Shown in pieces: positions 1 through 64,000 of a DNA stretch of 64,000 bases. The first letter of the stretch is position 1. Every line of letters starts with the position of its first letter. The stretch comes from Bacteroidota bacterium (GTDB lineage Bacteria; Bacteroidota; Bacteroidia; B-17B0; Aurantibacillaceae), in NCBI GenBank assembly GCA_025362395.1, contig JANYGK010000115.1, positions 62,001 through 126,000 of the forward strand, read 5' to 3'. The position numbers were made by a program, and so were the translations under genes. A model generated the notes under the pieces. The model was given only the letters and a program-made list of their open reading frames with translations. It made no database searches and was not told where the DNA came from.

Positions 1-1
1 T

Positions 2-1159
2 GAAAAAAATCCTTCCGACGGTGGCCCTGCTATTAAAGAATATAATAAGGCAACGGAATTAAATCCCAAATCACCTAAAGGGGTGTTACGTTCCGGTAAA
101 CTTTACCAACGTGCCCGTAATTATCAATTGGCATTAGATCTATACAAACAAGCAGAAACTATTGATCCTACTTATGCTCCTGCATACCGCGAAAAAGCGG
201 AGTTATATTATAAAGCCGGACAAAAAGCAAATGCAGTTGAAAGCTATAAAAAATATCTGGCATTAAATAATAGCGATGAAGCCCGTACGCGTTATGCTGC
301 TTTTTTATATGATAATAAACAATATACTGAAGCAATAACCGAAATTGAAGCATTACAAAAAGCGGGAAATAAAGATTTGTATTTAGATCGGTATTTAGCC
401 CATTCATACGCTGAGCTTGGAAATAAAACTGATACGGCTGCATACGTTAAAGGCTTAAAGGCAATAGAGTCTTTCTTTCAAAAAGCGGGTCAGACGGGAC
501 CTAATTTTAAATATTCACCGCTTGATTATAAATACAGAGGAATTTTACTTATTAAAACAGGAAAAGACAGCTTAGGTGTTCTTGAAATGGAAAAAGCCGT
601 TTCGTTGGATCCTAAAATGGCCGGTGATATTACAACCACTATTGCACAAGCACATTTAAAAGCAAAAAGATATTCTAAAGCCATAGAAGCTTATACTAAA
701 AAAATGGGTGGAGATAAAAACAACCTTGCTCTACAGGATTGGTATGACTTTGGGCGCGCTTATTATTATGAGGGTGGAAATAAACAAAAGGAGAAAAAAG
801 AAGCAGATGCGTCACAACTGTTTATACAAGCCGATACCTGCTTCTCTATCCTTGCACAAAAAAGTCCTGATTACGCTATTGCTTATTTTTGGAGAGCAAA
901 AACCAACGTACAGCAGGATCTTAAAAATGAAAAATGGTTAGCAAAGCCTTATTATGAAAAAGCATTGGATCTTGTAACAAAACAAGCCGCGCTTCCTGCA
1001 AATAAAAGTAACGTTATTGAAGCCTGTGAATATTTAGGCTACTATTATGTTACTAAAAAAGAATATACAAAAGCAAAAGAATATTTTGGAATGATCAGCG
1101 GTCTTGATCCTAACAATAAGAAAGCAATTGAATTTCTTAAGAGCCCGCAAGGCAAATAA
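2..1159 (+). CDS. Tetratricopeptide (TPR) repeat protein, 5' end outside the window
   Basis: The reading frame is open from the first bases of the window, so this is the C-terminal part of a longer gene; the GTG at 83 is only an internal valine codon. The visible 385 or so residues are made of helical TPR units, with typical patterns such as A-x-x-x-Y-x-x-A-L-x-L-x-P. TPR proteins are protein-protein interaction scaffolds. The missing N-terminus would show whether there is a signal peptide. The gene lies convergent to the small membrane protein and tonB-exbBD operon that follow. No catalytic domain is visible. Identification as a TPR protein is firm; the partner and role are unknown. Confidence 0.85.
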   Translation, partial: EKNPSDGGPAIKEYNKATELNPKSPKGVLRSGKLYQRARNYQLALDLYKQAETIDPTYAPAYREKAELYYKAGQKANAVESYKKYLALNNSDEARTRYAAFLYDNKQYTEAITEIEALQKAGNKDLYLDRYLAHSYAELGNKTDTAAYVKGLKAIESFFQKAGQTGPNFKYSPLDYKYRGILLIKTGKDSLGVLEMEKAVSLDPKMAGDITTTIAQAHLKAKRYSKAIEAYTKKMGGDKNNLALQDWYDFGRAYYYEGGNKQKEKKEADASQLFIQADTCFSILAQKSPDYAIAYFWRAKTNVQQDLKNEKWLAKPYYEKALDLVTKQAALPANKSNVIEACEYLGYYYVTKKEYTKAKEYFGMISGLDPNNKKAIEFLKSPQGK

Positions 1160-1237
1160 ATAACTTTATATGTAAATTAATGAATGTGATAAGAGCAATC
1201 GCGTTTTTTGATATATCCAATTTAACTGACTTTACTA

Positions 1238-1453
1238 TTAACCGGCTTGTTTGCTTTTAAGAATGCCATACATGCGGTAAGTTCTGTAAATAGCATACGC
1301 TAAAAAAACAGTTCCCAAAATATAACGCTTATTGCCGTATACCCTGTCGGATAAAAGGCCGGTAAAGAAAAATACAATAGTGCCCGTTAACGTAAGTAAT
1401 ACCATTAACCCGCTAAAGGTTAGGTTTATCAATTCTGTTGGAGAAAGCTTCAT
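1238..1453 (-). CDS. Small two-helix membrane protein of unknown function
   Basis: A 71-residue protein with two hydrophobic segments, roughly residues 8-32 and 42-58, joined by a short loop containing DRVYGNKRY, and a basic C-terminal tail with the tyrosine/arginine pattern YRTYRMYG. It starts with ATG and ends near the TPR gene on the opposite strand. It lies about 100 bp downstream of tonB, beyond a terminator-like hairpin, so it probably has its own transcript. I recognise no named family and cannot assign a function. Its reality is supported by the coherent membrane topology and by its placement between genes without overlap. Confidence 0.6.
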   Translation of the reverse strand: MKLSPTELINLTFSGLMVLLTLTGTIVFFFTGLLSDRVYGNKRYILGTVFLAYAIYRTYRMYGILKSKQAG

Positions 1454-1510
1454 AGGTCGTGTGTTTAAGTATAATACTAACTATTAGTTTAGATATCTTT
1501 GCAATTGTTT

Positions 1511-1546
1511 CTAAAAAAAATCCCCCCGTGTTGGCGGAGGGATTTA
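1511..1546 (-). terminator. Rho-independent terminator after tonB
   Basis: Read on the minus strand, a GC-rich hairpin (arms at about 1535-1545 and 1518-1528, sequence pattern AAATCCCTCCG with CGGGGGGATTT) is followed by a run of T residues. It lies 16 bases after the tonB stop codon and ends the exbB-exbD-exbD-tonB transcript. Confidence 0.8.
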
Positions 1547-1561
1547 AAGTTTAAGATCAGT

Positions 1562-2365
1562 TTATTTTAATTGGAAGTTGATCGGTAAATTAAAAAATAC
1601 AGGAACCGTTCTACCGTTTTGCTTACCTGCTTTCCAGTTTGGCATGGATTTTACAACGCGAATCGCTTCTTTGTCGCACTCCTGGCAGCCCGGAACTCCT
1701 TTTAATACGGTAACATCACTAATGTTACCGTTACCGTTAACAACAAATTTCAGGAAACATTTTCCGCTTAAGCCTGCTTCTTTAGCCATTTGCGGATATT
1801 GAATATTTTTTTGAATATACTTCATCATTTCCATCGGTCCACCCGGAAATTCAGGCATCTCTTCTACCACCGTAAAAATTTCAGGCGGTTTTTCTTCAAC
1901 CACACCGTTACCGTTTCCTTCAGAAGGCACAACAACTGCATCTCCATCACCTTCCTGTGTTACTGTACTTACATTTGTTTCAGCTAATTTATCCTGTGGC
2001 GGCGGCGGATCAGTTTCCACAGCATCATCCTTAATTACGGGAGGTACAAATTTTACAGTTTCCATTACCGGTGGCGGCGGTGGCGGTGGCGGTGGCGGCG
2101 GTTCATTTTTATCAGCCGGAGGCGGTGTTAAATCGATAGTGGTCATATCCAAAACAGCTGTTTTATCAATATCATCACCCCTTAATCCTAAAACCGCTTT
2201 AATACCCATTCCCAAAGCTAATGCACCAATCATGCAACCCAAAATTAGGGTAACCGTCCAGTTATATTTACGGCGTAATTCAAACGCACCGTATTGTTGG
2301 TTGCGACCCTCAAAAACGATATCGTTCCTGGCGTCGTCAACTACACTATTCCAATTTGTCATCAT
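1562..2365 (-). CDS. tonB: Energy transducer TonB
   Basis: A 267-residue TonB protein. It has a short cytoplasmic N-terminus with the RNQQYGAFELRRKY pattern common in Bacteroidota TonBs, one transmembrane helix at about residues 36-58, a periplasm-spanning proline-rich stretch including a run of ten prolines near residues 90-99, and a C-terminal TonB domain from about residue 168 (EFPGG...YPxxAKEAGxxGKCFLKFVV). TonB transfers proton-motive-force energy from ExbB-ExbD to outer-membrane TonB-dependent transporters. It is the last gene of the exbB-exbD-exbD-tonB operon, 2 bp after the second exbD, and is followed by a terminator. Identification is strong; which receptors it serves cannot be seen here. 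Confidence 0.95.
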   Translation of the reverse strand: MMTNWNSVVDDARNDIVFEGRNQQYGAFELRRKYNWTVTLILGCMIGALALGMGIKAVLGLRGDDIDKTAVLDMTTIDLTPPPADKNEPPPPPPPPPPPVMETVKFVPPVIKDDAVETDPPPPQDKLAETNVSTVTQEGDGDAVVVPSEGNGNGVVEEKPPEIFTVVEEMPEFPGGPMEMMKYIQKNIQYPQMAKEAGLSGKCFLKFVVNGNGNISDVTVLKGVPGCQECDKEAIRVVKSMPNWKAGKQNGRTVPVFFNLPINFQLK

Positions 2366-2367
2366 GG

Positions 2368-3006
2368 TTATTTAATTTTTTCTTGTAATAATTGAAATTC
2401 AGGGGCTGACATTTCAACACCTAAAACACGCTTACCTACATCACAGATCTTTAGTTCATCCAACATATCAATAGCGTTTCTATAAGTGGCCTGATCATCC
2501 GTTTTTATTAAAACTGTAATAGCTTTAGTATCCGCTGTTTTCTCCACTGCAAGTCGCTTAAATGTTGTATCGGCTAATATTTTTGCTTTGTTTTGAGCCG
2601 ATAATTTATCGATTTCATCGATAGCCCATTTATTTTGTTCTGATAATAAAGTATGTAATCCTTCTTTACTGAAATTTGTTTCCTTTAATTCAGTAGGCGG
2701 CATTCCCTTAGGATTACCCGCTGAGTAAAACTGACCTGCATAATAAAAAATTCGGTCATCTTTAGTCAGTAAAAAGGTAACACCATTTTTTACTTCCGGT
2801 GGTGGTGGGCTCCCGGGAGGTGGATCTGCCGGTAAGCTGAGTTCCATACTTTTTGGTTTACTAAAGGTTGATGTTAAAACGAAAAACGTTAGTAACAGGA
2901 ACGCTAAATCAACCATAGGCGTCATATCCACACGGGTACTCTGTTTCTTGGCGCGTTTTTTACCGCCTTTACCATGCCCGCCGCCGCTTTCTGCTATTTC
3001 TGCCAT
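2368..3006 (-). CDS. exbD: ExbD-type biopolymer transport protein (second copy)
   Basis: A 212-residue ExbD/TolR family protein. A basic cytoplasmic N-terminus with many Gly, Lys and Arg residues precedes the hallmark RVDMTPMVDLAFLLLTFFVL transmembrane segment (about residues 25-45), whose aspartate is the conserved proton-path residue of the family. The periplasmic part is longer than in E. coli ExbD (about 141 residues). The gene is 2 bp upstream of tonB and 25 bp downstream of another exbD. Paired exbD genes are common in Bacteroidota ExbB-TonB operons; the two copies may form a mixed ExbD dimer in the motor, which is inference. Confidence 0.93.
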   Translation of the reverse strand: MAEIAESGGGHGKGGKKRAKKQSTRVDMTPMVDLAFLLLTFFVLTSTFSKPKSMELSLPADPPPGSPPPPEVKNGVTFLLTKDDRIFYYAGQFYSAGNPKGMPPTELKETNFSKEGLHTLLSEQNKWAIDEIDKLSAQNKAKILADTTFKRLAVEKTADTKAITVLIKTDDQATYRNAIDMLDELKICDVGKRVLGVEMSAPEFQLLQEKIK

Positions 3007-3031
3007 GTTAAATTAATTTTATTAGTTAATA

Positions 3032-3715
3032 TTAATGCTTAGCCGGAGCCGCTGCTTTAGTTTCACCACCTTCCATGGATGTAATTAAATTGAAGGTGTA
3101 AATTTTCATATCTGTAAATGTTTTAAACACATCTCTTACATAAATGTATTTTGCTTTGCCGTCTGCTTTAATGGCGTAGCGTGGTTTTTCACCTTTAAAC
3201 TCAATATTCTTGTTTGTCGCGTCATCTTTATTCCTCATGTAAATAGCATTCAATTCAGTAGCTCCAAAGGTGATCCAGTCTTTTAACTGATTGTTTAAGG
3301 AATCTAAAGGAACACCTTTTTGAGGTTGAAATTTTAAACGCTCTGCTTCTGATGCATCCAAATAACGAGGTAAGTCTTTAACTTCTACTCCAAAACTGGA
3401 TAGGCCGCCGAATTTTTTAATTTGATCAGCGTTAAATCTTACATTGTATTTTTTGCTTATTTTATCCAAAGCGGCAATTTTAGCTTCGCCGTTTCCGATC
3501 CCGAAAAACGCCCTTCCGATATTATCCACTGTTACCAAAACTGTATTTTCCGGTAACGTTTTTTCGGAATGCGAAGCAGGTGGATCAACCACTACAGGCT
3601 CGGCCATACGAAAAGAAGCTGTAAGCATAAAGAAGGTTACCAACAAGAACGCAAGATCCACCATAGGCGTCATATCTATTGACGGAGCATGTTTTGCGAC
3701 TTTTATCTTTCCCAT
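3032..3715 (-). CDS. exbD: ExbD-type biopolymer transport protein (first copy)
   Basis: A 227-residue ExbD/TolR family protein with a short cytoplasmic N-terminus and the transmembrane motif SIDMTPMVDLAFLLVTFFML at about residues 13-32. The aspartate in MVDLAF matches the essential proton-path residue of the family. The long periplasmic domain differs from the next gene's except around the membrane segment, so the two exbD genes are paralogues rather than a recent duplication. It sits 68 bp downstream of exbB and 25 bp upstream of the second exbD in the same operon. Confidence 0.93.
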   Translation of the reverse strand: MGKIKVAKHAPSIDMTPMVDLAFLLVTFFMLTASFRMAEPVVVDPPASHSEKTLPENTVLVTVDNIGRAFFGIGNGEAKIAALDKISKKYNVRFNADQIKKFGGLSSFGVEVKDLPRYLDASEAERLKFQPQKGVPLDSLNNQLKDWITFGATELNAIYMRNKDDATNKNIEFKGEKPRYAIKADGKAKYIYVRDVFKTFTDMKIYTFNLITSMEGGETKAAAPAKH

Positions 3716-3783
3716 GTCTTATTTTTTAATTACAATTAATTTATAGATTCAATAACAATTCCATTTCCATAAAAGGAACAAAA

Positions 3784-4587
3784 TTATTTTGCTCTTGTTT
3801 GAAATTCTTGGATAATAGAGAATCCTGCTTCATCCATGGCGAATGTAATTTGATCTACACGGTTTGAGAAGAAGTTGTAGAAAATAATTGCCAATGCGGA
3901 AGATAAGATACCGACTAATGTATTTACCAAGGCTTCAGAGATACCTGTTGCCAAAGCCGCTGTATCAGGAGTTCCTGCTGAAGCTAACGCTCCGAAGGCA
4001 CGGATCATACCTACAACCGTACCGATCAAACCAACTAAGGTACCAATTGATGCACAGGTAGAAATAACACTTAAGTTTTTAGATAACATTGGTAATTCAA
4101 GAGCAGTCGCTTCTTCTAATGACTTAGAGATAGCGGCCACTTTTGCTTCTTTATCCATTGTAGGATCGTTCTCAACAAACTTATATTTTAATAAACCTTC
4201 GCGAACTACGTTTCCTAAAGATCCTTTTTGTTTATCGCACTCCGCAATAGCAGCATCCAAATCGCCTGAACCAACCAGGCTTTTAATTTTAGAAACAAAT
4301 TTATCGGCGGCACCGCGTCCGTTTGCTTTTTGAATTGTAATTAAACGCTCAAAGAAAAACGTTAATACTGTGAATAAAACACCCAATAAGATAGGAACGA
4401 TAAACCCTCCTTTATACATGATACCAAAGAAATTTAAAGGATGGCCTTTTTCCGGACCGTCTGCATCAAAATTTCCGGTAGCTCCCAACACAAATTTATA
4501 AACGATAATGCCGATTATTAAGCAAATAACAATTGCTAATGCGGATACTACTAGTGGAAAACCTCCGGATGTTTTTTCTTGTTTCAT
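3784..4587 (-). CDS. exbB: ExbB/TolQ/MotA-family proton channel protein
   Basis: A 267-residue MotA/TolQ/ExbB family protein. It has an N-terminal transmembrane helix (about residues 10-33), a second at about 56-80 after a GHPLNFFGIMYKGGF segment, a cytoplasmic loop, and the conserved C-terminal pair of helices with GTLVGLIGTVVGMIRAFGAL and ALATGISEALVNTLVGI. ExbB forms the pentameric inner-membrane channel that works with ExbD to energise TonB. It is the first gene of the operon, and a promoter-like sequence lies 46 bp upstream. A role in TonB energisation is favoured over a Tol-type role because tonB is in the same operon. Confidence 0.94.
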   Translation of the reverse strand: MKQEKTSGGFPLVVSALAIVICLIIGIIVYKFVLGATGNFDADGPEKGHPLNFFGIMYKGGFIVPILLGVLFTVLTFFFERLITIQKANGRGAADKFVSKIKSLVGSGDLDAAIAECDKQKGSLGNVVREGLLKYKFVENDPTMDKEAKVAAISKSLEEATALELPMLSKNLSVISTCASIGTLVGLIGTVVGMIRAFGALASAGTPDTAALATGISEALVNTLVGILSSALAIIFYNFFSNRVDQITFAMDEAGFSIIQEFQTRAK

Positions 4588-4632
4588 AATTATTGATTTT
4601 TTAGTTAGTTTCTTTATTTTTTAGAATGACGC

Positions 4633-4663
4633 CAAACATAGTAAAAAGGTTTTTAAATAACAA
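4633..4663 (-). promoter_or_regulatory. Promoter of the exbB-exbD-exbD-tonB operon
   Basis: Read on the minus strand, TTG (4663-4661) is followed after 20 bp by TATGTTTG (4640-4633). This fits the Bacteroidota sigma factor consensus TTG-N17-23-TAnnTTTG. It lies 46 bp upstream of the exbB start codon. Sequence match only. Confidence 0.6.
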
Positions 4664-4862
4664 TAAACTTATACTATCTTTTTGTTAATGTTTAAGAACA
4701 CTCCGTTTTTGTCTATAGACGTTATTCTACTGCAAATATTGCCATTTTAAAAGGAAACTATTTTACAAATTTGTAACCGGTTATTTTTGACGCATAACCG
4801 GTAAGTTTTGGCAAGAAATACGGTAAGGCTTCCCTATTTTAAGGCCGGGTTAAACCGGTTAA

Positions 4863-6824
4863 TTATTTTAGGTAGCTTATGGCAATGATTTGAATTTTAC
4901 GTTCGGCCGCTGCGTAAGGACTGTAGACAGAGTTCCTTACGTCTTTTACGTCATCGCTCACCTTGCTTACGGGTAATTCCCCTATATCCTCATCAGTAAA
5001 AACAATGCTTCCCTCCCCTTCGTTTGTGTTATTTAAATACTTAACAAACTTCCCGTTATCATACTCTAAAAAATAATTAAGCAAACTCACAATTCTTCGC
5101 TTGGCTAAATTCACATTATAGTCAGTGCTTGCAAGTGGGCTGCAATAGCCTTTGAGGGTGATCTTAACTTTTTCGCCGCGTAATAATACCCGGTCTAACA
5201 ATATAGCAAATTTATCAAGGTCCTGCATTCCTGCATCTACGCTGTCTTCAAAAAAAGTCTCTACACGGTTTACAGCAAAGTCTTTTTGGTCTCCCTCAAG
5301 TCCTTTTGGATATTCCGTAAAATACCTTGGTTTCAAGACAACGTAATCTTCATACGTTTTCCTGTAATTTTTTTTAGTGGTAATGCTTTTGGTTTTAGGG
5401 TCGGGTTCATCATTATGAAAATACAAGGTTAACGGTACCAACACTTTCATTTGGTTAATAATGAGCGCTGTAGTATCCACCGGCTTTGGAGGCTCTGTTA
5501 ACGGCGTAATGGTAAAGGTATAAATATCGTTACAGCAATTGGGTTTGTCTTCAAAGTAGGAGCCAATGCGGTTTGACGAAATATATGCCCTGTCTTTTTT
5601 AGAATTAACACTGTAGTAAATATCATTATTGCTGCTGTTTATTGGGTAACCAAGGTTTTGAGGGTCGGCAAATACATTGTCTTTATACAGAGATTGAAAA
5701 ATATCAAAATTCCCCAAGCCTTTATGCCACGTGCTGCTAAAATAAAGTGTATGGTTTTCTTTTACAAACCAAGGTGTAATATCATCTTCATTTGTGTTTA
5801 CTTTATTTCCTGCATTTACCGGGGTTTGATAGGTTCCGTCGGCATTTATATAAGTATACCAAATATCCATTCCGCCCTCTCCTGCGCTCCTGTTGCTTGA
5901 AAAAAACAAGACCGGTTTCCCGTCTATTTCGCTTAAACAGGGCTGAGTAGTATTACTGCCCTCTAAATTAATAGGAAAAGGTAGTTTTTTTAGTTCTGTC
6001 CAATGTCCGTTCAAAAAATCAGAACCGTATATTTCGCATGCATATTGCGTTGCATTTATTGCGCCGCAGCGTGACACTAAAATTTTTGTGTAATCATTAT
6101 TAAAGCTTGTATTAGCGTTATGGATGCCGTGCTTATTAAATAAGCTGTCGAGCTCTTTTGCTTTTTGCCACGTGTTGTTTTTTAACGGAGATTTATGTGC
6201 GGTATACAATTTATTATAGCCTATTTCATTTTTATCTTTCTCTGTTTTATCTCTTAAAGAAGAAAAATACAAAGTGCTGTCATATTCAAAAGGTGCATAT
6301 TCACTCACTTTGCTGTTTATCATACTATCTAAATGAACTACCTTAACATTAACGGGAGTTTTAATAAGTACCTGTGCATAATCGCACGATTCAAATTCCT
6401 GTTTGGCTTTAACCGCAAGTTTTTTCTGGTTAGCGTCTTTACTGTTGCGTTGTTTCTTATAATATTTATCAAAGAATTTTTTTGCCTCCTTGTACCTGCC
6501 CATGGTTTTTAAATGGGTTGCTATATAAAAAGGAATTTCTTTATACGTTCGTGCATTATCTTTTTTATAAATTTTTTGGTACCAGTGCAGGGCTATAGCT
6601 TCATCGTAATTTAAGCGTGAAGCATTCGCAAATAATAGTTGGTATTCTATGCGCGAAGAATCCAATAAAATAACTTGGTTATAAATTTGAGCAGCAGATG
6701 AGTAGTCTTTATCCGCTGTAGCATCAAGGCCTTGCTTTAATAAACGCTTAATGCTTTGAGCGTGTCCGTTTAATAAGAAAACATAAAACAGAACACTAAA
6801 ACAAATGTACTTTAACCTCTTCAT
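4863..6824 (-). CDS. OmpA-family outer-membrane protein with TPR and PD40 beta-propeller regions
   Basis: A 653-residue exported protein. It has a signal peptide (about residues 1-22, ending GHAQS), TPR-like helices to about residue 150, a WD40-like/PD40 propeller region with repeated phrases such as LYFSS, VLFFSSN and DIWYT at about 170-440, and a C-terminal OmpA-like domain (about 530-653) with the NLAKRRI motif that resembles the peptidoglycan-binding NxxLSxxRA helix. This architecture is that of the PorE-type proteins linked to the type IX secretion system, which bind peptidoglycan and tether outer-membrane partners. The gene starts 3 bp after the PorP/SprF gene, so the two are co-transcribed. 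That it anchors the PorP/SprF partner and the giant surface protein upstream is inference from gene order. Confidence 0.85.
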   Translation of the reverse strand: MKRLKYICFSVLFYVFLLNGHAQSIKRLLKQGLDATADKDYSSAAQIYNQVILLDSSRIEYQLLFANASRLNYDEAIALHWYQKIYKKDNARTYKEIPFYIATHLKTMGRYKEAKKFFDKYYKKQRNSKDANQKKLAVKAKQEFESCDYAQVLIKTPVNVKVVHLDSMINSKVSEYAPFEYDSTLYFSSLRDKTEKDKNEIGYNKLYTAHKSPLKNNTWQKAKELDSLFNKHGIHNANTSFNNDYTKILVSRCGAINATQYACEIYGSDFLNGHWTELKKLPFPINLEGSNTTQPCLSEIDGKPVLFFSSNRSAGEGGMDIWYTYINADGTYQTPVNAGNKVNTNEDDITPWFVKENHTLYFSSTWHKGLGNFDIFQSLYKDNVFADPQNLGYPINSSNNDIYYSVNSKKDRAYISSNRIGSYFEDKPNCCNDIYTFTITPLTEPPKPVDTTALIINQMKVLVPLTLYFHNDEPDPKTKSITTKKNYRKTYEDYVVLKPRYFTEYPKGLEGDQKDFAVNRVETFFEDSVDAGMQDLDKFAILLDRVLLRGEKVKITLKGYCSPLASTDYNVNLAKRRIVSLLNYFLEYDNGKFVKYLNNTNEGEGSIVFTDEDIGELPVSKVSDDVKDVRNSVYSPYAAAERKIQIIAISYLK

Positions 6825-6827
6825 AGC

Positions 6828-7865
6828 TTACATATAAATAGGACACACACGTGATTTAGGGACAAACACTTTTGGTTTTGCGTAAATGTAAATAAATGAA
6901 ATTTCAAAAGCACCTTTTCCGTTAGTAGCTTTTTTAAACTGCGAATAATTATAATCGTATGATCCCTGCAGCCTCATATTATTATGCTGCACACCAAGGG
7001 TAGTAATCATAGCATCGCCAAAGCGGTTAAAAAATCCTATGTTAATAATGGTCCCCATTTTTGGATCGATGGTATAGTAATACGAAAGCCCTACTAAATT
7101 TTCACGGAATTTTTGCTGCTGATTTCCATAGTATTCCAACATAACAGACGAGATGTTTGAGAAGCTGTATTTTAACTGTAAAGACTCATTATTGCGCGGT
7201 TTAAGGGTTACACCGCTTGTATTAAAAAAAGAAATATTAGGTTTATTAAGATGGGTGAGCCCATACCCTAGATTTACCATCCAGTTTTGATTGAACTTTT
7301 TTTGGATCACAGTTCCTATAGCTACCTCAGCATAAGTCTTACTTAAAAGGCTGAAATTTTCTCCGTTTAAAAGCGCTCCATTATAAGCGTCACCGTCCCA
7401 TTGTTTGTCGTACGATAATTTATTGGGGTCGACTTTAACGTTGCTCACGCCGCCCAAAATACCAAATGCAATGGTTAAGCCCGAATCTTTACGGAACGAA
7501 AATTTATGATTGAAAGGAACTTTAAAATCGGTAGTCGTATATTTTCCGTCACCCGATGCATCGTGGTTAAATATAATTCCTATGGCTTCGCCTGTTCCTT
7601 TGATCAATGATTTATTTAAATTAAAATCGCCTCCAAAGCTAAAGGTATTATAAGGTACGGGAACTCCTTTCCATTGATTCCGATAGTTAAAAATTAAGCG
7701 ACCGTCACCTTCAAACATGCCTGTTTGAGCGGGGTTTAAATTTAAAGGCGACATATTCCAATTTGAAAAATGAATGTCTTGGCAAACTAAAAACCGGGCA
7801 TTCAAAACTAAGAATGCAAAAAGCACAAGCTTGAAAAAATAAGTATGTGTTATTCTTGTTTTCAT
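6828..7865 (-). CDS. PorP/SprF family type IX secretion outer-membrane protein
   Basis: A 345-residue outer-membrane beta-barrel protein of the PorP/SprF family. The signal peptide (to about residue 28, CQDIHFSNW) is followed by the family's characteristic start, with NMSPLNLNPAQTGMFEGDGR and YRNQWKGVP. In Flavobacterium johnsoniae SprF is needed for secretion of the adhesin SprB, and PorP/SprF-like proteins are usually encoded beside proteins with type-B C-terminal sorting domains. Here it lies 3 bp downstream of a 1357-residue type-B protein and 3 bp upstream of an OmpA-family gene, so it is probably the dedicated partner of that cargo. Confidence 0.92.
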   Translation of the reverse strand: MKTRITHTYFFKLVLFAFLVLNARFLVCQDIHFSNWNMSPLNLNPAQTGMFEGDGRLIFNYRNQWKGVPVPYNTFSFGGDFNLNKSLIKGTGEAIGIIFNHDASGDGKYTTTDFKVPFNHKFSFRKDSGLTIAFGILGGVSNVKVDPNKLSYDKQWDGDAYNGALLNGENFSLLSKTYAEVAIGTVIQKKFNQNWMVNLGYGLTHLNKPNISFFNTSGVTLKPRNNESLQLKYSFSNISSVMLEYYGNQQQKFRENLVGLSYYYTIDPKMGTIINIGFFNRFGDAMITTLGVQHNNMRLQGSYDYNYSQFKKATNGKGAFEISFIYIYAKPKVFVPKSRVCPIYM

Positions 7866-7868
7866 TAA

Positions 7869-10800
7869 TTACCGCATCAGCGTAATATTTCCTTTTTTAA
7901 ATGATTCCCGGCCGTTGTTACATTTAAAGGTCATGTAATAGCCATATACGCCTTGGTCTAACAGCTTACCTTTATACATGCCGTCCCAGCCCTTTTTTAC
8001 GTCGTTGGTCTCAAATAGTTTCTCGCCCCAACGGTCATAAATCGTTAAATATACTTCTGTAATAAAATTACTTCTTATGTATAAAATATCGTTTGTGCCG
8101 TCTCCGTTGGGTGTAAAGCCGGTAGGAAGGTACACCGTGCTTTCATTACAGGCATCGGTGATCATTTCTAAAAAAACACTTTTCAATTTATGAGAACACC
8201 CGTTGTTATCGGTAAAATAAATATCATACTCTCCTGTTTTTACAGGGCTAATGGAAAATTGATTATTCGGTAAATTTTTAACCGGTGTATTTGGTACAAC
8301 GGTCAGCGTACCTGTATAAGGAAATCCGCTAAGCGTTATAGTGGCCGACTGCCCTACTGTTATTGAGTTTGAAGAAACACTGATAGAGGATGTGTTATAC
8401 GTAAAAGGGTATACTGTAACCGTTGTGGTTAAACGTGTTTTACAGGTATCCGATCCTATTATATTACCAATGGTTACTGTATACACAGTTGTATAAGCAG
8501 GAAATGCTTTCGGGTTTGAAATAGAGGTGCTTGTGAGGCCCTGACTTGGCAACCAGTTATAATAATTTCCGCCTGTAGCCTTTAATTGTACGGTATCGGG
8601 CTCACATTTACTCATTGAGTTATTTACGGCAATAGCGGTGAACCCGTTCAGGTTTATAGGCTTAACTACGGTATCGCTGCAACCGCTGCTGTTGGTTACT
8701 ATAAGAGATACATTGTAGGTTTGCGGATTTGAATAATAGTAAAAAGGGTTTTGAATGCTTGAGCCCGATCCGTTGCCGAAATCCCAGGCCCAGCTCACCG
8801 GGCTGAGTGTAGACGCGTCGGTAAATATAACGTCGTTATGGCAAGGGCCTATGGTGTAAGTAAAATCAGCATTTATAACAGGATATACAGTAACGGTTGT
8901 AGTTAATGTTTTAATGCACACTTTATTAAGTAAACTGTTTTGTGTAATGCTAACGGTATAAATAGTTGTAGTTAATGCATTACATGCCGGGTTGGCTACT
9001 AAAGAATTTGAAAGGCCTGTAACCGGTTGCCAACTGTAACTGCTGCCACCTTGAGCTAACAGAGACACTGTTGCATTTGAACACTTTGTTTGTGGGCCGT
9101 TAATGTTTACAGAATCGACGGGTACAATAACCGTTTTAGTGATAGTATCCGCGCAGCCGTAACTCGTTTTGGAAATAAGCATAACCGTGTAAGTGCCGGC
9201 TGTTACAAAGGCATGCGAAAAGTTTTGAGCTGTTGAGATTGCGGTAGAATTAAGGTACCAATAGGCAGGTGTAGTAAGAGGATTGGTTTGATTGACAAAG
9301 TTAACTTTATTTGAGCAGGTATCGATTACTGCTAAAAAATTTGCTACAGGTACTGCCTGAACCGTTATGATAACACTTGCCGTATCGTATAGATTATTGC
9401 AGATAGATGTTTTAACATAGAGATGTGCCGTATAGGTGCCCGGCGCAGTAAATGTTTTTACGGGGTTTAATGTAAGCGAGGTCGTATCATTATTACCAAA
9501 ATCCCACATAAAAGGATGGCCGGCCGTACTGTTGTTATCAAACTCAACGGTTAAAGGGGCGCAACCACCAAGTGTAGAGGTTGCAATACTCGCAATCGCT
9601 GAATTTAATTGAAAATCAAATTTAAAAACGCCATTATTACAATTATTATTATCTGTATTGTGGTTAGGGTTACCGGGTGTTCCCGGCCAAGCGCCCGGCG
9701 TAACCGGAAAATCATCATTGCCCCCACAACCTGCACACACAGACTGATACACTATGCCGTGTTTATCAAAACGGCTGGTTCCCCCATCCACATGTTCATG
9801 GCTGACAGGTCCTCCAAAATACGTTCCATAGATAAGACTTGCCATATTTGGAGCCAACACCATCAGGTAAAAATTAAACCCGTCGGTTGAGGGTTGAATA
9901 GCATTTCCTGTAATAGCCATGCCGTTAGTAGCGTTTAAAAAAATAATGTTACCTCCCCAACCCGATATGTAAATATTTCCTGCACAGTCAACCGAAAAAG
10001 CAGACGGTGATATATTTATATTTCCGTTACCATTACCAAAAACCGTAGCAGCCTGCAAAGCGCTTAACTGAGGATTGAATTTTTGGATGAATTGCTTGCT
10101 GTTCCCATTTGAATACACTCCAGCCGTAACCGGCATGTTTCCTAAAGATTGTCCGTATATGTAAACATTCTGTTGATTATCGAGTTGCACCAAATAGCTT
10201 TGATCGTAATCATTAGTTCCTATAAAGCTGCCATGCATTATAACTGACCCATCATACTTTATTTTACAGAGGTACCCATCGCATTTACCCCCACCATAAG
10301 TTGTATTATAACTTCCGGGGGTAATAGGAAAGTCTGCACTTCGTGTACCTCCCGTAACATAAATATTAAAGGTATCATCTAATGCGAGTGCGTAACCCGC
10401 ATCGTTATTACTGCCACCCAAATAGGTACTGAAGGCTAAAGCGGTAAGTGCAGGATTAAATTTTATTAAAATCGCATCCTGTTTACCTCCCAGAGTTGCA
10501 TCTAAAGCGTTAAGCGTAGGAAAATTGGCAGATTTTGTGCTGCTGTATACATAAATATTATTCAGTGTATCAACCTGTATTTCGCCACGGTACTGGTCAC
10601 CGTAATTGTATTGTAATGAATCAGGCGGATATTCTGTAACATTACCAAAAGGTGTGCTGTATGTAGCAATTACATTATTATAATTTATGCCATCGTTACC
10701 GCTGCCGCCAATATAAGTAGAGGACAACAAAGAGGACCCCGCTGAATTGAACTTAGCTACATAGATGTCTGTACCATTTGCAAAAGCTGTCCCGTTAAAT

Positions 10801-11942
10801 ACAAAACTTATAAAACTGCCACCATTAAAAGTAGCATCATAGCAACCCACAGTGGTAGGGAAATTATTTGAACCCGTGGTTCCGTACAAACACAGGTTAT
10901 CGTTTTTATCCACTACCAGGCTTGATACAGTTTCCGCATCGTTTCCTCCTAAATAAGTGGAATATTTTAAATAGGTGCCTGCTGAATCATATTTAGTAAT
11001 AACAACATCAGTTTTACCGTTGGCAACGGGGTTGTTAAAGGAAACATCATAAGCGCCAAGGGTGGTAGGGTAGCCCACATTAAAAACCGTTCCACCGGAA
11101 TAAAGGTCTCCCCTGTTATCATAAGTTGCCGTCATCCCAAAATTATCGGCTGTACTGCCACTTTGCGCTGCAAACACCAGTAAAGGATCAATGATCAGGT
11201 TTTCATTTTGATCATATTCTTGTAATAATTTAAATGTAACTGTATTGTTTTTTAATATGTATTTAGAAGGAATAATAACTGTATCACCCCTAATTACCTG
11301 GTAAACAAAAGGCTTTTCTTCGATCATTTCTTTAACAGAAGTTAAAATATGAAGCGAACCGTTCACTAATTTCATATTTGCAACGCCGTTATAATGCATT
11401 TTAATGTCACCGGGATTACCGTTAGGCTTAACCACAAAATTATATTTTATAGCCTGACTTTTGCCTAAATAAACCGCGTCAATACCGGGATACAGGCCTG
11501 AAATTAAAATGGTTTTAAAATGTTGAACGTGTGCCGCCCAAGCATGTTCATCTTTTCCTATGTAATAATTATCATAATCAGATGAAGCATTTTCTGAAAC
11601 GATTTGCGGTGTAAGATTGGATTCTAAAAAATCAACGGAATAGGCGTGATATTTTAAAGTGTTGGAAAGCACATGCCCTAAATGCCTCGCGCGGTAAGTA
11701 TCTTTATCATAAAAATGAAAGGTTAACTTACCCGAAGTCTCTACAAATAAAGCGCCTCCATCGAGTTGTGCCCTGTAAGCAATAATTTTATCCCACTGAT
11801 TTTTGTTTTGTGTAAACCGTACCTGTGAGCTTAAGCTTGTATTTGGTGTTTTAACTCTTTGGGAATAGCTAAACAAACTCACCGTTAAAAAAAAAGCTAT
11901 GAATATTAGTTTAATCACTAAAGTAAATTTAATAAAAAACAA
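7869..11942 (-). CDS. Giant T9SS type-B surface protein with SBBP and PKD repeats
   Basis: About 1357 residues, predicted to be exported to the cell surface. After a signal peptide comes a conserved N-terminal module with RFTQNKNQWD and NYYIGKDEHAW, then SBBP-type repeats with YSTYLGG phrases (about residues 300-740), then PKD-like domains (WDFGNGSG, MWDFGNNDTT; about 780-1150), and a C-terminal type-B sorting domain (FTPNGDGTNDIL, YDRWGEKLFET, GVYGYYMTFKC). The family is adhesin-like. The only start codons in frame are TTG at 11942, directly after a stop codon, and GTG at 11918; the GTG gives a more usual signal peptide (MIKLIFIAFFLTVSLFSYSQ). The gene heads an operon with the PorP/SprF and OmpA-family genes. 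Confidence 0.9.
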   Translation of the reverse strand: MFFIKFTLVIKLIFIAFFLTVSLFSYSQRVKTPNTSLSSQVRFTQNKNQWDKIIAYRAQLDGGALFVETSGKLTFHFYDKDTYRARHLGHVLSNTLKYHAYSVDFLESNLTPQIVSENASSDYDNYYIGKDEHAWAAHVQHFKTILISGLYPGIDAVYLGKSQAIKYNFVVKPNGNPGDIKMHYNGVANMKLVNGSLHILTSVKEMIEEKPFVYQVIRGDTVIIPSKYILKNNTVTFKLLQEYDQNENLIIDPLLVFAAQSGSTADNFGMTATYDNRGDLYSGGTVFNVGYPTTLGAYDVSFNNPVANGKTDVVITKYDSAGTYLKYSTYLGGNDAETVSSLVVDKNDNLCLYGTTGSNNFPTTVGCYDATFNGGSFISFVFNGTAFANGTDIYVAKFNSAGSSLLSSTYIGGSGNDGINYNNVIATYSTPFGNVTEYPPDSLQYNYGDQYRGEIQVDTLNNIYVYSSTKSANFPTLNALDATLGGKQDAILIKFNPALTALAFSTYLGGSNNDAGYALALDDTFNIYVTGGTRSADFPITPGSYNTTYGGGKCDGYLCKIKYDGSVIMHGSFIGTNDYDQSYLVQLDNQQNVYIYGQSLGNMPVTAGVYSNGNSKQFIQKFNPQLSALQAATVFGNGNGNINISPSAFSVDCAGNIYISGWGGNIIFLNATNGMAITGNAIQPSTDGFNFYLMVLAPNMASLIYGTYFGGPVSHEHVDGGTSRFDKHGIVYQSVCAGCGGNDDFPVTPGAWPGTPGNPNHNTDNNNCNNGVFKFDFQLNSAIASIATSTLGGCAPLTVEFDNNSTAGHPFMWDFGNNDTTSLTLNPVKTFTAPGTYTAHLYVKTSICNNLYDTASVIITVQAVPVANFLAVIDTCSNKVNFVNQTNPLTTPAYWYLNSTAISTAQNFSHAFVTAGTYTVMLISKTSYGCADTITKTVIVPVDSVNINGPQTKCSNATVSLLAQGGSSYSWQPVTGLSNSLVANPACNALTTTIYTVSITQNSLLNKVCIKTLTTTVTVYPVINADFTYTIGPCHNDVIFTDASTLSPVSWAWDFGNGSGSSIQNPFYYYSNPQTYNVSLIVTNSSGCSDTVVKPINLNGFTAIAVNNSMSKCEPDTVQLKATGGNYYNWLPSQGLTSTSISNPKAFPAYTTVYTVTIGNIIGSDTCKTRLTTTVTVYPFTYNTSSISVSSNSITVGQSATITLSGFPYTGTLTVVPNTPVKNLPNNQFSISPVKTGEYDIYFTDNNGCSHKLKSVFLEMITDACNESTVYLPTGFTPNGDGTNDILYIRSNFITEVYLTIYDRWGEKLFETNDVKKGWDGMYKGKLLDQGVYGYYMTFKCNNGRESFKKGNITLMR

Positions 11943-12007
11943 TCACATTACCACGGGTTTCTCAACTTTTAGCCGACTGTAACCCTTAATGAGTTATCGC
12001 AATAAAA

Positions 12008-12037
12008 AAAGGTTATTTACTCACGTAAATAACCTTT
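12008..12037 (-). terminator. Terminator hairpin downstream of the small membrane protein gene
   Basis: A perfect 13-bp inverted repeat (12008-12020 and 12025-12037) with a 4-base loop, flanked by A-runs on one side and T-rich sequence on the minus-strand exit. It lies 20 bp after the stop of the gene at 12058-12258 and ahead of the giant surface-protein operon. Confidence 0.75.
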
Positions 12038-12057
12038 CAAAAAAAACAATATGTATA

Positions 12058-12258
12058 TTATCTTAAAGTGCCGTTTTTATCAGCTTCTTTAGTTTGTTTA
12101 ATAATTTGTAATGTTTGATAAATCAATAAAAAAAGAATGATGCTCCACATAATAATATTGGGGATATGGCCTAAATGTTTCATCCCTCTGAATACCCATA
12201 GAGAAAAATCACCAATAGCGTAAAAAACATCTGTCATTGTAATCATTAAAGAAGTCAT
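12058..12258 (-). CDS. Small single-pass membrane protein, DUF6341-like
   Basis: A 66-residue protein with one clear transmembrane helix at about residues 31-52 (IPNIIMWSIILFLLIYQT) and a basic, polar C-terminus. From memory it resembles the DUF6341 family of Bacteroidota, which is usually found beside the DUF6427 family; the neighbouring divergent gene looks like DUF6427, and this supports the assignment. The function of both families is unknown. A strong hairpin terminator follows the stop codon. The family name is given with moderate confidence, the existence of the gene with good confidence. Confidence 0.65.
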   Translation of the reverse strand: MTSLMITMTDVFYAIGDFSLWVFRGMKHLGHIPNIIMWSIILFLLIYQTLQIIKQTKEADKNGTLR

Positions 12259-12332
12259 ATTAATCTTATTTTGTAAGTTTACAGCACAAAAATATAAATT
12301 TTATTATATAAAACACTTTTTTATCTTAAAAA

Positions 12333-13322
12333 ATGATTGTTGGCGCTTTAAAAAACAATACACAACTTTCTGTTATTGTACTTCTTATAATATGTTTAGG
12401 ACTTTGGGTCAATACAATTATTTGCTCAACAACCTATTTGCCTGACTCTTCTTACAATGAGCATATCTTATATTACTTTTTTTTTAGCAGTCAGCTTTCT
12501 TTTTTGGCTACACAAATCATTGCCTGCCTGGTAGTTTTAGCAGGAGCATTTTTTGTTAATTTCATTGCCGTTCAGCAGGAAATTACTTTTAAAACTAATT
12601 TTTTACCTTCTTTTTTTTACATTTTATTTTCTTTTTCGGCTACGGCCAAAAACTCACTGGAGCCATTACTGGTAGCAAACTTATTTGTATTGGCCGCCTT
12701 ATATTTTTTAATCAACAGCTACAGGCGCGAAGAAGCCTTACCGGAATTTTTTAATGCAGGCTTATGTATGGGCATAGCATCCTTTTTTTATATTGATTAT
12801 TTGGTGATCATCCCAATCCTTTTTATCGCTTTACTTATTTTAAGAGCCTTTAACTGGCGCGAATGGGTGGTAGTATTAATTGGATTATTGGTACCGCTAT
12901 TTATTTATATGTGTCTTTGTTATTTGGGCAACAGGGATGTGTTTACTTTTTATAATATGATGAATGAAGCCATTCATCAATTGCAATTACCGGTGATTTC
13001 CGAATTTTATATCAGCTTTTTAATTATAACGGGTTTACTGCTTGTATTCGCCCTTTTTTACTATTTAGGCAAAGGATTTGGCGGTAAAATAAAAACTCAA
13101 AAAACAAAATATATTATATTGTGGTTACTGGGACTATGTATGCTAATGGCCTTTTTTGAGCCTTTACAGGATATGATCCTGCTGTCATGCATTATTCCGT
13201 TAAGTATTATATTGGGCGACTATATTGCTGAAGTTAAACAACTCAAAATTGCCAATACATTATTGGTGTTATTTATAGGTGCTTTTGTAGTGGTTTATTT
13301 TTATTCGTTGGGAATTATATAA
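12333..13322 (+). CDS. Polytopic membrane protein, DUF6427-like
   Basis: A 329-residue, very hydrophobic protein with about eight to ten predicted transmembrane helices and few charged loops. It resembles the DUF6427 family of Bacteroidota membrane proteins, whose members are of unknown function and often lie next to a small DUF6341 protein and purine-biosynthesis genes. Here the DUF6341-like gene is divergent, with starts 74 bp apart, and purQ follows after 83 bp. No catalytic motif can be seen. The family call rests on recall of the pattern and its neighbourhood. Confidence 0.65.
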   Translation: MIVGALKNNTQLSVIVLLIICLGLWVNTIICSTTYLPDSSYNEHILYYFFFSSQLSFLATQIIACLVVLAGAFFVNFIAVQQEITFKTNFLPSFFYILFSFSATAKNSLEPLLVANLFVLAALYFLINSYRREEALPEFFNAGLCMGIASFFYIDYLVIIPILFIALLILRAFNWREWVVVLIGLLVPLFIYMCLCYLGNRDVFTFYNMMNEAIHQLQLPVISEFYISFLIITGLLLVFALFYYLGKGFGGKIKTQKTKYIILWLLGLCMLMAFFEPLQDMILLSCIIPLSIILGDYIAEVKQLKIANTLLVLFIGAFVVVYFYSLGII

Positions 13323-13363
13323 ACGTGTTTAAAAAATTATATGCGATTTAGTTGGATTTCCCC

Positions 13364-13371
13364 TACTTTTG
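13364..13371 (+). promoter_or_regulatory. Possible -7 promoter element of purQ
   Basis: TACTTTTG fits the Bacteroidota -7 consensus TAnnTTTG and lies 34 bp upstream of the purQ start. No well-spaced upstream TTG element was found, so support is partial. Confidence 0.4.
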
Positions 13372-13405
13372 CACTACAGTATTAAAAATTTAAAATTAAG
13401 CTATA

Positions 13406-14101
13406 ATGAAATTTGGAGTTGTTGTTTTTCCCGGTTCTAATTGTGATGAAGATATGGTGTATGTGTTGCGCGATATTATGAAACAGGAAACTATAAAGTT
13501 GTGGCATAAAAATACTGATTTGGAAGGCTGTACCCATATTATTTTACCGGGCGGGTTTTCTTACGGCGACTACTTAAGAAGCGGTGCCATTGCGCGTTTT
13601 TCACCAATCATGAACAGTGTTATTCCTCATGCCGAAAATGGTGGTTTTGTTTTTGGCGTGTGTAACGGGTTCCAAATTTTATGCGAAAGCGGCTTGTTGC
13701 CCGGCGCATTATTACACAACGCCAGCCGTAAATTTATTTGCAAAAATGTATATGTAAAAGTGGATAATATGAATACTGCGTTAACTAATTCCGTTCCTCA
13801 AAAGGCCTTAAAAATTCCGATTGCTCATGGTGAAGGAAGGTATTTTGCCGATTCCGAAACAATGGCTGCGCTTAAAAAAAACAATCAAATTATTTTTAAA
13901 TACTGTAACGAACAAGGTGATGTTACGGCGGAGGCAAACCCTAACGGCACTGCCGACAATATTGCAGGCATTTGCAACGCCGGTAAAAATGTATTTGGCA
14001 TGATGCCGCATCCTGAGCGTGCCGCAGACGAGCTTTTGTCAAATACTGACGGTAAGTTTTTATTTGAAAGCATTTTAAAGTCAGCCTTAGTTCATGCATA
14101 A
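13406..14101 (+). CDS. purQ: Phosphoribosylformylglycinamidine synthase subunit PurQ
   Basis: A 231-residue class-I glutamine amidotransferase. It supplies ammonia from glutamine to PurL for the conversion of FGAR to FGAM, the fourth step of purine synthesis. The N-terminus VVVFPGSNCDED, the oxyanion region LPGGFSYGDYLRSGAIA, the nucleophile Cys86 in FGVCNGFQIL and the His/Glu pair in MMPHPERAADELL near the C-terminus are all present. Length is usual for the stand-alone bacterial subunit. This implies that the organism uses the three-part PurSQL enzyme or a PurL without its own amidotransferase domain; purL and purS are not in the window. Confidence 0.96.
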   Translation: MKFGVVVFPGSNCDEDMVYVLRDIMKQETIKLWHKNTDLEGCTHIILPGGFSYGDYLRSGAIARFSPIMNSVIPHAENGGFVFGVCNGFQILCESGLLPGALLHNASRKFICKNVYVKVDNMNTALTNSVPQKALKIPIAHGEGRYFADSETMAALKKNNQIIFKYCNEQGDVTAEANPNGTADNIAGICNAGKNVFGMMPHPERAADELLSNTDGKFLFESILKSALVHA

Positions 14102-14196
14102 CACCTTATGGGCAGCATTGATGTTTTAGTTTATTTTTCTTAAAAGTTAATTATTACAAAATACCATACCCTTTTTTGGGTATATAAAACTTCCGT

Positions 14197-14225
14197 ATAA
14201 TCAGTTACTTTTAATCACTGATTAT
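14197..14225. promoter_or_regulatory. Inverted repeat covering the feoA start, candidate operator
   Basis: A perfect 9-bp dyad (ATAATCAGT at 14197-14205, ACTGATTAT at 14217-14225) with an 11-bp spacer. The right arm includes the first two bases of the feoA ATG. The spacer contains TACTTTTA, close to a -7 element. It could bind an iron-responsive repressor of the Fur or DtxR type, or form a hairpin that affects translation of feoA. Another small hairpin, ATACCC-TTTTTT-GGGTAT, lies at 14166-14183. Confidence 0.45.
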
Positions 14226-14457
14226 GTCCACTCTCGATACATTAAAACAAGGCGAAACTGCCACCATACAAACCTTTAACGATGCCTTTTTATCATTAAA
14301 GTTAATTGAAATGGGCTGTTTACCCGGCGAAACTGTAAAGCTTGCTTATACTGCCCCCTTTGGCGATCCCATTGCTATTGAAGTATCCGGTTACACATTA
14401 AGCTTAAGAAAACAGGAAGCCTCAACCGTTGTGGTAAGTGTAAACACGAAAAATTAA
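14224..14457 (+). CDS. feoA: Ferrous iron transport protein A
   Basis: A 77-residue FeoA with an SH3-like fold. The family pattern LIEMGCLPGETVKLAYTAPFGDPIAIEV is seen across residues 28-55 or so, followed by the LSLRKQEA segment. FeoA is a small cytoplasmic protein that supports the FeoB ferrous-iron transporter. The ATG start is overlapped by an inverted repeat, and feoB starts 9 bp after the stop codon, so the two are co-transcribed. Length and position are those of classical feoAB operons. Confidence 0.93.
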   Translation: MSTLDTLKQGETATIQTFNDAFLSLKLIEMGCLPGETVKLAYTAPFGDPIAIEVSGYTLSLRKQEASTVVVSVNTKN

Positions 14458-14466
14458 TGCTATTTT

Positions 14467-16485
14467 TTGACAAACCCTTTGCCTCATATTTCCATTGCCT
14501 TAGTCGGTAATCCTAACAGCGGGAAATCCACTCTTTTCAATTCATTAACAGGTCTCAATCAAAAAACCGGTAACTACGCAGGCGTTACGGTTGACAAGCA
14601 TTACGGCACTTATAAATACAATAATACCTCGGTTACCGTTACCGACTTACCCGGCACTTATAGTTTATTTCCAAAATCAATGGATGAGGAAGTAGCCTGT
14701 AAAGCTTTGTTAAGCGAAGGCGAAAAAGTAGATGTTGCCATCATTGTAGTGGATGCCTCAAACTTAAAACGCCATTTGTTATTGGCTACACAGGTCATTG
14801 ATTTAAAAATGCCCTGCGTATTGGCCTTGAATATGATAGATGAAGCCGATAAAAGTAACATCACCATTTATGTTTCAGAATTAGAAAAACTGCTCGGCAT
14901 CGATGTCATCCCTATTGATTCGAGAAATAAAAAAGGCATTGAAGATTTGCAGAAAGCAGTTGTAAAGGCTAAGATCTCCAATACCGTATTTTATAATTTC
15001 GAAAAACAAAAAGAGCTGCTTCCTGATTGCGCTTCATATACTGATATTATTAAAGAAGATCTTTCCGTAAAAGGCTTAAATACCAATGCTGTCAACGATT
15101 TCGAACTTGCCGATAATATTCATCGCTTTTCTACCATAAATTATATTATAGCTAAATGTGTAAAGCAGCCTCAGCATGTTAATAAGAGTGTAACACAAAA
15201 GCTGGATCAATTTTTTACACATAAAATTTTCGGGTTTTTATTCTTCTTACTTATTCTTTTTATTGTTTTTCAATTCATCTTTTTTATTGCCGAATATCCT
15301 ATGTCGTGGATAGAAGACGGCTTTTTGTTCCTGATGAATTTTACTTCCGGTATATTACCGAAAGGGCAGCTTAATGACTTAATTGTAAATGGAGTTTTAG
15401 CGGGTATCAGCGGCATTGTTGTATTTATTCCGCAAATTGCCTTACTGTTTTTCTTTATTGCCATTTTAGAAGATACAGGCTACATGGCACGTGCAAGCTT
15501 TATATTAGATAAACTCATGCGCCGTTTCGGCCTGAACGGAAAATCAGTAATCCCTATGATCAGCAGTGTAGCATGTGCCGTTCCTTCCATTATGAGTACA
15601 CGTACCATTATGAATTGGAAGGATAGAATGATCACCATTTTAGTAACACCCTTAATAAGCTGCTCGGCACGCCTGCCTGTTTACACCTTACTTATTGGGA
15701 TCATGTTTGCAGGTAAGGAATCGTTAGGCATTTTCAGTTACCAGGGCTTAGTGTTAATGGGCATGTACCTGTTAGGCTTTGCAGCCGCCTTAATAGCGGC
15801 AATTGTTTTAAAATATGTTTTAAAAACAAAGGAAAAAAGTTATTTTATTATGGAGTTGCCCGTATACAGAAAGCCCCAATTGCAAACGGTTATTATGTTG
15901 GTGTTTGATAAAGTAAAAGTATTTTTATTTGATGCCGGAAAAATTATTTTGGCAATTTCTATTATCCTTTGGTTCCTGACAAGCCATGCGCCGGGCAACG
16001 CGTTTAGTACCATTGAAAAAAATGCCCTGGCTCAGCAAACCATAAAACAGGTAAACAAGTATGAACTAAATTCACAAAAACTGGAAGCATCTTACGCCGG
16101 TATTTTAGGAAAAAAAATAGAACCTGCCATTAAGCCTTTGGGATTTGATTGGAAAATAGGAATTGCGTTGATCACTTCTTTTGCCGCGCGTGAAGTTTTT
16201 GTTGGAACCATGGCAACCATATACAGTACAGGCGATACAGAAAATTCGGAAACACTGCGGGAAAAGTTGATGTCGGAAAAAGAATATGAAACCGGTAAGC
16301 CCGTTTACACGAGTGCGGTTTGTTGGTCATTGCTAGTATTTTATGCTTTTGCGATGCAGTGTATGAGTACGTTGGCAACCACTTACAGGGAAACAAAACA
16401 TTGGAAATGGCCTGCCGTACAATTAGTTTTTATGAGTGGTTTGGCATATCTTTCCTCCTTACTGGTATATACTGTTTTAAGTTAA
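14467..16485 (+). CDS. feoB: Ferrous iron transporter FeoB, with a TTG start
   Basis: A 672-residue inner-membrane Fe(II) transporter with an N-terminal G-domain: G1 GNPNSGKST at residues 14-22, G3 DLPGTYS near 60, G4 NMID near 121. The two Gate regions of the membrane domain carry the conserved cysteines in VACAVPSIMSTR and SCSARLPVY. The only start codons before G1 in this frame are TTG at 14467 and 14479. An ATG that overlaps the feoA stop (14457) is out of frame and encodes just 17 residues, so it is not the start. Slightly shorter than E. coli FeoB (773 residues), mostly at the C-terminus. Confidence 0.95.
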   Translation: MTNPLPHISIALVGNPNSGKSTLFNSLTGLNQKTGNYAGVTVDKHYGTYKYNNTSVTVTDLPGTYSLFPKSMDEEVACKALLSEGEKVDVAIIVVDASNLKRHLLLATQVIDLKMPCVLALNMIDEADKSNITIYVSELEKLLGIDVIPIDSRNKKGIEDLQKAVVKAKISNTVFYNFEKQKELLPDCASYTDIIKEDLSVKGLNTNAVNDFELADNIHRFSTINYIIAKCVKQPQHVNKSVTQKLDQFFTHKIFGFLFFLLILFIVFQFIFFIAEYPMSWIEDGFLFLMNFTSGILPKGQLNDLIVNGVLAGISGIVVFIPQIALLFFFIAILEDTGYMARASFILDKLMRRFGLNGKSVIPMISSVACAVPSIMSTRTIMNWKDRMITILVTPLISCSARLPVYTLLIGIMFAGKESLGIFSYQGLVLMGMYLLGFAAALIAAIVLKYVLKTKEKSYFIMELPVYRKPQLQTVIMLVFDKVKVFLFDAGKIILAISIILWFLTSHAPGNAFSTIEKNALAQQTIKQVNKYELNSQKLEASYAGILGKKIEPAIKPLGFDWKIGIALITSFAAREVFVGTMATIYSTGDTENSETLREKLMSEKEYETGKPVYTSAVCWSLLVFYAFAMQCMSTLATTYRETKHWKWPAVQLVFMSGLAYLSSLLVYTVLS

Positions 16486-17313
16486 ATGACAATGGATTAT
16501 CAAAAGCTCTTGCATCATACAATTATTGCTGCCGTGTTGGCCGGCAATGATATTTTAGAGGTTTACAATACTGATTTTAATGTAGAATACAAAGAAGATA
16601 AATCACCTTTGACGCTGGCAGATAAAAAGGCAAGCGATAAAATTATTCATGAATTGCAACGGTTCGAAATACCGGTATTAAGTGAGGAAGGTGAAGAAAT
16701 ACCTTTTGAAGTCCGAAGACAATGGAGAAAATTATGGATCGTTGACCCATTGGACGGTACAAAAGAATTTGTAAAGCGTAACGGGGAGTTTACTGTAAAT
16801 ATAGCCCTTGTAGAAGATCATGTGCCAACATTAGGTGTTATTTATTCTCCTGTATTTAAAGACTTATATTTTGCCTCTAAAACTATAGGCGCTTATAAAA
16901 TAGACAGGCACGATTTTATATCTTTGATAGAAAACATTGATCAAATATCTCTAGACGAATTATTGGTTGTGGCGACAAAGCTCCCGGTTATTACCGACAG
17001 GACAAATTATGTAGTGGTTGCAAGCCGCTCGCACATGAGTACGGAAACACACCAACATATTGAAGCATTAAAATTAAACCACACACAAGTTGATATTGCA
17101 ACTACCGGGAGCAGCATAAAAATGTGTTGGGTAGCAGAAGGTATTGCCGATGAATATCCGCGTTTCGGGCCAACCATGGAATGGGATACGGCTGCCGGAC
17201 AAGCCATTTTACAGGAAGCAAATTGCAGGTTAATTGATCATGAAACCGGGCAACCGATGTTATATAACCGAGAAAATTTATTAAACAATTGGTTTATCGC
17301 AAAACGTGATTAA
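16486..17313 (+). CDS. cysQ: 3'(2'),5'-bisphosphate nucleotidase CysQ
   Basis: A 275-residue inositol-monophosphatase superfamily enzyme that hydrolyses 3'-phosphoadenosine 5'-phosphate to AMP, recycling the by-product of sulfate assimilation and sulfotransfer. The metal-binding motif DPLDGTKEFVKRNGEFTVNIAL (about residues 86-107), the SEEGEE segment and the C-terminal WDTAAGQAIL motif are all there. The ATG directly follows the feoB stop; a second ATG two codons later is also possible. The gene is probably read from the feoAB transcript. No sulfate-assimilation genes are nearby. Confidence 0.93.
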   Translation: MTMDYQKLLHHTIIAAVLAGNDILEVYNTDFNVEYKEDKSPLTLADKKASDKIIHELQRFEIPVLSEEGEEIPFEVRRQWRKLWIVDPLDGTKEFVKRNGEFTVNIALVEDHVPTLGVIYSPVFKDLYFASKTIGAYKIDRHDFISLIENIDQISLDELLVVATKLPVITDRTNYVVVASRSHMSTETHQHIEALKLNHTQVDIATTGSSIKMCWVAEGIADEYPRFGPTMEWDTAAGQAILQEANCRLIDHETGQPMLYNRENLLNNWFIAKRD

Positions 17314-17356
17314 ACAATTTTTACCGCGTAAAAGCGCAACTCAATCACTATATGAT

Positions 17357-18007
17357 CTATGTGGTTAACTTTTCTATTTCATCTTCCATAATTTTATTGA
17401 TCTCCTCGGCTCGAAATACCACCATAGCATGCGATCCGCCCTTTATGGTGTAATCAGCCTTTACAAAACTGTACAATAGTAACCTGTCGTTAGTGCCATG
17501 AATATGAACGGCATTATTGGGTAATATTTTACCATTCCAGTTCACAATAATATGGATGCAATATTTAAAATAATTTTCTTTCATACTGTCTACCATCCCT
17601 AAAAATTCAGGGATATACGCCTTTCCAAAACCCACGATCCATCGTCCTTTATACGCCATTTTACGATGTTGTGTTTCGCTGATGTAATTATGCAGCGGTA
17701 CATATTTAAACAGCCGAATAAACCACGGCAGCTCATTTCTTGATTTACTTGTAGAGATTAAAAAGGTTTTTTGCGGAGAAATTAGTTTAGTCAATTCGCT
17801 GCAAAGCATGCCGCCAAAGGAAACACCCATTAAACAGAAAGGCTGTGATGTATCAATTTGTGGAAGAAACTTTTTTGCATAGCTTGCCATCGTGTCATTT
17901 TTTTCGGGCAAAGGCCAATCTAAAACTACTAATTCGGCATTTTTAATAACCGTGTTTGCAAAAAGTTTTTCTGTAGTTCCTAAACCGGGTATAGCGTATA
18001 TAATCAT
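17357..18007 (-). CDS. Alpha/beta hydrolase
   Basis: A 216-residue cytoplasmic protein with an alpha/beta-hydrolase fold pattern: an N-terminal beta strand and oxyanion region (YAIPGLGTTEKLF), the nucleophile elbow GVSFGG near residue 62 with Ser as nucleophile, and a late histidine in GGSHAMV near residue 194. A HGTNDRLL segment matches the acidic-residue strand. It converges with cysQ from the other strand. Substrate cannot be predicted; an esterase or thioesterase is possible. Family membership is likely from the motifs. Confidence 0.75.
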   Translation of the reverse strand: MIIYAIPGLGTTEKLFANTVIKNAELVVLDWPLPEKNDTMASYAKKFLPQIDTSQPFCLMGVSFGGMLCSELTKLISPQKTFLISTSKSRNELPWFIRLFKYVPLHNYISETQHRKMAYKGRWIVGFGKAYIPEFLGMVDSMKENYFKYCIHIIVNWNGKILPNNAVHIHGTNDRLLLYSFVKADYTIKGGSHAMVVFRAEEINKIMEDEIEKLTT

Positions 18008-18074
18008 TCATGTAAATATATGAACGATCTATTTATTTTAACGTTGAAAATGCTAAAACACGTTAATAACTTTT

Positions 18075-18105
18075 TGGCTTAGTAATTGATATCACGTTAT
18101 ATTTG
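18075..18105 (+). promoter_or_regulatory. Promoter of the enoyl-CoA hydratase gene
   Basis: TTG (18075-18077) is followed after 20 bp by TATATTTG (18098-18105), a full match to the Bacteroidota consensus. It lies 63 bp upstream of the ATG at 18169 and probably also serves the dioxygenase gene downstream. Confidence 0.65.
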
Positions 18106-18168
18106 CTACAATAAATTGGGCAAATAACCGTTTAATTAAATACATTATAATCAATAAATAACATACCT

Positions 18169-18963
18169 ATGACTACAGAAATGGCAATAGAAAATATAAT
18201 CACAGAAATTAAAAATAATGTATTAGTAATTACCATTAACAGGCCCGATAAATTGAATGCTTTAAACAAGCAAACTATTGAAGAACTGCATGAATTGTTG
18301 GTAGATGCCGAAAATGACAAAAGCATCCGCGCTTTAATTATTACAGGATCAGGACAAAAAGCGTTTGTTGCAGGAGCTGATATTGCTGAGTTTTCAAATT
18401 ATTCTATAGAAGAAGGAAAACAGTTAAGCTCTATAGGGCATTTTAAAATATTTAATTTTATTGAAAATTATTCTAAACCCGTTATTGCAGCCGTTAACGG
18501 CTTTGCATTAGGCGGAGGATTAGAGTTAGCTATGGCTTGCCACATACGCGTAGCCAGCTCAAACGCTAAAATGGGTTTACCTGAAGTGAGCTTAGGCGTT
18601 ATACCGGGCTATGGCGGCACACAGCGTTTAGCACAGTTAGTGGGTAAAGGAAAAGCGTTTGAAATGATTGTAACAGCCGATATGATCAACGCTGAAGAAG
18701 GATATAAGTGGGGCTTGGTTAACTACGTAACTACACAGGAAGAATTATTAAATAAGTGTTTTGACATTACTTCAAAAATAACCACTAAATCTCCTGTAGC
18801 CGTTAAAACAGCTATTAAGGTTATTAACGCGGGTTATAATACTAAATTAAACGGTTATGAAGTAGAGATCGAAGAGTTTGGAAAAAGCTTTGCAACAGCT
18901 GATTTTAAAGAAGGTGTTTCCGCGTTTTTAGAAAAAAGAAAAGCTGAGTTTCCGGGAAACTAA
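18169..18963 (+). CDS. Enoyl-CoA hydratase (crotonase family)
   Basis: A 264-residue crotonase-fold enzyme that adds water across the double bond of 2-enoyl-CoA thioesters, as in beta-oxidation and amino-acid breakdown. The family signatures are clear: the CoA-pocket segment AFVAGADIAEF, the oxyanion-hole GFALGGGLELAMAC, and LPEVSLGVIPGYGGTQRL. The two catalytic glutamates correspond to Glu119 and Glu139. A start at the second ATG (18181) would also fit. It is 41 bp upstream of a 3-hydroxyanthranilate dioxygenase gene, which hints at a tryptophan or aromatic degradation context, although the enzyme could equally serve fatty-acid oxidation. Confidence 0.92.
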   Translation: MTTEMAIENIITEIKNNVLVITINRPDKLNALNKQTIEELHELLVDAENDKSIRALIITGSGQKAFVAGADIAEFSNYSIEEGKQLSSIGHFKIFNFIENYSKPVIAAVNGFALGGGLELAMACHIRVASSNAKMGLPEVSLGVIPGYGGTQRLAQLVGKGKAFEMIVTADMINAEEGYKWGLVNYVTTQEELLNKCFDITSKITTKSPVAVKTAIKVINAGYNTKLNGYEVEIEEFGKSFATADFKEGVSAFLEKRKAEFPGN

Positions 18964-19004
18964 TTTCAAAAAAATAAAGTACAACAGTAATTAAACCATA
19001 TACA

Positions 19005-19529
19005 ATGAGCGTTACACGACCTTTTAATTTTAAAAAATGGATTGACGAGAATCGCGACTCATTAAAACCGCCTATTAATAACAAGGTTGTATATAAAGAT
19101 GCCGAGTTTATAGTAATGGTTGTTGGAGGCCCCAACTCCCGTAAAGACTACCACTTTAATGAAAGCGAAGAGTTTTTTTATCAGCTGGAAGGTGATATAA
19201 AAGTGCAAATTCAGGAAGATGATAAAGCCGTTGAAATAGATATAAAAGAAGGCGATATTTTTTTATTGCCACCGAGAATTCCTCATAATCCTATTCGTTT
19301 TAAAAACACGATTGGCTTAGTAATGGAGCGCCGTCGCCGCAATGGTGAGAAAGACGGACTGTTATGGTTTTGTGAAAAATGCAACAACAAATTGTATGAA
19401 GAATATTTTGACCTAAAGGATATTACCACACAGTTTCAAAGTGTATTCCAAAAATTTTATGCGTCTGAAAAGCTTCGTACTTGCACCGCCTGCGGGCATC
19501 AAATGGAAGCACCATTATTGGGTTCCTAA
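19005..19529 (+). CDS. nbaC: 3-hydroxyanthranilate 3,4-dioxygenase
   Basis: A 174-residue cupin enzyme of the kynurenine pathway that opens the ring of 3-hydroxyanthranilate. The Fe(II) ligands are His50, Glu56 and His94 (HFNESEEFFYQ, IPHNPIRF), and the substrate arginines of the family occur in NSRKDYH and IRFKN. A second, rubredoxin-like iron site is formed by Cys123, Cys126, Cys160 and Cys163, as in other bacterial enzymes of this length. The product can lead to quinolinate (NAD synthesis) or to tryptophan degradation. The gene follows the enoyl-CoA hydratase gene by 41 bp; no other kynurenine gene is in the window. Confidence 0.94.
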   Translation: MSVTRPFNFKKWIDENRDSLKPPINNKVVYKDAEFIVMVVGGPNSRKDYHFNESEEFFYQLEGDIKVQIQEDDKAVEIDIKEGDIFLLPPRIPHNPIRFKNTIGLVMERRRRNGEKDGLLWFCEKCNNKLYEEYFDLKDITTQFQSVFQKFYASEKLRTCTACGHQMEAPLLGS

Positions 19530-19604
19530 CGTTTTTCAGCTTTTTAATTAGTAGAACTCCAGTTTTAACGAGTAAATGATGGTAACCTTCGTCTGATTTT
19601 ATCT

Positions 19605-19612
19605 TAACTTTG
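19605..19612 (+). promoter_or_regulatory. Possible -7 promoter element of the giant T9SS gene
   Basis: TAACTTTG fits TAnnTTTG and lies 18 bp upstream of the ATG at 19631, which would give a very short leader. No clear upstream TTG element was seen. Confidence 0.4.
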
Positions 19613-19630
19613 GAATACAAATTATTTAGC

Positions 19631-22600
19631 ATGAAAACTATGACTTTAAATAAATATTTACTCACAACTTTTACAATCTTAACAGCCGGTTTTGCAATTG
19701 CACAATCAAATGATGGATTTGATTTTAATGCGGCATATCAAGACGCTTATCAAAAAGGAATTGCCCCATCTGAAATAGAAGGCTATGTAAAATATTTACA
19801 TTATGATTACCTAAGTCATAGGAATTTAGGTAATATAAATGCAAATCGTCCTTCTTCTCCAATCCCAAATACGCCTCAAAATGCTTATTGCCCTAACGCG
19901 GGTTTTGAACAATTAACTTTTGTTAATTGGACAGGTGGTTATGGAACTGTTTCACCAGGTGCAGTTGGTGCGCCTTTTCCTATTTATAATCAAACATCAT
20001 CTTCTATTGTTAACTCAGCCGGAAATAATACCAGTTTGGTCAATACAATAAATTATCACACAATTATGACTACTCCGGCTACTAACAGCGTATATCCAAA
20101 TTGTGTTGGTTATGATACAATTGCCTGTAAGGTTATAGGGACACAAACCGTTTCAGAGATTCCGGTTGTTAATCCCAACGGCGGGCCCGCTTCTGTTAGG
20201 TTAAATGGGGCTTTAGCCAATTTAAGAGCGAGCAAATTAAATTATTTTATGTCCTTAAATCCTAATAATAAGAATTTTTCCGTTTCTTACGCTTTAGTAC
20301 TTGAGAATGGTGGTCACTTTTCCAATGAGCAGCCATACTTTTCAGTTAAAATAACTGATCAAAATGGGATTTTAGTCCCGGGATGTTCGACTTATACGGT
20401 AACTTGCGATGCGGGTCTAACTAATACAGCTTCTCCTTTATATGATCCAACATGGGCAAATTCTGCTATACAATATGATGTTATGTATAGAAAATGGCAG
20501 ACATTTGCTTTTGACTTTTCTAATTATCCAAGTATTACATCGGTAAATGTTGAATTTTATGTTGGCGGTTGCAGTGGAAGTGCACATTATGGATATGCTT
20601 ACGTAGATGCTTCATGCAGTCAGGGCGGAGCCGTTACAAGTTTTTGTGCGGGTTCAAATTCAGCTGTCATTAATGCTCCTTTTGGTTATTCTACATATCA
20701 GTGGACGGGGCCTAGTGGTCCTGTTAGTTTGTCAAACGGGGGTAGCACAGCTTCAGCAACAATTACTCCTGTTACCGCAGGCCAAGTTTTTACTTGTGCA
20801 GTTACAGCGCCTAACGGGTGTTCAAGTATATTTACAACAACGGTATCCATTACTACGGTTAGTATAACAAGTGTTGGTTCAACGCCATCATGCCCTGGAG
20901 GGAATAGTGGTACAGCAAACGTTACAGCTACAGGGAGCAGCTTAGGATATTCGTATCAATGGCTTAATAGTGTCGGAAGTACTGTAGGAACTACACAATC
21001 TGTTACAGGATTATCCCCGGGTACTTATACTGTAAATGTTAATTCAGCAGGTTGTGGATCTGCTACATCAACTATTGTTGTGGGTATTTCCCCACCAAAT
21101 TTTTATTCATTAAGCGCGCCATTTTGTGGAACTGTGGCATGGATAACTAAATCAGGAGGATCAAACTATAAATGGTACACCGCGAGCCCTTTAGCTGCAA
21201 TTCCAGGTGCTACAACTCAATCTTTAACCATTAACTCTCCGGTTGCGGGTGATCAGTATTATTTATCTTATACTACAGCAAGCGGTTGTAAAGATTCTAT
21301 TAAATATACCCTCACGCAAGTTCCCGGTGGGAATGTTTATGTAAGTAATATAAGAAGTATCTGCCCCGGTAACAGTAACTCTTACGCTGTTGTAAATTTA
21401 CAAACTTCCTCACCTCCGGTTTACAGTTATACTGTTACCGGCCCTGCGGGTTATTCCTCTGTTTTAAATAATACAACTGCCATCAAAGACAGTGTTATAA
21501 ATTTAACTATAGGAACATACAGCACTACAGTATTTGACGGCCAGTGTTTATATAATACAACGTTTACCGTAAATCCTTTTGTTTATACATATACATTAAC
21601 GCCTACTACTACAACCATTTGTACAAGCGGCGGAACTTCGTTAACGGTTAACTTCGGAAATAACCTTTCTGCAACCTGCGGGCTCGATCCGGTGGTTTGT
21701 TTAACAGGCAGTCCTACTAATTTATATTCCGGGCCTTTTACTCAAAACGGAACCACATCCTATCCTACTCCGTATGGTAACTGGTACACCTACGAAAGAT
21801 CTCAATACCTGATTAAAGCATCCGATTTAAATGCTGCCGGTATTAATGCAGGAAAACTTTCGAGTTTAGCATTTAATGTTTTAAGTATGAATACAAGCAT
21901 TACTACTTATCCTAACTTTTCTATAAAAATGGGTTGTACAGGTTTAGCAAGTTTGCCCAATGTTTCCGGTGGAAGCGGGCAAGCCTTTGTAGGCGGTTTA
22001 CAAACTGTGTATTCAAATGCCAATCAGCCTGTAGCACTTGGATGGAATACACATAATTTCTCACAGGCTTATGTTTGGGACGGTACATCCAACCTTTTAG
22101 TAGAAGTTTGTTTTGGAATGAATAATCCTTATAGTTACACCCAAAATGTAACGGTTGAGCTAAAACAATTGCCTTATATAGCAAGTACTTTCCATGCAGA
22201 AGATACTAACCCCGTTTGCGGCGGTACGCAACTCGCCGATAATTCTTACGGCTTAATGACTAGTGGTGAGTATATGGTACCGAACATGAAGCTTGGTTAC
22301 TGTGGTGGCCAAAACCCTTCTAACTTTACTTATACATGGACCCCTACAGCAGGTTTATCTTCTACTAATACGTATTCAACATTAGCCAATCCAACAGCTA
22401 CAACTATTTACACGGTACAGGTTAATCCTATCGGGCAAACCAATTGTATGCAGGCTCAAACATCTACCATAACTGTTGTGAACCCTGCAAGCCCTACTAT
22501 TACGTCTGTTGCACCTTTGTGTACAAACGCAGGTGTTATAACTTTAACGGCAACACCTACCGGTGGCAGCTGGCTTGGTTCGGGTGTTAGTGCCGCGGGT

Positions 22601-24223
22601 GTTTTAACTCCATCGTTGGTAACTGCCGGTAATAATACGTATACCTATACCGTTGGTTCAGGAACTTGTTCAGCAATAGGGAATACAACCATATCTGTAC
22701 AACAATTCATTCCTTCAACCATTACGTCGGCTATAAGCCCGCAGTGTAATACTAACCCTCCGTTACCTTTACCGGCAACTACAAGCAGTACCGGTACATG
22801 GACAGCTACAGGGGGTTTATCAGGAACTAATTTTAATCCTTCTGTAGGCCCCGGTACGTATACATTAACGTATAGCACACAATCTACTCCAATAACAAGC
22901 CTTTGTCCTTCAAGCAGTTCGATAGCGGTAAATGTAAGTTCTATTACGCAACCTACCGTGAGTGCCGCAGGGCCTTATTGCGATAACTTTGCAACACAAA
23001 CCATGACGGTTAATCCCGTTGGCGGTGGAACAGGTGTTTGGGGAACTTCTACAGCAGGCTCCGCCATTACTCCCGCAGGTATTTTCTCCCCTGCCTCAAG
23101 CATAGTAGGAGCCAATACAATTACTTATACTTTAACCAATGGCCCCTGTACAGCATCTACATCCATTAACATACAGGTAGTTCATTTTATAAGCGCTGCT
23201 TTAACAGGGGGTACAGGTCCATTTTGTATTTACTCCGCTGCAACCGATTTACAAACTTTAGCTCAAAATGCCGGTGGTGTTTGGTCGGGTTCGGGAGTTG
23301 CAGGCACTAACTTTACTCCTGCAACGGCAGGCGTAGGTACACATATTGTAACTTATAGTGTAAACCCTGCCCCTGCAGGTTTATGTCCTGATCATACAGA
23401 TCTTTCTATCGTGGTAAGCAATACGACTTTAGTGGTTCCTTTGACTTATAGCTATGTAGTTTGTAATTACCCAACACAAGTAAGTTTTTATAATACCAGC
23501 GTAAACACAGATATCTTATCATGGGATTTTGGAGATAACAGTACTGATGAGACAGGTTTTGCCCCTGTTCATACTTACACATCTCCCGGAAGTTATACTG
23601 TTACTACAACTTACACAAATAGTGCAGGCTGCGTTTCTTCAGCTGTTATGACAACTGCAATTACTGTTTATCCCGTTCCTGTGGCTGCTTTTAACGCAAG
23701 CCCGGATGTAACAACAGTTGTAGACGGTGAGGTGACATTTACAAACCAAACTTCTGATCTTAATAATAATACTTATGCATGGCTGTTTACCGGCGCAGAC
23801 GGAAGCTCTGCCATAAATCCTACCTATTTGTTTACAAACTCAGGTGAATATCCTGTACGCTTAATTGCTATAAGTTCATTTGGTTGCCGTGATACAGCTG
23901 TGGTAAAAGTAACGGTGAACCCTGATGTGGTGTTATATGTGCCAAACACATTTACGCCTAACGGTGACGGCTTAAATGATGAGTTTCAAATATTTTTACC
24001 ACCTACAGGTGTTGATTATTCGACGTTTAGCTTAACCGTTTATGATAGATGGGGTTCTGTAATATATAGAACGAATGATGTATTTAAATTTTGGAATGGT
24101 GCAAGAAACAATTCGGGTGAGGTTGTAAAACAAGATTCTTATGTTTACAAAATATCATTTAAAGATGAGAAGAAGAAATATTATGAAAAGGTGGGTTATA
24201 TCACTATTCTTAGCGGAAAATAA
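19631..24223 (+). CDS. Giant T9SS type-B secreted protein with Ig-like and PKD modules
   Basis: About 1530 residues. The start is placed at the ATG at 19631, which gives a clean signal peptide (MKTMTLNKYLLTTFTILTAG, cut after AIAQS), rather than an upstream TTG in the same frame. The middle part is a chain of Thr/Ser/Gly-rich beta-sandwich modules with recurring phrases such as GTYTVNV, TATGG and GVWSGSGVAGTNFTP. Two PKD-like domains follow (LSWDFGDNSTDE, YAWLFTGADGSS; roughly residues 1275-1440), then the type-B sorting domain (VPNTFTPNGDGLNDEF, YDRWGSVIYRTND). A hairpin terminator follows. It has no PorP/SprF gene beside it, unlike the surface protein at 7.9-11.9 kb. Probably an adhesin or surface-layer protein; exact role unknown. 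Confidence 0.9.
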   Translation: MKTMTLNKYLLTTFTILTAGFAIAQSNDGFDFNAAYQDAYQKGIAPSEIEGYVKYLHYDYLSHRNLGNINANRPSSPIPNTPQNAYCPNAGFEQLTFVNWTGGYGTVSPGAVGAPFPIYNQTSSSIVNSAGNNTSLVNTINYHTIMTTPATNSVYPNCVGYDTIACKVIGTQTVSEIPVVNPNGGPASVRLNGALANLRASKLNYFMSLNPNNKNFSVSYALVLENGGHFSNEQPYFSVKITDQNGILVPGCSTYTVTCDAGLTNTASPLYDPTWANSAIQYDVMYRKWQTFAFDFSNYPSITSVNVEFYVGGCSGSAHYGYAYVDASCSQGGAVTSFCAGSNSAVINAPFGYSTYQWTGPSGPVSLSNGGSTASATITPVTAGQVFTCAVTAPNGCSSIFTTTVSITTVSITSVGSTPSCPGGNSGTANVTATGSSLGYSYQWLNSVGSTVGTTQSVTGLSPGTYTVNVNSAGCGSATSTIVVGISPPNFYSLSAPFCGTVAWITKSGGSNYKWYTASPLAAIPGATTQSLTINSPVAGDQYYLSYTTASGCKDSIKYTLTQVPGGNVYVSNIRSICPGNSNSYAVVNLQTSSPPVYSYTVTGPAGYSSVLNNTTAIKDSVINLTIGTYSTTVFDGQCLYNTTFTVNPFVYTYTLTPTTTTICTSGGTSLTVNFGNNLSATCGLDPVVCLTGSPTNLYSGPFTQNGTTSYPTPYGNWYTYERSQYLIKASDLNAAGINAGKLSSLAFNVLSMNTSITTYPNFSIKMGCTGLASLPNVSGGSGQAFVGGLQTVYSNANQPVALGWNTHNFSQAYVWDGTSNLLVEVCFGMNNPYSYTQNVTVELKQLPYIASTFHAEDTNPVCGGTQLADNSYGLMTSGEYMVPNMKLGYCGGQNPSNFTYTWTPTAGLSSTNTYSTLANPTATTIYTVQVNPIGQTNCMQAQTSTITVVNPASPTITSVAPLCTNAGVITLTATPTGGSWLGSGVSAAGVLTPSLVTAGNNTYTYTVGSGTCSAIGNTTISVQQFIPSTITSAISPQCNTNPPLPLPATTSSTGTWTATGGLSGTNFNPSVGPGTYTLTYSTQSTPITSLCPSSSSIAVNVSSITQPTVSAAGPYCDNFATQTMTVNPVGGGTGVWGTSTAGSAITPAGIFSPASSIVGANTITYTLTNGPCTASTSINIQVVHFISAALTGGTGPFCIYSAATDLQTLAQNAGGVWSGSGVAGTNFTPATAGVGTHIVTYSVNPAPAGLCPDHTDLSIVVSNTTLVVPLTYSYVVCNYPTQVSFYNTSVNTDILSWDFGDNSTDETGFAPVHTYTSPGSYTVTTTYTNSAGCVSSAVMTTAITVYPVPVAAFNASPDVTTVVDGEVTFTNQTSDLNNNTYAWLFTGADGSSAINPTYLFTNSGEYPVRLIAISSFGCRDTAVVKVTVNPDVVLYVPNTFTPNGDGLNDEFQIFLPPTGVDYSTFSLTVYDRWGSVIYRTNDVFKFWNGARNNSGEVVKQDSYVYKISFKDEKKKYYEKVGYITILSGK

Positions 24224-24243
24224 ATAATCCCTTATTGTAAAAG

Positions 24244-24277
24244 AGCTCTGCAGTTAATCGTTGCAGAGCTTTTTTTG
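24244..24277 (+). terminator. Rho-independent terminator
   Basis: Arms AGCTCTGCA (24244-24252) and TGCAGAGCT (24262-24270) with a 9-base loop, followed by seven T residues. It ends the transcript of the giant T9SS gene 20 bp after its stop codon. Confidence 0.9.
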
Positions 24278-24385
24278 TTTAAGTAGGAATTGAATAGTAC
24301 TGAGGAATTTTTACCTCAACCCTTATTTATCATCATTAGCAATGCAGGAATTTGCTTTGCATGTATGCATTAAAGTAAAGAATAC

Positions 24386-24892
24386 ATGAAACTATTAACC
24401 TTTGTTTTATTATTTATTATGATTCATTGTATGACGGCACAAACAGCACCACAATTTATTGATTTAACTAAATATTCAGGAAAATGGTTTGTTGTAGGCG
24501 TCATACCAACACGGTTTGATGCCGATTGGAATGATGTTACAGAAACCTATACACTGAATGAAAAAGGTAAAATAGAAATTTTTACCACTTATATTAAAAA
24601 CGGTAAAACAAAATCAAGTTATGTGACTTCAAAAGGATTCCCGAATAAAAAAGCCGGTAACGTAACATGGAAAGTGCAATTTATTTGGCCTTTCAGAGCT
24701 GATTATTTAATTGAAGAAATTGCGGATGATTATTCCTACACGGTTGTAGGACATCCTAAAAAAAAGTTTTTATATATTATGACGCGAACCGGTAAAATGG
24801 ATAACCGTTTATATAGCGCTATTGTAACGCGCTTTTCCGAAAAGGGCTACGACACGGCAAAACTGAAAAAAATGATGCAATCTGAATTATAA
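24386..24892 (+). CDS. Lipocalin family protein (Blc-like)
   Basis: A 168-residue exported lipocalin. The signal peptide (about residues 1-19) ends in CMTAQT. The first-strand lipocalin motif is seen as SGKWFVVGVIPTRF (Gly32, Trp34), and the later segments WKVQFIWPFRADYLIEEI, YTVVGHPKKKFLYIMTRT and a C-terminal helix follow the order of bacterial outer-membrane lipocalins. Those proteins bind lysophospholipids or other small hydrophobic ligands. A cysteine at residue 15 is present, but the surrounding residues are not a convincing lipobox, so soluble periplasmic export is as likely as lipoprotein anchoring. Confidence 0.88.
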   Translation: MKLLTFVLLFIMIHCMTAQTAPQFIDLTKYSGKWFVVGVIPTRFDADWNDVTETYTLNEKGKIEIFTTYIKNGKTKSSYVTSKGFPNKKAGNVTWKVQFIWPFRADYLIEEIADDYSYTVVGHPKKKFLYIMTRTGKMDNRLYSAIVTRFSEKGYDTAKLKKMMQSEL

Positions 24893-24916
24893 ATCTGATA
24901 CAGACTTATTACTTTA

Positions 24917-24924
24917 TACCTTTG
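24917..24924 (+). promoter_or_regulatory. Possible -7 promoter element of cbpA
   Basis: TACCTTTG fits the Bacteroidota TAnnTTTG consensus and lies 27 bp upstream of the cbpA start codon. The expected upstream TTG was not found at the right spacing. Confidence 0.4.
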
Positions 24925-24951
24925 TAATCATTATTACTTTAATTTTATTAT

Positions 24952-25839
24952 ATGGAATTTGTTGATTACTATAAAATACTTGAGCTTGATAAACATGCAA
25001 ACGCTGACGCTATTAAAAAAGCATACCGTAAGCTTGCGAGGAAACACCACCCCGACCTTAATCCGAATGATGAATCGGCTAAGAAAAAATTTCAGCAAAT
25101 AAATGAAGCGAACGAAGTACTGAGTGACCCCGAAAAAAAGAAAAAATACGATCAATACGGCAAAGATTGGAAACAAAGTGAAGCTCATGAAAAAGCCGGT
25201 CAGCAACAAAGCAGGCAACATTCTCAATCCTCTTCACAAAATTTTTCAGGAGATGATTTTTCCGATTATTTTGAATCCATGTTTGGCGGAAGTGCCGGCG
25301 GCGGAAGACAAACAAAATACAGGGGACAGGATTATACTTATGAGCTGCATTTAAATTTAACAGATGTTTATAAAACACATCAGCAAACTTTAACGGTAAC
25401 CGGTAAAAATATTCGCCTAACAATTCCTGCAGGGGTTGAGAACGGACAAACTATTAAAATTACAGGGCATGGCGGTGAAGGCAGTAATGGCGGACCAAAA
25501 GGCGATCTGTATTTAACGTTTGTGATCAGTAATAATACTAATTTTAAGCGGGAAGGAAATAATGTATCCTTGAATGTAGACATTGATCTTTATACAGCCG
25601 TGTTGGGCGGGGAAATAATGGTAGATACTTTAAGCGGGAAAGTAAAGTTGAAGGTTGCGCCTGAAACACAAAACAACACTAAGGTTAAGCTGAAAGGAAA
25701 AGGATTTCCGATATATAAAAAGGAAAATGAATTTGGTGATCTGTACATTACTTATACTATAAAAATTCCTACAAAGCTTAATGATAAGCAAAAAGAATTA
25801 TTTACTGAATTAGCAAAAACACAAGAACATGGAAACTAA
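24952..25839 (+). CDS. cbpA: DnaJ/CbpA-type co-chaperone
   Basis: A 295-residue class-B J-domain protein. The J-domain occupies residues 1-70 or so with the HPD motif at 33-35 (KHHPDLNP), followed by a Gly/Ser/Gln-rich linker (FGGSAGGG) and the two beta-sandwich substrate-binding domains (TLTVTGKNIRLTIPAGVENGQ, GDLYLTFVI, GDLYITYTI). The Cys-rich zinc finger of DnaJ is absent, as in E. coli CbpA. It stimulates the ATPase of DnaK and delivers substrates. Its last 11 bases overlap the start of the CbpM gene, so their expression is coupled. Confidence 0.93.
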   Translation: MEFVDYYKILELDKHANADAIKKAYRKLARKHHPDLNPNDESAKKKFQQINEANEVLSDPEKKKKYDQYGKDWKQSEAHEKAGQQQSRQHSQSSSQNFSGDDFSDYFESMFGGSAGGGRQTKYRGQDYTYELHLNLTDVYKTHQQTLTVTGKNIRLTIPAGVENGQTIKITGHGGEGSNGGPKGDLYLTFVISNNTNFKREGNNVSLNVDIDLYTAVLGGEIMVDTLSGKVKLKVAPETQNNTKVKLKGKGFPIYKKENEFGDLYITYTIKIPTKLNDKQKELFTELAKTQEHGN

Positions 25840-26104
25840 TTTGATAGCCGTTGAGCAGTTTTGCGCGTATTACAATATTGATTTTTCTTTTATAGAGTCC
25901 TTAAATGAATTTGGCTTAATAGAAATTGTGCCTGTAAATGATGAACGCTTCCTGCCTCATGAACAATTGAAAGAGGTGGAAAAAATGATCCGTCTACATT
26001 ATGACCTGGATATAAATATGGCAGGCATTGACGCTATAGCTAACCTGTTGAAACGGATAAATAATTTACAACAAGAAATACGTTTGCTTAAAAATAACTC
26101 ATAG
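25829..26104 (+). CDS. cbpM: Chaperone modulator CbpM
   Basis: A 91-residue CbpM/MerR-like helix-turn-helix protein. The typical pattern is there: an N-terminal helix, LNEFGLIEIVPV, then FLPHEQLKEVEKMIRLHYDLDINMAGIDAIANLLKRI and a C-terminal coiled segment. CbpM binds the J-domain of CbpA and blocks its access to DnaK in E. coli. The overlap of 11 bp with the upstream CbpA-like gene supports the same pairing here. It ends only 4 bp from the stop codon of convergent clpX. Confidence 0.88.
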   Translation: METNLIAVEQFCAYYNIDFSFIESLNEFGLIEIVPVNDERFLPHEQLKEVEKMIRLHYDLDINMAGIDAIANLLKRINNLQQEIRLLKNNS

Positions 26105-26108
26105 CTTA

Positions 26109-27350
26109 CTAAGCTACTTTAAGTTGAGTTATTCTCGCGTTTTTTAGTTTATCTAAAGCATAATCTAGCGTAACCACTAATGTTTTAGGGCCTTTTTCAT
26201 CGCTTGGCATATCGTACATAAAATCTACCATAATGGCTTCGCAAATTCCTCTTAATCCCCTGGCGCCTAATTTAAATTCCAACGCTTTATTGACGATCAG
26301 CTCTAAAACCTCTTCGGTAATTTCGAGCTTTACACCTTCCATTTTAAATAAATGGGTATACTGTTTAATAAGCGCGTTTTTAGGCTCGGTTAATATAGAG
26401 CGCAATGCTTGTTTATCAAGCGGTTTAAGATATGTTAACACCGGCAACCGGCCAATTAATTCAGGAATTAAACCAAAGGCTTTAAGGTCTTGCGGAGAAA
26501 TATATTGCAGTAAATTAGACTTATCTATTTCCTCATTAGCCACAGATGCCGAATAACCTACCGCTTGTGTATTTAAACGCTGCGCAATTTTTTTATCAAT
26601 ACCGTCAAACGCGCCACCGCAAATAAATAAAATATTTTTAGTATTTACTTGTAACATTTTTGCATCAGGGTGCTTACGCCCGCCCTGTGGTGGAACATTT
26701 ACCACAGACCCCTCTAACAGTTTAAGCATTGCCTGTTGAACACCCTCGCCGCTTACATCGCGTGTGATAGAAGGATTATCGCTTTTACGGGCAATTTTAT
26801 CTATCTCATCAATAAATACAATTCCTCTTTCAGCACTTGGAACATCATAGTCTGCCGCCTGCAATAAACGGGTCAATACATTCTCTACATCTTCGCCTAC
26901 ATAACCTGCCTCTGTTAATACGGTAGCATCGGCAATACAAAAAGGAACGTGTAATAATTTAGCGATGGTGCGGGCCAATAACGTTTTCCCTGTGCCCGTT
27001 TCGCCTACTAAAATTACATTTGATTTATCTATTTCAATATCTTCTTTTGCATTGGCAACATGAGCAATACGCTTAAAGTGATTATAAACTGCTACGCTTA
27101 ATATTTTTTTCGCGTCATCCTGACCAATAATATATTCATCGAGGTGTTTTTTTATGGCTTGCGGTTTTAAAACAGTTAAAGCCTGCTGTACCTGTTGATT
27201 GTTTTGAGCACCTGCTTCTTCATTTACTATTTTAAATGCCTGCGAAATACACACATCACAAATGTGGCCTGTAATACCTGCAATCAGGACTTTAACTTCT
27301 TTTTTATCTCGTCCGCAAAACGAACATACTATTGGACCTGATTTTGCCAT
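26109..27350 (-). CDS. clpX: ATP-dependent Clp protease ATP-binding subunit ClpX
   Basis: A 413-residue AAA+ unfoldase that feeds substrates to ClpP. The N-terminal zinc-binding domain has Cys9, Cys12, Cys31 and Cys34. The Walker A motif GETGTGKT, the pore loop GYVGEDVEN, the Walker B motif [11 protein letters not shown], the segment [21 protein letters not shown] and the C-terminal sensor-2 region LGARGLRGI are all intact. Length is usual. It stands alone, with clpP not adjacent. A weak promoter-like TATCTTTA lies just upstream of the start. Confidence 0.97.
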
Positions 27351-27507
27351 TGTTAAAAATTGGAGTGTAAAGATACATAAATTATGCTGCCAATATTACA
27401 TGTATAACTGTAAAAAACAGGCAACTCATCCATTTACGTATATTGTGTAAAGGAAATCAAAAGGTATACCGGCATTAAGTTATTATTATACCTGTAATTA
27501 AGTCAGG

Positions 27508-28308
27508 TTAAATAACGGCTATCGGAACTTTTAACAGAAACAGGATTATTAAAACGCCGCCAACAACAATACGGTACCAACCAAAAGCTTTAAAGCCGTG
27601 TTTATTTAAGAAGCCGATAAATGATTTAATTGCTAAAAGTGCCACTACAAAGGCAATGATATTACCAAAAACAAGAAGGTTTATTTCCTGTTTGTTCAAC
27701 ACAAGCCCGGCTTTGTAAAAGTCCAACAGCTTTTTGGCTGTTGCAGCAAACATAGTAGGTACAGCCAGAAAAAATGAAAACTCAGCCGCCGCTTGCCGTG
27801 TGAGGCCTTGAGTCATGCCCCCAATAATGGTTGACGCGCTTCTGCTCATTCCGGGCCATAACGCAAGGCACTGAAATAACCCTATTTTAAACGCCCGCGG
27901 ATAAGTAACATCCTTTTCATCGTTCAACGAATTATTTTTAAACCATGTGTCTACAAAAAATAAAATGATGCCCCCAACAAATAATGCAACGGCAACGCCC
28001 ATCAGGTTTTCGAGAGCAGCATCAATATAACCGCCTAATAAAAGGCCAAAAATAGCAGCCGGAATAAACGCTACAATAAGCTTAATATAAAAATTAACAG
28101 ATTTAAAAAAGCGCTTATAATAAAGCACAACTACCGATAGGATAGCGCCAAGCTGTATGGCAACCGTAAATAATTTAACAAAAGGGGTTGCTTTTATTCC
28201 TAAAATGGCGGTACCTAGCATCATGTGGCCTGTAGAGGAAATAGGTAAGAATTCCGTTAACCCTTCAATAACGGCAATGATAAAAGCTTGTAAATAAGAC
28301 ATAGACAA
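27508..28308 (-). CDS. uppP: Undecaprenyl-diphosphatase UppP (BacA)
   Basis: A 266-residue polytopic membrane enzyme that removes a phosphate from undecaprenyl diphosphate, recycling the lipid carrier for peptidoglycan and surface glycans; it also confers bacitracin resistance. The two catalytic motifs are clear: [15 protein letters not shown] (residues 15-29) and [13 protein letters not shown] in the middle of the protein. It is 34 bp downstream of a DUF3098 gene, a recurrent pairing in Bacteroidota. A link with the lipid-linked glycan module to the right is plausible but not shown. Confidence 0.96.
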
Positions 28309-28342
28309 CTAAGAAATTAATTTAAGAAATCTTTAAAAAAAT

Positions 28343-28585
28343 TTAATTTTTTACGCTCTCCGTTTCTTGTGTTTTCGGAGTATGCATAATGCCTGCAATA
28401 ATGGTTATAAAGCCTGCAAGGCAAACCATTGGTGCTATGGTAATGCGTTGTGCATCAAAAATAGCAGGGTTAAAAACATTCGGGTCTTCACTTCCGCCGC
28501 CAATCATTAACAAATAGCCTAATACTATAAGTGCAATACCTGCAATAAAAATACGGTAGTTTTGTTTCCCAAAAGTTGTTTTCAT
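28343..28585 (-). CDS. DUF3098 family small membrane protein
   Basis: An 80-residue protein with two transmembrane helices: YRIFIAGIALIVLGYLLMIGG at about residues 11-30, and TIAPMVCLAGFITIIAGIM at about 49-67. Between them lies the conserved EDPNVFNPAIFDAQRIT segment that marks the DUF3098 family. In Bacteroidota it often lies between ftsX-like and uppP genes; here uppP follows after 34 bp while no ftsX is seen. The function is unknown, perhaps in the cell envelope. Confidence 0.85.
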   Translation of the reverse strand: MKTTFGKQNYRIFIAGIALIVLGYLLMIGGGSEDPNVFNPAIFDAQRITIAPMVCLAGFITIIAGIMHTPKTQETESVKN

Positions 28586-28706
28586 TTGAATGGTTTTAAG
28601 AAGAGCAAAGCTATTAAAAAACTTGAACTGTAGTGACTTATAAGCGAAAAAAATCGCTTATTGGTTTAGTTAATTTTTCGTAATATTGTTGTTCTATAAA
28701 ACAGAC

Positions 28707-29795
28707 ATGAGTAAAATAGCATTAATAACAGGAGTAACAGGCCAAGATGGCGCCTATTTATCAGAATTATTACTTGGCAAAGGATATATTGTACATGGCA
28801 TTAAACGCAGAAGCTCTTTGTTTAATACCGATAGGATTGATCATTTATACCAAGATCAGCACGAGAAACATGTTAATTTTAAGTTGCATTACGGTGACCT
28901 TACGGACAGTACCAATTTAATACGTATTGTACAGGAAGTACAGCCTGATGAGATCTATAATTTAGCTGCCATGTCGCATGTTAAAGTAAGCTTTGAAACT
29001 CCTGAGTATACTGCAAATGCCGATGGTATTGGAACACTTCGTATTTTAGAAGCGATCCGTATTTTGGGGTTAGAAAAGAAAACGCGTTTTTACCAGGCAT
29101 CAACCTCTGAATTATACGGTTTAGTGCAAGAGGTTCCGCAAAAGGAAACAACTCCTTTTTATCCGCGCAGTCCTTATGGCGTAGCAAAACTTTATGCGTT
29201 TTGGATCACTAAAAATTACCGCGAATCCTATAATATGTTTGCGTGCAACGGTATTTTATTTAATCATGAAAGCCCCCTGCGCGGAGAAACTTTTGTAACC
29301 CGTAAAATAACACGCGCCGTAGCTAAAATAAGTTTAGGGATGCAGGATAAATTATTTATGGGAAATATTGATTCTGAAAGGGATTGGGGCCATGCAAAGG
29401 ATTACGTAGAAGGTATGTGGCGTATGCTGCAACAACCGGAAGCGGAAGATTTTGTGTTGGCAACAGGAATTAAAATTACGGTAAGACAGTTTATAAACAT
29501 GGCTTTCGCCGAAGTAGGCATTCAACTAAAATGGGAAGGTAAAGCTGAAAATGAAAAAGGTATTGATGTAAACAGCGGCAAAACAATAGTTGAAATTGAC
29601 CCTAAGTATTACAGGCCCGCTGAGGTTGAATTATTGGTAGGTGATGCTACCAAAGCCAAAACTAAAATGGGCTGGACACCTACATACACTGTACAGGAGC
29701 TTTGCAAAGAAATGGTTGCCGCCGACCTTGAGTTATTTAAAAGAGATAAATATTTAATTGAAGGCGGACATAAAGTATTGAATTATAAAGAATAA
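28707..29795 (+). CDS. gmd: GDP-mannose 4,6-dehydratase
   Basis: A 362-residue SDR-family dehydratase that turns GDP-mannose into GDP-4-keto-6-deoxymannose. The start is placed at the ATG at 28707 ([18 protein letters not shown]), although TTG codons lie upstream in frame. The nucleotide-binding motif TGVTGQDG, the STSELYG active-site segment and the catalytic [13 protein letters not shown] (Tyr and Lys) fit the family, as does the [17 protein letters not shown] region. The gene is followed after 68 bp by GDP-L-fucose synthase, so the product is committed to GDP-L-fucose. Confidence 0.97.
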
Positions 29796-29863
29796 TTCTT
29801 AGTTTCTTTTTATAGAATAGTGGGCCTTAGTAAAAAGTTCTTTTAATTCAGTAGTGAAAAAAC

Positions 29864-30805
29864 ATGAACCCAAACTCAAAAATATATATTGCAGGCCACC
29901 GCGGAATGGTTGGTTCCGCTATTATGCGTAATCTTCAAAAAAAAGGATTTACAAATAATGTAACACGTACTTCTGGCGAATTGGATTTACGCAACTCGCA
30001 GGCCGTTAGTGATTTTTTTGAAAAAGAAAAACCGGAGTATGTTTTTTTAGCAGCAGCAAAAGTTGGCGGCATACAGGCCAATAATATATACAGGGCCGAT
30101 TTTATTTATGAGAACCTGATGATTCAGAATAACGTGATCCATCAATCTTACCTCAATAAAGTAACTAAATTAATGTTCCTTGGTTCATCCTGCATCTACC
30201 CAAAGTTGGCATCTCAGCCCCTTAAGGAAGAGTACTTGCTAACAGGCTTATTGGAAGATACGAATGAACCCTATGCCATTGCCAAAATTGCCGGTATTAA
30301 AATGTGCGAAAGCTACAAGCGACAATACGGCTGTAATTTTATTTCGGTAATGCCTACAAATATGTACGGCCCAAACGACAGCTATAATTTAAATAATTCG
30401 CACGTATTGCCTGCATTGATAAGGAAGTTTCATGATGCAAAAGAAAACAATGCCCCTTTTGTAGAGATGTGGGGAACAGGAACGCCTATGCGTGAATTTT
30501 TACATGCCGATGACCTTGGTGATGCCTGCGTGTTTTTAATGAATACTTATAACGGAGAGCAATTTGTAAATATTGGTTCCGGCACAGACCTAACTATTAA
30601 AGACCTTGCTTTACTGATAAAAGACATTGTAGGGTATAAAGGCGATATAAAACATGACCTTACTAAACCGGACGGAACGCCACGGAAATTAATGGACGTA
30701 TCATACATACATACATTAGGTTGGAAACATAGCATAGAATTACCCGAAGGCATAAAACAGGTGTACGAAGATTTTAAGAATAAAGAAGGCGTTAAGGCTT
30801 GGTAA
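29864..30805 (+). CDS. fcl: GDP-L-fucose synthase
   Basis: A 313-residue SDR-type epimerase-reductase that makes GDP-L-fucose from GDP-4-keto-6-deoxymannose. The dinucleotide-binding motif [10 protein letters not shown], the family segment [14 protein letters not shown], the SSCIYP motif and the catalytic [10 protein letters not shown] (Tyr and Lys) are present. With the upstream gmd gene it makes a complete two-step pathway from GDP-mannose. GDP-fucose can feed exopolysaccharide, O-antigen or protein O-glycosylation in Bacteroidota; the transferase that uses it is not identifiable in the window. Confidence 0.97.
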
Positions 30806-30914
30806 CTGATATGAGGTTTTGAGAATTGAGATATATGATAATTTCATAAACATAAAACCCAAATCAATATAGCTTGTTTTGCTTAAACTTGTTACTACAT
30901 ATAATAATAATAAA

Positions 30915-32471
30915 ATGCCGGGTTTAAAGGTTACTTTCATTTTTCTTATTCTTTCAAATTTTTTATCTTTTTCTCTCAAGTCACAGTTCTACAATTTACC
31001 GAACGATTATTTTTACAACACCTTTGCTCAACGACAGTTAGCAAGGATCGATACTGATCAGGTACACTCTTCTATTGAACCCTACATTCCTTTTTTTAAT
31101 GAAAAATACGCGTTTGTAGGAGATACGCACCGCATTTTTAAATATGTAAAAAATGATCCTTTACTCGAAAAAGTTTTTTTTGATCACCTGATTCATATCA
31201 CATCAAAAAAAAATACTTACGAATTTAAAATAGACCCGATACTAAACGTTTCTCTTGGCCGGTCGTATTCAGACACTACCCATTACAAAAGCATTTATAC
31301 CAATACCCGTGGTTTTATTGCAAGCGGCAGGATTGGAAAAGATTTTTATTTTGAAACGATGTTCGCGGAAAATCAAAGCCAGTTCCCGTATTACATTTCT
31401 AATTTTAATAACCAAACAGGCGTTGTGCCGGGGCAAGGACGTTACAAGGTATTTAAAACTACAGGCTACGATTATGCCTTTTCCTCAGGCTTTATTTCTT
31501 ACCAACCCATTAAGCATCTCAATATACAACTGGGTCACGGCAAACAAAAAATAGGAAACGGCTACAGGTCTCTTTTATTAAGTGATAACTCTTTTAATTA
31601 TCCTTATATAAGAATAACCTCCGAATGGTTTAAAGGAAGACTACAATACACAAATATTTATGCGGTGTTAATGAACCTGACAACAGGCGGCGCAAAAACA
31701 CCTGCGTTTACTGAGCCCTTGTTTCAGAAAAAAGCCGTATCGTTTCAGTATTTAAGCTTTAATGTTACCAAACGCATTAATATTGGCCTGTTCCAAGGCA
31801 TGGTTTGGAACTCGGCAGATAGCATGAACAGGCAACATTTAGATTGGCAATATTTTAACCCCGTTATTTTTTCAAATTTAGGCTATTACGGGCTTAACAA
31901 TAAAAACAATATTGTGACAGGCGCAAACCTCAACATAAAAATAACCAATGAGCTAAGTGTGTACGGACAATTTATGGGGGATGACTTTAGCAACACTTTA
32001 AAAACAGGAAATGCATTTGGTTACCAGGCAGGGATAAAATACTTTAACGCTTTTAATTTAAAAAATTTAATGTTGCAAGCCGAGTATAACAATGTGGCCG
32101 AAAGCTCTTATAATAGCCCGCTTGGGGCAACAAGCAACCAAAGTTTTTCACATTATAATCAAACCTTGGCCTATACTCCTGGTTACGGCCGGGAATTTAT
32201 TTTATTGGCAGATTATAAAGTTCAGCGCATATTTGTAAACGCTAAAGTAAATTTACAACATCTTACGCTTCATAAATACGCTCTTTATAACAATGCCATT
32301 TCAAGCATACAATTGGGTTATACCATAAACTCTGCATACAATTTTAATGTATCTTTAGGCTATAATTATAGGTATCAGAATTTTTTATCTTACAGCGCAT
32401 CAAATAATAAAACATCATTTTATACATTAAGCTTAAAAACAAATTTATATAATACGTATTTCGATTTTTAA
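30915..32471 (+). CDS. Outer-membrane beta-barrel protein, RemB/Wzi-like (first copy)
   Basis: About 518 residues from the ATG at 30915 (MPGLKVTFIFLILSNFLSFS, a good signal peptide); a TTG start at 30879 would add 12 residues. The remainder is rich in alternating aromatic and polar strands typical of an outer-membrane barrel. It contains HLNIQLGHGKQKIGNGYRSL, also found as NIQLGKDKHFIGDGYRSL in the paralogue two genes on. From recall this signature is that of the RemB gliding-related and Wzi capsule-assembly-like proteins. It lies just ahead of a WecA/MraY-like transferase with 3 bp between them. Roles in binding or exporting a surface glycan are inferred. Confidence 0.75.
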   Translation: MPGLKVTFIFLILSNFLSFSLKSQFYNLPNDYFYNTFAQRQLARIDTDQVHSSIEPYIPFFNEKYAFVGDTHRIFKYVKNDPLLEKVFFDHLIHITSKKNTYEFKIDPILNVSLGRSYSDTTHYKSIYTNTRGFIASGRIGKDFYFETMFAENQSQFPYYISNFNNQTGVVPGQGRYKVFKTTGYDYAFSSGFISYQPIKHLNIQLGHGKQKIGNGYRSLLLSDNSFNYPYIRITSEWFKGRLQYTNIYAVLMNLTTGGAKTPAFTEPLFQKKAVSFQYLSFNVTKRINIGLFQGMVWNSADSMNRQHLDWQYFNPVIFSNLGYYGLNNKNNIVTGANLNIKITNELSVYGQFMGDDFSNTLKTGNAFGYQAGIKYFNAFNLKNLMLQAEYNNVAESSYNSPLGATSNQSFSHYNQTLAYTPGYGREFILLADYKVQRIFVNAKVNLQHLTLHKYALYNNAISSIQLGYTINSAYNFNVSLGYNYRYQNFLSYSASNNKTSFYTLSLKTNLYNTYFDF

Positions 32472-32474
32472 AAA

Positions 32475-33569
32475 ATGGTTGTATTAATATTAGTATTCAT
32501 CACCGCTTTTGCAGTAGTATTATACTGCACGCCCGCGCTTATTAAAGTGGCGGTATTAAAGCGGCTAATTGATATGCCTACTGAAGACCGAAAAATTCAT
32601 AAGCGCGCTGTGCCCACCATTGGCGGTATTATTATTTATGCCGCCACACTATTTGCTTTTTCGTTATGGTACAATATTGATGATCTGCACGATTATGACG
32701 CTATTTATGAATCGGTTAAAGAGTTTAAAATTTTAGTAGCAACCAGCTTAGTGTTATTTTTTGTAGGTGTAAAGGACGACATTATAGGAACCTCGCCTGT
32801 AAAAAAACTATTCGCTAATATACTTGTAGGCCTGATCCTTGTGTTAATGGGGGACATCAGAATTACAGGCTTGCACGGCGTATTTGGTGTAAATGAAATT
32901 CCGCACTGGGGAAGTGTTTTTCTTTCATTATTTACATACATCGTAGTAGTTAATGCTATGAATTTAATTGACGGAATTGACGGATTAGCGGCAGGCGTAG
33001 GCTTTATAGCGGCTTCTGTATTCGGCACCTGGTTTGTTTTTGCCAATGAATATACATTGGCCTCTTTATCGTTTTCATTGTCAGGTGCATTACTGGGATT
33101 TTTGATCTTTAATTTTTCTCCCGCTAAAATATTTATGGGCGATAGCGGCTCTTTAATTATCGGGATGTTTATTTGTGTGCTCAGCATAAAACTGATCGAA
33201 TATCCTATATCGCGTTTAGATAAATTTTGGATCCATATTTCAAATCCTATTATTGTAATTGCAGCGTTGAGCTACCCGCTTACCGATACCTTAAGAATAT
33301 TTATTATCAGGGCCGCTAAGGGCCAATCACCTTTTGCTGCCGACAAAAACCATCTTCACCACAGGTTATTAGATTGTGGTTACAGCCATGTAAAAACAGT
33401 AATTATTATATATACGTTTAGTTTGGTAACGGTTGGTGTTTCTCTTTTAAGCTATTTTCTTAACCCCAGCTTATCGCTGTTTGCGGTAATTGGATGTTGC
33501 CTGTTATTTATTTTACTCATCCATTTTTCTTTTAAGGCAAAACAAAGAAAACAATTAGCGACACATTAA
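32475..33569 (+). CDS. Undecaprenyl-phosphate sugar-1-phosphate transferase (MraY/WecA family)
   Basis: A 364-residue polytopic membrane protein with about ten or eleven helices. It moves a UDP-activated sugar phosphate onto undecaprenyl phosphate, starting lipid-linked glycan synthesis. Family motifs are complete: the N-terminal DRKIHKRAVPTIGG, the DD pair in VGVKDDIIG, NAMNLIDGIDGLAAG, FMGDSGSL and the cytoplasmic ADKNHLHHRLL. The HLHHR motif points to WecA/TagO/WbpL-type enzymes rather than to MraY. The gene is sandwiched with 3-bp gaps between two barrel genes, so all three are one transcription unit, probably with gmd and fcl upstream. Confidence 0.92.
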   Translation: MVVLILVFITAFAVVLYCTPALIKVAVLKRLIDMPTEDRKIHKRAVPTIGGIIIYAATLFAFSLWYNIDDLHDYDAIYESVKEFKILVATSLVLFFVGVKDDIIGTSPVKKLFANILVGLILVLMGDIRITGLHGVFGVNEIPHWGSVFLSLFTYIVVVNAMNLIDGIDGLAAGVGFIAASVFGTWFVFANEYTLASLSFSLSGALLGFLIFNFSPAKIFMGDSGSLIIGMFICVLSIKLIEYPISRLDKFWIHISNPIIVIAALSYPLTDTLRIFIIRAAKGQSPFAADKNHLHHRLLDCGYSHVKTVIIIYTFSLVTVGVSLLSYFLNPSLSLFAVIGCCLLFILLIHFSFKAKQRKQLATH

Positions 33570-33572
33570 TTT

Positions 33573-35180
33573 TTGAATACGCTTTCACATAGATGCTTTC
33601 GACTTAGTGTAAGTTTACTTTTTTTTAGCGCCTCGTGTTTTTCGCAAAACGATCCCCAATCACAAAATGTTTTTATTAACAGTGATGCACAGCAAAGTAT
33701 TGATCAATGGAATATTAAACACCCGGATATTGAATTCCATTCAGATTTTAAGCCTTACCTCAGCTCAACCTTAGCAAATTTTTCGGATACGTCGGTCAAG
33801 TTTTTACACTACCCCATTAAGAATTTTTTTTTAAGCAAAACGGTAAACGAAGGCCCTGATAAACGTAACCAATACAATTTCCAGGTATTACCAATAATTG
33901 ATCTGCAAAGCGGGTACGATATGGTAGCTTCTAAGTTTGTATCGGAAACTTATGGCGGTGCTCATGTAAAATTAAATATCAATAATGATTTTACGTTTGC
34001 TCTTACTGCTATAGGCGGCAGGGTAAGCTACCCGGGATTTATAGATACCTCTATCCAAACAACAGGACTTATTCCGGGTTTAGGAAGGGCCTATAAAAAT
34101 AATGATGGCAGCTATAATTTTTCAAACATTACAGGATACTTATCCTACAGCCCTAATAAAGTATTTAATATTCAGTTAGGAAAGGACAAACACTTTATTG
34201 GGGATGGGTACAGATCTTTACTGTTGTCTGATTTTTCAACAGGCAATCCTTATTTTGGGATCAATGCTCATATTTGGCGCATCCAGTATAATGTATGGTA
34301 TTCATGGATGCGGGATTTTTCGCGTTACGACGGCTCACAAAAAAGTTTACAAAATAAATTCGGAACGTTTCATTACTTAAGCTTTAACGCAACAAAACGT
34401 TTAACCATTTCTTTCTTTGAAAACGTAATTTGGCAAGGCACTGATACGAATCGGGTGCGAACGTTTGATGTAAATTATTTAAACCCGGTTGTATTTTATC
34501 GCCCGCAGGAATACTCTGTCGGCTCACCCGATAACTCAATGATAGGCTTAAACATTTCGGCCAAATTATTTAACAGCCTAAAGCTATACGGACAAGTGGT
34601 GGCCGATGAATTTTATTTAAAAGAAATACTGGCAAGAAAAGGCTGGTGGGCCAATAAACAAGGTTTTCAACTAGGCGCAAAATACATTAATGCCTTCAAG
34701 GTAAAAGGGCTGACCCTACAGGCAGAATATAATGAAGTTCGTCCTTACACCTACTCGCATGGAAGCGTGCAGCAAAATTACGCTAATTACGGGCAGGCAT
34801 TAGCACACCCTTTAGGCGCTAATTTTAAAGAAGGTTTATTTTTTGCAAGCTATAGGGCAAACCGCTGGATGATAAGCTTACAAGGGCTTTACGCGATTAT
34901 AGGTATGGATACCCTACACTCTAATTTGGGGCAAAACATTTTTTTAAGCTACACAACTCGCCCTTATGACTATGGCCATAAAACAACACAAGGCAATAAA
35001 AGAACGCTTTTACAAAGTGATATTAAATTTACTTATTACGTAATACCTCAAATGAATTTAAGAATTGAAGTAGGTTATATACAGCGAAGCATTAGCGATG
35101 AAAAAGGGTATGTGCTGCAATCTCCTTATCTTTATTTAGGTGTAAAAACAAGCATCCATCAATTCTACAGGGATTATTAG
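33573..35180 (+). CDS. Outer-membrane beta-barrel protein, RemB/Wzi-like (second copy), TTG start
   Basis: About 535 residues with a signal peptide (LSVSLLFFSASCFSQ) and a long barrel-like body. It shares motifs with the protein encoded two genes upstream, such as FIGDGYRSLLLSD, FHYLSFNATKRLTISFFENVIWQ and KLYGQVVADEF, so it is a paralogue. The first in-frame ATG is deep inside the protein; translation must begin at TTG 33573, 3 bp after the stop of the transferase gene, or at another non-ATG codon. It ends 21 bp from the convergent 7TM-HD gene. Family assignment to RemB/Wzi-like proteins is from recall of the motif. Confidence 0.75.
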   Translation: MNTLSHRCFRLSVSLLFFSASCFSQNDPQSQNVFINSDAQQSIDQWNIKHPDIEFHSDFKPYLSSTLANFSDTSVKFLHYPIKNFFLSKTVNEGPDKRNQYNFQVLPIIDLQSGYDMVASKFVSETYGGAHVKLNINNDFTFALTAIGGRVSYPGFIDTSIQTTGLIPGLGRAYKNNDGSYNFSNITGYLSYSPNKVFNIQLGKDKHFIGDGYRSLLLSDFSTGNPYFGINAHIWRIQYNVWYSWMRDFSRYDGSQKSLQNKFGTFHYLSFNATKRLTISFFENVIWQGTDTNRVRTFDVNYLNPVVFYRPQEYSVGSPDNSMIGLNISAKLFNSLKLYGQVVADEFYLKEILARKGWWANKQGFQLGAKYINAFKVKGLTLQAEYNEVRPYTYSHGSVQQNYANYGQALAHPLGANFKEGLFFASYRANRWMISLQGLYAIIGMDTLHSNLGQNIFLSYTTRPYDYGHKTTQGNKRTLLQSDIKFTYYVIPQMNLRIEVGYIQRSISDEKGYVLQSPYLYLGVKTSIHQFYRDY

Positions 35181-35201
35181 GCTCAATACCGTTTCTCTTT
35201 G

Positions 35202-37187
35202 TTACCTCGGATATTCAATTCTCACATGGTAAATGTTCATTAAGCGTTTTTTAAAAATTTTTTTTATTTGATTAATGTCCCTGAACGTTATATCCGCATT
35301 AATAAATTGATTTTCGCTAATTTGATAATTAATAATTTTATCCACCAGTTCATCAATAGTAACCGCGTCGTATTTTTTAAGGCTTCTCGATGAGGCCTCT
35401 ACGCCGTCTGCCATCATTAAAATAGCGGTTTCTTTACTAAAGGGTATAGGGCCCGGGTATCGAAACAGGTCTTCATTAATTACTTCGCCCGCGTGCTCTT
35501 TTTTGTAATTGTAAAGAAAATAACGTGTCGTAGTAGTGCCGTGATGCGTTCTTATAAAATCAATCACCGTTTCAGGCAGCTTAAACTCTTTTGCCTTTTC
35601 AACGCCCTTAATAACATGCGCTATAATTATTTTAGCACTTTCCTCGGGGCTTAAGTCTTCGTGCGGACTCACTTCTCCAACCTGGTTTTCCGTAAAAAAA
35701 CGGGGGTTTTCCATTTTGCCTATATCATGGTACATAGCGCCTGTACGCACCAACAAAGCGTTACCGCCAATTTTATAACAGGCTTCTTCCGCTAAATTAG
35801 CTACCTGTAATGAATGCTGAAATGTACCCGGTATTTTTTGAGAAAGCTGTCTTAATAAGGGTGAGTTTAGGTCACATAATTCCAATAATGTAAAATCAGA
35901 TACAAAGCCGAATATTTTTTCGAATACATAGATAAGTGGAAAGGCAAACAATACACACAAACTACTGATGAGAAACGGAAGATAATTTTGCTCATCACCC
36001 AACGCCAACGGTGTGTTATTTACCAAGTGAAATGCAGCGTATGCCGATACATAAAAAAAGAAAGTAAGAAATGACGATACAAAAAGCTTGGAACGCTTTC
36101 CTATATCGGCCACACTAAATATATTTCCAATTCCTGCGATAAGCTGCACAAAAACAAATTCAAATTTATCGGATGTAAAAAAAGCACAGATCAATACAAT
36201 ATTTAAAAACGTAAATAAGGAAGTACGGCTGTCAAAAAAAACACGAATTAAAATAGGCACCAAGCAAAAAGGAACCGCATAAATATATTTGGGATTATAC
36301 TTATAGGTAACGCTGCTGATCATAATAAAAAGAACAATAATCATAAAAATAAAAGTAACATCCGTATTCTGACTAAAAATTGCTTTTCTGAAAAAAGCCA
36401 GGAACAGCATAATAATACCAAGCACTAGAAAACAGGTCATAAACTGGCCCAATACGATAGTAAGTACCGGTTTCGATCGTTCCTGTAAAGCCAATTCATT
36501 TGTGTAACTTATCAAAACATTGTTTTTTTCTTCGGTTACCAACTCATTTTTACGGATTAATACAGTGCCTTTTTCAATTTTTGATTTATATATAAAGCCG
36601 GGCTGAGCAGCGTCGTTATTTACCTCGTTAGATAATATAGGATCATACATAACATTTGGAACCATACAATTTAAAATCTCATCTATTACCCGGTCATCCT
36701 TTAAATATTTATTTAAAAATAAGGAAGCGCGTTCCCTGTTATATAAACTGTTTTTAGAAACCAGATTTACCTCGTTATCCATTACTAAATTTATCATAGA
36801 GTCGGCGGATGAACTGCCAACAGAAAAATAAACGCCTGTTTGGTATAAGTTATCAAGGTATATTTTAGCGGTAAGCTTATCGTTAGCCGATAGCTCCGTC
36901 TTTGATAACAATTCAACGGTATTAACTTCCGTTTTTTTGAAGTAAGAGGATCTGTCTGCCTTTTCAGTTTTTTCCGAGGACAGTTCTTTGGATGTTTTTT
37001 TTACGGGAAAATCAAGAGACGTAACCACATCATCATTCAACCACACATCGCCGGCTGTTGCATTGTACTTTGTTAATATACTGTGCTTTGGTAAAAGATA
37101 GGTGCAAATTAAAACACATGCGGTAAATACAATGCCTTTATACCACAAAGCATGTTTATCTCTTATTTTAGTAAATACAGAATTCAT
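35202..37187 (-). CDS. 7TM-HD phosphodiesterase, PgpH-like
   Basis: A 661-residue membrane protein. An N-terminal extracytoplasmic 7TMR-HDED-type domain (about residues 40-260) is followed by a block of about seven hydrophobic helices (265-440) and a C-terminal cytoplasmic HD domain with TGAMYHDIGKMENPRFF and a downstream AHVIKGVEKAKEFKLP and RTHHGTT. In Listeria and others this architecture (PgpH) hydrolyses cyclic di-AMP. The same role is likely here by family membership; no cyclase gene is in the window. It follows the 37.3-40.5 kb T9SS gene by 79 bp on the same strand, but a functional link is not obvious. Confidence 0.9.
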   Translation of the reverse strand: MNSVFTKIRDKHALWYKGIVFTACVLICTYLLPKHSILTKYNATAGDVWLNDDVVTSLDFPVKKTSKELSSEKTEKADRSSYFKKTEVNTVELLSKTELSANDKLTAKIYLDNLYQTGVYFSVGSSSADSMINLVMDNEVNLVSKNSLYNRERASLFLNKYLKDDRVIDEILNCMVPNVMYDPILSNEVNNDAAQPGFIYKSKIEKGTVLIRKNELVTEEKNNVLISYTNELALQERSKPVLTIVLGQFMTCFLVLGIIMLFLAFFRKAIFSQNTDVTFIFMIIVLFIMISSVTYKYNPKYIYAVPFCLVPILIRVFFDSRTSLFTFLNIVLICAFFTSDKFEFVFVQLIAGIGNIFSVADIGKRSKLFVSSFLTFFFYVSAYAAFHLVNNTPLALGDEQNYLPFLISSLCVLFAFPLIYVFEKIFGFVSDFTLLELCDLNSPLLRQLSQKIPGTFQHSLQVANLAEEACYKIGGNALLVRTGAMYHDIGKMENPRFFTENQVGEVSPHEDLSPEESAKIIIAHVIKGVEKAKEFKLPETVIDFIRTHHGTTTTRYFLYNYKKEHAGEVINEDLFRYPGPIPFSKETAILMMADGVEASSRSLKKYDAVTIDELVDKIINYQISENQFINADITFRDINQIKKIFKKRLMNIYHVRIEYPR

Positions 37188-37266
37188 TTAAAAACAAAAG
37201 AACCTATTTTTTAAAATACCCGGGGAACTATAAAAAGGGATTATGAACAAAGCTTTATTAATGAAT

Positions 37267-40200
37267 TTATTTTACAAGCACTACATGGCCTATGTGGTAC
37301 TCATGATCCTGTGACACAATGTTTTTAAAATCACATTTCCATACATACACATCATCTTTACACGGCCCGCTTTTATACGTACCATTCCAGCCTTGCTCAG
37401 GATCGTTGGTTGAATAAATTTGCGCTCCCCACCGGTCAAAGATCATAAAGGTATATTCTTCAATGCCTATTACTTTAGGTTTAAAAACATCGTTTAAATC
37501 GTCTTTATTACCCGGTGTAAACGCATTGGGAATCCAGAATCTGAATTCGGGCAATATTTTAATAAGCAGCCTGTATGTATTAAGGCACCCAAAATTATTT
37601 GTAATGGTTTGTGTTACATAATAATTTCCCCAAGTGGCGTATGTATGAAAAGGGTTAACGTCGGAAGAGTTAGCCCCGTCATTAAAATCATAATACCAAC
37701 CTACAATGTTTTCAGAAATAGAGGTATTATAAAAAGAAATATCGGGATCAAAAATAGTAGTAATGATAGGCGAGGCCGTAAAACCCGCTAAAGGAGTAGG
37801 GTTTACGGTTATACTATTAACCGCGCTCACCTTGTTTGTATCAATACAATACCGGCTGCTGATAACTGTTAACGATACGCTGTAGACCCCGGGAGGCGTA
37901 AATATATGCATAGGGTTTTGATCCGTAGAGGTTTTACCGTCGCTGAATTGCCATAAATAGTTTAAAGGAAATGCATACGTACTGCTATTGGTAAACGTAA
38001 CGGCTACAGGATCGCAACCTGATGCTTGATATAGCCCGACATCTGCAACAGGGTTTGCATACAGCTGTATTGTTGATGTATACGTATTTTGGCATCCGTT
38101 TTTATCTTCTGTTAACGCAACAGTATATGAGCCCGGTATATTAAAGGAAACGCCCTGAACATTAAAATTAGTAGAGTTTTGAGGAGTTGCTTGTGTTCCA
38201 AAGTTCCAAAAATGACTAACGGACCCAAAAAATGTGCTGCTGTTACTAAAATCAAATTTATTCCCGGTAAAACACATATCTGTAGTCGATACATAAGTAA
38301 AGTGCGAACCGGGTGTTTCTGTTACCGTAATGCTATTTACGGCAGTTGTTGAATTAGTATCAATACAGCCTACAATCGTTGATATTGTTAATGAAACCGT
38401 ATAAACTCCCTCCGTAGAAAATGTAATAGCCGGGCTTGCAGCAGTAGACGTTGTGCCATTACTAAAAGTCCAAAGATATATCATAGGGTTACCGGCGGCA
38501 CTAAGGTTAGGAAAAGTAACTGTAAAAGGCGTACACCCCGCGGTTAAAAAATTGCCTATGGACGCGACGGGATTTGAATAAAGACTTATAAAAGCCGAAG
38601 ACGTATCGGCACACCCGGCCTCACTTACAATAAGGCTTACGCTATACGTTCCGGGGCTACTGTATGTAACGTTTACCGGATTTTGAGCGTTAGAAGTTCC
38701 GGGAGAAGAGTTAGCGCCAAAGTTCCATTGGTAAGTTGCTGAACCGTTAGTAGTGCTGTTATTTGCAAAATTAATAAGGTTGTTGTTAAAACACGATCCT
38801 GTTGCTGAAGACTCGTTAAATAACGACACAGGCGTATCGGTTACCGTAATGCTGTTAACAGCCGCTACCTGATTGGTATCGATACAATACTGGCTTGTAA
38901 TGGCAGTAAGTGAAACCGTATAAATACCGCCTACAGTATATGTTTTTACAGGCATGCCCGCGGTTGAGGTAGTCCCGTCACCAAAATCCCATAAAAAGGA
39001 CATGCTTGTTCCACCCGAGCTTGCGTTTGGAAAAGTAATTGTGAGGGGAGCGCAGCCGCTTGTTATAAAGTTTCCTATAGCCGCAAGAGGGTTCTGATAA
39101 ACATCTACCGTTTTTGTAGCTGATGCCGTACATCCGTTTTCAATTACGGAAAATACAACGGAATAGGTGCCCGGGGCATTAAAAACAACATTATTAACGG
39201 TTGCTGTGGAAGCCGTTTGCGGGGAGGCATTTGGCCCGAAATTCCAACTGAATACACCATTTCCCTGGTAAGACCCTCCGCCGTTAAAGTTATAAGTGTT
39301 GCCATTAAAACATTGCGCCGTAGGGCTGATATAATCGGGAGACAGTAAGGGTGCTACATGAAACACCTCTGTGGCAGTATCACCGCAGGGGCTTCCGGGA
39401 TTAACGATTAAAGTAACCGTGTAAACCCCCACTGTGCTAAATGTGTACGTTGGGTTATAAGCGTTAGATGTATCGGTTGTAGTATTAGGATCTCCAAAAT
39501 CCCAATGGTAAGTTGTACCGTTAAAGCTGTTATTGGAATATGAAATGGTAAACCCGTTACAATAGCCTGTTCCCTGCCCGCTATTAGTAGTTGTTTCTGA
39601 AAGAATACCCGCCGTAACAACAAAAGGACAAGAAATAACATTGAACTGAAAATCGCGGTGGTGTGTACCTATTAAAATACCATTTCTGTACTCACTTACA
39701 CAAACACCTACTACCCATTGTCCTAAAATTGTAGGAACGCCGGTTAAATTGCCTGTGGATGGATTTATGCTGATAGCAGGATTTGATGCCATAGGGTAGG
39801 ATGCCGAATACGGAGAGGCGAATGGGACCGACAAATAGGGCGGTGCTGAATTAACTGTTGGGCAAGCACCGGTGCCGCAAGAAGAAGTTGTGCCACTGAG
39901 TATAATAGGGCAACATTGATCTAAACCATTAAAAGGAGTGCATAAACTGTAAACTAATGAATCTCCGTCGGGGTCTGATGCCATGTGATTAAAGCCGATA
40001 GGTGAGCCTTTACAGATATAAATTGGAGGACGAAACGTAAACCGCGGGCTGCTGTTAGAAGCTACTAAAGAGTTTCCCGGAATATGCTCCCAATATGTAG
40101 TGCCTGTATTACCGGGGTTCACTAAATTTAAAATAGTTGCATTTCTACAGCATCGCTGATAAACTATGTAGTAACCCGTTGCGGATGCAGGAAGGTTTAT

Positions 40201-40533
40201 GGTAAACGTATAAATAGCTTCTTCCACACAAGCCGAACCTGCGGCTGCGGGCGCACAGGGGCTGTTATTTGAAGGGGGTACAGTAAGGCTGCTTGTTAAA
40301 GGGACATTTAAGGTAGTATATACTGAACCGTTGTTATTAAAAATCGTTATAAACGCCGGGCTGTCAAAAGGTGGAATTCCGTTAAGGCAGTCCCTGTAAA
40401 CCTTCATGTTTACAAGATAATTTCCACCCCCTAAATCATTATAATATATTTCACCGCCTACAATGTGCGTGGCATCTGCTATTTTAAACAGCAGTAAAAA
40501 TAAAATGACTGTATATGTTTTTACCCTTTTTAT
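37267..40533 (-). CDS. T9SS type-B PKD-repeat protein with a likely ATA start codon
   Basis: About 1088 residues if started at ATA 40533-40531. From the first ATG (40407) the protein would be 1046 residues and lack a signal peptide. Upstream in the same frame are 42 codons without ATG, GTG or TTG that encode a perfect signal peptide (KRVKTYTVILFLLLFKIADA) and the family hallmark ATHIVGGEIYYNDLG, so the true N-terminus lies there. An in-frame stop directly precedes the ATA. The body has an N-terminal surface-protein module, about seven PKD-like domains including a roughly 165-residue unit repeated three times, and a type-B sorting domain (IPNAFTPGNKDDLNDVF, FDRWGAQIYSTND). The gene follows another T9SS gene by 4 bp. 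Confidence 0.85.
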   Translation of the reverse strand: MKRVKTYTVILFLLLFKIADATHIVGGEIYYNDLGGGNYLVNMKVYRDCLNGIPPFDSPAFITIFNNNGSVYTTLNVPLTSSLTVPPSNNSPCAPAAAGSACVEEAIYTFTINLPASATGYYIVYQRCCRNATILNLVNPGNTGTTYWEHIPGNSLVASNSSPRFTFRPPIYICKGSPIGFNHMASDPDGDSLVYSLCTPFNGLDQCCPIILSGTTSSCGTGACPTVNSAPPYLSVPFASPYSASYPMASNPAISINPSTGNLTGVPTILGQWVVGVCVSEYRNGILIGTHHRDFQFNVISCPFVVTAGILSETTTNSGQGTGYCNGFTISYSNNSFNGTTYHWDFGDPNTTTDTSNAYNPTYTFSTVGVYTVTLIVNPGSPCGDTATEVFHVAPLLSPDYISPTAQCFNGNTYNFNGGGSYQGNGVFSWNFGPNASPQTASTATVNNVVFNAPGTYSVVFSVIENGCTASATKTVDVYQNPLAAIGNFITSGCAPLTITFPNASSGGTSMSFLWDFGDGTTSTAGMPVKTYTVGGIYTVSLTAITSQYCIDTNQVAAVNSITVTDTPVSLFNESSATGSCFNNNLINFANNSTTNGSATYQWNFGANSSPGTSNAQNPVNVTYSSPGTYSVSLIVSEAGCADTSSAFISLYSNPVASIGNFLTAGCTPFTVTFPNLSAAGNPMIYLWTFSNGTTSTAASPAITFSTEGVYTVSLTISTIVGCIDTNSTTAVNSITVTETPGSHFTYVSTTDMCFTGNKFDFSNSSTFFGSVSHFWNFGTQATPQNSTNFNVQGVSFNIPGSYTVALTEDKNGCQNTYTSTIQLYANPVADVGLYQASGCDPVAVTFTNSSTYAFPLNYLWQFSDGKTSTDQNPMHIFTPPGVYSVSLTVISSRYCIDTNKVSAVNSITVNPTPLAGFTASPIITTIFDPDISFYNTSISENIVGWYYDFNDGANSSDVNPFHTYATWGNYYVTQTITNNFGCLNTYRLLIKILPEFRFWIPNAFTPGNKDDLNDVFKPKVIGIEEYTFMIFDRWGAQIYSTNDPEQGWNGTYKSGPCKDDVYVWKCDFKNIVSQDHEYHIGHVVLVK

Positions 40534-40537
40534 TTAA

Positions 40538-43063
40538 TTAATTTTTAAATACTTCAAAAAAGCCGTTAAATTTCCTGCCGTCTGTAAGAAGCAACACATA
40601 AAAATAGGTTCCTGTGTTTACATCCGGCCTCCAATCGTTGGTATAATTAGCATTACTATAAATCTTTTTACCCCAACGGTTATAAACTGTAAGTTCAGAG
40701 TTAGAGAAGCTTTCCAACCCTGTTATTTTAAAATACTCGTTAGCATTGTCGCCGTTTGGGGTTACCACATTAGGTATACTAATGGCACAGCTTGTTATAG
40801 TAATATCAGCATATACCGAACTTTTTTTATTACATAAATCGGTTACTGTTATGGTATAGATACCCGAACTTGGTTGTGGGGAAGTAATAGAATAAACCTG
40901 TCCCATTGTATCACCCGGCACTACCCCGCCTGAAGGAATGGTCCATGTAATTGTATAGTTTGAATTATTGCTTATAACGATTACCGGAATTTTTTTAACG
41001 GTATCTACACAAAATTTAAACGGGCCTATTTCTTTAAGCCCCGGAATACCGGTAGTTACAGTAACCGTATATACAGCAGAATTTGTACAATTTCCCGTTG
41101 ATCCTGTAACCGAAAAGGTTGTGTTAGTTAAAGGCGCCGGGTTAATACTGTTTCCTGCAATTCCTGTATTCCAAACATAATTTGTGGCTCCTGTTGCTGT
41201 GAGAGTTGCTGTTTGGCCTGAACATAATACTGAGCCGATAATGCTTACTGTCGGTATAGGGGTTACGTTTATGGCATACAAAACGCTTGCCGTACAAGTT
41301 CCGATGCCGCCTACAACCTGGTAATTGGTGCTAATGGCAGGACTTATAATAATTGTAGAAGTGGTTTCGTTTGTGCTCCATAAATAACCTGAAGCTCCTG
41401 ATGCAGTAAGTGAAGTGCTTTGCCCTGCACAAATAGAAGAATTTCCGGTAATATTTACCGTAGGTGTTGTGATAATATGAACCATTGCCACAGCTGTATT
41501 TGTACAAGGCCCTATGAAGCCGGTAACCGTGTATTGAGTGGTTGATGTAGGTGAAACGGTTATTGGGTTAGTGGCGGCGCCTGTACTCCAACTATAGGTT
41601 GCAGCACCTGTAGCAGTTAATACAGCACTTTCTCCCGCACATATAGACGGGCTTGCCACAGAAACCGTTGGCGTTATATTAACCGAAAAACTTTTTGTAA
41701 CCGTCATATTACAGGCATCATTTACGGTTAATGTAAAAACAGTTGTAGAAGTGAGAGGGCCCACAGTGTAAGTAGCAGAACCTGTACCCGGACCCGGCGA
41801 CCAATTGTAAGCATAGTTAGGAACTCCCCCACTTAAATGTGCTAATAATATGGGGCTTTGATTACAAAAAGAGCTATCCCCCTGACCAATAATCATAGGA
41901 GTATAATCTTTTATATATAAATTAAAACTGACTGTAGCCGGTAAAGCGCACACTGATAAACCTGTTGTAAAAGTAGAGATACTAAATTTAATGGTATCTG
42001 TTGTTTCGGGAATATTATCCTGCAAAGCAAAAATATTACAGATAGATAAACTATCTTGATTTGCACTAAAATAAACTTTACTCGGCCATGCAAAAGAAGC
42101 ATTAGCCATTTGTATATAATCTGAGCCAAGAATGGCATTACCGCCGACTTGCAGATTAAAAGAATCCGGCTGTGTAACATCACCCTGTCTTATAAAATAA
42201 ACACAATTGCTGTTACAATTTTCAATCAATACCAACGAATCCGTAAGGTTAAGATTTGCGTTTGATGATGAAACCGAAATGGGTGCAGCGCTTGTAAAAG
42301 AACCTCCTTCTAAAAACACACCTGAATCGTAAATATGATCTCCCCCATCAGCAATGGCGATTTTAATATGATACGTTTGACCGCAGGTTACTTTTTCTAA
42401 CGCGTACAACACTTTTGTAAATCCATCAAATTCGCAGTTAATTGTATTGGTAGTATTACTGCGATAGTAGGAGCTGTTTAAACCAGGGTTAACATTATCA
42501 ATAGATACAGCGGTGCCGGTACCGGGTAATAACGCAATATTTTTATTTAAATAATTTCCCCCAGAAGGGTTGGGTCCGCTGAGAAAAAAAGCAAATACAT
42601 CATTTACACCTGCATTTACAAATTCGGGGTATTCCTCGGAACCAAAACAGTACCTGAATTTTACGGAATCACCCATCGGCACAAAATCAAATTCCAATAT
42701 AGCAGCATCAAATGTACTTACTAATGAAGCAGCAGTTAGTAACGGATCCCCCGCACCCATCCAGTTAGTGCTTGTAGATGCGGAGCTATTCGGCCCCTGC
42801 GGGCCGTTCACTGAACTTGTAGAAACATCACCTGTACTTAAAAAAACACCTGATAGTATTCCTAAATTTGTGCTTGCCGTAGCATTAAATTGAGCATGTT
42901 GACTTGCATTCCCGGTAAAGGTAATGCCACTTGCCGTAACACCGGAGCCTAATAATACCTGTGTCACCAGTTGTGAAGGAGTCATAGTATTGGTTGTTAT
43001 CAACTGCGCATTTAAACGCATGCAATAGAATATAATTAAAAATATAAAGTAGAGTTTTTTCAT
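40538..43063 (-). CDS. T9SS type-B protein with a choice-of-anchor-L domain
   Basis: An 841-residue exported protein. The signal peptide ends at LNAQL (residue 20). A choice-of-anchor L domain spans about residues 25-260 (TPSQLVTQVLLGSGVTASG, GVFLSTGDV, FRYCFGSEEYPEFVNAG, DVFAFFLSGP). Three Ig-like repeats follow at about 475-670, each starting like ICAGxSxxLTATGAxxYxWST, and the protein ends in a type-B sorting domain (VVTPNGDNANEYF, YNRWGKKIYS). It is exported through the T9SS to the surface. It is the first gene of a two-gene operon with the PKD protein next to it. Function is unknown; the domain set suggests adhesion. Confidence 0.9.
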   Translation of the reverse strand: MKKLYFIFLIIFYCMRLNAQLITTNTMTPSQLVTQVLLGSGVTASGITFTGNASQHAQFNATASTNLGILSGVFLSTGDVSTSSVNGPQGPNSSASTSTNWMGAGDPLLTAASLVSTFDAAILEFDFVPMGDSVKFRYCFGSEEYPEFVNAGVNDVFAFFLSGPNPSGGNYLNKNIALLPGTGTAVSIDNVNPGLNSSYYRSNTTNTINCEFDGFTKVLYALEKVTCGQTYHIKIAIADGGDHIYDSGVFLEGGSFTSAAPISVSSSNANLNLTDSLVLIENCNSNCVYFIRQGDVTQPDSFNLQVGGNAILGSDYIQMANASFAWPSKVYFSANQDSLSICNIFALQDNIPETTDTIKFSISTFTTGLSVCALPATVSFNLYIKDYTPMIIGQGDSSFCNQSPILLAHLSGGVPNYAYNWSPGPGTGSATYTVGPLTSTTVFTLTVNDACNMTVTKSFSVNITPTVSVASPSICAGESAVLTATGAATYSWSTGAATNPITVSPTSTTQYTVTGFIGPCTNTAVAMVHIITTPTVNITGNSSICAGQSTSLTASGASGYLWSTNETTSTIIISPAISTNYQVVGGIGTCTASVLYAINVTPIPTVSIIGSVLCSGQTATLTATGATNYVWNTGIAGNSINPAPLTNTTFSVTGSTGNCTNSAVYTVTVTTGIPGLKEIGPFKFCVDTVKKIPVIVISNNSNYTITWTIPSGGVVPGDTMGQVYSITSPQPSSGIYTITVTDLCNKKSSVYADITITSCAISIPNVVTPNGDNANEYFKITGLESFSNSELTVYNRWGKKIYSNANYTNDWRPDVNTGTYFYVLLLTDGRKFNGFFEVFKN

Positions 43064-43184
43064 TTTTAAAGTTATAGTTTGGGAAAATAAAAATAGTTAT
43101 AAATCTACGTTTTGTCAACTTTTTCAATCATTCAAAACGGCTTTTGAGATAAAAATAGTATTTTAGGGCTCTTTATTTTAAATT

Positions 43185-44570
43185 ATGGAAAAAAATCAAA
43201 TTCAGGATTATATAAATTCTAACAAAGACCGCTTTTTAAATGAGTTATTAGACCTTTTAAAAATTCCTTCTGTCAGCGCAGACCCTAAATATAAAGGCGA
43301 TGTAGAGAAAACCGCCGAAGCTGTAAAGAAAAGATTAGTAGAAGCCGGTGCCGATAATGTAGAAATTTGCCCTACAAAAGGTTTCCCGGTTGTATACGGC
43401 GAAAAAATAATAGACCCTAAAAAACCAACGGTTATTGTGTACGGACATTATGATGTTCAACCGGCTGATCCCCTGAATTTATGGGACTCGCCACCTTTTG
43501 AGCCGGTGATCAAAAAAACGGCCGGTCACCCCGAAGGCGCTATTTTTGCGCGCGGAAGCTGCGACGACAAAGGGCAAATGTTTATGCATATAAAGGCTTT
43601 TGAGGCCATGATGAAAACAAATACGTTGCCTTGCAATGTAAAATTTATGATTGAAGGTGAAGAGGAGGTTGGTTCTCCAAGCCTCGGCCCGTGGATTATT
43701 GAAAATAAAGAAAAATTAAAAGGCGATATTATTTTAATTTCCGACACATCCATTATTGCTAATGATACGCCAAGCATTGATGCCGGTTTACGCGGCCTTG
43801 CCTACATGGAAGTTGAAATAACGGGCCCTAACAGAGATTTACACAGTGGGGTATATGGTGGGGCGGTAGCAAACCCTATAAATATTTTATGTAAGATGAT
43901 TGCTTCCTGTCATGACGAAAACAACCATATTACCATTCCCGGATTTTATGATAAGGTGCAGGAAGTAAGTAAAGAGGAAAGGGCAGAATTAGACAAAGCG
44001 CCTTTTGATTTGAACGATTTTAAAAAAGATTTAAATATTAGAGAAGAACTTGGAGAGAAAGGGTATACAACAAATGAGAGAACGGGGATTCGCCCGACAT
44101 TAGATGTAAACGGCATTTGGGGCGGTTATACAGGCGAAGGCGCAAAAACCGTTTTACCCGGTAAAGCATTTGCAAAAATTTCTATGCGTTTAGTGCCCGA
44201 TCAAAGCTCAGAAGAAATAAGTCATTTATTTAAAAAACATTTTGAAAGTATTGCTCCAAAATCGGTGACGGTAAAAGTAACGGCGCATCACGGCGGTGAG
44301 CCTGTTTTGGTTCCTATTACATCAAAAGGGTTTATAGCCGCAAGCAAAGCTATGGAAGAAACTTATAGTAAAAAGCCCATCCCTACAAGGGGTGGGGGCA
44401 GCATACCGATTGTAGCTTTATTTAAAAAAGAATTAGGCTTGGACAGTATTTTGTTTGGCTTTGGCTTAGACAGTGATGCCCTGCATTCGCCAAACGAACA
44501 TTACGGTTTATTTAATTACTACAAAGGCATTGAAACGATTCCTTTGTTTTATAAGTACTTTACGGCTTAG
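43185..44570 (+). CDS. M20-family metallodipeptidase
   Basis: A 461-residue cytoplasmic zinc peptidase of the M20A/carnosinase-like group. The metal and catalytic motifs are intact: VYGHYDVQPADP (His and Asp), ARGSCDDKGQMFMH (bridging Asp), IEGEEEVGSPSL (general-base Glu and ligand Glu), ISDTSI (ligand Asp) and DALHSPNEHYGL (ligand His). The dimerisation lid with DLHSGVYGGAVANP is there too. It hydrolyses dipeptides or related amides. It is monocistronic or co-transcribed with the flavoprotein gene 84 bp downstream. Confidence 0.93.
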   Translation: MEKNQIQDYINSNKDRFLNELLDLLKIPSVSADPKYKGDVEKTAEAVKKRLVEAGADNVEICPTKGFPVVYGEKIIDPKKPTVIVYGHYDVQPADPLNLWDSPPFEPVIKKTAGHPEGAIFARGSCDDKGQMFMHIKAFEAMMKTNTLPCNVKFMIEGEEEVGSPSLGPWIIENKEKLKGDIILISDTSIIANDTPSIDAGLRGLAYMEVEITGPNRDLHSGVYGGAVANPINILCKMIASCHDENNHITIPGFYDKVQEVSKEERAELDKAPFDLNDFKKDLNIREELGEKGYTTNERTGIRPTLDVNGIWGGYTGEGAKTVLPGKAFAKISMRLVPDQSSEEISHLFKKHFESIAPKSVTVKVTAHHGGEPVLVPITSKGFIAASKAMEETYSKKPIPTRGGGSIPIVALFKKELGLDSILFGFGLDSDALHSPNEHYGLFNYYKGIETIPLFYKYFTA

Positions 44571-44578
44571 TGTATTCG

Positions 44579-44657
44579 CCACAGAGACAGCGAGGTTCAG
44601 AGAAATAGTATACTTTGAGTAGCATGTTTTATTTATTTTTAAACCTATTACTCTGTG
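44579..44657. repeat. CACAGAG/CTCTGTG inverted sequence between two genes
   Basis: A left arm CCACAGAGAC (44579-44588) with further GTTCAGAG and a right arm CTCTGTG (44651-44657) flank 60 bp of AT-rich DNA. The right arm contains the GTG start codon of the next gene. It resembles intergenic CACAGAG-type repeats of Bacteroidota genomes. Support is limited to the short complementarity. Confidence 0.3.
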
Positions 44658-45854
44658 TTAAATAAAAAGAATGTAATTATTATCGGTGGCGGCCCTGCGG
44701 CGCTGATGCTAGCCTGCAGCCTTGACCACAGTAAATACACTATTTCTATTTATGAAAAAAATAACGCATTAGGTCGTAAGTTTTTAGTTGCCGGTAAAGG
44801 CGGTTTTAATTTAACACATTCGGAAGAGCTAAAGCAGTTCGCAGACCGTTATTCCCCGAAAGAATTTATATCATCGTTTTTAAAACAATTTTCAAATACC
44901 GATTTTATACGTTGGTTGGGCAGTATTGGCATTGAAACCTACACCGGCAGCAGTAAGCGCGTATTTCCGGTTAAAGGCATAAAGCCTATTGAAGTATTAA
45001 AAGCCATAGAAAATAAATTGCCTGAAAACAAGGTTGCTGTCTTTTATGATCATGAATGGAAAGGTTGGGAAAGCGATGCATTATTGTTTAAAACCGGAAA
45101 CAAATCTGTAGCGGTTGAGCCTTATATTACTGTGTTTGCCCTTGGTGGTGCAAGCTGGAAGGTAACAGGAAGTGACGGCACATGGACTAATTATTTTAAA
45201 GAAAAAAACATTACACTAAATTCTTTTTATGCCTCGAACTGTGCTTATAAAATAGAGTGGGATCAAAACTTTATAAAAGAATACGCGGGACAGGCTTTAA
45301 AAAATGGCGAGTTTAGCTGTGGCGGATTAAATAAAAAAGGCGAAGCCGTTATTACTGAATTTGGCATTGAAGGCAGCGGCATTTATGCTTTGAGCGGTGC
45401 TATCAGGGCTCAATTGGTTCAATACGGTATAGCTGAATTAAAGATAGATCTGAAACCCGAGCTGAGCATTGAAAGCATAAAAACATACTTGGAAAACAGG
45501 GGAAATTTATCAGTTAAAGATGTATTGGAGAAAAAACTGAATTTAACTTCTTTACACATTAGCCTGTTAAAACAATACACAACCAAGGAAGTATACAATG
45601 ATGCAAATTCTTTAGCGGGCTTTGTTAAAGCACTCCCATTGCAGCTTACAGGCTTTGCCCCCATTGATGACGCTATTTCAACCGTTGGAGGAATTGCTAT
45701 TGAAGAGCTTACGGCAAATTTAGAATTAAAAAAATTACCTCACCATTTCTGCATTGGTGAAATGATTGATTGGGATGCCCCCACCGGTGGTTATTTGCTG
45801 CAAGCTTGTTTTAGCATGGGTGATGCGTTGGGACAGTATTTAAATAAAATTTAA
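44655..45854 (+). CDS. BaiN/RdsA-family flavoprotein (HI0933-like)
   Basis: A 399-residue FAD-dependent oxidoreductase of the HI0933/TIGR03862-type group. The N-terminal Rossmann motif VIIIGGGPAALML binds FAD, and the family signature GRKFLVAGKGGFNLTHSEE follows at about residues 40-60. Near the C-terminus the GGIAIEEL and WDAPTGGYLLQACFSMG segments close the FAD site. The physiological reaction of this family is poorly known; some relatives reduce bile-acid or other enone substrates. The start is a GTG at 44655; no ATG fits upstream of the FAD motif except one five codons before it (44671 region) that is out of frame. Confidence 0.88.
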   Translation: MLNKKNVIIIGGGPAALMLACSLDHSKYTISIYEKNNALGRKFLVAGKGGFNLTHSEELKQFADRYSPKEFISSFLKQFSNTDFIRWLGSIGIETYTGSSKRVFPVKGIKPIEVLKAIENKLPENKVAVFYDHEWKGWESDALLFKTGNKSVAVEPYITVFALGGASWKVTGSDGTWTNYFKEKNITLNSFYASNCAYKIEWDQNFIKEYAGQALKNGEFSCGGLNKKGEAVITEFGIEGSGIYALSGAIRAQLVQYGIAELKIDLKPELSIESIKTYLENRGNLSVKDVLEKKLNLTSLHISLLKQYTTKEVYNDANSLAGFVKALPLQLTGFAPIDDAISTVGGIAIEELTANLELKKLPHHFCIGEMIDWDAPTGGYLLQACFSMGDALGQYLNKI

Positions 45855-45870
45855 ACGGAAGAAATATAGC

Positions 45871-45951
45871 CGTCATGCTGAACTTGATTCAGCATCTCTT
45901 AAATTAAAATCCTGAAAAATAGTAAGACCCTGAAACAAGTTCAGGGTGACG
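45871..45951. repeat. REP-like imperfect inverted repeat between convergent genes
   Basis: Two 27-bp arms, 45871-45897 and 45925-45951, are inverted copies that match at 22 of 27 positions by eye, with core CTGAACTTG. The centre is 27 bp of AT-rich DNA. This CGTCATGCTGAACTTG type of sequence resembles dispersed palindromic repeats found between genes in Bacteroidota. Here it lies between the convergent flavoprotein and asnS genes and may also end transcription from both sides. Confidence 0.65.
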
Positions 45952-45965
45952 ATACAAATCGGAAA

Positions 45966-47414
45966 TTAAAATTCACAGTTATTCGGTGTCCTTGGAAACG
46001 CAATCACATCGCGGATGTTAGTCATGCCGGTTACAAATAAGACCAAGCGTTCAAAGCCTAAGCCAAAACCCGCGTGCGGACAAGACCCGAAACGTCGCGT
46101 ATCTAAATACCAACTCATTTCCTCTGTAGGTATGTGCATGTCTTTCATTCGCGCTTCCAGTTTTTCCAAACGCTCTTCCCGTTGTGAGCCCCCGATAATT
46201 TCCCCGATTCCCGGGAACAAAATATCCATAGCGGCAACCGTTTTCCCGTCCTCATTCATGCGCATGTAAAATGATTTAATGTCTTTAGGATAGTCCGTTA
46301 AAATTACGGGTTTTTTAAAATGTTTTTCTACCAGATAACGTTCGTGTTCGCTTTGTAAGTCAGCGCCCCAGCCATCAATGATATATTGAAATTTTTTCTT
46401 TTTATTGTGATTTGATTCTCTTAAAATATTAATGGCTTCGGTGTAAGTGATCTTTGCAAATTCATTTCCTAAACAAAAATTTAATTTTTCCAAAAGGCTT
46501 AATTCACTTCTATCGGCTTGGGGTTTATTTTTTTCTTCATCCAATAAACGCTGCGATAAAAACTCAATATCATCCTTATTGTTCTCCAACGCATAGGTAA
46601 TTACATACTTCAGCATTTCTTCCGCTAAAGCCATATTGTCTTTCAAATCAAAAAACGCCATTTCGGGTTCTATCATCCAAAATTCCGCTAAGTGGCGGGT
46701 TGTGTTTGAATTTTCTGCACGAAACGTTGGCCCGAAAGTATATACATCACTAAATGCCATAGCTCCCAACTCACCTTCCAGTTGGCCTGATACCGTTAGG
46801 TTGGTGGCCTTTCCAAAAAAATCCTGTTTAAAGTCTACTTCATTATTTTCAGTTAATGGCGGGGCTTTAGGATCTAACGTTGTAACGCGAAACATTTCCC
46901 CGGCACCTTCTGCATCGCTGCTTGTAATAATTGGTGTATGCAAATACAAGAATCCTTTATCATTAAAAAATTTATGCACGGCATACGCTAATGTGTGACG
47001 CACTCTGAATACAGCGCCGAACACATTTGTACGAAAACGTAAATGCGCTATCTCCCTTAAGTATTCTAAAGAATGTGCTTTAGGTTGTAAGGGATAAGAA
47101 TTTGGTTTGCTTACATCCGCCTCTGCATCACCGTAAATTTCGATGTCTGAAACAACAATTTCAACGGTTTGTCCTTTGCCCAATGACTTTATTAATTTTC
47201 CTGTAATACCAATGCAGGCTCCCGGTGTAAGGCGTTTTAATGTTTCAGGATCCGCAGTTTCAAAATTAACAACAGCCTGTATATTATGTATGCACGAGCC
47301 ATCGTTAACGGCTATAAATGAATTATTACGAAATGTACGTACCCAACCTTTTACGGTAACGGTTTGATCAATTAATTCTCCTTTTAAAATTTCTTTAATT
47401 TTTATCCTTGCCAT
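45966..47414 (-). CDS. asnS: Asparagine--tRNA ligase
   Basis: A 482-residue class-IIb aminoacyl-tRNA synthetase that charges tRNA-Asn. An N-terminal OB-fold anticodon-binding domain ([22 protein letters not shown]) covers about residues 17-105. The class-II catalytic core has motif 2 in [25 protein letters not shown] and motif 3 in [27 protein letters not shown]. The protein ends PNNCEF, the usual AsnRS C-terminus. Its presence means that Asn-tRNA is made directly in this organism. The ATG is well placed and no alternative is needed. Confidence 0.97.
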
Positions 47415-47466
47415 ATCTTTATTTTAAGAACGTGAAGATAATAAAACCGATAGATTTAAAAAGAAT

Positions 47467-48057
47467 TTACCGGGATTTATTCAGCAAACGCGCCACGTAC
47501 TTACCTACAACATCAAACTCCAAATTAACGGCATCTCCTTTTTTTAAACTTTTAAAAACAGTGTTTTCGTAAGTATAGGGAATAATACAAACAGAAAAAG
47601 AATCGTCGTGGGAATCAACCACCGTAAGGCTTGTGCCGTTAACGGTAATGCTGCCTTTTTCAACAGTTATGTTTCCTTTAGCAGTATCATAGTTTATAAT
47701 GTAGGTCCAGCTCCCGTTATTGTCAATCACATCCTTTACAGTTCCTGTTTGGTCTACATGGCCTTGTACAATATGGCCATCAAAGCGGCCGTTAGCAGCC
47801 ATGCAGCGTTCCAGGTTTACACTATCTCCTGCTTTTAAATTTCCTAAATTTGTTTTTTGCAGTGTTTCTTCAATAGCAGTTACGGTATACTTGTTACCTT
47901 CAATTTTTACAACGGTTAAGCAAACACCGTTATGCGCTACGCTTTGGTCAATTTTTAATTCGTGTGTAAACGCGCTGCTGAATGTAAAATGCACATTGCT
48001 GTTTTCGTTTTCAAGGTGCTGCAGTGTGGCAAGTGTTTCTATAATTCCTGTAAACAT
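47467..48057 (-). CDS. ribE: Riboflavin synthase, alpha subunit
   Basis: A 196-residue enzyme that dismutates two molecules of 6,7-dimethyl-8-ribityllumazine to riboflavin. It consists of two homologous lumazine-binding barrels: residues 1-95 or so (MFTGIIETLATL, VAHNGVCLTVV, NLERCMAANGRFDGHIVQGHVD) and about 96-190 (VEKGSITVNGTSLTVVD, CIIPYTYENTVF). The N-terminal MFTGIIE is the family signature. It is the only riboflavin gene in the window and follows the large unnamed outer-membrane gene by 35 bp; no FMN riboswitch was seen in the short gap. Confidence 0.96.
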   Translation of the reverse strand: MFTGIIETLATLQHLENENSNVHFTFSSAFTHELKIDQSVAHNGVCLTVVKIEGNKYTVTAIEETLQKTNLGNLKAGDSVNLERCMAANGRFDGHIVQGHVDQTGTVKDVIDNNGSWTYIINYDTAKGNITVEKGSITVNGTSLTVVDSHDDSFSVCIIPYTYENTVFKSLKKGDAVNLEFDVVGKYVARLLNKSR

Positions 48058-48092
48058 AGTGCAAATTTACTATTTATTAAGATTCAATATCT

Positions 48093-51000
48093 TTAAAAAA
48101 AGGCTCTTACCTGGGCTCCGCCAATATTAATTATTTTTGAGTTGGGCGATTTACGCCCATCGTAATTAATGCTGATTTGTATATTGTTTGTAAGGTTCCT
48201 TTGGTAGCTTAGCCCCCAGGTATAATTATAGCCTGTTTTTAAGGCGTTCAGCATTTCATAGGCAATTGGGGTGTTCTCCAGGTCATTGTATTTAATAGAA
48301 ATAAAATTAATCTTCCCGGTCAAGCTTCCTTTTTCTACTTTGTTGTATTTAAACTCCAATCCAAAATCATCCAACCGGGCTTTTTGAAATCCTTCTACTA
48401 TAATATTACGCTTACTATTATATTTATAAGTAACACTTACTCTAAAGCCCGTATTAGGCTGGTAGCTGAGCTTGGGCTCAAGGTTAAACGATTCGATATT
48501 AAAATTACGGGACGGAAAGTATAATGATACCGTTGATTTATGTCCGTAACTATTTGTACTGCTAATGCTCCAAGCCCTTGTTACATTCCAACGCCAGCGC
48601 CATTCGTGAGTTTCGTTGCTGCGGTTTTCAAAGCCATTGGTCAATAATTGTTTGGTTAAATTATTTTGATAGGTGTAATCAGTGCCGAATACTGCCGCGC
48701 TTTGGTTAAAAAATATACTTTGCCTCAGCGAATAATTTAAAGCCGTAATAAGTGTGTCACTTAATTTTATAGCAAAGGGATTAAAGGTGAAAAGCTGCCC
48801 GATATCCTGCGATTTTTTATCAACCCTGTAAACAGATTGTGTGGCGAAGCGGCTTAAAAATTTCATGGCTTTATTCACAGAATCTTTTAAAAAAACGGAA
48901 GGGCGAAGGTTTAATGAAAAACTAAACTGGTCGTGCAACACTTTTACATATTGGTTGGTAGGAGCGTATACCCTTATATACAAAGCCTGATCAGAGAACT
49001 GCGCTATTTCAAATTCATTTAATTCTGCCACGCCGTTATCGTTATAATCTTTCCAGGCGTAGGTTCCTTGGCCTGCCGACACCAATAAATAATAGTATTC
49101 CTGCTTGTTTTCAAGCCCGTAACCGGTTTCATAAAATGTGCTTGAGGTAATAAAGCCTTTAAACAAACGCGGCGCATATTCTACCCTGCTCAATACAGTA
49201 TTGTCGGGTTTTAAATATAAGGGATTGGCCTTTTTTAAATGCAGTTCCCTGTAAGTAAAAATAACAGAAAATGGGTTATTCTTAATGGCGTTAATAGTTG
49301 CTGAAAAGCCCGCATTTTGAGCAAATGTAGAATCTTTTAAAATGGCGCTATACGCTTGTTTATCACGTCTTTCCCTGTAAAATACTTTGTACCTGTTCCC
49401 GGTTGTGTCTTTATTAGTTATGTTTCCTTCCCATTCCCAAAATTGGTAGCTCCTTGGCAGTAAACTATCCGAGGTTATTTTTCTGAATTCGTTATGCTCA
49501 AACTCATCGAGGTAATTTAATTTAACTTTACCAAAAGACCTGGAAATAGCGGCTTTATGCCGGTAAAATTTACTTGCCTGCGATAAATAATTACTTGTTA
49601 AATAAGATCCTGTATAATTGATAGAAGTGGTTTTTGTATTGTAAAAGCTTTGGATACTGTGTTTTAGCCCTTTGTAAAAAGAGCCTTCATCAAAAAAATT
49701 AATGCCGTATAACAATTTTATTTCATTACCTTTTTGAATGCCGGCTTGCGCCAAGCCCACATTTTGATCCGTATTAATAGGCGCGCCGATAGGCCTGTTC
49801 CAATCACGCTCAAACTCCACTGACCTATACCGTTCAATGGGGCTGAAATACTTTTGTATATATTCATAGCCTACGTTATAAACCGCATTTAAAGATTCTT
49901 TTTTAGTAGTGTCTTTTTTTATAACGGTTTGGTTGTTACTGTTCAGCTTAAATCCGTAACCGTTATCGTCTTTTGAGTCATAGGCGCTAAAGGTATTAAT
50001 GTCGTTTTTAGTGTACACTCCTTCCATATCAAGGTTATGAGTTTTATCAAATACATAATTCGCACCCGCTGTTACCATTTGCTTCTTTTTAGGCGTCACC
50101 AAAGGGATCACGGGCTCATAGTTTCCTTGTAAAATACCGCCTGCGGGAGCTGTCCATTTATATACGCGTCCGTTTGCCTTAGTAAAAACCTGTACGTAGT
50201 GTCCATTGTTTTCTCCCACGTAGCTAAATTTTAAACTGTACTTTGCACTATCGGGATTGGTAGAATATACATAAATTCCCCGGTAGGTAAATCCTGCCGT
50301 TGTGGTGTCTTTTTTCCAATAAAATATATCCGTATTATTGAACGCTGCCGGTGTTGCCCCGCTTGAAACCGCTTTGCTCAAGGTATCTCCAATATTAAAC
50401 AATACAAGCTTTTGAGGGTCGGTAAGCGTTTGCTGAAGGGCTTTGTTTTTATTATCCTGTTCACTATATACATTAAATCTCAGCTTTAGCTTTTGCATTT
50501 CAACTTCTTCACTTAAAAAAAACAGCGATCGTGCGTAATTTCTTTCCGCATACTGAAACTCAGCAATGATCCGTTTATCTTTTGTTATAATTTGCTTTGC
50601 GGTAAATGTTAATTGCGCCGTGTTATAATCAATAATATAATCATTTTCCTGACCGCGCTGTAATAATTTTCCATCAATATAAATTTTTTCGGTACCGGAT
50701 AATACGATAATAAACTGTTCGTTATTTGCACCGGTTAAGCGATAAGGCCCCTGGTTATTTTCTGTTCCCTGTATCACATTTCTCGCAAATTTTCCTTTGC
50801 TTACCGCTCCGCTTACCTGTGTTTTAAAAAAAGCTGTTTTTTTATTGATTGTATCTTTAAACGTATTTGAAAAATAAGCGCCCTGCGAACGCTTGTAAAA
50901 ATTCATGAAATAACCGGTAGGCCTTTGCAACTGAAAATCTCCTACGATTAATTTATTTGTTTGGTTCGACAATTGAATAAATACTTTATCAAATTCCTGT

Positions 51001-51578
51001 AACTGCGCGGTAGTTCCGTCGGCCTGAAACGGAATATTATCATCTGTTGCCGCTAAAATCAGATCTACATCCCGGCTTAATTTACCGCTTACCTGTAAGT
51101 TTAAACTCGAGTTAACTACTACATCCTGATTATTTCCAAAACTTATTCCCCGGCTTATACTTCCGTTTTTATTTAAGCCGTCGGTTATAAACGATTCGTT
51201 GGTATTGTTTAGCGGATCAAAGGAAATGGTAAACGGGTTTGAGGGCAGTGACAGGTCTTTGGTTAAGACTGATTTATTTTTATGGTAGTATTTTTTTTCA
51301 AAATTATAAGGAAATGTTTTATAGGAAACAGAAAGTGTATCGGTAGGCCTTTTTTTAAAAATGAGCGCTTTGCGGCCGTAATTTATTTTATAGGAAGCGG
51401 TGTCTACAGGCGATTTTTTTGAAGAAATTTTTATGGACCCCGGGATTAAGCTTAAGCTGTCTAAAAAAAGAGTATCCGATTTTAAAAGGTATTGTTTTTG
51501 TTTTAAGTTGGTTTGAGATATTCCATCAAACACACTTCCACACAAAAAAAACAATATGCAAATAATCCTCAAAACCAC
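48093..51578 (-). CDS. Large outer-membrane protein of unnamed Bacteroidota family
   Basis: A 1161-residue exported protein with a GTG start at 51578 and a signal peptide (to about residue 21, ending DGISQ). The N-terminal third has beta-rich modules and the striking conserved-looking segments KNGSISRGISFGNNQDVVVN and DNIPFQADGTTAQLQEFDKV. The remainder is a series of amphipathic strands with many Tyr, Phe and Trp, ending in aromatic-rich sequence and a final Phe, as in outer-membrane barrels. From recall, proteins with these segments occur widely in Bacteroidota without an assigned role; I cannot name a family. Neighbours are housekeeping genes and give no clue. Confidence 0.7.
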   Translation of the reverse strand: MVLRIICILFFLCGSVFDGISQTNLKQKQYLLKSDTLFLDSLSLIPGSIKISSKKSPVDTASYKINYGRKALIFKKRPTDTLSVSYKTFPYNFEKKYYHKNKSVLTKDLSLPSNPFTISFDPLNNTNESFITDGLNKNGSISRGISFGNNQDVVVNSSLNLQVSGKLSRDVDLILAATDDNIPFQADGTTAQLQEFDKVFIQLSNQTNKLIVGDFQLQRPTGYFMNFYKRSQGAYFSNTFKDTINKKTAFFKTQVSGAVSKGKFARNVIQGTENNQGPYRLTGANNEQFIIVLSGTEKIYIDGKLLQRGQENDYIIDYNTAQLTFTAKQIITKDKRIIAEFQYAERNYARSLFFLSEEVEMQKLKLRFNVYSEQDNKNKALQQTLTDPQKLVLFNIGDTLSKAVSSGATPAAFNNTDIFYWKKDTTTAGFTYRGIYVYSTNPDSAKYSLKFSYVGENNGHYVQVFTKANGRVYKWTAPAGGILQGNYEPVIPLVTPKKKQMVTAGANYVFDKTHNLDMEGVYTKNDINTFSAYDSKDDNGYGFKLNSNNQTVIKKDTTKKESLNAVYNVGYEYIQKYFSPIERYRSVEFERDWNRPIGAPINTDQNVGLAQAGIQKGNEIKLLYGINFFDEGSFYKGLKHSIQSFYNTKTTSINYTGSYLTSNYLSQASKFYRHKAAISRSFGKVKLNYLDEFEHNEFRKITSDSLLPRSYQFWEWEGNITNKDTTGNRYKVFYRERRDKQAYSAILKDSTFAQNAGFSATINAIKNNPFSVIFTYRELHLKKANPLYLKPDNTVLSRVEYAPRLFKGFITSSTFYETGYGLENKQEYYYLLVSAGQGTYAWKDYNDNGVAELNEFEIAQFSDQALYIRVYAPTNQYVKVLHDQFSFSLNLRPSVFLKDSVNKAMKFLSRFATQSVYRVDKKSQDIGQLFTFNPFAIKLSDTLITALNYSLRQSIFFNQSAAVFGTDYTYQNNLTKQLLTNGFENRSNETHEWRWRWNVTRAWSISSTNSYGHKSTVSLYFPSRNFNIESFNLEPKLSYQPNTGFRVSVTYKYNSKRNIIVEGFQKARLDDFGLEFKYNKVEKGSLTGKINFISIKYNDLENTPIAYEMLNALKTGYNYTWGLSYQRNLTNNIQISINYDGRKSPNSKIINIGGAQVRAFF

Positions 51579-51639
51579 TATTTGTTATAACGATTTATAA
51601 AGATAGAAATTGTATTTTTAACGCATAAACTATATTTAA

Positions 51640-52404
51640 ATGCGAATTATAACTTATAATGTTAATGGCATAAGAGCCGCTATGGGCAAGGGATTAGCGG
51701 ACTGGATAAAAGCGGTAGACCCTGATGTGCTGTGTTTGCAAGAAATTAAGGCTACTCCCGACCAGGTTGACACCCGTGTTTTTGAGAATATGGGTTATCA
51801 CTTATATTGGTATCCGGCACAAAAAAAGGGTTACAGCGGGGTTGCTATCTTTAGTAAAGAACAGGCAAAGCATGTGGAGTATGGCTGTGGTATTGCAGGT
51901 TATGATTTTGAAGGCCGGGTATTAAGAGCCGATTTTGAACATTGCTCTGTAATGAGCGTATACCACCCGAGCGGAAGCAGCGGCGATGAAAGGCAAGGAT
52001 TTAAAATGAAATGGCTGCTTGATTTTCAAAAATATATTGATGATCTTAAACTCAAAACGCCTAATTTAATACTATGCGGCGACTATAATATTTGCCATAA
52101 ACCTATTGATATTCACAACCCTAAATCGAACGCAAACACTTCAGGTTTTTTGCCTGAAGAACGGGAATGGATGGAGCAATTTATTACCTCCGGCTTTATA
52201 GATTCGTTCAGGCATTTTAACCAAGAGCCTCACCAATACAGCTGGTGGAGCTACCGTGCGGGAAGCAGGGGAAAAAATTTAGGTTGGCGAATCGACTACA
52301 ATATGGTGGCAGGCCATCTTAAAGAACACCTGACACGATCTGTGATTTTAAGTGATGCTTTGCACAGCGATCATTGTCCTGTTTTAGTGGAGATGGATTT
52401 TTAA
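51640..52404 (+). CDS. xth: Exodeoxyribonuclease III
   Basis: A 254-residue endonuclease/exonuclease/phosphatase-fold enzyme that acts on abasic sites in base-excision repair and as a 3'-5' exonuclease. Motifs run in order: TYNVNGIRAAMGKGL, VLCLQEIKA (metal-binding Glu), GYSGVAIFSK, LCGDYNICH (Asp and Asn), GWRIDYNMV and the C-terminal SDHCPVLVEM (Asp-His pair). Length is usual for the ExoIII/ExoA group. It is divergent from the large outer-membrane gene, with 61 bp between starts. Confidence 0.95.
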   Translation: MRIITYNVNGIRAAMGKGLADWIKAVDPDVLCLQEIKATPDQVDTRVFENMGYHLYWYPAQKKGYSGVAIFSKEQAKHVEYGCGIAGYDFEGRVLRADFEHCSVMSVYHPSGSSGDERQGFKMKWLLDFQKYIDDLKLKTPNLILCGDYNICHKPIDIHNPKSNANTSGFLPEEREWMEQFITSGFIDSFRHFNQEPHQYSWWSYRAGSRGKNLGWRIDYNMVAGHLKEHLTRSVILSDALHSDHCPVLVEMDF

Positions 52405-52445
52405 TAATTTTAGCTGATTATTTTAGGTTTTTTAGTTTTTAAGAT

Positions 52446-52453
52446 TATATTTG
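52446..52453 (+). promoter_or_regulatory. Possible -7 promoter element of the peptide-binding lipoprotein gene
   Basis: TATATTTG fits TAnnTTTG and lies 28 bp upstream of the ATG at 52482. A TTTTAGG about 20 bp upstream differs by one base from a TTG-containing -33 element. Confidence 0.45.
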
Positions 52454-52481
52454 TGGTTACTATAAAACTTATGTACTAAGT

Positions 52482-54248
52482 ATGAGAAAACTATTTATTC
52501 CGGTATTTGCAAGTGCTTTCGCGCTAGGATTAGCCTCTTGCACCTCTTGTTCAGGCGATAAGGCCAACAATCACAAAGAAGCAGAAGGAAAAGGCGGTGT
52601 ATATATGGGCGGCGTAATGCGCTTAAATGAAGTTGAAGCGTTTAAAAGCCTTAACCCTATTGCGGTTAATGAAAATGTGGGTTTCCATATCGGCACTCAA
52701 TTATTTGAAGGTTTAGTAAAATTTAATCAAACTGATTTATCTATAGAACCTGCTGTTGCTGCACGCTGGGAAAGCAATGAAAACCAGACCGAATGGACCT
52801 TCCATATCCGCCACGGTATTATGTTTCATCCCGATGCCTGTTTTCCTGACGGTAAAGCAAGGGCTGTTACGGCAAATGATGTAAAGTTTTGTTTTGATAA
52901 ATTATGTACTTCCGATCCTAATAATGCGCAGTTTGATGTTACTTTAAAAGATCGTGTAATTGGCGCGAATGAAGCATTTGAGTCCTCTAAGGCAGGTAAA
53001 AACATGAGTGTTTCAGGATTAAAAGCGGTTAATGATTCTACTTTAATAATCTCTCTTAAATCACCTTTTGCCGGTTTTTTAAATATTATGGCTATGCCGG
53101 GCTGCTGGATCTATCCTAAAGAAGCGCTTGATAAGTATGGATTGGATCTTCGCATTCATCCTGTTGGTACAGGGCCTTTTTTAATGGAAACCGTTAAAGA
53201 AGGAGAAGTACTGATCATGAAAAGAAATCCGGATTACTACGGCTTTGATAAAGACGGAAATAAACTGCCTTATTTAGACGGTATTAAATACACGTTTATT
53301 CGTGAGAAAAAAGCGGAGATCCTTGAGTTTAAAAGTGGTAATTTAGATATGGTATACCGTTTACCTGTTGAGATCTTTCATGAAATTATGGGTGATCTGG
53401 AACATGCTAAGGAACGTAAAACTGATTTTCAGATCCTTAATTCACCCGCGTTTAATACAAACTATTTAGGGTTTAACTGCATCAGTTCAACCTTTAATAA
53501 AAAAGAGGTGCGCTTAGCGTTTAACTACGCTATTGACAGGCATAAAATCACTGACTTCACTTTACAAGGTGAAGGATCGTCGGCAGACTACGGTATGGTG
53601 CCTTATGTGGACGCATTTGAAAAAGACGGTTACAACTTTAAAGGTTTAAAAGGATATACATTTGATCCTGCCAAAGCAAAAGAATTAATGAAAAAAGCCG
53701 GTTTCCCCGATGGTAAAGGCTTTCCTAAAGTAACCCTGCAAATTAACAGCGGTGGAGGTAATAATATTTTAATTGCCGAGGTCGTTCAACAAATGCTGAA
53801 AGAAAATTTAAATGTAGATGTGGATATTAATACCGTTCCTTTTGCTGAACACATTGAGCAGGTGCAATCCGGTAAATCCGATTTCTTCCGTTTTGCCTGG
53901 TTTGCCGATTACCCGGATCCTGAAACTTTCCTAACATTATTTTACGGAAAACATGTTCCTACGGGTGCTACAGAAAAATCATTTATTAATTATTTCCGTT
54001 TTAAAAACGCCCGTTTCGATTCATTATTCGCCGCATCTTTTACAGAACCTGATAAAGCAAAACGTTACGGGTTATTATCACAGGCCGAGCAGGTTGTGTT
54101 AGATGAAGCGCCGTTTATGCCGATTTTTTATGATGAAAATTACAGCCTTGAGCAATTAAACGTTCGCAATTTTCCTCAAAATCCGCTCAACTATTTCGAC
54201 CTATCGGTAGTGTATTTGATCCCTAAAGATAAAATGCCAAAAAAATAA
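52482..54248 (+). CDS. Peptide ABC transporter substrate-binding lipoprotein (SBP family 5)
   Basis: A 588-residue lipoprotein of the DppA/OppA family. The signal peptide ends in a lipobox (GLASC, Cys20). The body shows family 5 motifs: GLVKFNQTDLSIEPAVAARWE, EWTFHIRHGIMFHPDACF (with the typical WTFxLRxGxxFHDG pattern changed slightly), VGTGPFLMETVKEGE, and VRLAFNYAIDRHKI. It should deliver oligopeptides to an ABC permease, but no permease or ATPase genes are adjacent, so it is an orphan binding protein or works with a distant transporter. A good terminator follows. Confidence 0.93.
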   Translation: MRKLFIPVFASAFALGLASCTSCSGDKANNHKEAEGKGGVYMGGVMRLNEVEAFKSLNPIAVNENVGFHIGTQLFEGLVKFNQTDLSIEPAVAARWESNENQTEWTFHIRHGIMFHPDACFPDGKARAVTANDVKFCFDKLCTSDPNNAQFDVTLKDRVIGANEAFESSKAGKNMSVSGLKAVNDSTLIISLKSPFAGFLNIMAMPGCWIYPKEALDKYGLDLRIHPVGTGPFLMETVKEGEVLIMKRNPDYYGFDKDGNKLPYLDGIKYTFIREKKAEILEFKSGNLDMVYRLPVEIFHEIMGDLEHAKERKTDFQILNSPAFNTNYLGFNCISSTFNKKEVRLAFNYAIDRHKITDFTLQGEGSSADYGMVPYVDAFEKDGYNFKGLKGYTFDPAKAKELMKKAGFPDGKGFPKVTLQINSGGGNNILIAEVVQQMLKENLNVDVDINTVPFAEHIEQVQSGKSDFFRFAWFADYPDPETFLTLFYGKHVPTGATEKSFINYFRFKNARFDSLFAASFTEPDKAKRYGLLSQAEQVVLDEAPFMPIFYDENYSLEQLNVRNFPQNPLNYFDLSVVYLIPKDKMPKK

Positions 54249-54272
54249 GGAGAGAAAGCCTCTTAACTAAAG

Positions 54273-54304
54273 AACCCTTTGCTCAACGGCAAAGGGTTTT
54301 TTAT
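54273..54304 (+). terminator. Rho-independent terminator
   Basis: Arms AACCCTTTGC (54273-54282) and GCAAAGGGTT (54289-54298) with a 6-base loop, followed by T residues. It ends the peptide-binding lipoprotein transcript, and its tail touches the stop of the convergent P-loop kinase gene. Confidence 0.9.
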
Positions 54305-54726
54305 TACAACAACTTAACTTTATATTTTTCCGCCATTTTTTTAAGTTGCTCCGGGCTTATATTGTGTATATTTTCGTATTCATGGTACCGTTCAACAGTG
54401 GCTACAAACACGTTATATTTAAACTTTGCTGCCAGTTTAAAGTAAACTTCTAACTCCCAGTCAATTGTAAAAGTGTTATGCACTATGATTTTTGAAATGG
54501 CCTTTTGCATAGCGGCTCCGGTGAGTTCTTCACATTGCTTATAAGCTAAATGATTATTGTTATAATCAAACCGGTAGTTGCCGGTTTTAACGTCCGTAAA
54601 ATAATCGTCTACCGAATAATACGGATACCTTCCCTCTTCACTTAACAATTTTGCCAAAGTGCTTTTACCGCTGCCCGGAAGGCCTCTCAGCAATACCAAT
54701 GAGTTCGTAAAAACAGTATCCGGCAT
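54304..54726 (-). CDS. Small P-loop kinase, N4BP2L-like (AAA_33)
   Basis: A 140-residue P-loop NTPase with Walker A LRGLPGSGKST near the N-terminus (residues 13-23 or so). The order of motifs (SVDDYF, YRFDYNNNHLAYKQC, IIVHNTFTIDWELEVYFKLA, and a C-terminal NIHNISPEQLKKMAEKY) closely recalls the animal NEDD4-binding protein 2-like proteins, which share the same short kinase fold related to polynucleotide kinases and zeta-type kinases. The substrate is unknown; RNA or nucleotide phosphorylation is possible. There is no antitoxin-like gene next to it, so a toxin role is not supported. Confidence 0.8.
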   Translation of the reverse strand: MPDTVFTNSLVLLRGLPGSGKSTLAKLLSEEGRYPYYSVDDYFTDVKTGNYRFDYNNNHLAYKQCEELTGAAMQKAISKIIVHNTFTIDWELEVYFKLAAKFKYNVFVATVERYHEYENIHNISPEQLKKMAEKYKVKLL

Positions 54727-54784
54727 AAATAATTGATGTTTAGACTGTAAAATTACATTAAATATTCAGCCTTAAATAAAAATA

Positions 54785-54815
54785 AAATCCTCCGGCAACT
54801 AGTGTCGGAGGATTT
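54785..54815 (-). terminator. Terminator of the small T9SS type-A gene
   Basis: On the minus strand, arms of 13 bases (54803-54815 and 54785-54797, one mismatch) around a short loop, followed by a T-rich stretch. It lies 18 bp after the stop codon at 54834. Confidence 0.8.
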
Positions 54816-54833
54816 AAATTACAGTACTATATG

Positions 54834-55565
54834 CTATTTCTGTATGATGAGCTTTTTCTTTATTTCGCCGCCGGCCACATGTATGTTGATGAAATAGATG
54901 CCGCTCGATACATTATCTGTATTCAAACTTATAATATGTTCGCCACCGGCAAGCATTCCTTCATAAACGTTTAAAATAGCTCTTCCCGTTATGTCAGAAA
55001 CTGTTACACTTACTCTTTCTTCGGTTACCAGCACAAATTTAAGTTCGCTTTTATCAATTGTCGGATTCGGAGCAATCGAAATGGTTTCTAAAACACCGGC
55101 CCTGTTAGTTAAACCTACACTTGAGGCGCATACCTGTATGTTACCTGAGAGCAATGAAGCATTGTTGCTTTTTGATGTTTCTGTAATCACATTTGCTGTA
55201 TCGGCCCACACACCTATACGATAATTGCTTGCGGGCGCGGGTAAACAACAATAATTATTCATATTAATATCCCAGTTGTTAATGGTAATACAGGCATTTC
55301 CGCTTAATGAATTTACCGTGGTTTGGTCAATCACCCATTTTTCGCTTGTGCCGGGGTTAAATAAATAAATACCGACAATAAACGAATTTGCCGAGCTTGA
55401 ACCCCCATTACAAATGTCAACCGAAAGGGCTGTGATTTTATTATTACAGCCGGTTGGCGGATTATAGGAATAATTTATTCCAATTGTTAAATCAACTTGC
55501 GCCGGCAGGCACGATGAAATTGCAAGCAAACTTAATGTTGCCGCTTTAAGTAAAATTGTTTTCAT
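54834..55565 (-). CDS. T9SS type-A secreted protein with a CARDB-like domain
   Basis: A 243-residue secreted protein. A signal peptide (to about residue 22, CLPAQ) is followed by a single CARDB-like beta-sandwich (about residues 25-145; TALSVDICNGGSSSANSF and GVWADTANVITETSKSNN match the CARDB pattern), then a type-A C-terminal sorting domain (SIAPNPTIDKSELKF, VTVSDITGRAIL, SSGIYFINIHVAGGEIKKKLII). It should be exported by the T9SS and attached to the surface or released. The function of the single CARDB module is unknown. It has its own terminator. Confidence 0.88.
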   Translation of the reverse strand: MKTILLKAATLSLLAISSCLPAQVDLTIGINYSYNPPTGCNNKITALSVDICNGGSSSANSFIVGIYLFNPGTSEKWVIDQTTVNSLSGNACITINNWDINMNNYCCLPAPASNYRIGVWADTANVITETSKSNNASLLSGNIQVCASSVGLTNRAGVLETISIAPNPTIDKSELKFVLVTEERVSVTVSDITGRAILNVYEGMLAGGEHIISLNTDNVSSGIYFINIHVAGGEIKKKLIIQK

Positions 55566-56202
55566 AAGAATTTGTTTTTAATTATTTAAAACAAAGTAAC
55601 TATATAAGCAAAGGAAAGGCGTTAAGCTTTGATGCGGAGATGTGTACAGATGTTGCAGTGTTGTAAGGGCCTGAAAATCAATTTATATTTTATAGAGTTA
55701 TTGCATTTATAATAGACAACTCTTAAATTATTTACTGTTTTTGCAACATTTATAAATAAATAATAATCCTATATTTTATTAATTAATCATTTTAATGAAG
55801 TTAGTTTTATCCCTGTAAATTAATGGGTTCATAAAAAAAGCGTATTTAGAGCTATCGTTTTTTGGCCTGTAATGCCTCCCCCCAACTTTAATAACTGCAT
55901 GTCGGGTTTGTTCGGTTTAATAGCTTTTCTGCAGTATAGTTAGGAATGCCCGAGTCGGGCATTCAATTAATATAATACACCTGTTATGTTTATTTTAATA
56001 ATAAACGATCTTTTACGTATATAGCTGCATAAAAAGAACTAACATTACTAAAACTTATCCAAGATCTATTAATAGTCTGAGAGATTTAACTCAAAGATCA
56101 AATTATTTTATTAAACAAGTTTGAGTTTTTTAAAGAATGAGTGGGCCGGCTGCATAACTCTATCTTATATTTCTTATTCTAAACTTTAAACTATTTAATG
56201 CT
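55566..56202. other. Long gene-free stretch with a palindrome and a possible dispersed element
   Basis: 637 bp between divergent genes, mostly AT-rich with no ORF of note. The part at about 55800-55970 differs from its surroundings: it contains a C-rich block (CCTCCCCCCAAC at 55876-55887), a GCAGTATAG segment, and ends in a perfect palindrome at 55944-55964. It may be a small non-autonomous repeat or a structured RNA. The rest should hold the promoters of both flanking genes, but no convincing TTG/TAnnTTTG pair was found. Confidence 0.4.
55944..55964. repeat. Perfect palindrome GAATGCCCGA-G-TCGGGCATTC
   Basis: Two 10-bp arms (55944-55953 and 55955-55964) around a single central base. The high GC of the arms contrasts with the AT-rich surroundings. 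It could be an operator, a terminator stem or the end of a mobile palindrome. Confidence 0.6.
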
Positions 56203-56220
56203 ATGGATGATCATAAAAAA

Positions 56221-57166
56221 GTGTATGAACTAACACAAACACGAAAGGAACTTGCCTTTGAAAAAGAAGAAAAAGGAAAACGGGCGGCAGAATTAAACAT
56301 AGCCAATATTGAACTGAATTATCAGGCGGAGCAAAAAAAGAAGCGTGCCGATGAATTGATTATAAGCTAATATTGAGTTAGAGTTTCAAACCGAAGAGAA
56401 GGCTAAACGGGCGGCAGAATTATTGACCGCAAATATAGAGTTGGCTTTTCAAACAGAAGAGAAAATAAAACGCGCGGCAGAATTAATCATAGCTAATGTA
56501 GAACTTGCTTTTCAGAGTGAAGAGAAAATAAAACGCGCTGCAGAACTAATTGTCGCTAACATTGAATTGGATTTTCAAACAGAGGAAAAAGGTAAACGTG
56601 CGGCGGAATTAATTATAGCGAATATAGAACTTGCTTTTCAAACTATTGAAAAAGAGAACCGGGCTGCAGAGCTTATAATTGCTAATAAAGAACATGCATT
56701 TCAAAATGAAGAAAAAGAAAAAAGGGCAGCAGAATTAATTATCGCCAATAAGGAGCTTGTTTTTCAAAACAGGGAGAAAGAGAAACGGGCGGCAGAATTA
56801 AGTGTTGCCAATAAAGAACTGGCTTTTCAAAACGAAGAAAAAGAAAAAAGGGCAGCGGAATTAATTATCGCCAATAAAGAACTAGCCTTTCAAAACGAAG
56901 AAAAAGAAAAACGTTCCGCAGAACTGATTATAGCTAATACAGAACTTGTTTTTCAGAGTGAAGAAAAAGAGAAGCGGGCAGCGGAGTTGGGCATTGCGAA
57001 TAAGGAATTGGCTTTCCAAAACGAAGAAAAAGAAAAGCGCTCCGCGGAATTAATCATTGCAAATACAGAATTGATATTTCAAAGTGAAGAAAAAGAAAAA
57101 AGAGCAGCAGAGTTAAGCATTGCTAATTTAGAGCTTGCTTTCCAAAACGAAGAAAAAGAAAAACGC
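56221..57166 (+). repeat. Tandem array 1: fifteen 63-bp coding repeats
   Basis: Fifteen consecutive units of exactly 63 bp plus one inserted base in unit 3. Each encodes three heptads, typically AAELIIANKELAFQ then NEEKEKR. Units diverge in the positions after A-E-L and around the Q, and later units are more alike (alternating K-E-L-A and T-E-L-V forms). Confidence 0.95.
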
Positions 57167-57613
57167 GCGGGAGAATTATTCAATACTAACCTAGAGCTTA
57201 ACCAATCTGAAAAGTCGCTTCAGAGTAGTTTAAAGGAAGTATCAGATTATAAATATTCGTTAGATGAGTCAGCTATAATTGCCATAACTGACCAAAAGGG
57301 AATTATTAAAAAAGTAAATGGTAATTTTTGTAAAATATCTAAATACAGCGAGAAAGAGTTAATTGGCTAAGATCACAGGATAATCAATTCAGGTTACCAC
57401 TCAAAAGAATTTATTAAAGAGTTATGGAATACGATTTCAAATGGAAAAATATGGAAGGGTATATTAAAAAATATAGCCAAAGACGGCACTTTTTATTGGG
57501 TGGATACGACCATAGTTCCTTTTCTTGATGAAAACGGAAAGCCTTACCAGTACCTGTCTATAAGGGTTGACATTACAGATCGGAAAGAATCTGAAGGATA
57601 TTTGATTCAACGT

Positions 57614-58243
57614 ACTTCTGAATTAGAAAACGTAAATAAAGAGCTTGCTTTTCAAAACCTGGAGAAAGAAAAACGCGCGGCCGAATTGATCATTGCCAAT
57701 AAGGAGCTGGCTTTTCAGAATGAAGAAAAAGAAAAACGATCAGCTGAGTTAATAATAGCTAATACAGAGCTTGTGTTTCAAGGTGAGGAAAAAGGAAAAC
57801 GATCGGCTGAACTTATTATAGCAAATAAAGAACTTGCCTTCCAAAACGAAGAAAAAGAAAAACGATCGGCTGAATTAATAGTAGCAAATACAGAACTTGT
57901 ATTTCAAAGCGAGGAAAAAGGAAAACGATCGGCTGAATTAGTGATTGCTAATAAAGAGCTTGCTTTCCAAAACGAAGAAAAAGGAAAACGCGCTGCTGAA
58001 TTAATTATTGCTTATAAAGAACTTGCTTTTCAAAATGAAGAAAAAGGAAAACGGTCAGTAGAACTTAGCATTGCTAATACAGAACTGGTTTTTCAAAACG
58101 AAGAGAAAGGAAAACGATCGGCTGAATTAATTATAGCTAATGAAGAGCTGGCGTTCCAAAATGAAGAGAAAGAAAAGCGCGCCGCTGAATTAATAATTGC
58201 TAATATAGAACTTGCTTTTCAAAATGAAGAGAAGGAAAAAAGA
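57614..58243 (+). repeat. Tandem array 2: ten 63-bp coding repeats
   Basis: Ten units of exactly 63 bp with no indels, of the same family as array 1, and with the same alternation of ANKELAFQNEE and ANTELVFQ units. A partial eleventh unit leads into the HisKA domain. Confidence 0.95.
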
Positions 58244-58935
58244 GCAAATGAATTAATTATTGTTAACAAGGAGCTTGAACAGTTTGCCTTTATTGCTTCG
58301 CATGATTTGCAGCAACCACTTCGCACAGTGTCCAATTACATGGGTATGTTTGAAGAAAAATATTTAAGCCTGTTGGATGATAACGCGAAAAAATATCTTA
58401 CCTCCGTTAATAATGCTACTAAACGTATGAGTTTACTTATTAACTCCTTGTTAACATTTTCGCAATTAGGCAATAATAAAATGTTAGCCGGTGTGGATTG
58501 TAAAAAAGTAATTGATGATGTATTAGCCGATATTGAAATTCTTATTATAACTACAAACACTATTATTGAGGTAGAAGAAATGCCAACTATTAATATTTAT
58601 GAAACGGAGATGCGGCAGTTATTTCAAAATCTAATTACTAACGCTATTAAATTCCAGAGGCCTGATGTGCAACCAAAAATAAAAATTTCGTCCCGGGAAA
58701 TAAACGGGAAATGGAATTTTACCGTAACGGATAATGGTATCGGTATTGCGCCGGCTTATTTTGAAAAGATATTTGATATCTTTCAACGTTTGCATACGAG
58801 CAAAGAATATGAAGGGAGCGGCATAGGACTGGCTAATTGTAAAAAAATAGTACAATTGCATCAGGGTGAAATTTGGCTTGAGTCTAAACCGGAACAAGGA
58901 ACCGCGTTTCATTTTACAATATCAAACTTAACTAT

Positions 58936-59334
58936 ATGACTAAAGAATTAAATTGCATAATGCTTATTGATGATGACAATGATGACAATTTTTTTCACGA
59001 GATGGCTATCATGAAAAATAATTTTGCAGGTACAGTGGTTGTGCAGGATTCGGGTATAAAGGCACTGGAATATATTAAATTAAAAACGCTGCCCTGTAGC
59101 AACCTGATCTTTTTAGACATCAATATGCCGCGTATGAGTGGTTGGGATTTTCTTATTGAATATAATAAGCTTATCGATGAAATTCAAAAAAAACCAATTA
59201 TTGTAATGCTTTCAACTTCTTTTAATAGAGATGATATTACGAAGGCTAAAGAAAGCAGCCTTGTTTCCGACTATATTACCAAACCTTTAACCAAAGAAAT
59301 AGTATCGGCAATTATTGAAAAATATTTTAATTGA
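58936..59334 (+). CDS. Single-domain response regulator
   Basis: A 132-residue receiver-only protein. The acidic pocket (Asp12-Asp14 region, MLIDDDNDD), the phospho-acceptor Asp61 in FLDINMPRMSGW, the Thr/Ser position in MLSTSF and the conserved Lys116 in YITKPLT are intact. There is no output domain, so it likely acts through protein interaction or as a phosphorelay step, as in Rcp1-type partners of phytochrome-like kinases. Its ATG overlaps the kinase stop by 4 bp, which shows the two were a functional pair. Unlike the kinase gene it carries no lesions. Confidence 0.93.
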   Translation: MTKELNCIMLIDDDNDDNFFHEMAIMKNNFAGTVVVQDSGIKALEYIKLKTLPCSNLIFLDINMPRMSGWDFLIEYNKLIDEIQKKPIIVMLSTSFNRDDITKAKESSLVSDYITKPLTKEIVSAIIEKYFN

Positions 59335-59512
59335 TGCGTTGGTGTGCCTTTGAATACAAATTAATATAACCGGAACCGGAATAAACGCCCGTTATATAAT
59401 CTGAAAGCCGACTGATAAAACCGGATCTACTTTAGAGCTGTAAAATAGCGAGGATATATGTTTGATGAAATTAAATTGATGGCACAGAAAGAGAAACTTG
59501 ATAGCCTCTTGT

Positions 59513-59541
59513 GAAGAAAACCACCGTGGGTGGTTTTCTTC
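59513..59541. terminator. Perfect 13-bp hairpin after the response regulator gene
   Basis: GAAGAAAACCACC (59513-59525) and its exact complement (59529-59541) around a GTG loop. There is no T-run after it, though the right arm itself is T-rich. It probably ends or protects the 3' end of the kinase/regulator transcript. Confidence 0.6.
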
Positions 59542-59600
59542 ATGAATGAGGTTTCACACTTACTGACTTCGAACGAATTGTAAGCAGAGATATAAACTTT

Positions 59601-59924
59601 TTATTTTTTTATTTTGTTTTCACACTTCTCCATCTTACCATCCATATCCATGCATTCTCCTTCTTTCATGATCATTTTTTTTCCGTCTTTTGTTACACAT
59701 TCACCATTGGTCATGCACTTAGTTCCATTTTTCATGGTCATATCCTTATCCATGGGCATCGTTTTTCCATCTTTACAACACATCATTTTTCCGTCCTTCA
59801 TCATGCAACAATCCTTCATTTTAGAATCGCCCTTAGTTTGAGCAGATACATTAGTTGCCGTAAAGAATAGTACTATTATAAGCATTGAAGCAAATAGCGT
59901 GGCAATTGTTTTTTTAGTTTTCAT
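59601..59924 (-). CDS. Met/Cys-rich periplasmic protein, DUF6799-like
   Basis: A 107-residue exported protein. After a signal peptide (about residues 1-29, NVSAQT) the mature part is made of short repeats of a Met-x-Lys-Asp-Gly-Lys-Met type, with eight cysteines (two CC pairs), many methionines and many lysines. From recall this is the pattern of the DUF6799 family. Met and Cys clusters of this kind bind copper or other soft metals. It lies at the end of a cluster of copper-handling genes on the same strand, which supports a metal-binding role, but no experiment is known to me. Confidence 0.75.
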   Translation of the reverse strand: MKTKKTIATLFASMLIIVLFFTATNVSAQTKGDSKMKDCCMMKDGKMMCCKDGKTMPMDKDMTMKNGTKCMTNGECVTKDGKKMIMKEGECMDMDGKMEKCENKIKK

Positions 59925-59957
59925 AATTATTGTTTTTTTAAATTAATTTATTCAGCT

Positions 59958-60017
59958 CGCTGTTACCCGTTCTTCATTTTCGATGTTGCCCGATCTTCAG
60001 TTTGCTGTTGCCCATTG
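59958..60017. repeat. Imperfect 23-bp tandem repeat
   Basis: Two 23-bp units (59958-59980, 59981-60003) differing at about five positions, followed by a partial third (60004-60017). Common core is TGTTGCCCGATCTTCA. It lies upstream of the Met/Cys-rich protein gene, between it and the four-helix copper protein gene. Confidence 0.55.
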
Positions 60018-60135
60018 TTATTTAATTACTATTTATTAAAACGGTAAAGGGTTAGTGCCATTATCCAAGGTAAAGAAAAAATTAGTTCAAATGCAGTATT
60101 ATAACTAATAAAAGGGGTTTTCAGACCCCTTAAAT

Positions 60136-60441
60136 TTAATTTGCGCAAGCCTCTGCACATTTTTTACAAGCTTCGGCGCAAGCCTTACAGCTTTCATGAT
60201 GAGAAGCATGTTTAGCACATTCTTCAGCACAAGCTTTACAAACCTTTGCACATAAAGCACATAACTCTTTTGAATAGTGTGAATCTCTTGCGCACAATCT
60301 TGCGCACAAAGCACAAATGTCAGCGCAATCGCGGCATAAAGCAGCGCAGTCTTTACGGCCATCATTAATACAACTTGTTAAACATGTTTCGCAAGTTACT
60401 ACGCAAGCTAAGCAAGCGTCAATACATTTTAATTTTTCCAT
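60136..60441 (-). CDS. Four-helix-bundle copper-binding protein (Csp family)
   Basis: A 101-residue protein with 22 cysteines in C-x2-C and C-x3-C spacing along four helices (for example CIDACLACVVTCETC, CAALCRDCADICALC, CKACAEECAKH). This is the pattern of the Csp copper-storage proteins (DUF326), which hold many Cu(I) ions in the core of a four-helix bundle. There is no signal peptide, so it is of the cytosolic Csp3 type. A promoter-like TAATTTTG lies about 41 bp upstream. Its neighbours (multicopper oxidase, HMA protein, Met/Cys-rich protein) agree with copper storage. Confidence 0.93.
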   Translation of the reverse strand: MEKLKCIDACLACVVTCETCLTSCINDGRKDCAALCRDCADICALCARLCARDSHYSKELCALCAKVCKACAEECAKHASHHESCKACAEACKKCAEACAN

Positions 60442-60750
60442 TTTTATTGTTTTTAAATTATTATTATTTTATTTATCACTACAAAATTAAAGACCCGACT
60501 ATGAACGAAATACGATAAATATCATACGCTATGGTGACTTTCGTCTCTTAGATTATTTGTATATGCAATCGTTAATTAAAATTCATTCTGCTTGTTTTTC
60601 TAACTTTAAGTAAGCAAAGTATCCACTATAAAGGTAAAGCAAAGTCATTTTACCGTGTTACAGAATTATATAAAATCGTTGCGAAATTCACAGATGATGC
60701 ATCATGCCAAATATATTAATCGGGTAAAACTTAGGCATGGTCAAATTCAT
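60442..60750. other. Gene-free stretch between the Csp and multicopper-oxidase genes
   Basis: 309 bp without an ORF. On the minus strand a TAATTTTG element (60489-60482) is a candidate -7 box for the Csp gene. A 12-bp palindrome ATGATGCATCAT (60694-60705) and a CATGCC/GGCATG pair (60703-60708, 60734-60739) lie close to the oxidase stop codon and might be a weak terminator or an operator. Confidence 0.4.
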
Positions 60751-63021
60751 TTAATAATTTAAATTTAAACCAAAACCTAATCCCATATCACTGTCATAAT
60801 GCACTCGTAAAGCCATAAATCTGCTAAATACATATTGCAAACCAATCATATATTCTTTGTCCGTATTTATCATAAGATGCGCCCTTATTCGTTTAGTAAT
60901 GGGTATATCATCACGCTTTAGCTGTACCAACACCGTTCCGGTTGTAAAAACTTCCGTTTCTAATTTTATAAGCATTGGTAGTGTATATACAAACCCCAAC
61001 GAGAGGGCCTGCCTGGTATCTTTGGTATTTGTTTGGCCGAAAATATTTGACTCCTGAAAATTTATCTCACCGTCTCTCATCCTGTATCGGTAGTCATAGC
61101 CAATAAAAGGCATAAACCATTGCATTCTGCCAACGTATCTTCCAATATGATTTTCAATTTCGTAGCCATGCATGTCGTGGTAACCTAAACGCCACTCTGA
61201 AGCAACCTGCCAACGGGTATTAGAATACATTGCCATGCCATCATTCCCATTGGTTGCAAAATCATTCTCCGCCATAAAATGAAATTTTCTATCGTCATTA
61301 AAAAGCTTTCGCTGTGCTAATTTCGGATTCTTTATTTCAGGATTGGCCGGTTGGTTTTCATAACTAAATACTCTACCCATGCCTGACATCATGTGATATA
61401 AAATATGACAATGAAAAAACCAATCGCCGTATACATTGGCATTAAATTCCAGGGTATCCGTTTCCATTGGCATAATATCCACTATGTTTTTTAAAGGCGC
61501 GCGATCTCCCTTTCCGTTCAGTAAGCGAAAATCATGGCCGTGTAAATGCATGGGGTGACGCATCATACTATTATTATATAATACGATGCGGACATTTTCA
61601 CCTTTGTGAATTAAAATTTTATCCGCTTCTGATACTACCTTGTTATCCAAGCTCCATACATAGCGGTTCATATTTCCTGTAAGTGTAAAACAAAATGTTT
61701 TCACGGTAGTATCAGGAAGCTTGGTTGGCGTAGGTGATTTAAGCATTGCATAGTTAAGAGTCACTATATCCGAAAGCGCATTGGCGTTATATTGGTTCCC
61801 GTCGTGCATAGAGTTATCCTTACTCATATCCATTCCTTGCATATCCATGCCTTTCATATCCTTGCTCTTCTTTTTGTTAATAGCTCCCGTAATTTCAGGG
61901 TACATGACTACATTCATGTCCATACGGTTAAGGCTCATGCTCATTCCCATATCATTTAAATCGCCATTTAGCTTCATCATATCGTTCATCATCTTCATGC
62001 CCTCAAAGTACTTGAGCTTTGGCATTGGATTGGCTAATTTTTTTACTCCGCTACCCAGCCATAAGGAGGTGGACTTTGTTCGGTCTTCAGGCGTTGTTAA
62101 AAACTCATAAGCAATGCTATCTTTTGGAATGGTAACCAATACATCATACGTTTCAGATACTGCAATAATTAACCTGTCCACTTCAACAGGCTCTACATCA
62201 TTGCCATCGTTTGCAATTACGGTTATTTTACCGCCTGAATATTGCAACCAAAAATAAGATGAGGCTCCTCCGTTTGAAACTCTCAAACGCACTTTGTCCC
62301 CGGCTTTAAATTGTGGCAATTGACTTTCGTTTTTGCCATTGATCAGGAATTTATCATAATATACATCGCTTACGTCCATTGCTGTCATTCGCTTCCATTC
62401 ATTCTTCACTTTTGTTTTTAAATATCCTTGCTTAATGGCTTCACCATAAGATTGAGTTGTGCCTTTTCTAATCGCAAACCAATCGCCGGCGTTGTGTAAC
62501 ATGCGATGCACGTTTTTAGGCTTGTAGTCTGTCCATTCGCTTAAAACGATCGGCACAGCAGGCAGATCATCAATGCCTTTTCTGAATGTTGGATCCGCTT
62601 TTCTTTTATTCATGATAAAGCTTCCATACATCCCAATCTGTTCCTGCAACTCAAAGTGACTATGATACCAATGTGTGCCGGTTTGGATAATAGGAAAGCG
62701 ATACAAGTAAGTTGTATGCGGCTCTATCGGCATCTGTGTAAGATAAGGCACACCATCCTCCCTATTAGGTAAAAATAATCCGTGCCAGTGCAAGGCTGTT
62801 TTTTCATTCAATTCATTATGAACATAAATTTCGGCGGTATCGCCTTCCGTGAAAGTGAGCGTAGGCATTGGTATTTGGCCATTCACCGAAATAGCCCTTT
62901 TTTCTTTGCCTGTAAAATTTACTACCGTGTCACGCACGTATAAATCATAGCGCACAATTTTTTGTGAAAGTGACGAAAGGGCACTAAACCCTAAAAGCAA
63001 GGCTATTATTATTTTTTTCAT
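60751..63021 (-). CDS. Multicopper oxidase fused to a C-terminal outer-membrane-like domain
   Basis: A 756-residue exported protein. Signal peptide to about residue 19. Three cupredoxin domains carry the copper ligands HWHG (78-81), HWYHSH (117-122), HPMHLHGHDF and HCHILYHMMSGMG (with the type-1 Cys, His and Met). A Met-rich insert (MNDMMKLNGDLNDMGMSMS, then MKGMDMQGMDM) at about residues 345-400 is like that of CopA/CueO-type Cu(I) oxidases. The last 180 residues or so are not cupredoxin: they consist of amphipathic strands (WRLGYHDMHGYEIENHIG, FMPFIGYDYRYRMRDG, YMIGLQYVFSRFMALRVHYD) and end in an aromatic residue, resembling the CopB barrel. The gene follows the HMA protein gene without a gap. 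Confidence 0.93.
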   Translation of the reverse strand: MKKIIIALLLGFSALSSLSQKIVRYDLYVRDTVVNFTGKEKRAISVNGQIPMPTLTFTEGDTAEIYVHNELNEKTALHWHGLFLPNREDGVPYLTQMPIEPHTTYLYRFPIIQTGTHWYHSHFELQEQIGMYGSFIMNKRKADPTFRKGIDDLPAVPIVLSEWTDYKPKNVHRMLHNAGDWFAIRKGTTQSYGEAIKQGYLKTKVKNEWKRMTAMDVSDVYYDKFLINGKNESQLPQFKAGDKVRLRVSNGGASSYFWLQYSGGKITVIANDGNDVEPVEVDRLIIAVSETYDVLVTIPKDSIAYEFLTTPEDRTKSTSLWLGSGVKKLANPMPKLKYFEGMKMMNDMMKLNGDLNDMGMSMSLNRMDMNVVMYPEITGAINKKKSKDMKGMDMQGMDMSKDNSMHDGNQYNANALSDIVTLNYAMLKSPTPTKLPDTTVKTFCFTLTGNMNRYVWSLDNKVVSEADKILIHKGENVRIVLYNNSMMRHPMHLHGHDFRLLNGKGDRAPLKNIVDIMPMETDTLEFNANVYGDWFFHCHILYHMMSGMGRVFSYENQPANPEIKNPKLAQRKLFNDDRKFHFMAENDFATNGNDGMAMYSNTRWQVASEWRLGYHDMHGYEIENHIGRYVGRMQWFMPFIGYDYRYRMRDGEINFQESNIFGQTNTKDTRQALSLGFVYTLPMLIKLETEVFTTGTVLVQLKRDDIPITKRIRAHLMINTDKEYMIGLQYVFSRFMALRVHYDSDMGLGFGLNLNY

Positions 63022-63741
63022 TTACATACTGATTAACATAACAGCACTCATCGCAATCATTAAAGCATCTTCAATAATAGTGATGGTACTCATGGGTAAA
63101 TTAAATACTGCGCCCAAACAAGCGCACTGAATTTTCTTTTTGTTTAATACGCTTTGCGATACACCGATAATACTAACCGTCATTACCACCAGCGTTATTA
63201 TATTGATAACAAAAGGCTCAAAGTTGGTGAGGTAAGCCAACCCTAATCCTAATTCAATAAATACATAGATAAATCCCCAGGTTTTAAATTGTTTTGCCAC
63301 CACATCATACATCGCATAGCTTTCCGCAAACCCGGTAAGGTTTAGTAGTTTAAAGAAAGAAAAGATCAAAAAGAACCCCGCCATGAAATGTTGCATCCAT
63401 TGCATCACATTAAAACTCCCATTTGCCGACTGGATAAGAAGTGTTGAAGCGGTAATATATCCGAAGATCAGCAAAATGGGTTTATAAGTTTCTACCCAAC
63501 TTTTGGCTTGTTCGGCTGCTTCATTGTGTTGTGTTGCCGAAATTTGATATTTACTTGCTGCTCCGCCAATGACTTCTTGAAAAGCATCTAATCTGATATG
63601 CTTATCCATAGAAATCGTCGCGGTATTAGTGTCTTTAGACACATCAACGGAGGTAACATCCGGCATTGATAATAATTTACTTTTTACTTTTGCTTCGCAG
63701 CCCGAACAGGTCATGCCTGTTAATTGATAGATGTGTGTCAT
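63022..63741 (-). CDS. HMA-domain membrane protein of the MauE/DoxX type
   Basis: A 239-residue protein with an N-terminal heavy-metal-associated domain (LTGMTCSGCEAKVKSKL, Cys12 and Cys15) and, after a linker, four transmembrane helices (about residues 90-112, 125-145, 155-190 and 215-238). The membrane part looks like the MauE/DoxX redox-associated family, and a CACLG motif lies near residue 205, before the last helix. It may bring copper or redox equivalents to the multicopper oxidase encoded immediately downstream, the two genes being joined without spacing. This link is inference from order and metal motifs. Confidence 0.82.
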   Translation of the reverse strand: MTHIYQLTGMTCSGCEAKVKSKLLSMPDVTSVDVSKDTNTATISMDKHIRLDAFQEVIGGAASKYQISATQHNEAAEQAKSWVETYKPILLIFGYITASTLLIQSANGSFNVMQWMQHFMAGFFLIFSFFKLLNLTGFAESYAMYDVVAKQFKTWGFIYVFIELGLGLAYLTNFEPFVINIITLVVMTVSIIGVSQSVLNKKKIQCACLGAVFNLPMSTITIIEDALMIAMSAVMLISM

Positions 63742-63816
63742 GGTTTATATTTTATACACAAAGTTCGGGTTAAGGTCGTTGCCGGTGTTGTATAATTATG
63801 GAATAATTTGGTGTAA

Positions 63817-63999
63817 TTACAGGTTTTCAAGAGAGTTGCGCTTTTTGTTTTTCAAGTTTTTAAAGTGCGATGGGGTAAGACCGGTTAGTTTTTTGAACTG
63901 TTTACTTAAATGCGTTACATCGCTGTAATGTAACTTATAGGCAATCTCGCTCAATGTCATTTCATCATACACCAACAGTTCTTTTACCCGCTCTATTTT
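63817..63999 (-). CDS. AraC-family transcriptional regulator, C-terminal part only
   Basis: The frame runs off the right edge of the window. The visible 60 residues are the second half of an AraC helix-turn-helix domain: LSEIAYKLHYSDVTHLSKQF followed by KKLTGLTPSHFKNLK, with a short basic tail and a stop at 63817-63819. From recall, short AraC proteins with this C-terminus in Bacteroidota carry an N-terminal HMA-like metal-binding domain and lie beside metal-export genes; if so, this is the sensor of the copper locus. The N-terminus outside the window decides this. Confidence 0.85.
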   Translation of the reverse strand, partial: KIERVKELLVYDEMTLSEIAYKLHYSDVTHLSKQFKKLTGLTPSHFKNLKNKKRNSLENL

Positions 64000-64000
64000 T

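Follow-up and report, generated by a model that had tools for sequence, protein, structure and literature searches.

A maintained weak AUA, AUU or AUC start codon is the probable initiation site of a secreted PKD-repeat protein gene in a genus of Aurantibacillaceae

Conserved AUU or AUA start codons are known for infC, pcnB, ccpN and cvfC1, and a conserved GTC start for sigR. In infC, the gene for IF3, an AUU or AUA start is a near-cognate AUH codon (AUA, AUU or AUC) that is conserved across species. In Staphylococcus, ccpN (AUA) and cvfC1 (AUU), which encode a transcription regulator and a 61-aa protein, likewise have conserved non-canonical starts, and natural AUA and AUU starts in S. aureus give ~10% of AUG (PMC13009471). 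The GTC start of sigR in Streptomyces is conserved at the genus level and misled gene callers; it stands behind the ribosome-binding site AGGAGGTG, its repression by IF3 was shown by experiment, and sigR is the first gene of a pair whose ratio may matter (PMC5472188). For pcnB of Escherichia coli, a cytoplasmic enzyme in an organism that uses Shine-Dalgarno (SD) sequences, the AUU start is cited as limiting expression (Binns and Masters 2002, as cited in PMC13009471). Initiation in Flavobacterium johnsoniae does without an SD; A residues at -3 and -6 and low structure tune it (PMC6847099), and AUA or AUU starts are not mentioned in the text of that report that was searched.

The gene described here, which encodes a secreted PKD-repeat protein, shares a feature with each of these systems. 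Its proposed AUH start is conserved among species as in infC, ccpN and cvfC1; it would be missed by gene callers and lies beside a partner whose ratio may matter, as sigR does; its start is proposed to limit expression, as in pcnB; and its leader has the A residues and low structure described for F. johnsoniae. In contrast to infC, ccpN, cvfC1 and sigR, all of which carry an extended SD, the PKD gene has none. Its codon is ATH (ATA, ATT or ATC) rather than GTC, it is the second gene of its pair rather than the first, and its product is a 1,088-aa secreted repeat protein of a phylum that is blind to the SD. What sets it apart is the lack of an SD, the large secreted repeat protein and a third codon base that drifts among species.

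The window (the whole stretch of DNA that was analysed, 64,000 nucleotides of an Aurantibacillaceae genome) carries the PKD gene at 37267-40533 on the minus strand. In profile searches its product matched PF18911 PKD_4 (3.7e-72), PF13585 CHU_C (3.4e-11, 43.5 bits against a cut-off of 27) and TIGR04131 (8.8e-11, 41.8 bits against a cut-off of 35), so that it has the C-terminal CHU_C/TIGR04131 sorting domain of a type B cargo of the type IX secretion system (T9SS) above the curated cut-offs. Directly upstream on the same strand lies a choice-of-anchor L domain protein gene (40538-43063, ATG start; NF038133 3.3e-74), which also encodes a T9SS type B sorting domain (TIGR04131 5e-12). If only ATG, GTG and TTG are allowed as starts, the PKD open reading frame opens at ATG 40407-40405 and yields 1,046 aa; read from stop to stop, it opens at ATA 40533 and yields 1,088 aa. 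The minus strand reads AAA AAT TAA (40540-40538) T TAA (40536-40534) ATA (40533-40531) AAA AGG GTA AAA ACA TAT. The first TAA is the stop of the choice-of-anchor L gene, 4 nt before the ATA as the earlier note had stated, and the second, in frame and touching the ATA, excludes any start further upstream. That note had further claimed that the 42 codons between this stop and the first ATG contain no ATG, GTG or TTG and encode a signal peptide followed by a family hallmark. Both points hold: none of the codons from ATA 40533 up to Met43 is ATG, GTG or TTG; the first 21 (40471-40533) encode IKRVKTYTVILFLLLFKIADA, a typical signal peptide whose n-, h- and c-regions are conserved in the genus, and THIVGGEIYY, the conserved mature end, follows. 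If translation begins at the ATA, sequence pattern and conservation thus give the protein an N-terminal Sec signal peptide. The ATG at 40405-40407 encodes the internal methionine of NMKVYRDC, which is invariant inside the mature domain.

We searched 20 genomes of the same genus and found orthologues in nearly all of them, 18 of which, the window included, had a readable start region (that of G010 was taken from locus L204). If the T of THIVGGE is taken as the origin and codons are counted backward, ATH stands at codon -21 in 17/18 (ATA in 5, ATT in 4 and ATC in 8); the remaining orthologue, G005, has AGA there and ATT one codon earlier, at -22. The orthologue comparison that the earlier note had proposed as a check therefore gives ATH in 18/18, once displaced by one codon, and ATG at codon -21 in 0/18. 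The ATA remains the most probable start in the window, as that note had argued, but it is not the isolated case described there: it is one state of a genus-wide AUH codon with a drifting third base. This column is far more conserved than its neighbours, with an entropy of 0.31 bit against 2.1, 3.0 and 2.1 bit for columns -20, -19 and -18, and about seven changes among ATA, ATT and ATC map on the genus tree, none of them to ATG (six or seven, with tip L017 read as the neighbouring ATT, one codon off). In 14/18 orthologues, again including the window, ATG, GTG and TTG are absent upstream of the hydrophobic core. The other four have a canonical codon upstream of the ATH (ATG at -23 in G014, TTG at -23 in G010, at -24 in G005 and at -33 in G017), and these codons could be their true starts. 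Between the in-frame stop and the ATH stand one codon in G001 and G006 and two in G008.

A conserved isoleucine residue and a conserved AUH start occupy one and the same column, and only the biased codon choice and the absence of alternatives upstream tell them apart. Isoleucine codons in the mature part number 163 ATC, 590 ATT and 244 ATA, and the 8 ATC, 4 ATT and 5 ATA at codon -21 depart from this usage (chi-square p=0.001, a value that treats species as independent and is overstated by their relatedness). The signal-peptide stretch shows a third-position excess among the genus orthologues and a median pairwise dN/dS of 0.43 (against 0.09 where the mature part begins), and thus behaves as translated sequence.

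The orthologous N-terminus in other genera of the family (47 rows) begins with TTG in 22, GTG in 11 and ATG in 13, and has only CTG in one; two of the 13 ATG rows (L248 and L249) belong to a 575-aa paralogue of the window genus. TTG or GTG is therefore used in 33/47, and of the three nearest lineages one has GTG and two have TTG. When signal-peptide genes were scanned crudely in samples of the window genome and of G022, ~17% had GTG/TTG (37/216 of those with ATG, GTG or TTG); against this background the enrichment of weak starts in the PKD gene of other genera is strong (Fisher p ~4e-13, relatedness ignored). Because the other genera mostly use TTG or GTG, weak initiation of this gene appears to be ancient, with the window genus at its extreme. 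In another genus of the family we also noted signal-peptide genes with CTG AAA or CTG AAG as the only plausible start (L320:14444-14800, plus strand; L325:13782-16331, minus strand; L224).

Among the alternatives to a start codon kept weak by selection, the one that survives best, and which we nevertheless consider unlikely, is that initiation at ATH is real but depends on termination and re-initiation at the nearest near-cognate codon, the codon being tolerated rather than selected. The choice-of-anchor L gene ends 2-7 nt before the ATH in the 14 genomes that have it, and the distance from its stop to the signal peptide is nearly constant despite a frame offset that varies between species. 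However, in four genomes (G005, G006, G012 and G017; loci L192, L194, L195 and L196) the gene has been lost and the ATH kept. There, the PKD gene directly faces a divergent M20-type peptidase gene, and a TATTTTTG box, judged by eye to be a promoter, lies 16-24 nt before the ATH; we take this box to resemble the Bacteroidota -7 element. G006 and G012 have no ATG, GTG or TTG alternative, and G005 and G017 have an in-frame TTG or GTG further upstream. Because these four genomes keep ATH, re-initiation is not required. The tight spacing that led the earlier note to suggest that ATA is tolerated through re-initiation thus stands, but that mechanism is insufficient as an explanation, and re-initiation may still add to initiation in genomes that carry the choice-of-anchor L gene just upstream. 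Many orthologues in other genera also do not lie directly behind a gene and yet use TTG or GTG, and mere tolerance would let ATG appear. The use of TTG and GTG in the sister genera makes selection for a weak start the better account.

It is very improbable that translation begins at the internal ATG (MKVYRDC), or at an unconserved internal TTG or GTG, and leaves the upstream codons untranslated. This ATG is the first canonical start in the open reading frame; against it, all orthologues conserve the 42 codons in the form of a signal peptide and an invariant THIVGGEIYY, dN/dS is below 1 upstream, a T9SS cargo with a CHU_C domain needs Sec export, and in paralogues and distant homologues this signal peptide follows an ordinary start. 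Slightly less credible still is the idea that programmed frameshifting, or readthrough of a stop, carries translation of the upstream gene on into this open reading frame. The tight gene spacing would suit such a fusion, which we rejected because the frame offset between the choice-of-anchor L gene and the PKD gene differs among species (+1, -1 or 0); in addition, the window has a second in-frame stop ahead of the ATA, and four genomes lack the upstream gene. That the ATA is a sequencing or consensus error of ATG has a negligible chance of being correct, since, although the window comes from a fragmented assembly of 118 contigs, ATG is absent from that column in 18 genomes that were assembled separately, several of them in named independent projects.

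The leader in the window (40534-40543, minus strand) is AT-rich, lacks an SD and has A at -6. Among the 18 orthologues, A stands at -3 in 12 and at -6 in 13, the positions reported as determinants in F. johnsoniae (PMC6847099). In 17/18, no SD-like tetramer lies within 20 nt upstream of the ATH; only G011 has an AAGGA-like stretch, and a hidden SD was rejected on this ground. No stable or conserved RNA structure was found at the start (mean z +0.48 over 18 sequences). An unusual initiator tRNA was also rejected, as the window genome has an ordinary GGGCTCATAACCC; its IF3 is a normal family member.

A survey that covered the window and 400 kb from the same genome found two further signal-peptide genes without a canonical start. 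The first encodes a WG-repeat secreted protein with no ATG, GTG or TTG start (L253:10788-11726, that is, G000:C25:50788-51726, minus strand). ATH, mostly ATH AAA, stands at its signal-peptide start in 13/13 genus orthologues, of which that of G015 also has an in-frame TTG upstream; in other genera the gene has GTG or ATG. The second encodes a DUF4846 protein (L257:118-984, that is, G000:C39:40118-40984, minus strand) and has ATH at one column in 6/9 genus orthologues, the other three having TTG, GTG or ATG two codons later. The signal peptide was the anchor for aligning these sets, which was done by eye. The infC gene of the genus always starts with ATT (ATT AGC or ATT AAC; loci L172-L191) behind a strong SD, GCGGAGGT, and so differs from the PKD gene, with its drifting codon and no SD; its start is a positive control for AUU initiation in the lineage. 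That infC keeps this conserved SD-like sequence although the lineage is SD-blind is an observation in its own right. We tentatively suggest, as a possibility somewhat short of even, that AUA, AUU and AUC are regular SD-independent starts for a small set of envelope proteins (PKD, WG-repeat and DUF4846) that would, with infC, be gated by IF3 and weakly initiated, and that standard annotation truncates or misses. A genome-wide replacement of start codons is not supported, as ATG begins 87/118 signal-peptide genes in the own-genome sample and 97/124 in G017, in a crude scan in which most of the matches without a start were misplaced windows on inspection.

Elsewhere in the window, two large signal-peptide proteins (7872-11942 and 48096-51584, both on the minus strand) have only TTG or GTG candidates before the hydrophobic core. 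A histidine kinase gene with long EEKEKRAAELIIANKELAFQ repeats (56158-58939, plus strand) appears broken: its frame changes near 56366, and an in-frame stop at 57368-57370 interrupts the PAS domain.

Taken as a comparison of sequences, these results favour a weak start codon that evolution has maintained over an error of sequencing. We consider it probable, with good confidence, that the PKD gene is translated from AUA 40533-40531, that this AUH start is kept weak by selection throughout the genus, and that IF3 is the likely limiter. The initiator fMet-tRNA would most likely pair with AUH with a mismatch at the third base, and IF3, which rejects third-base mismatches, would then be the likely limiting factor, as it is for infC. 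In vitro, output from the AUU/CAU pair falls with IF3 (PMC10158994). Because IF3 disfavours mismatched pairs, output of the PKD gene should be low and sensitive to IF3. The long conservation of TTG, GTG and ATH in this gene, while neighbouring genes in the same loci begin with ATG (in 14/14 genomes for the choice-of-anchor L gene), suggests selection for low initiation, which other genera would achieve with UUG or GUG. We can speculate that low initiation might, for instance, suit the capacity for export or a ratio to a partner.

Gene callers limited to ATG, GTG and TTG would place the start of the PKD gene at Met43 (40407) and deprive a T9SS cargo of its signal peptide, and predictions of the secretome in such lineages would be biased. 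The AUH starts compared here belong to single regulatory genes with a strong Shine-Dalgarno sequence; with a conserved AUH start that has none, in a phylum without Shine-Dalgarno pairing, how such a codon gets found becomes a testable question.
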